From assembly GCF_000003605.2 (NCBI RefSeq), contig NW_003123911.1, forward strand, positions 213,085 to 246,477: DNA of 33,393 bases. The letters run 5' to 3'. The position numbers were made by a program, and so were the translations under genes. The notes below the pieces were generated by a model that was not told the origin of the DNA, did no database searches, and saw only the letters and a program-made list of their open reading frames with translations. This document shows positions 1 through 33,393 of this stretch, piece by piece. This DNA comes from Saccoglossus kowalevskii. Taxonomy: Eukaryota; Hemichordata; Enteropneusta; Harrimaniidae. The number at the start of each line of letters is the position of its first letter. Position 1 is the stretch's first letter.

Positions 1-174
1 AAATCCTGATAAATTTTTCAAATAAAATGTTGTACATGTCTTCTATGATTTTTTGTATGCATTGCGTGAATGTTCTACATTCCAGCGTTTACCCTTTGGA
101 ATTAACGTCGTATAATCTGTATAGAACTCCGAGAACTATTGGGAGGTCATATTAAAGTCCTGTAAATTAATGCG

Positions 175-2165
175 AGAATAGTGGAAATTCCTCTGCAAAG
201 TTGACAGAAGTGGCATTTGAAGAGTTATTTGAGAAGATGAAAAATTTATATTCAAAATCAGAAATGATTCCTTCAAAACTGGAGAAGTTGTGGTAGAATG
301 TCTAATGTAAAGTTTTGAAGTATATCGTGAGATGAGTCAGGAAAACTGGGAAGGTTGATTGAAAATTAATATTTGATAAGGTTACTTAAGTTGGAAAGAT
401 TGTCCAGTATGTAATGTCGAAAGAGTTGCTTTGAATGTGGGGAAGTTGTCTGAAAAATTTGAAATGTAGTTTGAGAAACAATTGCATTTGAAGGTGGCAA
501 AGTTGGTCGAAAATCAGTTGGAAAGAGTACTGAAATTCTGTCTGAGACAACGGAAATATTGAAAATATATTTGAGAAGACAAGCGTGTTGTGTTCAAAGT
601 CTGTTGTTACTTTGGAATACAAAACAACAGTTTGCAAAGACTGGAGGGTGTGAAAGTTGTCTGTGAAACTTTGTAAATGTCGTTTAGAAAATATCGCGTG
701 AAAGGGGGAACAGTGTTTTTACAAGATGAGAAAGTAATTTGCAGAGTCAGAAAATTGGTTTAAGACCCAAAATAACAAGTAGCATTGGACGGGGCAATGT
801 GCCTGCAGTGGAAAGGTCGTCACCTGCGCACGCGCTGGAATTGAGTCCTTAGCGACGATAACAACACTCGCAAAGACTCATGGGTAGAACCTTGTTTGTA
901 AACAATGACACGCTTTGGCCATCTAACGCATGCGCAAGTGACGACCCCCCCCCTCCCGCATTAATAGACTTGAAATGTCAAGCAAGTTCGTCTGCAAAGT
1001 CATAAATTGTCGGAAATGATCAATTCGAACTCGAGTGCATAGTCTGCCCGGAAAGATTCCTTTAAAAAACACTGAAATGCTCTCTGTGAAGGCAGAAACT
1101 GTTTGGGGGGGGGGGGTACCCAGAATGTCCGACAAATAATTTGAAAAGAAAAAAAATGTAAGGCTTGAAAATGCGTACTTAAATATGCGAGTATCTAATG
1201 CAAAATCGACAAGTTATATTGGAAGCTTTCTAATCCTTTTGAATAGTTCGAAATGGAGTTTGAGAAGATGACAACGATGTGTGCAAAGTCAGAATAGAAG
1301 TCCAAAATGCAGTTCAAAATTCAACAATGTCGTCTGCAAAATCGGAAATGTTACTTTGGAAAGTGGAAAGTTATCGAAAAGATCAAAAATTGATTTGTGA
1401 ATACAAAACGGTCTTTTTACAAAGACAGAAACGTTACATAGGAAGACGGAAAATAGTCTGAAACAGTTAAAAATGCAGTCCGAGAACTTCAAGATGGAAA
1501 TTTCCTGCGTGCAAAGTCAAAACAGTTTTATTTGAAGGTGGTAATTCAAAAATTCAGAAAATTGGGTGGAGAAGACGTTGAAAAGAAAGGAAACATTGAA
1601 AGCAAAGTGAGAAAAGTTGCATTTGGGTGGGAAAGTTGTGAAAACAGTAAGAGAAATGCTGCTTTAAGAAGACGGAAAGTTGTCTGAATAGTTCAAAAAG
1701 TTATGTGTAAACTGAAACTGAAGTCAAAAAGTTGCAATATTAGGCGGGTAAGTTGTTCGAACTTCAAAAAAAATAATTTGCGAGTACGGAAAATAAACTA
1801 ATTGCTATCCGAAAAGTTAAGAAAAGTCTAAAACGTTCAGAGTCGAAAGCTATTCTTAAGAAGGCGGAAATGAAGTTAAAAAGTCATTTACAAAGTCGTA
1901 AATGTTACTATAGAAGGCGGGAAGCTTGTGTGAAAGATTGAAATATAGTCTGAGAAAACGGGAACGTCGTTTGCAAAGTCGGAAAAATTGCTTTAAATGG
2001 AGGGAAAGTTGTTCAAAAAGTCGAAAAACATTAGTGAAAATTCGGCTGCAAAGTCGAGAAAAGTGGCGCCGGAAGCCTTAATGTCGTCGGAAAAATTCGA
2101 AATGTTGTTTTCGAAGACAAAAACAACGTTTGTAAAAACGGAAATCGTTAGCTTTATACGTCAGT
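175..2165. repeat. Decayed tandem array, period about 42 bp
   Basis: Phrases such as GGGAAAGTTGTNTGAAAAGTC and TTTGCAAAGTCGGAAAAATTGC recur throughout. The clearest steps are three units of 41-42 bases at about 1917-2040, each starting near GGGAA. Many units seem to be two half-units of about 21 bases. Copies differ a lot, so the array is old. It is interrupted by a short inverted-repeat element at 815-946 and a poly-G tract near 1105. Small open frames here come from the repeat. Confidence 0.75.
815..946. mobile_element. MITE-like element, family A copy 1
   Basis: The left end GGTCGTCACCTGCGCACGCG is mirrored by the right end CGCATGCGCAAGTGACGACC as an imperfect terminal inverted repeat of about 21 bases. 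The interior has CTCATGGGTAGAACCTTGTT and TTGTAAACAATGACACGC. A second copy at 22700-22822 matches its core at about 85-90% by eye over 50 bases. It sits inside the decayed 42-bp array, so it is younger than the array. There is no coding capacity. Confidence 0.7.
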
Positions 2166-3445
2166 ATATCACAGTATAGTTGTATCGCGGCTGATTCAAA
2201 TACCAACCCCATCTGGCATCGGAAGAAACCGTATGCAAGCAATCACGAGTCCCACGAGCCATCTAGACATTATTTACAAGTACGCCCTCTATGACACGGA
2301 CGTTGAACGGAAAATCAGTGATAGGACATGTTTAACGTAATAAGAAATGTTATGATGAAGTATAAATATTTTACAAAAAAATCTTTTGCACAACTTCATA
2401 TACATCTTGAAAACGATGACATTACATTTGAGGCAGCGCCCCCAGTGTCGCATTCGGAAAGGGCAAGAATTCAAGGATGCTGCACAAAGTTCATACAAGT
2501 TTACCAGAAATTTTGTTTTGGCGGGGAAATATTGGATTTGAAATTTCCATTATATAAATAAGTTGCATAGGTTGTCAAACTTGACCCAGGGGTATAATGT
2601 GCATAGCTAATGAGCTATGTCACGTATGCCTATGCCGAGGGCAAGCAATTAATTACCGGGCTACTATAGTTACACACATATTGCAAGTGAGTCTGTGGTT
2701 AAGCTGTTTATTTAAAACAGACTACATCACTATGCGACCCTGACGCAGCCAAGAACTTACACAGTGTACGGATACATCAGTCTGTTCGTATGAATGTGAT
2801 TTGTCTTTTCATGGCTTGTAACTGGCCGGCGATCGCGACGACTACGCTCAGTTTCGATGCAGGATGGTGAGTTATGGTAAGTGAGGAGAGAACTAATTCA
2901 ATGTGTAATGATGGTACTGGTTTGACTATGTCACGCTGTGACTTGACACTGAGTGTGTTACCCCGTACAACTCGATTGCAAATGACGACGCACACACACA
3001 CACATACACATTGTACCTCTAATTCGCTCATAAATACACCAGATTTCATAGCATACGTGTGTATACAACAAGTACATTGACCCCTTAAAATATTACTTTG
3101 TGATGTTGTGACAATCATATGACGTATTTATGGTATAAATGTGCACAAGTTAATGGAACCATGTGGGAACTATTTAATGACACGCCCGTTGCCCCCAGTA
3201 ATTCGGAAATTGTGAATCTTCGTGAATTTTCGCTCGTCAGAATACGTTACGAAAGCTTTATTTGAACCTGGTAGGGAAACTGGCAGACGCAAACAACAAG
3301 AATGTCACACAAACGTAAAACTATTGTCATTTTCTTCATTTTCCCCATATGTGGTATATTATGTTACAAGGATGAAGAGATGACTCTCCCCGCTAGTAAG
3401 GTATTCTTGTTCTAGTTCCCCCTCTTCTGTCGTATTTCGCTCGTA
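2166..3445. other. Gene-free stretch
   Basis: Apart from a short CA repeat near 3000, I see no repeat, RNA gene or coding region. Open frames of 60-113 codons on either strand have no recognisable domain. Confidence 0.6.
2991..3010. repeat. Short (CA)n microsatellite
   Basis: About nine CA steps with one T interruption. Otherwise the surrounding sequence is unremarkable. Confidence 0.85.
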
Positions 3446-3684
3446 CGTGATATTCTGATTCACGTGAAATTCCGTCTGATTCACGTGATGTTCTGTCTGA
3501 TTCACGTGATGTTCTGTCTGATTCACGTGATATTCTGTCTGATTCACGTAATATTCTGTATGATTCACGTGATATTCTGTCTGATTCACGTGATAATCTG
3601 TCTGATTCACGTGATATTCTGTCTGATTCACGTGATATTCTGATTCACGTGATATTCTGTATCATTCTCGCGATACTCTGTCTA
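3446..3684. repeat. 21-bp tandem array, each unit with an E-box
   Basis: About eleven units of GATTCACGTGATATTCTGTCT, with small variants and one shortened 16-base unit. Nine units keep the palindrome TCACGTGA. Degenerate units flank both sides. The reverse strand gives an open frame repeating NQTEYHV, an effect of the 21-base period. Confidence 0.93.
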
Positions 3685-3988
3685 ATTACGTCAGCAACTT
3701 GTAGGCTTTCAAAGATGCTTCATGATTGGCCACGATCTCCTCGATCCTCCCCATAGGTCTTTGCGCTCTACGCAATTGTACCTCTGTCATAGGCAGCCCC
3801 CAATTTTATGATCAATGACCTCACTACGCACGGCTATTTTTCAGCAGTTGTTTTGCCTGAAAACGTACTACAAAACGTAAAATAAATTGTGTGTGACAAC
3901 CGAACTATTTATTAATGTCTAGCTTTTCTTGAAATGTAAATACAAACAATTTTATTGGGGACGAGGCAACGGACGGAGTTCGGACTGG

Positions 3989-4155
3989 CCATAGACCATA
4001 CCACAATATTGCGTTGTGGGATTGTTATGTCCGAACCGGAACGTGATCGTTCACAACTCCGCCAATCACAAACATGACAAAGCGCGCCCGCTCGTGCATT
4101 CTGAACTAACAATCCCACGATGCTCTATTATTTGGAATTACGATATGGTCTATGG
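3989..4155. mobile_element. MITE-like element, family D
   Basis: CCATAGACCATACCACAATA...GTGGGATTGTTA on the left mirrors TAACAATCCCACGATGCTCT...TATGGTCTATGG on the right. The two arms, about 40 bases each, pair imperfectly over a 167-base element. No second copy was seen in the window. Confidence 0.6.
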
Positions 4156-5037
4156 AACCATGGCGGTATAAGAGTGGGCGATAACCGAATGTGACTATCG
4201 CACACCTTTACAACGCCGCGGGTCTTGTTCACAACTAAATGTCCATCATTCAACCACAGTCCCTCTATCACTGTGATTCAACTATATAATTGTTTGATTA
4301 CTTCAAATCAAACAGTGATTGGCCAAGTTATGTTTGATAGATTGCTTCTACAGATTTCAACGCGGCCAGCTACGAACGAGGATGTGCAAACATGTCGAAT
4401 CGGAAAGCGTACTCAGACAAAAATATCACGTAACACTGATACCCTGTTATAATAAGAATTCTTAGGTATCGGTTAAAGCTGGCACCGATAGTCTGCCCAC
4501 AGCAGTGGAGTTAATTCAATTCAACTGATTGTGGTCAAATGTCTCAGACAAGTGTTCTCGAAGCGGGTAATCTACAACCTGAAAATATTCCCGGCCGATC
4601 AAAGTTTCTCAACACATTTCGCAGCAGCTGTGGCTACCATCGCCGTAAAGTTATGAGAAGGAAATAGTTTCGTGAAGTACTCGTATTTCCAGCGGACGGT
4701 GTGCGAGTTTGATGGAATAAACAGCTCAGAGGCAACGAGTATTTGCGTCATTAATGTTTTGGGGTCTCGTTGTATTCATTCCAAGTTGCCGTACACTTGA
4801 GTGCCCGGATACTGCGCAGAATTCGCCCACGGCGTATTCGGCATAAACGAGCTACATGTGTGGTTCGTTACTTACCTCTCACGCTGTTCACAGGAATTGT
4901 TCCCTACAATCAGTATTCAATCGTGTTTTTCGTAATGTGTATAGAAGTGGTGTATGTTCATCTAATAATTTATCATTCGCTAGGCAAATCAACACAAATT
5001 CTCTCTCTATTCAGGTAGTTAAAATAGTTTTCAAATG
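4156..5037. other. Gene-free stretch
   Basis: It contains the dispersed motif TTCAACCACAGTCCCTCTAT near 4250 and overlapping open frames at 4770-5041 without a recognisable domain. Nothing else was supported. Confidence 0.55.
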
Positions 5038-5156
5038 TTAAAGGACGGTGGTCGTAGCGCTGTGTGTGTTCGAATTTCATGTAAACAAACAATTTACTTT
5101 ACGCGCGCTGTGTCCCATATCGAATACGACGCGGCGCGACGACCCCCGCCCTTTAA
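5038..5156. mobile_element. TTAA-ended MITE, family C copy 1
   Basis: It starts TTAAAGGACGGTGGTCGTAG and ends GACGACCCCCGCCCTTTAA, an inverted repeat of about 23-35 bases rich in CpG. The interior reads TGTTCGAATTTCATGTAAAC and GTGTCCCATATCGAATACGA. TTAA at both ends could be a target duplication of the piggyBac type or part of the repeat itself. Confidence 0.75.
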
Positions 5157-5479
5157 GTATAAATTACCGTATTTTCTATAATTCCATGATATTTAAGTTA
5201 TAACCCCCGCCGGTATACCCGACTCATTTATTAAGTGTTATAAGAGTCATGTGACTGTTAGAAGAGTAGAAACAAAAAATGTAATACACAAATGCTCAAA
5301 TCATGGAAACAAAAGTCACAGAGTAAAACAAATAGAGCCGATCATTTTACGATTTGGAATACATCGAACGACAGTAACAATTCTGAAATGCCGCAGTCGT
5401 AATTATTTCTTTACTGAGACAATGTTGGACATGATAACATACATAGAGATTATTGATTGAAATGTGGTTATTCTTGGGT

Positions 5480-5597
5480 TCTTGGTCGTCGCGCAGCGCG
5501 TGTTCGAATTTCATGTAAATAAACAATGTACTAGTATTTTACACGCGTTCTATACGTCACCATGAGTCCCATATCGAACACGACGCGACACCCTTTA
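5480..5597. mobile_element. Family C MITE copy 2, degraded ends
   Basis: GGTCGTCGCGCAGCGCGTGT, then TTCGAATTTCATGTAAATAA, then GAGTCCCATATCGAACACGA match copy 1 closely. The outer ends are decayed (right end CCCTTTACAC). It is about 325 bases from copy 1 in the same orientation. Confidence 0.7.
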
Positions 5598-6561
5598 CAC
5601 TACTTGCTATATGCATGTATTAAGTAATATTGTATATACATTCTATATAGTTAATGTTCATTATGTGTAATATCTACATATTACGTACAAGTAACAATAA
5701 CTATATAAATATAGTTTTATGGTAATTTTAAATTTTTAGCAATTAAAATTAAATAAGTTGTGAAATTACAAACATATTTGTTTTAATGACCAGGATTTGC
5801 GGATAATTACATTATTAATTTAAGGTATAAGTTGTTATAAACACTTTCAATGAATATAGGCATTTATTCTTAGTGCAGTCGAAAACAAATAATTACTCTC
5901 TGTACCCTACATACAATATATTGTAGGGTTTATTGTCAAACAATTATACAGTGAACTCAAGTTCTATTGGAAGCCCGTGATTCGTGTGCATTGCTCAACA
6001 GAGTGCATGTACAGCAATCAATGTCAGTTTACGTTCGGCAAATGTTGGGCATTTCACCTGGGTAATCTTTTTTTGGTTCTGCCCAGCTTTTTTTTAGAAT
6101 TCGGATGTATACGAACACGACGAGGTGAGGCGTGAACCAAATGACGGCAATGCTTGTCTTGTGGTACCCCAGCCTAATCGGTAGTGAAGAGAAGAAACAG
6201 GCGGAGGAGGGGGGGGGGTAATATTGTGGAGCCAAATGGCGTGTTCATTTTATCATTTCAATTTGAAAAGTAGCGGATTGAGTAATTTATCTGTCCATGT
6301 CATTCGTGTATGTTTGTGCCATTTGAAGCGTAGTTGAAACAACTGGAGTTGATAGTACTGTGAATAAAGTGCAACAGTAAAACTGATAAAAAGTTCGAAT
6401 TCTGCACCAAAATCCGAAAATTAGTAAATACAACTATGACACTCAGTTACAATTATTTAACCTTTTCGGATGCCATATTTTTTTTCTTAATATTGGTGCA
6501 ACATTTTGCTTTTTGTGTATTATTATTGTGTATTTTGTGTATGACAATTCACTTTTCTTCA

Positions 6562-6575
6562 ATTGCCATGGTAAC
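6562..6575. promoter_or_regulatory. X-box-like site
   Basis: ATTGCCATGGTAAC fits RYYNYYATRRNRAC. It lies in otherwise featureless AT-rich sequence. Confidence 0.3.
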
Positions 6576-9500
6576 CGTACCGTGTCCTGCTCACATCCGA
6601 CTTTTCCTTTCTGTGACTTTTTTGACAAATATATCCAGAAACTTGTATATATTTGTTCACAATGTAACGTAAATAACAATATTTACGATCTCTAATATTT
6701 CCCGAAACAAATACAATCACCAATTCATAAAAGAAAAATATAAATAAATTTAAACAAGCCCACGTCATATATTTATAACACATGAAAGCATAGAGCTGTA
6801 CTAATAAAATTTAGAATGTCTGAATTCACGAGAAAACGTCATGAAAGCAAACGGCCAATCAGTGCTTGTGTTAGAATGAAAACACATTGGCATAATCCTG
6901 ATAAACAGGAAACTCAGTTGCATAAAATGATGACATAGGCGGGCTTCTCCTGATAATTTCAACAGCGAATTGTCCGGAATATTGTAACGAGGGAAAACAC
7001 AAAATACCTGACGTCCCACGGGGCTAAACAACGTTAAATGAATTCGAGTACGGGTATTCACAGTGGTATGACATGTTCTGACCTCATTTGCATATAGTGG
7101 AAAACATTTCCACTCAATGTACGATAATAACACACGATTATAGTTTAAAAGTTCATGGGAATGTACAGTAGACGTGTTTAATGGCGAGTAGTGCAGCGTT
7201 CATCAGTGAGTGGACGTGCAACATGTAATAACACGCCGTAAATATCAGTTGACATTTCAGGGTCTTCGTGAGCGTATTTTGAGGCGATTATCTTTATCGA
7301 GTTGACCTATTTGGGAGGAGAACTGAAGGAGGGGGGGGGGTAAGAAAATTGAACAAATTATTGATTCAATTTACTTATTTGTGAGCAATATTTTCTTTTT
7401 GTTGATGTTGCTGATTTTTTTATAAAAATAGTTTGTTTTTTTTTACTTTCTGTAGGTTTTCCCTGCAGATTTATTTTTTCAGAATAAAACATCTCCCACA
7501 TATTTTATATTGAACAACCCATAAAAAAACTAACATTTTGTCCGTTTGCTGGTTTTATGGGAGAACATTTATTATTCGGGTTGTTCATTATATATGTTTG
7601 GTTCGCCAAAAAGCATTATTTTTCCGTGTCTCATTCACATTAGTTTTGAAACGTGCATGGTTATTTTCTGTTTAGATGGTTATATATGCCGGCCTAAATT
7701 ATCGATAGTTGTTTTCAAGCAGATTGCTTAATTGCTAAGATTTTTTGCGCATATTGATAATTTCAATTCCTACGCCCCCTCCATAATAATAATAATGAAC
7801 CCTTCCTTGTTAAGTAATATATCTATTGCAGCACTTCTCTATTCGACTGACAGCTACGTGACATTGAAACCTTTGGGTCACCATTGGTCAACTAAACCTT
7901 CTGTTCAGTCTAAGAATTATGATGAAATCGCGTCTTCGGTCATCGCGGAATGAACCGACATAATTGGTCAGATACAATGTTTTTATATAATTACGTCACG
8001 ACAATTTGTCAACCAATAAATGGGGGCATATACTGTCACGTGATAGCTAACAGTATTTACACAAAAGCGCACTGAAAATACTAGTATTGTACCTACTTTT
8101 CATGGTATAAATTGGCACGATATCGTTTCAAATTGACCTTGAAATTTTAGTTATGGCCGAAGAATGTTATTGAACAAATCTGTATCTCGCATTTCCGGTG
8201 AATTCGTGAGCACGCTGAAAAAATTGAATACCGCTTTCTATAATCCATACGTGGCGGCTGTGGGTACACCGCTATGTTACACGATTACTCATTTTTTGAC
8301 GTGTTATGTGAAATATTGAGACATATCACAGATATGAAATGTATACGTCTGCCTTGTGAATAACCGGCGCCTACAAGTACAGACATTTGGCTGAATTATG
8401 GTAATTATGAACTCACATTTCAAATCCATTAGTACATCGTTCCCACGATATGCCTGTACTTGTGGGAATGTTTTTATTTTGTTTAACGTACGATATGTAT
8501 TTTCGTTTTATTTTTGAGTGGCAGACTACTTAATAAATTTGAAAACTTATTGATTAACGTGTCCATCACGAGATGCATAGGGGAGAACTTTTTTTTTTTA
8601 TTTCAGGTACCGCAATTCTTGTTTGTGAGGTAGTTTAGTCGCAAAGTTGTTTTTGTTTTTACGCGAGCAATCATATATAATGAAATTTGTGCTGAAAATA
8701 ATTGGACATTTATTTATCATTCGCACGTAGATTGTCACGTTTGAAGAGCCTATAATGATATGTTTATATGTTTATTCTAGTTCAACAGTTCTAGTACTAG
8801 TAGTTTATGTTTATATTGTGCTTTATTAGAAGTGGGCTAGTATGTGACGCATTGTTTGGCACTAAAGTAAATGAGACAGTTGTCGGTATTCGTCCAACAA
8901 TGGTTGTAACGTCCGAATATGTTTCATTTTGCGTTCAGAATACAAATAAAACACGGATTGTGTGTTACAGCGTTTTACAATGACTATTATGTCCCTCTAT
9001 GTCAATGCCCTTGAACTATGTGTTGGTTCTGTGTACATGCGCACATATTTACGCTAATCAAATATGTCAACTCTTTGTCAGAAGTCATCGAGTCCTCTTT
9101 CTACCAAGATGTTTGTTTTAATGGTGCTTCTGGCTGACCGTCGGGGTTGTAATCTATTTAACACCGAGTCCTGAGAATCGATGCAACATTATGACAACTG
9201 TAGATCAACATTAACAACTGATCTGTTAGAGAACAGATATTATATAAGAGAAATTTACATTTAATTACACTCGAAAGTCGCCAAAGATGATGTTTTGCAA
9301 AGCATTTATTTAACGGTTGCCATGGACGTAAACTAATAACATTCAGTTACAAGAGTTTTGAATATCGCAATGAGAACAATCAAAACTACTTTTCATGGAA
9401 CTTGCATTCTTTTTTAAGGTCATGCGACTATTATGTGAAGTACTTGCGAGTTGCATTTGAGTCGAAGCATACATACAATGAAATAAATTTGTAGAAAATA

Positions 9501-9829
9501 TCCATCTACTTACGCATTAGTTAATCTTGCTCAAAATAATTAGGACACCGTTGTCTTTTCCAACAATATGCATCGCAAAAGTATAATTTATGTTAATGTT
9601 CTTGTTTTCAAAATCGCATTTTATTAATACTATGTTGTTCTGTTAATGTTTTTATACCAAATGGTAAAAATGCCGTAATTTTAAAAGTTAATATTTCATG
9701 GGTTTCTTATATATTGTTTGATATTTACGATTTATTACTATTACCGTGTAGTTATTATAATATTATCCTAAAGATACAGGCATGCACAATTGATTGTGTG
9801 GATGGCTTTGAATAAGTCGTTCATTCATT

Positions 9830-10250
9830 CATCAAAACTACTACAGTAGCTACTGTATCACAATACAACCCACCAGAGCTACTTATCGAGCAAACCCCAT
9901 TCCAGTTCATGGTAAAAAGAGGTGTACAGTCACAATAGTTGAATCGCCCTCACATAAACTTAAAATTAAGTTTGTTGGGATCAATGCCGAATAGTTGTTA
10001 TCAGCTCATCCATGATACCAAAGCCAAGTGTTATATTCAAATAATCTGAGATACTTGCTTAACTTGTGGGCAACCATCTTTACTCCCCTGAAATTCTAGA
10101 TCTTCAAATGGTCATCAATATGCCAACAGCTAATACCAAAAAACAGAATCAAGAATTGGATGAGCTACTACAAATTGCATTACAATAGTTGAGACACAGA
10201 TTTTGCTAATATACTACCAATTTGATAGTGTTCCATCTTCAAACACCTTT
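9830..10250. mobile_element. Possible old LTR-retroelement fragment, broken
   Basis: The composition is more protein-like than its surroundings, and short stretches faintly recall the protease region of Gypsy-like elements. It is heavily decayed, with several breaks; no terminal repeats were recognised. The assignment is weak, and it may be an unrelated repeat. Confidence 0.18.
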
Positions 10251-10385
10251 ATTTTTTAGTTCTGCGGACTGTTAAAAACTCATTTAGTATGCCTATATCG
10301 TGTTCGTGCAGTTACTTGACGTTGACACAGTATCACTAAAGCGATAATCGATTTCCACAATTTACCTATACATTTAAATAAAAGG

Positions 10386-10496
10386 TTAAAGCGCGGTTGT
10401 CGTCGCGCAGCGCGTGCTCGAATTTTACACGCGTTGTATACGTCGCTATGAGTCCCATATCGAACAGGACGCGGCGCGACGACCGACGACCTTTAA
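10386..10496. mobile_element. Family C MITE copy 3
   Basis: It starts TTAAAGCGCGGTTGTCGTCG, ends CGACGACCGACGACCTTTAA, and the interior holds GAGTCCCATATCGAACAGGA. It is 111 bases with both TTAA ends intact, the tidiest short copy in the window. Confidence 0.8.
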
Positions 10497-11853
10497 TATC
10501 TAAATTGCGATATTATAATACATTTTGACATTACACTTCCAAATTATGTTAGTGACCCGGCATTTTAAATAATCAACATACGTTCCCCTGCAAGTATACC
10601 AACATTAATATGTTAATGTCTGTCATGTATTGCAATGTGAAGAGTATAATGTCTATATACGGATATTGTTTGTACATAACGTCATTATGGCTTCTCAACA
10701 CGTGCTTTTTGAGTAACTTCAACTCAAAAAACAAAAAATAATCAGCATGCCCGGCTTTACTAGTTGCAATTCCCATACATGTATCACAACAATGCACAGT
10801 TATATTGAGTTTTCACATGTTTCATATATTTGTTGAATAGAATATGTAAATTATGGGCGTGGCTGATATGACATATAAGCAAAAATGACGACAAAGCACA
10901 GCAATCAAGCAATGGGCATGTCATTACCTATTGTTTAATGTATAATATCCCATGTTTTAAATACTAATTTGATTACCCTGGATATAAAGTGTGCACAAAA
11001 TAGGCGTTTTTGTCAATAGCGTCATATAAAAATGCCCAGTGATTTGTTATTCTATCATGCCTATCAACGAATCTAAGAAATAAAATCGCATAAGTACGCA
11101 CTTTTACACCTATGTTATGTTTCTACCTGACTGTAGTCAATGAAACCCAATATGTTTAAAAATATTCAAAAAAGTACCTTTAATTTAGCGAGTTTCCAGT
11201 GCGATAATAATTTTCCTAAGGTATTCAATGCATTGAATATATGCTTAGTACTATGCGCAGTGATGGAGATTGTGAATTTAGCTAGAGCCCTTAATAACGT
11301 CACACGCATCTGAAAGGAGTGTCTCGCCAGCCGGGGAATATGGAATGTTCGTAGATTAAAGACGCAGAACAAGAAAGGAAAACTCTCGAATGTGTCAAAT
11401 ACAAAACCGAAAGGTCCAGTCTGATTGCATAATACACATACCAAGGACTCGGAGTAAACCTTCAGACCATGAAATGTACATACGTATACAGATTTACGTT
11501 AATGAGATGTGACATGTACTGCGAATCAGTGAAACCGTATCCCTTCAATTAGCATAATATACATAACACTCAACAGATAGTGACAACCAGCTGCGGTAAT
11601 TAATATTATGGCATAGAGTTGACGGGAATTTATAACTAGTACGATGCGGTCATTACGTAGTTTGCATTTATCCTTGATTATTAGTCCCACTGTATGTGAC
11701 CGGGAGCCAAACAAAGACCAAATTCCACTTAATAATGGTAGATCCCGATATAACAAACGACTATAACGAACTATTGACTGCTTTAAACATTCTTTTTATT
11801 TACGTGAAATTTCAAATGAATTATATGGTGAATAAAAACAAAAATTACCTGAA

Positions 11854-11873
11854 ATTGTTTCCATGGAAACAAT
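11854..11873. promoter_or_regulatory. 20-bp palindrome fitting the X-box consensus
   Basis: ATTGTTTCCATGGAAACAAT is perfect; its core GTTTCCATGGAAAC fits RYYNYYATRRNRAC. No gene is visible within several kilobases. Confidence 0.35.
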
Positions 11874-12308
11874 GAGTTAGTATGTATTTTTTAATAATGT
11901 TAAGTCATACTTAGGTTACCATTAGTTTGTAATTGTATATTGTCAAAATGCTTACAACAGTGGTTCACGATTCAAAAAAAGTAGTTCTGATATCTCAACT
12001 AGTCACAAGGAAAAAACTCTCTAAAATGTCGGAGGAAATTCCGGTTCAAAACTTTGATAGCCGAGTCCAGCCTTAACAACTTGAATACACCTCTCTGTGA
12101 CAATCTAACACTAGCGTATTTAACCACCGTCATTGTAATCTTTTCCACAAAAAACCATCAACCAACATCCAATGTTTGCTTCTGTTGAGGTGGAAAAAAC
12201 AGACCGAAAATAATTACAATTTAATCCTTGCCAATTTGATCAATACATCCGTTGGCGGATCCTTTGACGATTCATTTGGGAGCATCACATCCCTGATACC
12301 AAATCCCG

Positions 12309-12328
12309 ACACTGTCACGTGACAGTGT
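12309..12328. promoter_or_regulatory. 20-bp palindrome centred on an E-box
   Basis: ACACTGTCACGTGACAGTGT is a perfect palindrome containing TCACGTGA, the type bound by bHLH-ZIP factors such as USF or MITF/TFE. A weaker inverted similarity continues outward (ATCCC...GAT on both sides), so it may instead be two transposon ends meeting. Confidence 0.45.
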
Positions 12329-13524
12329 AAAATGCCGATCTCTGGGATATCATGGCAGATAACATAATTTATACAAGATGAAATCAAATCCCGTAGGTAT
12401 AATAATTTTTCAAACATTCCACGTATAACTATATCTCCTTAAAATCCACATATACCATTGAATAGAGCGCTATTTCCGGTCAGCGGGTGTTGTGGGCACA
12501 TACACTAAAGATATCTTAACGATGGAATCGGTATTTATATATCTCGCAGTTCGAGTGTATGTATGTCCTCTAAGGGCGCAACGATGTGATATCATGAGGG
12601 GGTGACTGGAAACGTGTGACAAGCGCAATTATTTGTTCACGGTGTCGTATCTTTACATTTTCATTTTATTGAGTGTGCCAACATTTTTTCCTGCAACATG
12701 TTGCATGCATTTTTTTCTCTTTTGCAGCCACCCCCATGGCTTCAAATATTTGTCTCCTAACCACACCGATAAAAATGAGCGTTGTACTGGCAGTATCATA
12801 CGAACGCGTATGTTACTGTATGACGGCCAGCTCAATATAACACTACACGTACTTTTTTCAGGATATCGATGACGCCACAGCGTGACTAAACACACATCAT
12901 CAACCGCATTTTAAACGCCTAAAACCGTACAGTACTAATAACTCTTTTAAACGACTTTATAATGAGTTTTACAAATGCATTTTTCATAGATCTGCCAAAT
13001 CTCTAATATGTTTTCGGATCACAGAAAGCGATAGAGAAAACTCCTCCATGGCTCCGCTCGTCGCGTCTATATCGCGCTACATCGAGTTTAATAGAGGTTC
13101 GAGACATTCCACTTGGCATAACAGCACACCAACCCAAATGTTGCCATTCGTGACCCCACTTGACCCCAACTTGTAATACGATCCCAACCTCGCCGTGTTG
13201 TTTGCCTATATATTTTTCCAATCACTGCGGGCGTTCTGATAAATTTCTTATTAAAAGAAACGAGTGTTGTGTGATGTTGATTGGCTGACAGTGGGCAGCC
13301 ATCGCCGTATTGGGATTGAATCCATAACTCACCCGGATGTAATAAATGTCAGTATGCCACGGGAAAACTATGTAAACAGTCTTAACTACAGTTGGGTTTT
13401 ACATCGAACGGAATAACTGCGCAAACTGTACTCCGTGAATTCAAACTAGTTACCTCCATTGTATATATCGAAATCGGAATACTCGCTGGTCATGTCGGTA
13501 AGTAATCATAATCATAATTGCCTT

Positions 13525-13556
13525 TGACCTCTGACCGTTATTATTGTGTGACGTCA
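13525..13556. promoter_or_regulatory. DR1 nuclear-receptor-like site and CRE-like site
   Basis: TGACCTCTGACCG (13525-13537) is a direct repeat of a nuclear-receptor half-site with one-base spacing. TGACGTCA (13549-13556), inside GTGACGTCAC, is a perfect CRE palindrome 11 bases on. No gene was identified nearby. Confidence 0.35.
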
Positions 13557-13724
13557 CTACTGGCCCACGTGCAAGTCTATTTGTGGTTTTAAATTTGTAT
13601 AGTGAGAAATAGCGACAAGCTTTCAAGTGGAAATTACGTTTGATTCAGTGGCGATGCCTCATTGATTCGATCGAGGTGTACATTTTTCACTTAAGCCGAT
13701 TATTGCTTCACAACATTGATTTGA

Positions 13725-13763
13725 TCACAGTCCCTCTAGATAGAGGGATAGAGGGACTGTGAT
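13725..13763. repeat. Hairpin with arms ATCACAGTCCCTCTA
   Basis: Two perfect 15-base arms (ATCACAGTCCCTCTA and TAGAGGGACTGTGAT) flank a 10-base spacer that itself contains TAGAGGG. The arm sequence CACAGTCCCTCT recurs at about 4253 and, inverted, at about 25235. Confidence 0.85.
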
Positions 13764-13929
13764 TTGATTATGTTTGGTCGCCTACTTGAGCCATGAACCT
13801 TGAAATACATTTATTTTTGAGGTCTGTGTTTGAGCAAGTTTACTTCGACACTACTGTGCTTGAATGTTCCACGTAAAGGCGGTTTCTTTCTTTGTGTAGC
13901 AATGCTTTCGTTTCAAGCACCATTATACA

Positions 13930-14400
13930 TTTGTCTATTGAGTTCGATTTCTTGAAAGTTATGGTATAGGAGTTCTGTTTTTAATGTAATAAGCAAATAT
14001 TAGTGCGGCCATGCGTATTTTGTATTGAGTCCGATTTCTCGAAAGTTGTGGTATACAAGCTGACTCTGTTCTTTTTGTCTTAAGCAACATGAGTTTGGTC
14101 ACGCGTGTTTTGTGTCGAGTCCGATTTATCAAAAGTTATGGTATACTAGCTGACTCTGTTCTTTTTGTCTTAAGCAACTGAGTTTGGTCACGCGTGTTTT
14201 GTGTCGAGTCCGATTTCTCAAAAGTTATGGTATATGATATATGTCGCTGCTCTTAATGTCATAAGCAAACATTAGTTTGGTGAAGGCGTGTTGTCTATGG
14301 AGTCCGATTTCTTGAAAGTTATTGTATTCTAGTTGTCCCTGTTCTTACCGCCACAAACACAGATACATTAGTGGGATCGACGCGTGTTGACGGCGTAGCT
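13930..14400. repeat. Tandem array of about 90-bp units
   Basis: The phrase AGT(C/T)CGATTT followed by CTCGAAAGTTATGGTAT recurs at 13941, 14028, 14118, 14207 and 14301, at spacings of 87, 90, 89 and 94 bases. Units also share TTAAGCAA and GGTCACGCGTGTTTTG. The two middle units are nearly identical, the outer ones more diverged. No reading frame runs through. Confidence 0.9.
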
Positions 14401-17400
14401 CTAACGCCAGTGCAAAGAAGATGGTTGTTGCTGCGGCTCAATAATCGGTAGGTACCGCGTTCATATATCATCCGTGCTTGAACTCCGAGAGGGATAAAAC
14501 CTTACCCTGGGCGAATGTGATCACAGAAATAAGAATTTATTAACAAAGTTACTTATCGAGAGTTATTCATTCACTCTTGAAAGGTCCGCACTCGGTTCAC
14601 ACCGGGATTGTGTGTTCATTTTTCAAAATGCCATTAAGATTAAACGGTAGTAGTCCCAAACATAGAATGCGGGCTCAGTGATTCACTGTGTGTAGTTGCA
14701 AAGTTGCATATCAAAATAAAAAGTGAGATACAGTGTCTGTAACTTTCGTCCGGTGTATGTTTTACGGGATACGTGCAGTAATAATGTTAGTTTATCTAGT
14801 AGTTTATAAACACGCAATTCTTGGTTTCCTATTCACTCCACCTGACATGTCCACTCCACTAACCTCGGCAGGGTTTGTGACAATGGCGGATACGTGTCTA
14901 CTATTTTATTTTACAACTACATAGAACGTCTCTGTAAGTATGTAAGGCAAGTCCTCACGATGGAATACTTGAAAATTGAATATTGGGCTTCCAAAATAAT
15001 TATTGAGGTACGAGTCTGATAAGCCTGGATTCCCTGCGTTATCGTAGCAGAATGAGATGATTTGAGTATGCATCAACAATTGTGGCCATCTTGGATAGCA
15101 AACTGAATGCACATAGGGCTTCGTTCATTGCAATACGTGAACGTAAAAACAAAGAGTCAGTGAGTAAAAACTTGGTATAATTTGTCAACTGTTTCTTTGA
15201 CCATGACGATTCATACACACGTAGACCATGACACAGTAACATATGACGTCTTTTTTAAGTTTCAGATTAAATTCTTTACTGACATGTGTTTCTGAAAACA
15301 AAACCTTCAACCGTGATATTATGTTAGCAAGTTGACCAGACACTGTTCTGAAGTCATTTAAACATGTTTTATAGCTTCTCTGTCTTAGTTATATCTTACA
15401 AGTAACACGTTTATTTTGCACTGCGTGAACTCAGTCTCGCTAGGGGACGCGTATATCACTCGGCTCACGTAAACTTCGAAATAATTTGATGTGATGTTGT
15501 TTTGTGTTTAAAGACATCCAGAAAGACGTACTAATACTTTTTGAGAAAATATTATTTCCACATGCCGCATAATTTCTGAGTCGAAATAATCGTTTCTATC
15601 CGATCATGTTTTTATCGAAATGACACCCGCTGTCAAACGAATATTTCATTCAAAATTAGACATTTTGATAAATATAGTTATAGGTATGGCATGAATATAC
15701 GAACACGTCTAAAACGAGATTCGACGACCACGGTAAATCATCACTGTTAGCAGACGCCCATCCTTACTACGACTCGAAATAACCTGTAAAACATGTAAAA
15801 CCAAATCGCGGAGTAATTCATTTCAGTCAAGAAGTTGTGTGGGACTCAGATAAGGCGTGTGTTACAGAAAGACATTTGACCTTAAAGTGTACAGATAAGA
15901 TGATTACAAACAAATCGAACGTTTTTATGAAGGTTCAACGAACCAACAAGGCAGAGTGATTGAAACGGTACTTCTTGACTGTTGCTGTGAACTGTTTTAT
16001 CTCACATTTATGTAGTAGCCCCGTGATCGCACAACTGGAAATACCCAACGTTTATCTGAGCGATGCTAGTGTTGGTGTTGCGCGATACTAGTCTCGACCT
16101 CTTCAACGGAAGAATTCCCGTTAAACGTTATGCCCCAGACATTAGTAAAACTAGATCTGTGACTATGCGTCATTCTGAAAACAAAAGTAGGGCATATTTT
16201 TTTTTAACTCATTATTTGTAGAGAAGTGAATTTATTCTTTTTTTTACTTAAAAAGAGAAATTCTTTAATTTCGAAACTCTCACAATTTGACTCGTACCTA
16301 AAGCCAAATTTTGGAATATATACGATCGATAATCGATCGACAGCCGCTGAAAATTTGTTATCGCTTGGGAGTACTGCTACTTTATTTTTTTTAATTAGCA
16401 GCAACATCTTGAATTAGCTGATTAGTTACTGATTAGCCATTTAGCTAAAATAGCATGCTAGCTAAAAAGACATGTTTCACAGTATGATAGACAGCTGTTG
16501 AAATATAGAATAAAATATTATGTCGTTCCTGGGAAGATTAAATACGAATTTTTTAAATTTTTGTTTCTATCGTACGTTAAATTAAATAGCTATGGGACAC
16601 TAAAAATTGACGTCGGGTGCTTAGTTGTTCGCTGGGTGCGGATTGCGTGGCGCTATCCTCGTTAAAGTATTCCTGCGGGTTTAGGTCATATACATCTAAA
16701 TACGTATCTTGTGTCATGACAAATATTGCATAAAGTCGATCTTTTAATGTCTACGGCTCCGATCCCTTCACTTTTAGCAGTAACTCTTTCCAATTGGGTC
16801 AGTGCCACAGTAGTGTAAAGAGTGGTAATTTCATTTGAGATTAAATATAGTTGTGTCAATCAGACGTAGAAACGGGACAAGAATTTAAAACAGTGGTAAT
16901 TATTCGATGACAAAATTGACGACTGAAACTCGGCGAGCAAGGTTGCTAACAACAACATTCAAGTATCGTGTATGAAATTGACGTAGCTAAAATCTTGTGT
17001 GGAATGAAAATCAAATATTGAAAAAAAAAATATAATTGAAAAAAGAATATTATTATTTTTTTTGGAAGCAAGCTATATTTAGCTTTGCCTTGAAGTTTAT
17101 TTTGTTTTTATCCTATTTGTTTTACGAATTATATTCTCACTGAAGTATCTGCTATCTAATTATCAGTTTCCAGCAACTTTGCTTAACAAGTAACAAATCA
17201 CACACCATATTTGTCTAAAATGTTCTAGACGCAGCTGAAAACACAAACTAGAACAAACTAATCTACAACATATTACTGTGCAATTCACTACAACGTGCAC
17301 GACATTAGGTCTTTTAAATTCTCATTGATGTAATTCCTATACGAATACCGAACTTGTTTATTGCAGTGTACTCACTGGTTATCCACCCTGGTGCAGTTAC

Positions 17401-17696
17401 CTGATAGCTAAAGTACGGCCACGAAGACGAGGGAGTCGGGCGTTTGCTATTACCTCGACCCCAAACAGGCTGTTAGCGTTAGCATCTGACTTGCCATATT
17501 TTAACGAAGTAAATCTGTGAATTTAGCGAGTTGCAGGTGTTTTTTTCTGCAGCCCCATCGCGGGCTGTGTTTTGTCGTGACGTACGTGTGTTACGTAACT
17601 CCTTTTGTATGAATGAAAATATACCAATGTCCCTTAGAAATCGCATGTATGTCCATGTATGTAATATAGTGAACTACAGTCTGCGTCCCAGCTCGA
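14401..17696. other. Gene-free stretch
   Basis: Nothing coding was recognised. CGATCGATAATCGATCG at 16323-16339 is a short inverted repeat with one central base. Homopolymer A/T tracts are common around 16.2 and 17.0 kb. Confidence 0.55.
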
Positions 17697-17790
17697 TTCA
17701 TCTGCTTAGCTCATTCAGCAGAGCGACCATACATCCACACAGCTCGTCGATATGTGAGTTGCTGGGTCAAGTCCAGGTTTTTTGCTGTGC
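17697..17790 (+). mobile_element. tRNA-derived SINE head or tRNA pseudogene
   Basis: TTAGCTCATTCAGCAGAGCG (17706-17725) matches a tRNA D arm and RNA polymerase III A box, with GCTC/GAGC pairing. GGGTCAAGTCC (17764-17774) sits in a T arm, CTGG-GTCAAGT-CCAG, and resembles a B box. The two boxes are about 11 bases too far apart for an ordinary tRNA, and the acceptor arms do not pair, so this is not a working tRNA. A tRNA-derived SINE is likely; the tail boundary is not visible. Confidence 0.6.
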
Positions 17791-19780
17791 ACATAGTATG
17801 AAGAAACTTGTACTTACAAAAAATGTGAGGGCAAAATCATTCACCAAACGGGCATTGTTGAGCACAAACCAACTAGTAAATGGGTACTGTTTTGAAATAA
17901 CAAAGAGTGCTTTTCTAGTCAGGCACTGAACGTTAATTACCTGAGGTGATTGAGAATGCCGGTGACAAAAATTGTAAGACCCTCCCAATCACGAGTACCA
18001 AATTTTAAGCTTGAAATATGTTGACCCACCCTCAATAGTATTTGCATTCATAATTGAATATTCATGTCAATCACGCATCACTAAGCAATTCAACGTTAGT
18101 TAGTTTGGGGGAATGTAGTAACATTTAGTGTAAACAATCACTTGATACATCCTCTTAATAATTAAATTCAGGATGATGATACAGATGATGATTACTACCA
18201 CACGACAACCAACAACAATGATCGATGACCAGAAATCGAGAAAAGCGATGAAACAGCCCTCTAAAAAATATGAGATATATGAATGCAGAAACGCCAAAAC
18301 ATAATTATTATATTTCTTAAATTATGTGCAATGAAAGTCTGTATATTGTTTTTGAACTCCAGGTGAACAAAATATCTGGCACACATTAAACTGGTTTCTA
18401 GGAAGCATTGACGATACATTATTTTTGCCCCATACATCAGTTTCATCAGAAAGTCATTTTAAATTATTTTTAAATTCTTACTTGGTCCCTTGTTGAAATG
18501 CTGCACTTCTTAACCCTGGAAGTTTGTTTGCGGAACGCTTTCAAATTATTTGTCTGGAATTGAATGCAAAAGTTTTAAATTGCAGTACAGGCAATAGGCT
18601 AAACAGTCCATCTTTCAAATATCCTGGATAAATCCACTTGATTGTAACATTGTCTGCCAGTTTAACACAAGATATTTCAGCGGAAACACGGTTTCTAGCA
18701 ACCGTGGTGAAAAAGTACTTCATAGTCTTCAAAAAAGCAAGTGTTAGAAGTTCCAGACAATGATGTGAGCTAATTATAATCACGCAGTGAATACATGTTA
18801 TACTAATTAAATAGCATGAAATAAGTATTTATTATTTCGACACACATGGGGAAAATATTCCACTTCAGTCTGACTTCAATCTACCAGCCATATTTCAATT
18901 TATGATGGAGATAAAGTAGACAATTGTATGTTAAAGCCAATGAATATCGAAAAAAAGAATCGAAAAAAAATAATGTTATGTGAAGATTTGAATGCTAAAC
19001 CAAATAATAAAGTAATAAGCTAATAATAATCAAATATTACTGAGAAAAAAAGTAAAGCTACATTAAATTAACGCATAAACTGTTCAAATTTGAAATTGGT
19101 AGAAAGTGTTTAGTTATTAGGAACCACAGCAATGTAAACAACGACAGTATGGACAGATTCATATATTATACCTTCCCTGTCATTTCATTCAAGGCAAAGC
19201 AAAACAACTACTAGAATAAGGACTGACTTAATAATTAACTATGTTCCAATGTGTCAATGATACATTCCCTCCTCGTACCTGTGTGAAAATATCGAAATGA
19301 AAGAAAATAAAGTAGCATTTTAGGCTAACAATATGTAATAATCATATTCCGTTCATGTGGTGTTTATGGTGGCATTCAACTTTAACATTTCTGAAAGAAT
19401 GCTTGCAACTTGTTCTTTTTTCACTTTCCACATTCCAATACAACGTCATTTTCTACGTTATTTGAACACAATAATTGTAACTTGGTGGAATGATTGTATC
19501 AAGAGCATTTCATGTTATGGTAATATTTGTGCCTTAAGTATATCAGTGCACTATATGCTGGGATATTGGCAAAAGTTGAATAAAAATGTATAGCCATGCT
19601 AAATTCAATATTGTACTCAGTGTACAATTACAATGGGTTGTTTCTACTTGATTCACTGTTGATATATATGTGTTTATTTTCATAATACCAGAGTTAAGTT
19701 GCAGAGTATTGGAAGCAGACTTTATTTTGTATACTTACAACAAGATATAACGATGATGTGAATGTTAGTTTCAATTAGTG
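17791..19780. other. Gene-free stretch
   Basis: Minus-strand open frames at 18100-18297 (hydrophobic) and 18541-18783 have no good splice partners or recognisable domain. Otherwise AT-rich. Confidence 0.55.
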
Positions 19781-19852
19781 TGTAACAATTGAATCTGTAA
19801 TTGTTACATCCATGAAGAACAGGATTGTGTTCTTCACAATAGAGCACATTGT
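19781..19852. repeat. Three consecutive stem-loops
   Basis: TGTAACAATT with its complement AATTGTTACA (loop 8; 19781-19808), TGAAGAACA with TGTTCTTCA (loop 6; 19813-19836) and ACAAT with ATTGT (loop 7; 19836-19852) lie one after another. The first two stems are perfect, 10 and 9 base pairs. Confidence 0.8.
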
Positions 19853-21084
19853 CAAAGTCAATGAGAAAAAGTCGTTAATTTCTGGTATGAATTAGATAAA
19901 TAATTACAATTACAATAGTATACTGAAAATAAAATACACAATCATGGATCATTAAACGAAAATCGCATAGCGAAAATCCAAACCAACTTACATAAGCCAA
20001 ATATTACAAAACATGAGGGTGATTAAGCTGGTGTTTTATAATGAGTGTGCACATTCTGTTTCACATGTGAGCTGACTTTGAAACATGTATAAAGGCGCAT
20101 CTAACAGATAGATAAAGATGGTTACCCGTAGGCTTTTTCTCTGTTTGGTTTCTCAATTAACGTACGGTGTTGACAGCATCCTGTAAACGGTATATCAATC
20201 AAATCACGTCGTAATCTACTCGTATATATGGATCGTTGTCACGTTTCTACTGTGTCTCAGCTTCAAGCTGACAAATACTAAGGGTGTCTTATGATTAGTA
20301 TTCATGCTGTTTAATAAAATGTATTGAATGATGGGAAAGCATGTTTTAACCACAATAACATTCACCCATTGCAAGATATATTGCATATCGAGGGCACAGG
20401 CTGACCATGGAATACATACCATGTCCCAAGGACAACCGATGGTGGATGCCATCAATGGGAGTGGCGTTTATATTCGTAAGATATTTACCAGCTGTCAGTA
20501 AAGTACAAGTTTTTGAGATGAGAAAGCAGCAAGCGGAATTTGTCTAACGCAGTATCTTATCATTGAAATTAACTTCTGATTATTACAATGCCAATATTCG
20601 TTAATTGTGAAATAAATTAAAAACAAAGTTATTCAACTTTTTAAAGGTTTAAACTTCTACTAAACAATAGATTCATGAAAATATAACATTTGTCCTGTAG
20701 TAGTGGCTTTCAGGATAGAGCATCATTAATTGTTACAACTGTTAAATAAGATATATTCTGGCACTCGTCCTCCTCTTAAAATATATTGTATGAAGTACCC
20801 CCACGATAACATTGATGAGTTGTTAAGTACATTGACCTGTTACCTAATCAAACGGCAATATACCAAATGCACATGTGATAAGTCATTGCTCGTAATATTG
20901 TGACGCTTGGCTTGGGGGATCTTTTATCGATCAATAAAAATGGTTAAATGCAAATATCATTACAATTACATTATGTTCTTTGTCACAGAATGTTCTCATC
21001 AGCATAGCGTTTTCTTACTGTAATACATTAGTTAACCAAACTCAAGTAGCGACAGACAGTTTGCCAAGTTATACTATAAAATGA
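19853..21084. other. Gene-free AT-rich stretch
   Basis: I see no repeat, RNA gene or coding region here. Confidence 0.55.
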
Positions 21085-21531
21085 ATTTTCACTGGGTTTA
21101 AATTTCACTGATTTAGCATTTCAGGCATATTCAGTGGGTTTTAAATTCACAATTTTATCATTTAGATAATGTGTTCTATGCTCAATTTTACATATTCACT
21201 GGGTTTTAATTAAAACCCAGTGAATAATAAACGCAATTACAGTATTCTCAAAAAAGTTGATCCTCAAACAACAGATCTAAATTAATTAAATGACCTATTG
21301 TCAGGTTATCTCATTACAAATCAGGGAAGGTAACTAATTTTGCAAATTCTCCTAATAACAATGGATTAATAACTACGATTTCCATTTAGAGAGCTCCCCC
21401 ACATACATCACATAGAATCCATTTTATCATTTAGATAATGTGTTCTATGTTCAATTTCATATATTCACTGGGTTTTAATTTAGCACATTTTCCAGTCAGC
21501 GAAATAAGCAAAATTAAAACCCAGTGAATAA
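21085..21531. repeat. Cluster of inverted repeats with a CACTGGGTTTTAAT core
   Basis: The core phrase occurs on the plus strand near 21089, 21128 (as CAGTGGG), 21195 and 21464, and in reverse complement at 21210-21224 and 21512-21528. The pair at 21193-21226 forms a perfect 34-bp palindrome. The pair at 21462-21481 and 21512-21530 encloses a spacer of about 30 bases. A direct repeat of about 60 bases (ATTTTATCATTTAGATAATG and onward) occurs at 21157 and 21421. This looks like two or three partial copies of one hairpin-ended MITE. Confidence 0.8.
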
Positions 21532-22418
21532 TTAACCTTTTTACAGTAGTTTTACCAATTAAGCAAGCATATTGACAGATTTGAAAGACTCTGTTACTGT
21601 AACCATGTGCTTATGAGTGTATAGCTTCCTTTATTTTGGCATCGACAGTCTTGTCAACTATTTTGATTTCAAAGCTTTATTTTACAAAGAAAATACATTC
21701 TTTAAACAGTGGTCAAAATTAACAACCCATATTGCTGCGTTAACTACATTTGCATATTTACATGTATTTTAAATAATTAATAAATCACACAGTCAAGTAT
21801 AATTTTAGAACATCGTCACAGTCTATTGGTATTGAGACAGGGGTTTTTTCACTGCTAGAAGTGGGTAGACAAGACAACTTGAATAGTACTGGACATGAAA
21901 TAGACATACACCAAAATACCAAGTTAAAGCACCTGGCTTTAATACCACTCAAAATAATTAGATGTTAGGATGACTTTAGTTGTTTACCAATCGATTACAT
22001 TTTACTTTACGTCAACAAAAAACTTCACTATGCGGATATAAAAACGTACAAAATATTCTGGTGAAAATGCAAAAAAAAAAGAAAAAAACATTTGAAAGGA
22101 AAAAAAATTATGCAAAATCGCTGTGACTGATTTGTTTATGTCTTATTCCACATTTAAAAAAAATGTGATATCGCTTTTAATTTCTTCAAAGTACTCATTT
22201 GAAAATTCAATATAAGATTTATTTACTTAGCAGTCACATGGGCACTTGAAGATTGCATCCAATGTAACATCTATTTTTAATTAGTTTTAATTATAAGCTT
22301 TAATAAAATATATAATTTGTCATGGTTTAAAATAATTAGCGTAAATTTTACTTTTTGAAAACCCCATACTAAATCATTGAGTTTGTAAAGTGTATGGTTT
22401 CGTAAATACGTTGAAATA
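21532..22418. other. Gene-free stretch upstream of the MITE pair
   Basis: AT-rich, with A-tracts near 22070-22110. The missing 5' exon of the downstream gene could lie here or further upstream, but none is evident. Confidence 0.5.
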
Positions 22419-22655
22419 CACGCCCTCTAGCGATTAATCGCCTACGTGACGTCAACATGACGTTGATTGGTGAAACTAGCGTCGTTCACATCAGCAACTC
22501 CATGTGGCTGTGCAGTCGTACGTCATTTCGAATACAGTGAATCTCTCAAAACATGAGTGTTATTGACGGATGGTCACAGATCAAAATAATAACGACGTTC
22601 CGAACACCCTTCATCCATTTACGTCACAGAAGCAGTTTACCACCAGAGGGCGCGA
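22419..22655. mobile_element. MITE-like element, family B copy 1
   Basis: The left end CACGCCCTCTAGCGATTAAT...GTGACGTCAA and the right end TTACGTCACAG...ACCAGAGGGCGCGAC form an imperfect inverted repeat of about 35 bases. The right half resembles 30250-30310 (ACGTCACAG, GGGCGCGACTT, then A-rich). It carries a CRE-like TGACGTCA in its left arm. It is non-coding and lies directly beside family A copy 2. Confidence 0.6.
22447..22470 (+). promoter_or_regulatory. CRE-like TGACGTCA and inverted CCAAT box upstream of the gene
   Basis: TGACGTCA (22447-22454) is followed by ATTGG (22466-22470), about 410 bases before the first visible exon. Both lie in the left arm of a family B MITE. A promoter role is an inference from position; the true transcription start is unknown. 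Confidence 0.35.
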
Positions 22656-22699
22656 CTTATTGGAAAAGTGTATTCATTTGACCATCATTGACAATATTC

Positions 22700-22822
22700 C
22701 TTCACACATGGCGCAAGCGTTTGCATACACACGCAATAACGCAAAGGCTCATGGGTAGACACTTGTTTGTAAACAACGACACGCTATGACTGTATGCGCT
22801 GGCGCAGGTGATGACTCCCTTG
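22700..22822. mobile_element. MITE-like element, family A copy 2
   Basis: The core shared with the copy at 815-946 is GCAAAGGCTCATGGGTAGAC, then TTGTTTGTAAACAACGACAC. The ends are more degraded but still inverted (TTCACACATGGCGCAAGCG against CGCTGGCGCAGGTGATGA). It ends about 55 bases before the first visible exon of the cupredoxin/EGF gene. Confidence 0.6.
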
Positions 22823-22877
22823 TTTAGGTAATTACTATTTTTTAATATTACGACTGCTTTTTTGATATCATTCACAG

Positions 22878-23158
22878 GTAAACCGTACAACGGAGAACAC
22901 ATTGGCGGTGTTTGTGTTAATACTCATTAACATGTCGTTAACATGGACGTCACTGATGACGTGTAACCTTGAAAGTTGCCCGGATGACCTGGACTGTTGG
23001 AATTCGACTACGGGAGATATTCGCATTGGATGGGGTTATAGAGACTTCGGTGTGTGTCTGTCATCCAAAAGTTGTTTCGGTGAAAGTAATTTATCCGATG
23101 AAGACGATATAGACTTTTCATTACAGTTGAAGCCAATCACGATTCAAAGGGGAGACAG
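22878..23158 (+). CDS. Exon 1 (first visible): signal-like segment and start of the cupredoxin-like domain
   Basis: The reading frame is open from about 22866 to a stop just past the donor. An acceptor (TTCACAG before 22878) precedes it, and a donor GTAAAT follows 23158 in phase 2. The hydrophobic run AVFVLILI lies upstream of the first ATG (22932), so this ATG alone gives only a weak signal peptide. I infer an upstream exon joined in phase 0 that supplies the initiator. The mature part begins near TCNLESCPDDLDCW. Several cysteines and an NST sequon follow, and the exon ends in TIQRGDR, a strand that begins the cupredoxin core. The closest upstream ATGs I tried (22786 and 22808) do not connect cleanly in frame. 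Confidence 0.72.
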
Positions 23159-26100
23159 GTAAATATTTTGGTTATTTCTTTTTTTAACTATTTGGACGCC
23201 GTAATTTTTCACGCCAAAATATTGATGTAATATTTTTACGTAATTTTCTAAAATTCCCTTGTTAATTTTGGGTGAAATTAAAAAAAATAAAGGCTAATTT
23301 CTTGAAAGGCGCTCAAAAGACTTTAAATACGGTGGTTGTTAGATGGTGCACGTTGAAATGAAAACTGCACGTTGTATCATACACTATGAACACTGATAAA
23401 AACAATGTTTTGCCGTCCACACGAAGTATTTGTTCGAGGGAATAATGAACTTTGACAGAACGAAAATTACTGGTACATACTTTTAATTTGAAGTATATGC
23501 ACATTTGACAATTTCATTATTTTAAAGGAATGTCATTCTGCGCGCCACAACAGCGAGATAGTCAGTTTACTATGAATTTTATATCTATCCAAATGTACAA
23601 AAACATTAAAAAGTACTCAAATTGCCTCAAATAAACCTGTGTTAAAACCATTAACAAATTGGGATTCTCACTGTACTGTAACAAACATGTGTCAGCTATG
23701 GAGCTGTTCCAAGACTAAAGATATGGGACTGGCTTACATTTTGTAACCAAATTGGCCATCCACGAGTGTGACTACGATGACTATAGCAGTCATTCAACAC
23801 ACCAATGTGTAATTAATGGAGAATATAGAAATCACCAAAAAACGAAATTCGGTAATGTATACTGAATTTTGCATTTTTCGTAGAGTTCGTAGATTTGTAT
23901 CCAAAATGTGGACTGAATATTTTTGAAACAGTTCCGGTCAGAGTCGGTGGGCATTTCATCCCTTGGCATCTTCATCAACAAATCCCCGCATCACTTTAAA
24001 GTAGCTTTAGTGGTCTCAGTATCTGGGCGAATCCCGTAGATATAATTGACGAGTCTCCGTTCAGGTTTAGATAAATTATTTACCGTTGGTCATACATATA
24101 CCATTGATAAATCATCGAAAAATATACTATAATAGTAAAATGTTTGTTATAGAGGCATTTACAGATGTTATTCCCCGGGCGGTCACGTGAAAATAAAACG
24201 CAAATTCCTCCAATATGATCGTTTTATAGAAGCGATTGCGTAAAATAGGTTAGCTTTGTACAATGCGACTCTGTATTATATAGTGATTTAAAACATACGA
24301 AACGATTGACAAAGATTTGTTTTCCGTAATATATAAGTTATGTTTTTGTTTGCTCGCTAATATTTCTCTATATTTGTGTGTAGGTTGATATTTTACGCTA
24401 TAGAAGACGATTTTTTATTGGACCCTGTGCTGGTGTCCTACGATGCATTCCAAGAGTGTAGGCCAATCGGAGTGTCTCTTTCAAACAATATTTCTAAAAA
24501 CGGTATTTACATTGACTCGATGTCCCTACTCCCTGGAGTGAACTACATCATTCATAAACGTCGTGACAATGACCTTTACGCGTGTGACTTTGGCCTGAAG
24601 TTGAAGGTATTCGTCAAATATAACCATTGTCGCCGCCGAGCAAACGCGGAGGACGAACTGCAATGTAATGGACATGGGCACTGTGCGTCTTCTAAGGACG
24701 AGATTTACAACACTTGCCATTGTTGCCATGGCTACACTGGAATATTTTGCGAAGCAGTCGTCATAGACTGTAACGACAACCCATGCCAAAATGGCGGATT
24801 CTGTCAGAACAAGTTTTATGGGAATGACAAATGCATTTGCAGCGAAGACTACACAGGGCCATTTTGTGAAACTATGGTTTCCTTGACAACGGAAAGTGCG
24901 TTGGGAACCACTACATTGGTGGATTTAAATGTGATTGGTGTCAATGCTACATCACGATTTCATACAACGACGTCATTACCTAATGATCTCATGGATTTAC
25001 ACTGGGTACAGATACAGTTGTTTATTCCAAGTTTAATATGTCAGTTATGGCAGGTAATTATCTTGTTACTAGTATTGCATTTTTTTGGAGCTACTCTCAT
25101 GTCCCGTTAGCCAGACGTGATTCCAAAAAAGCGCGTTTTACTCTTTTCGAAAAAAAAATACCTTTGTATTATAAGAGTTGAGTATGGATGACTTTGGTCA
25201 TAACGCTCTCAGTAGCAATTTGGTACGTTGAAACAGAGGGACTGTGGTTGAAAGCAAACACAACATTGTCAACAAACAAGGTCTGCTAGGTGGAAGGCTT
25301 TGCCCAATCAGGCATTGACACCTAGGCAGCGCGCAGGACCGATCGCACCATACGACATTTCGCTCGTACAGGTTCAGTCTCCAAACAACTTTTTCATAAA
25401 ACCGTCCAACTAATCACTGGTCCCACCAACGCACAATCACCGTCAACTCTTTACTTACACAGTAGACATACTTCCATGTACTATGTATGTATTAATGAAT
25501 AAGCTACGTCTTTTAGAAAATTAATGTGCACTCGGTTATTGTGCGAATACTTTAGTAAGTCGGACAATACAATTAAATTACAACACGGATTTAATAAATC
25601 TGATATTGTTGGGTCACCAGTGTGACATCCTGTTTGTCTCATTTATCCGTGTCACAGATTTCAAACACAAACAACGAACACGGGAGCCGTTAAAGTTGAA
25701 CGGACCATCTAATTTGCATAAATCGCTGTTCTACGAACGCCAAATACCGGCTGCCAATCTCATACGTTTGAACAATCCGAGATACCAATATATTTACGAT
25801 TTGAGGAGCAAATTGGTAACATGACCACTAATTTTAGAGTAAATTAATCCGTAGCCGCTAGATGCAAGGGAAATAAAATGCAGTTGAAGTTATTAGAAAC
25901 GAGTCTCCGCTCATACGTAACATTAAATCACACACACTTGATTCCCGGAATCTAAAACTACTAGAAATATTAAAATTACTAAAATTTCTAATAATGTTAT
26001 TTGTAATGTAAACCAAAAACTGATTGAGATGTTGGCGTACTTAAACGAAATACTAGCTATGTTGTTACACTTTCAACCTGCTAGCCTGGACCAATCAGTT

Positions 26101-29100
26101 CACTGGGAATGATTGTATAACATGGAGTATGGAGACTCGAAAATTAAAACCGTTATGGCGCTTCGTCACTTGGAATTGCTGTGGTATGTGAGCTGAATAC
26201 ATATAATCAAATTTGCAATCTGTTCACGAAACAAAGTGATAATTTATTGTCAGACAACTGCCGAATCAAAACGCTCTTTACAATATACAATGTATATTCA
26301 GTCACGTGATGGACCTTCCAAATAAAACAAGAATTACGACTATAATATTACTATTATTAATACATGTAATACCACTTTGAAATTGTGAAAACAGTTGTAT
26401 TTCATGAACAAAAAAGTGCGTACTGGTCTCCACTAGGTGAAGATTTTATATAACTTCAAAATAAAACGTATAACAACCATTCAAAACTAGAACTTTTAAC
26501 CACACAAAGGGTTTTCTCCATATACATTACATTTCATCTACATTATGAAAACATTTGAAAAACACTCAGAACGGCGGTTTTTCGCATTTCTTGTATTTTA
26601 CACGCGTTGAGCACGTCGCATGGGACCCATATTGAGCACGTGTACGACGCGCGCGATACGACGACCTGAACACTTTAATATTAAACACGTGTGTCTTTAT
26701 TTCCAACAGAGTAACGCGACAGTAAAGGACGAAGTGTACCGGTATGCATACACACTGGTTAGAGACAAGTTGATACCTTCGGCAGTTAGATATTGTACGG
26801 TCGGCGGTGCCAATTTTGGGATAAGTAGCCTGTATGACGTCATTTCCTGTCTCAATGACGGCACGGTATTGAGGTGAGAAATGTTATGCAATTGCAGTAT
26901 TGATAAGAACATGGACGTTTGTTCGTATTTGCCAGAAGTTGACTTTACCGACTAACAACAGAGAAAATGGATGTTGGTCTATCTTTTCAATAGACTAAGA
27001 TTGATAATAAATAGCGTAACTTGCTTTCCTTAATTATAATTATATTTACTTTAATTTGAAAGTTAAATACTGGTGCAACGTCTGGAGTAATGTATTAAAA
27101 CCCAATTTGCATGCATATCCGTCAAAGCGGTGCTGAAAATGTTATTTGTGGCGGAGATGCTACAACGCCCCCAACTTCTGCATTTTGATGATAAGTTGGC
27201 CACCTGTCATGTGATGAACATTTTATTGCGTTTTGAGCTTTGAATAATACCAAAAAAATATTTCATTTGAATGTTTTTTTTTAGATTACGACTAGCATCG
27301 TCGAAGTCTTCATCAGTTTCAACATCCGAGTTACTTTGCATAATGTTATACTACATGAGAAACACGTCACTATCATTAGAAATATACAACGCGAGTCACG
27401 TGGTATCTGACAGCTTCCCACTGCCAGTGTACTCTGTCGATGGGTCTAATTGTTGGAATGAAGATACCATAGCAGCACTTTGTAACCAAACCAATAATGG
27501 AACCTTAGGTGTGATACATTACATTGTCATAGGGTGGTGTATTTGCGACGTTCATAGTAACCCGGCAATAAGGTGTACACAACAGTATACACAGTATTAC
27601 GACAAACTTACTCCGCCTCGCAAAAAAAATCACGGGCTTAACTCATTTAACTTCGCCAAGTCAACCCGGAGTCAAGAAGGGCTCCAAAAAACGCCCTCAC
27701 GTTTTGTTGAATGTTGATTTACACTCTTTTTATCTTGAAATTATACGATGCGCCGCCGCATTACTGGGAATACATGGCCAGTATAAGTCTCAATATGACC
27801 GAAACAAACAGGGAGTAATTATAATATGGTTACTACTAATATCCTCGTATTGTTGATATACTGTGTGTATATCAATTATTTGGTAATCTGTGCTGATATT
27901 GTCAGATCCAATGTAACACGCTTCGTTTCTTTTACTGTTTCACAGACTTGGCAACATTGGCGCCCTCAACGACGAAACACCTTTTACCGATAAAACCTGT
28001 GTGGAAATCTGTAGAGCATCCAGCCAAGAACATTTTGATCGCATCCATTCCAGTCTGTTCACTTCTTTTATTACTGTTCATTGCCATGGCAATATGCATT
28101 TATTTATACAAACGAAAATACACAAAAAGTTACACGTGAGTATATATTATTATCGATGTCACTGATCTTTTCGAGTATTTGGTGTTGGGTTTTTGGTTTC
28201 AATGTAAATCAGTGTATTTATGAATAATAGGTTACTGAAATATATGCGATAATTAATGTAATTTTGATCAATTTTATGTTTTGCCAATTAAGTGTGTACT
28301 AGTACCAAAACAAACAAAATAACAACAAGGCCACAAAACGAAACACAATACAACACGACACAACACGATGCGACACGACACGACACATCACAACACAAAG
28401 CAACGCAACACACAATGCAACACAACCCAATAAAACACAACGCAACGCAACACAACGAAACGCAATACAACACAACGCAACGCAACGTCACACAACGCAA
28501 CACAACCACAACGCAACGCAACACAACACAACGCAATGCAACGCAACGCAACCCAATAAAACACAACGCAACGCAACACAACGAAACGGAATACAACACA
28601 ACGCAACGTCACACAACGCAACGCAACACAACGCAACGCAATACAACACAACGCAACACAACACAGCACAACACAACACGACACAACGCAACGCGACACA
28701 ACGCAACGCAACACAACGCAACGTAACACAACACAATGCAACGCAACACAACGCAACACAACGCAACACAATGCAACACAACGCAACGCAACGCAACACA
28801 ACGCAACACAACGCAACGCAATACAACACAACGCAACCACAACGCAACGCAACACAACGCAATGCAACGCAACGCAACACAACGCAACGCAACACAACGC
28901 AATACAACACAACACAACGCAATGCAACGCAACGCAACATAACGCAACACAACGCAACGCAATAACAACGCAACGAAAAGCAACGCAATACAACACAGCG
29001 CAACGCAACACAACGCAAAGCAACGCATCGCTGTACAATACAACCACAAACTGTATAGAAGAACGTGCGACTTTGAAAGGCAAACTTCGAAGGAAACCAA

Positions 29101-29692
29101 AGTTAGATTCTCTTTTCTACAGTCTACGATGAAATCCAACACTACATAATAAAATACAACAGAACTAAACGCAACAAAACAGAACACAGAAAAACAAAAT
29201 AAAATAATATTCAATGTTTTCATTCTCTTCAAAAGGTTCAAAGAAAGTATTCGGTTGGCTAAGCTCAAAGACAAATCGGGAGAAAACAACGTGCGAACAA
29301 CTGACGTAAAAGTGCCAGCAAATCGATGGTGGATAGCCTATAGCCGTGCGTCTTCAGCGGAATCCCCAAACAACGGCATTGCTTCGGAACCACGGCAAAG
29401 TGTGAACGGTTGTCCCATTCTCATTCAGGAAGGGGAAAGCGATATCACCGAATACAAACCAACAACTTCGTCCAGATCTCGGACAGCAACCATTAATTCA
29501 AATGATACAGATCTGAATCAAATGAGCGCAGACTCTGATATGACGTGTCCAGGAACGCCCAGCGGCAGCGTTGATGACACGGTGAAAATTATTAACGTCA
29601 AACCCGTTACTGGCGAGGATAGTGTTCATATTTATGACAACCTCTCTTTTATGGAGGAGGAAAATGACATTGAAGATATTCTTAGTTTGTAA
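22878..29692 (+). CDS. Cupredoxin-like/EGF single-pass membrane protein, six visible exons
   Basis: Joined exons 22878-23158, 24384-25053, 26710-26873, 27285-27508, 27946-28135 and 29236-29692 keep one frame through five GT/AG introns (phases 2,0,2,1,2). Numbering from the first visible codon (661 residues): hydrophobic signal-like stretch 9-18; cupredoxin-like domain about 29-175; EGF-like 1 about 176-217; EGF-like 2 about 223-256; S/T-rich linker; an unrecognised region about 300-447 with several cysteines and N-glycosylation sequons; transmembrane helix 475-501 followed by KRK stop-transfer; cytoplasmic tail 502-661. The layout predicts a type I plasma-membrane receptor or ligand. EGF pairs usually mediate extracellular protein contacts; no enzyme motif is seen. 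The first ATG in exon 1 (22932) would leave a poor signal peptide, so the true start is probably in an unseen upstream exon. The exon 4 donor is the least certain junction. I do not recognise a named orthologue. Confidence 0.82.
23159..24383 (+). other. Intron 1 (phase 2)
   Basis: GTAAAT to TGTGTAG, 1225 bases, AT-rich. It contains a TCACGTGA E-box at 24183-24190. No coding stretch or clear mobile element was recognised inside it. Confidence 0.75.
24384..25053 (+). CDS. Exon 2: cupredoxin-like core, two EGF-like domains, S/T linker
   Basis: The acceptor TGTGTAG and donor CAG|GTAATT bound 670 bases that enter in phase 2 and leave in phase 0. The first part reads like phytocyanins and ephrins: GDRLIFYA across the junction, then YDAFQEC, then SMSLLPGVNYIIH, then ACDFGLKLKVFV. 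The Cys pair in YDAFQEC and ACDFG matches the structural disulfide of phytocyanins. The positions that usually bind copper (His in HNV, Cys in YFIC, His in HC) are not copper ligands here. EGF-like 1 (24628-24753) carries an extra cysteine in CHCCHGYTG. EGF-like 2 (24769-24870) has the canonical six cysteines and CQNGGFC, and lacks a clear calcium-binding N-terminal motif. The end is S/T-rich with NAT and then more hydrophobic. Confidence 0.88.
25054..26709 (+). other. Intron 2 (phase 0)
   Basis: GTAATT to CCAACAG, 1656 bases. The reading frame of exon 2 stays open for 18 more codons and is hydrophobic (see findings). It contains a dispersed 18-mer at about 25234-25253, a TCACGTGA at 26302-26309 and a decayed inverted-repeat element at 26569-26677. 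A 72-codon open stretch at 25606-25824 has no ATG at its start and no recognisable domain. Confidence 0.75.
26569..26677. mobile_element. Family C MITE copy 4, decayed, next to exon 3
   Basis: TTTTACACGCGTTGAGCACG, GGGACCCATATTGAGCACG and ACGACGACC...CTTTAA match the right two thirds of the 10386 copy. The left arm is only a trace (ACGGCGGTTTTTCGC). It ends about 32 bases before the exon 3 acceptor. Confidence 0.6.
26710..26873 (+). CDS. Exon 3: extracellular juxtamembrane region, part 1
   Basis: This 164-base exon follows TTTATTTCCAACAG and ends AG|GTGAGA, entering in phase 0 and leaving in phase 2, which matches both neighbours. It begins SNATVKDEVYRYAYTLVRD and ends NDGTVLR, with two cysteines and an NAT sequon. 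No domain family is recognised. The alternation of likely helix and strand could fit a small SEA-like module, but I see no cleavage motif, so this is a guess. A decayed CpG-rich inverted-repeat element ends about 32 bases upstream of the acceptor. Confidence 0.75.
26874..27284 (+). other. Intron 3 (phase 2)
   Basis: GTGAGA to a T-tract ending TTTAG, 411 bases. Nothing else was recognised in it. Confidence 0.7.
27285..27508 (+). CDS. Exon 4: extracellular juxtamembrane region, part 2 (3' end uncertain)
   Basis: The acceptor is a T-rich tract ending TTTAG before 27285, phase 2. The chosen donor TTAG|GTGTGA at 27509 leaves phase 1, the only phase that fits the transmembrane frame of exon 5. The peptide includes LLCIMLYYMRNTSLSLEIYN, then SNCWNEDTIAALC, with sequons NTS, NAS, NQT and NGT. 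The frame stays open past this donor to a stop at 27715-27717. A second donor-like site (AAG|GTGTAC near 27570) is in the wrong phase for exon 5. An unseen small exon between 4 and 5 cannot be excluded. Confidence 0.65.
27509..27945 (+). other. Intron 4 (phase 1, donor uncertain)
   Basis: GTGTGA to GTTTCACAG, 437 bases. The exon 4 frame continues open to 27717. A small hairpin with arms TTGATATAC and GTATATCAA lies near 27855-27877. Confidence 0.6.
27946..28135 (+). CDS. Exon 5: transmembrane helix
   Basis: The acceptor GTTTCACAG before 27946 (phase 1) and the strong donor GTGAGT at 28136 (phase 2) bound 190 bases. The peptide has a threonine/proline-rich lead (LAPSTTKHLLPIKP), then a long hydrophobic segment at about 28029-28110 (IASIPVCSLLLLLFIAMAIC), then YLYKRKYTK as a basic stop-transfer. 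This gives a type I orientation with the EGF domains outside. One alternative frame of the exon is also open but has no membrane segment. Confidence 0.82.
28136..29235 (+). other. Intron 5 (phase 2), mostly satellite
   Basis: GTGAGT to TTCAAAAG, 1100 bases. About two thirds of it is the pentamer satellite described separately. Confidence 0.78.
28305..29030 (+). repeat. (RCAAC)n pentanucleotide satellite in intron 5
   Basis: About 0.7 kb built of 5-base steps alternating ACAAC and GCAAC, with variants such as ATAC, CGAAAC and CGTCAC. The plus strand is almost free of T. A higher-order unit shows: the phrase ACCCAATAAAACACAACG occurs at 28425 and again at 28551, 126 bases apart, with matching sequence after it. 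Edges fade into A/C-rich sequence at about 28290 and again at 29140-29210. Open frames through it on both strands are artefacts of the repeat. Confidence 0.95.
29236..29692 (+). CDS. Exon 6: cytoplasmic tail and stop codon
   Basis: The acceptor CTTCAAAAG before 29236 completes a threonine codon with exon 5 (phase 2). The tail is polar and Ser/Thr-rich, with a basic start (FKESIRLAKLKDKSG), NRWWIAY, and an acidic end EEENDIEDILSL. YDNL near residue 643 fits the pYxN pattern that Grb2-type SH2 domains bind. DIEDIL loosely resembles an acidic dileucine sorting signal. The terminal LSL fits the loose class II PDZ pattern. These short motifs are suggestive only. The TAA stop is at 29690-29692. Confidence 0.85.
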
Positions 29693-29711
29693 TAATGTTA
29701 GTGTAACTAAA

Positions 29712-29729
29712 GTGTTGCTATAGCAACAC
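29712..29729. promoter_or_regulatory. Palindromic RFX X-box-like site in the 3' UTR
   Basis: GTGTTGCTATAGCAACAC is a perfect palindrome whose centre GTTGCTATAGCAAC fits the X-box consensus RYYNYYATRRNRAC. It is 20 bases past the stop codon and could also fold as an RNA stem. Confidence 0.4.
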
Positions 29730-29815
29730 CACAGATTTACAGCAAAACGTGTTAGCTTCGCTTTGCAATGTTAAAGTATATATGATTGTAACAAGTTCTG
29801 AACCAGCGATTGTAC

Positions 29816-29821
29816 AATAAA
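29816..29821 (+). terminator. AATAAA polyadenylation signal
   Basis: Canonical hexamer 124 bases after the stop codon with a GT-rich element about 12-20 bases downstream. Position and strand fit the end of the gene. Confidence 0.75.
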
Positions 29822-29910
29822 AGTTTCTTATTGAATGGTGTTATTGATAACATAGTGACAAATTCAACGAGTAATACACTACACTAGTGTGTAATATACG
29901 CAAGGCGTTA

Positions 29911-29953
<43 letters not shown>
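29911..29953. repeat. (AC)n(AT)n microsatellite
   Basis: About seven AC steps followed by about fourteen AT steps without interruption, 70 bases past the polyadenylation site. A shorter AT run lies near 30086-30100. Confidence 0.95.
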
Positions 29954-29957
<4 letters not shown>

Positions 29958-30173
29958 AGTGTATATGAGGTAGTATATATGAAATAGACACAACTGTGAA
30001 TCTCCTAAACGGGAACTATTTGACTGAACACTGTTCAAAAATACAATTTGCTCTCCGACATGGTGTATAAAACAGAAAAACACACAATATATATATATAT
30101 TCGTTTGCATTGCGCGCGTCTTTAATGAACCACTATTTTAAATCAAAAATATTTGCTTCAACAACACTGACTG

Positions 30174-30290
30174 GTTGCGCCCTCAATGGTGCCGAAGCGC
30201 TTTCGTGACGTAAGTGGATGAAAGTATTAACAGTTACAAAAAAAATCGCTATCTACGTCACAGTAGCTTTTCGTCGCCAGGGGGCGCGAC
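30174..30290. mobile_element. MITE-like element, family B copy 2
   Basis: The left arm GTTGCGCCCTCAATGGTGCC...CGTGACGTAA mirrors the right arm CTACGTCACAG...CGCCAGGGGGCGCGAC. The element is about 117 bases. The sequence past its right end (ACTTCAAGAAAATATGTATT) also resembles the flank of copy 1, so the true family boundary may lie further out. It sits about 330 bases past the gene's polyadenylation site. Confidence 0.6.
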
Positions 30291-32351
30291 TTCAAGAAAA
30301 TATGTATTATTTGTTCCAATCTCACATTTCTGGCAATAGCTGCATGAACAAATATGCGGTACAGTGACAACCCTTCAGCCATTCTGAAGTAAATATGTCG
30401 AGGATATTTTTCATTTCAACATTTACAACTATATACAATCGGTATATATGGGAAATAAATTATACTATCGCATAAAAGTCATTCATATAATATGACACTG
30501 GTATTGGTTATGAGAAACACCAAAGTATATTTTATACACAGAATCACAGATAACCGTAGAATAGATGAAAGGCATACCCGTCGTTCGCGAGAGGTATTCC
30601 TCTTTTTGTGTTCGTGGAGTGTTTATGGTATATATGTTCCCCTTATCAGTTAAATGCCTCCAACAACAGCCTCACTCACACGTTGTCAATATCGGTTGAT
30701 CTATTATCGCCGTAAGATGGCAGTATCAATAAAAGCAATCCGTTTACGTCTCCAAGCGTCAAATGTTTTTATGACTGACCAGATTGGTATTTATAGTTCA
30801 CCAAATCCAATGCAGAAAGGGGGACGTTCGTTCGACTTCTATGGGAGGGAATCAAACCGAAGCCTTGTATATCATGTCTGAAACATTTCATTCTTAATAC
30901 AAATTGGTCTTTCGGGAGGATCGTTTTCAGAAACATTGGAAATAATTTCTTCTACGCTGTGGCTCTGTATGTGCGTATCGACATTTTGAGGTCTGTCTTA
31001 CCTTGTAGAATCATAAAGTTGCCCAGAATTAATACATTACTAATTGATCAATCGACCTCCGTTCAGTATGACGGTGACTCAACACAGTATCAACACAGTG
31101 ACTTCTACCAAGTGGAATGAACACTAACATATTGCCTCAACTTTTCTTCCTGTTTTGGGGTAAGACTATTTATAGTGTATAAAGCTGTCATCCTTATAAG
31201 TCTGTTTATCGACACTATTTATTCAGTTTTCGATTTGTATCCGTGTGATCATGGAGGTAAAATCATGGTGTGATCGACCTGCGTACTGTACAACAGTTCA
31301 AAGCGTGTTCGATTTCGCATCGCCGCAACTGACCGTTCACCTTACAGCATAATTTGTGACAGAACCCGGTGATCTCGTTTTGACTTCCGCGGGATACGGA
31401 AGATATTTTCACAGGTGACGCGGTGCGTCCATGCTGTGAAAAAGGCCAGATTACATACGACACACCACCTATGAATCAAAACGGTTACACATTTTAAGGC
31501 ACCGCGAAAAATAGTAGTTCAAACAAAGCACACCTTTGGGTATTTTTCACACGTGTATCAATATTTTATTATTGTAACTTGCGGAAAAACCCGCAGAAAA
31601 ATATGACCCCGCATTAGTAAAATGCACTAAATACTAGTAGTTTTACAGTGCGGTTTGAATTGTTTATCTGTTGTCAATACGCAATAGCCGTAACCATCGA
31701 TTTGTTTTCTTCGAGCTTCATTTACAATAAAGCATTTACTGCAGGAATTACGACACAAGATGACAACTTACTGAGGGACTGGGCGGAAATACGCTGTCAT
31801 CCTGAGAGGATGAGCCTCATTCTGACGACCTGTCACTTTTCGGTGACTATTGATTTTATATGTCGAAACAGTCATTTGATTTATGAAAAAGAATATATTT
31901 ATACAACATTTATAACATATTCAGGTTTCTGTCGTTTAGCACTGTAATAAGTGCACGCTACATTGCTATCTCTCGCGAAAACGTCGAATGTTGCAATATA
32001 AATAAATCATTACTTTATTGTTCGTCTGTCTAAAAAAACAACAAAAACACGACCGTTAAAGATATTCGGTGCTCACATCTTCGCTCTTTTATGTTTCATT
32101 GACATGACACGCACAGCTGATCACAAGTCTTTCTTTTCAACTTTGCAACGTGGCCACTATATTGATTTCACTTATATTCTTCCATGTGTTACCATAGTAA
32201 CTGTCAATACCAGACACGCAAAAAAGTTAAACGAACAACACCCCTTCTCGCTACTTCTTAGCTTAATAGAAAAACGGGTTTCTTTACAGGAGTTCGCGGA
32301 AAACATCATAATGTAAAATTTAACATCACTGACAGATCAAGCGACAAATCT
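30291..32351. other. Gene-free stretch downstream of the gene
   Basis: Open frames at 30654-30881 and 31648-31947 are not supported by domain or splice evidence. No clear repeat was seen. Confidence 0.5.
32188..32201. promoter_or_regulatory. X-box-like palindrome
   Basis: GTTACCATAGTAAC fits the RFX consensus with near-perfect symmetry. No adjacent gene is visible. Confidence 0.35.
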
Positions 32352-32656
32352 TTAAAGCGCGGTAGTCGTCGCGCTGCGCATGTGCGAGATATATGGGTCT
32401 CATATAAACAAAGATGGCGACTTTGACTGTTGCGCAGATCAACAAGTACGAACTGACACGTTTCAAAGCTTTAATTAGTAATTTTCTTGTGATTGGAAGG
32501 TATCGAAGGAGTCACCGGCGGTAATCAGTTCAAGTCGCGCCCAGGTCAAACCTCATACTTGTGATTTCCATTTGAAGAGCGCATTGTATTGTGGGAAAAT
32601 CAATGTTTATCAACACAAATGTCAACATGCGCAGCGCGACAACTACCGCGCTTCAA
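32352..32656. mobile_element. 305-bp TIR element with family C termini
   Basis: The left end TTAAAGCGCGGTAGTCGTCG continuing CGCTGCGCATGT, and the right end ACATGCGCAGCGCGACAACT continuing ACCGCGCTTCAA, form an inverted repeat of about 33 bases with very few mismatches. The termini match family C, but the roughly 240-base interior is different and non-coding. It may be a separate subfamily or a deletion derivative of a larger transposon. Confidence 0.82.
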
Positions 32657-33156
32657 ATATTGAGCAGAATCATGATATTGTCATTTTAATATAATCTGTC
32701 AAATTAAAAAAAAACGCATTCAATTAATTCTTGTATATATTCGTAACCTCCGAGTAATCGGTAGAGAGTTAGTTAAGAACTGATCGTGAGAACGATATTC
32801 CAGTGAATTGCTTGTGTAGTTGTCATACTCCACTTTCATATTTAGGTACAACAATAGTGGTGCGTTCATTGGGTGCCTCAAATCTTACGTAACTATTGTT
32901 CAAATAATATTTGTGAGTTTCAAGCATGAAAAGCTTTGTTCAACACTGTTATCAATTATATACTTTTTTTGACATGGAAAGACAACCATGCTTTATTGTA
33001 CTTAGATATATGTCCATTCTTAGAATACCACTTCAAAAAAGACTATTATTAATACTTAATTAATTTTTTGGTTGTATTGAGTCAAGTGACATGGGGTCAT
33101 AGACATTCGATTGAACACTCAATATTTTTTATACGATATTTACAAAAAACAGCAAC
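32657..33156. other. Gene-free stretch before the 39-bp array
   Basis: AT-rich, nothing recognised. Confidence 0.55.
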
Positions 33157-33393
33157 ACAATTTCTAGTTTTAACTGTTAAAATACAGAACATAACACTTT
33201 TTCTAGTTTTATCTGTTAAAATTCAAAACATAACACAATTTCTAGTTTTATCTGTTAAAATTCAAAACATAACACAATTTCTAGTTTTATCTGTTAAAAT
33301 TCAAAACATAACAAAATTTCTAGTTTTATCTGTTAAAATACAAAACATAACACAATTTCTAGTTTATCTGTTAAAATTCAAAACATAACACAA
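33157..33393. repeat. 39-bp tandem array, runs to the window edge
   Basis: Six units starting TTTCTAGTTTTATCTG at 33161, 33200, 33239, 33278, 33317 and 33356. The last is one base shorter. Because 39 is divisible by three, a plus-strand frame repeats FLVLSVKIQNITQ; this is most likely incidental. The array may continue beyond the window. Confidence 0.93.

Follow-up and report, generated by a model that had tools for sequence, protein, structure and literature searches.

Phytocyanins bind copper, and the early nodulin-like phytocyanins, which represent the copper-less type, are above all others the closest kind to the protein considered here. Within the ephrins, a YYKV-type C-terminus is a feature of ephrin-B. 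In two articles, ephrins are regarded as descendants of a cupredoxin whose copper was lost (PMC6485061, PMC6993872). Other copper-less cupredoxin domains of animals are described, in a third article, in mollusc haemocyanin and in ascidian Tuphoxin (PMC9395347).

The gene analysed in this work lies in a stretch of DNA of 33,393 nucleotides, referred to as the window, which occupies a contig end (C1652:213085-246477) in a genome assembly of 572 Mb and 4830 contigs. The preferred reading, to which a probability of about 0.55 is assigned, is that the product of the gene is a surface protein of type I that crosses the membrane once and has a copper-less phytocyanin-like recognition head, an EGF stalk and a tail. 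The outermost domain (about residues 29-176, referred to as the head) would adopt a phytocyanin-type cupredoxin fold, that is, a disulfide-braced beta-sandwich, and would offer a protein-binding face in the manner of the ephrin head. A folded membrane-proximal region, together with the two EGF modules, would keep the head off the membrane, while the 160-residue tail would pass on or organise the contact and might bring in proteins of trafficking or signalling. The head is thus presumed to serve in recognition, and the tail presumably in signalling.

The order of head, two EGF modules, transmembrane helix and tail was not found in the literature searched, in which subscription journals are thinly covered (including PMC6485061, PMC4890752, PMC6993872 and PMC9395347). 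A wider proposition, made tentatively and with the odds somewhat against it, is that of an undescribed animal membrane recognition family represented at least twice in this genome. Its copper-less phytocyanin-type head would have been combined with EGF modules in an event separate from the origin of ephrins, so that the cupredoxin fold would have been taken up a second time as a surface binding module. If this is true, contact at the cell surface has drawn on the cupredoxin fold repeatedly, and the protein would be a new orphan ligand or receptor. It may represent a new class of ligand or receptor.

Gene model and exon structure

Six exons join into one frame of 661 residues, which is open at the 5' end, includes the stop and contains no internal stop. 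All exon joins are of the GT-AG type, with phases 2,0,2,1,2, and the + strand is used throughout. The exons, and the two EGF-like modules encoded within exon 2, are listed below together with the evidence used for each.

22878..23158, + strand: exon 1, hydrophobic stretch of signal type plus the N-terminal portion of the putative cupredoxin-like domain (acceptor TTCACAG, donor GTAAAT; codon score)
24384..25053, + strand: exon 2, remainder of the putative cupredoxin-like domain, EGF 1, EGF 2, Thr/Ser-rich linker and start of the membrane-proximal region (open frame, codon score)
24628..24753, + strand: EGF-like module 1, residues 176-217 (cysteine spacing; one extra cysteine, 208)
24769..24870, + strand: EGF-like module 2, residues 223-256 (Pfam EGF PF00008; Notch EGFs in PDB)
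26710..26873, + strand: exon 3, membrane-proximal region part 1 (splice borders, phase, coding score)
27285..27508, + strand: exon 4, membrane-proximal region part 2 (splice borders, coding score; donor 6/9)
27946..28135, + strand: exon 5, stalk and transmembrane helix (hydropathy)
29236..29692, + strand: exon 6, cytoplasmic tail, stop included (splice borders, coding score)

Judged from its DNA, the gene is real at these coordinates. Codon usage was scored leave-one-out, each exon with the usage learned from the remaining exons and with intron trinucleotides as the background, and this places the read frame at the top of the six frames in 5/6 exons; the exception is the exon of the transmembrane helix, exon 5. 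The donors of exons 1-5 match the consensus at 8/9, 8/9, 7/9, 6/9 and 8/9 positions, the poorest match being that of the exon 4 donor. The order of parts given in the original prediction (signal, head, two EGFs, unrecognised region, transmembrane helix, tail) is right. The signal itself stands in part: a signal-like hydrophobic stretch, LAVFVLILINMSLTW, is present at about residues 9-23 by hydropathy, but the start codon was not found. The ATG at 22932 falls within the hydrophobic stretch, and positions 21001-22860 hold no convincing upstream start exon, the best phase-0 donors after upstream ATGs reaching only 6/9 of the consensus.

These features bear on the reading that the model fuses parts of two genes, one contributing the head and EGF exons and the other the transmembrane and tail exons. 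The exon joins were read from DNA alone, neither exon 1 nor 21001-22860 yielded a convincing start codon, and the exon 4 donor is weak, all of which leaves room for such a fusion. However, the phases all fit on a single strand, and downstream of the ectodomain exon with the EGFs come a transmembrane exon and a stop. Furthermore, when the window's own genome was queried with the membrane-proximal, transmembrane and tail part, five places matched, which were exons of this gene without exception, and there was no counterpart elsewhere. A fusion of two genes is consequently regarded as unlikely.

Elsewhere in the window, ten open reading frames checked as neighbouring genes gave no convincing Pfam match, and Rfam and tRNA scans of the window found nothing. 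Intron 5 contains about 127 copies of a CAACG-type pentamer at 28391-29031. Tandem arrays with units of 21, 90 and 39 bases occupy 3454-3691, 13936-14346 and 33146-33393, respectively, the last of them at the window's end.

EGF modules, membrane-proximal region and tail

The two EGF-like domains of the original prediction are borne out, on different grounds for each. Module 2 is narrowly above the cut-off of Pfam EGF (PF00008), with 22.0 vs 21.5 bits. Module 1 is below every Pfam cut-off and is recognised by its six-cysteine spacing and by sub-threshold matches, among them one to EGF_Teneurin at residues 187-217. In the PDB, the best matches of the EGF pair are Notch EGFs (best E 3.4e-19), and in this respect the pair resembles Notch-type EGF repeats. 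Unlike Notch, the window gene has two EGF modules only, and Pfam recognises no other Notch parts in it.

The transmembrane helix and tail that had been predicted are likewise present. A single strongly hydrophobic helix lies at about residues 476-501 (28032-28109), with hydropathy up to 2.77 over 19 residues, and is followed by the tail of 160 residues. The tail contains five tyrosines and one YDNL motif, at residue 643, and its C-terminus is EDILSL.

In the PDB, antibody chains were all that the membrane-proximal region matched, with no E value below 0.13. By eye, residues 296-430 (24988-27459, spliced) show an SEA-like spacing, with SLYDVISCLNDGTVLRLRLAS and VVSDSFPLP set against MUC1. The alignment of this region to the MUC1 SEA domain is weak (304, 78 and 46 of 2000 shuffles as good under three scorings), and in this weak alignment a G-T falls where MUC1 has its G-S cleavage site. 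Pfam does not support an SEA domain (PF01390): it gave no match in the region, while the control, the MUC1 SEA domain, scored 47 bits, and the SEA-like look is at most a lead.

A second gene with the same head

The animal genome searched for the head was the window's own. There, the head matches one further place, C760:68930-69358 on the - strand, at E 9.7e-6 and with 32% identity over residues 5-148 of 148; the second copy is placed at C760:68930-69367. The reverse search, with the second copy as the query, recovered the window gene via exon 2 and at E 0.418 only. The second copy and two EGF modules share one open frame of 264 residues; two downstream exons, which show phase-1 borders in the DNA, add 1 and 4 EGF modules, giving at least seven in three exons. 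The gene lies at 6724-9975 of C760:59501-69500 on the - strand and is followed by N for at least 16,650 bases, and the rest of it falls in this run of N. In the genome search with exon 2, 150 of 303 candidates were scored. A third copy of the head was found neither among 6 extra loci listed by this search (tblastn, best 25 rows) nor among 30 loci located by pattern, where the matches were EGF modules. In prokaryote and viral collections no relatives were confirmed, and phages yielded none.

The second gene thus resembles the window gene in carrying the same head domain directly before EGF modules, and differs from it in having the head and the first two EGFs in one exon and at least seven EGFs rather than two. 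Since this layout recurs in the same genome, the order of head then EGF is not unique to the window gene, and the two genes may therefore form a small, undescribed family of recognition proteins.

The head, phytocyanins and ephrins

A phytocyanin- or cupredoxin-like head is supported by the sequence comparisons, with moderate strength and short of proof. A significant match to Pfam Cu_bind_like or Ephrin had been proposed as the check, and it failed. Cu_bind_like (PF02298) matched neither residues 29-176 nor residues 85-174 at E up to 10, while the controls matched their own families (cucumber basic protein, 2CBP, 96.7 bits; umecyanin, 1X9R, 93.3 bits; ephrin-B2, 180.1 bits). The second copy gave no cupredoxin or ephrin match in Pfam either. 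A Cu_bind_like search of the window's own genome gave no match, but its 14 controls gave none there either, which makes it uninformative. Against the PDB, single-sequence searches with either copy of the head found no cupredoxin, and a profile built from both copies, with E values up to 10 admitted, found none either.

Direct comparison was made with a reference set of five solved, aligned plant phytocyanins. A model of the five scored the head at 2.8-4.9 bits in hmmsearch, with 41, 12 and 8 of 3000 shuffles as good at three gap settings; two further gap settings gave no score, and in an earlier run 77/5000 shuffles were as good. The single head sequence aligned by hhalign gave P 0.023 (5/200 shuffles as good). 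In pairwise alignment the best template was umecyanin, matched over its whole 80-residue length and equalled by 9, 0 and 4 of 2000 shuffles under three scorings; the other four templates were equalled by 56 to 1685 of 2000. The score summed over the five templates was reached by 10/3000 full and 6/3000 local shuffles and by 0/824 translated stretches from elsewhere in the window. The highest single-template score is less striking (36/3000 full shuffles, 29/3000 local shuffles, 14/824 window stretches).

When the second copy was added, the two-copy profile aligned by hhalign with the five phytocyanins at a probability of 23% and P 8.9e-4 over 76 columns, with the whole core in order. The score of 25.7 was reached by 0/600 column shuffles, of which the best scored 22.9, and the reversed alignment scored 13.9. 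The second copy alone was not significant (112/2000 shuffles as good). In the two-copy alignment, the cysteines of the phytocyanin disulfide C52-C85 are aligned with C119 and C161 of the head.

A competing interpretation is that the head is another lineage-specific, beta-rich cysteine domain, with the phytocyanin resemblance arising by chance or convergence. This would fit the lack of a match in the profile library and in the PDB, as well as the ordinary level of most pairwise scores to single phytocyanins. AlphaFold2 predictions, made for exon-2 fragments only (24385-24873 and 24385-24630, without exon 1 and without relatives), reached pLDDT 35.4 and 39.0 and are unusable, which also leaves room for such a domain. 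However, the second copy strengthens the profile comparison, the whole core is in order, the disulfide is in register, and none of the 600 column shuffles is as good. The lineage-specific domain is for this reason considered the less probable of the two, though it deserves serious weight. As for the cupredoxin-like domain of the original prediction, the moderate alignment statistics and the disulfide cysteines in register speak for it, but the expected Pfam match is missing.

If the phytocyanin-like fold is correct, the likeness would reside in the order of the core motifs, GD-x-L-x-F, F-x-x-C, P-G-x-x-Y and C-x-x-G-x-K-x-x-V, and in the position of the disulfide cysteines, both shared with 2CBP, 1X9R and other phytocyanins. 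The differences are longer loops, extra N-terminal cysteines, the missing Pfam match and the loss of the copper ligands; moreover, unlike in phytocyanins, the head precedes EGF modules and a transmembrane helix. In the two-copy profile alignment, the ligands H39, C79, H84 and M89 correspond to L106, H151, A160 and L165 of the window head, and in the second copy Ala and Arg replace C79 and H84. Copper has thus probably been lost, and a head from which the ligands are absent would be unable to act as an electron carrier. The opposite reading, that the stalk carries a functional copper protein for electron transfer or copper handling at the membrane, could draw on the copper binding general in the phytocyanin family, on H151 at the place of C79, and on a histidine of the second copy one column from H39. 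However, the window gene retains 0/4 copper ligands, and two of them are Ala and Arg in the second copy, which makes this reading highly improbable.

By analogy, the copper-less head may work like an ephrin head. The two would share a copper-less cupredoxin fold on a tailed cell-surface protein, which for the window gene is a working model; the window protein, unlike ephrins, has no Ephrin profile match, carries EGF modules and lacks a YYKV-type C-terminus. A stronger version of this relation is that the head is a diverged ephrin, so that the protein would be an ephrin made unusual by its EGF modules and would bind Eph receptors. In its favour, PMC6485061 describes ephrins as membrane proteins bearing a cupredoxin fold without copper. 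Nevertheless, Pfam Ephrin (PF00812) does not match the head though it matches ephrin-B2, and the head aligns to ephrin-B2 no better than shuffles do (1444, 1595 and 916 of 2000 as good under three scorings). This last result is weak evidence because 3/5 ephrin-phytocyanin pairs of the same fold show little signal too. Membership of the ephrins therefore fails the profile test, the pairwise alignment being uninformative.

The genome also contains two other Ephrin matches, both on contig C2740, at 74214-74510 (+) and 85339-85638 (-), with scores of 88.9 and 79.8 bits. Neither is this gene, in a search that went exon by exon, with the window head split over two exons. Taken with the profile result, they render a diverged ephrin quite improbable, and the copper-less phytocyanin-like head remains the preferred reading. 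The two Ephrin matches on C2740 are about 11 kb apart and in opposite orientation.
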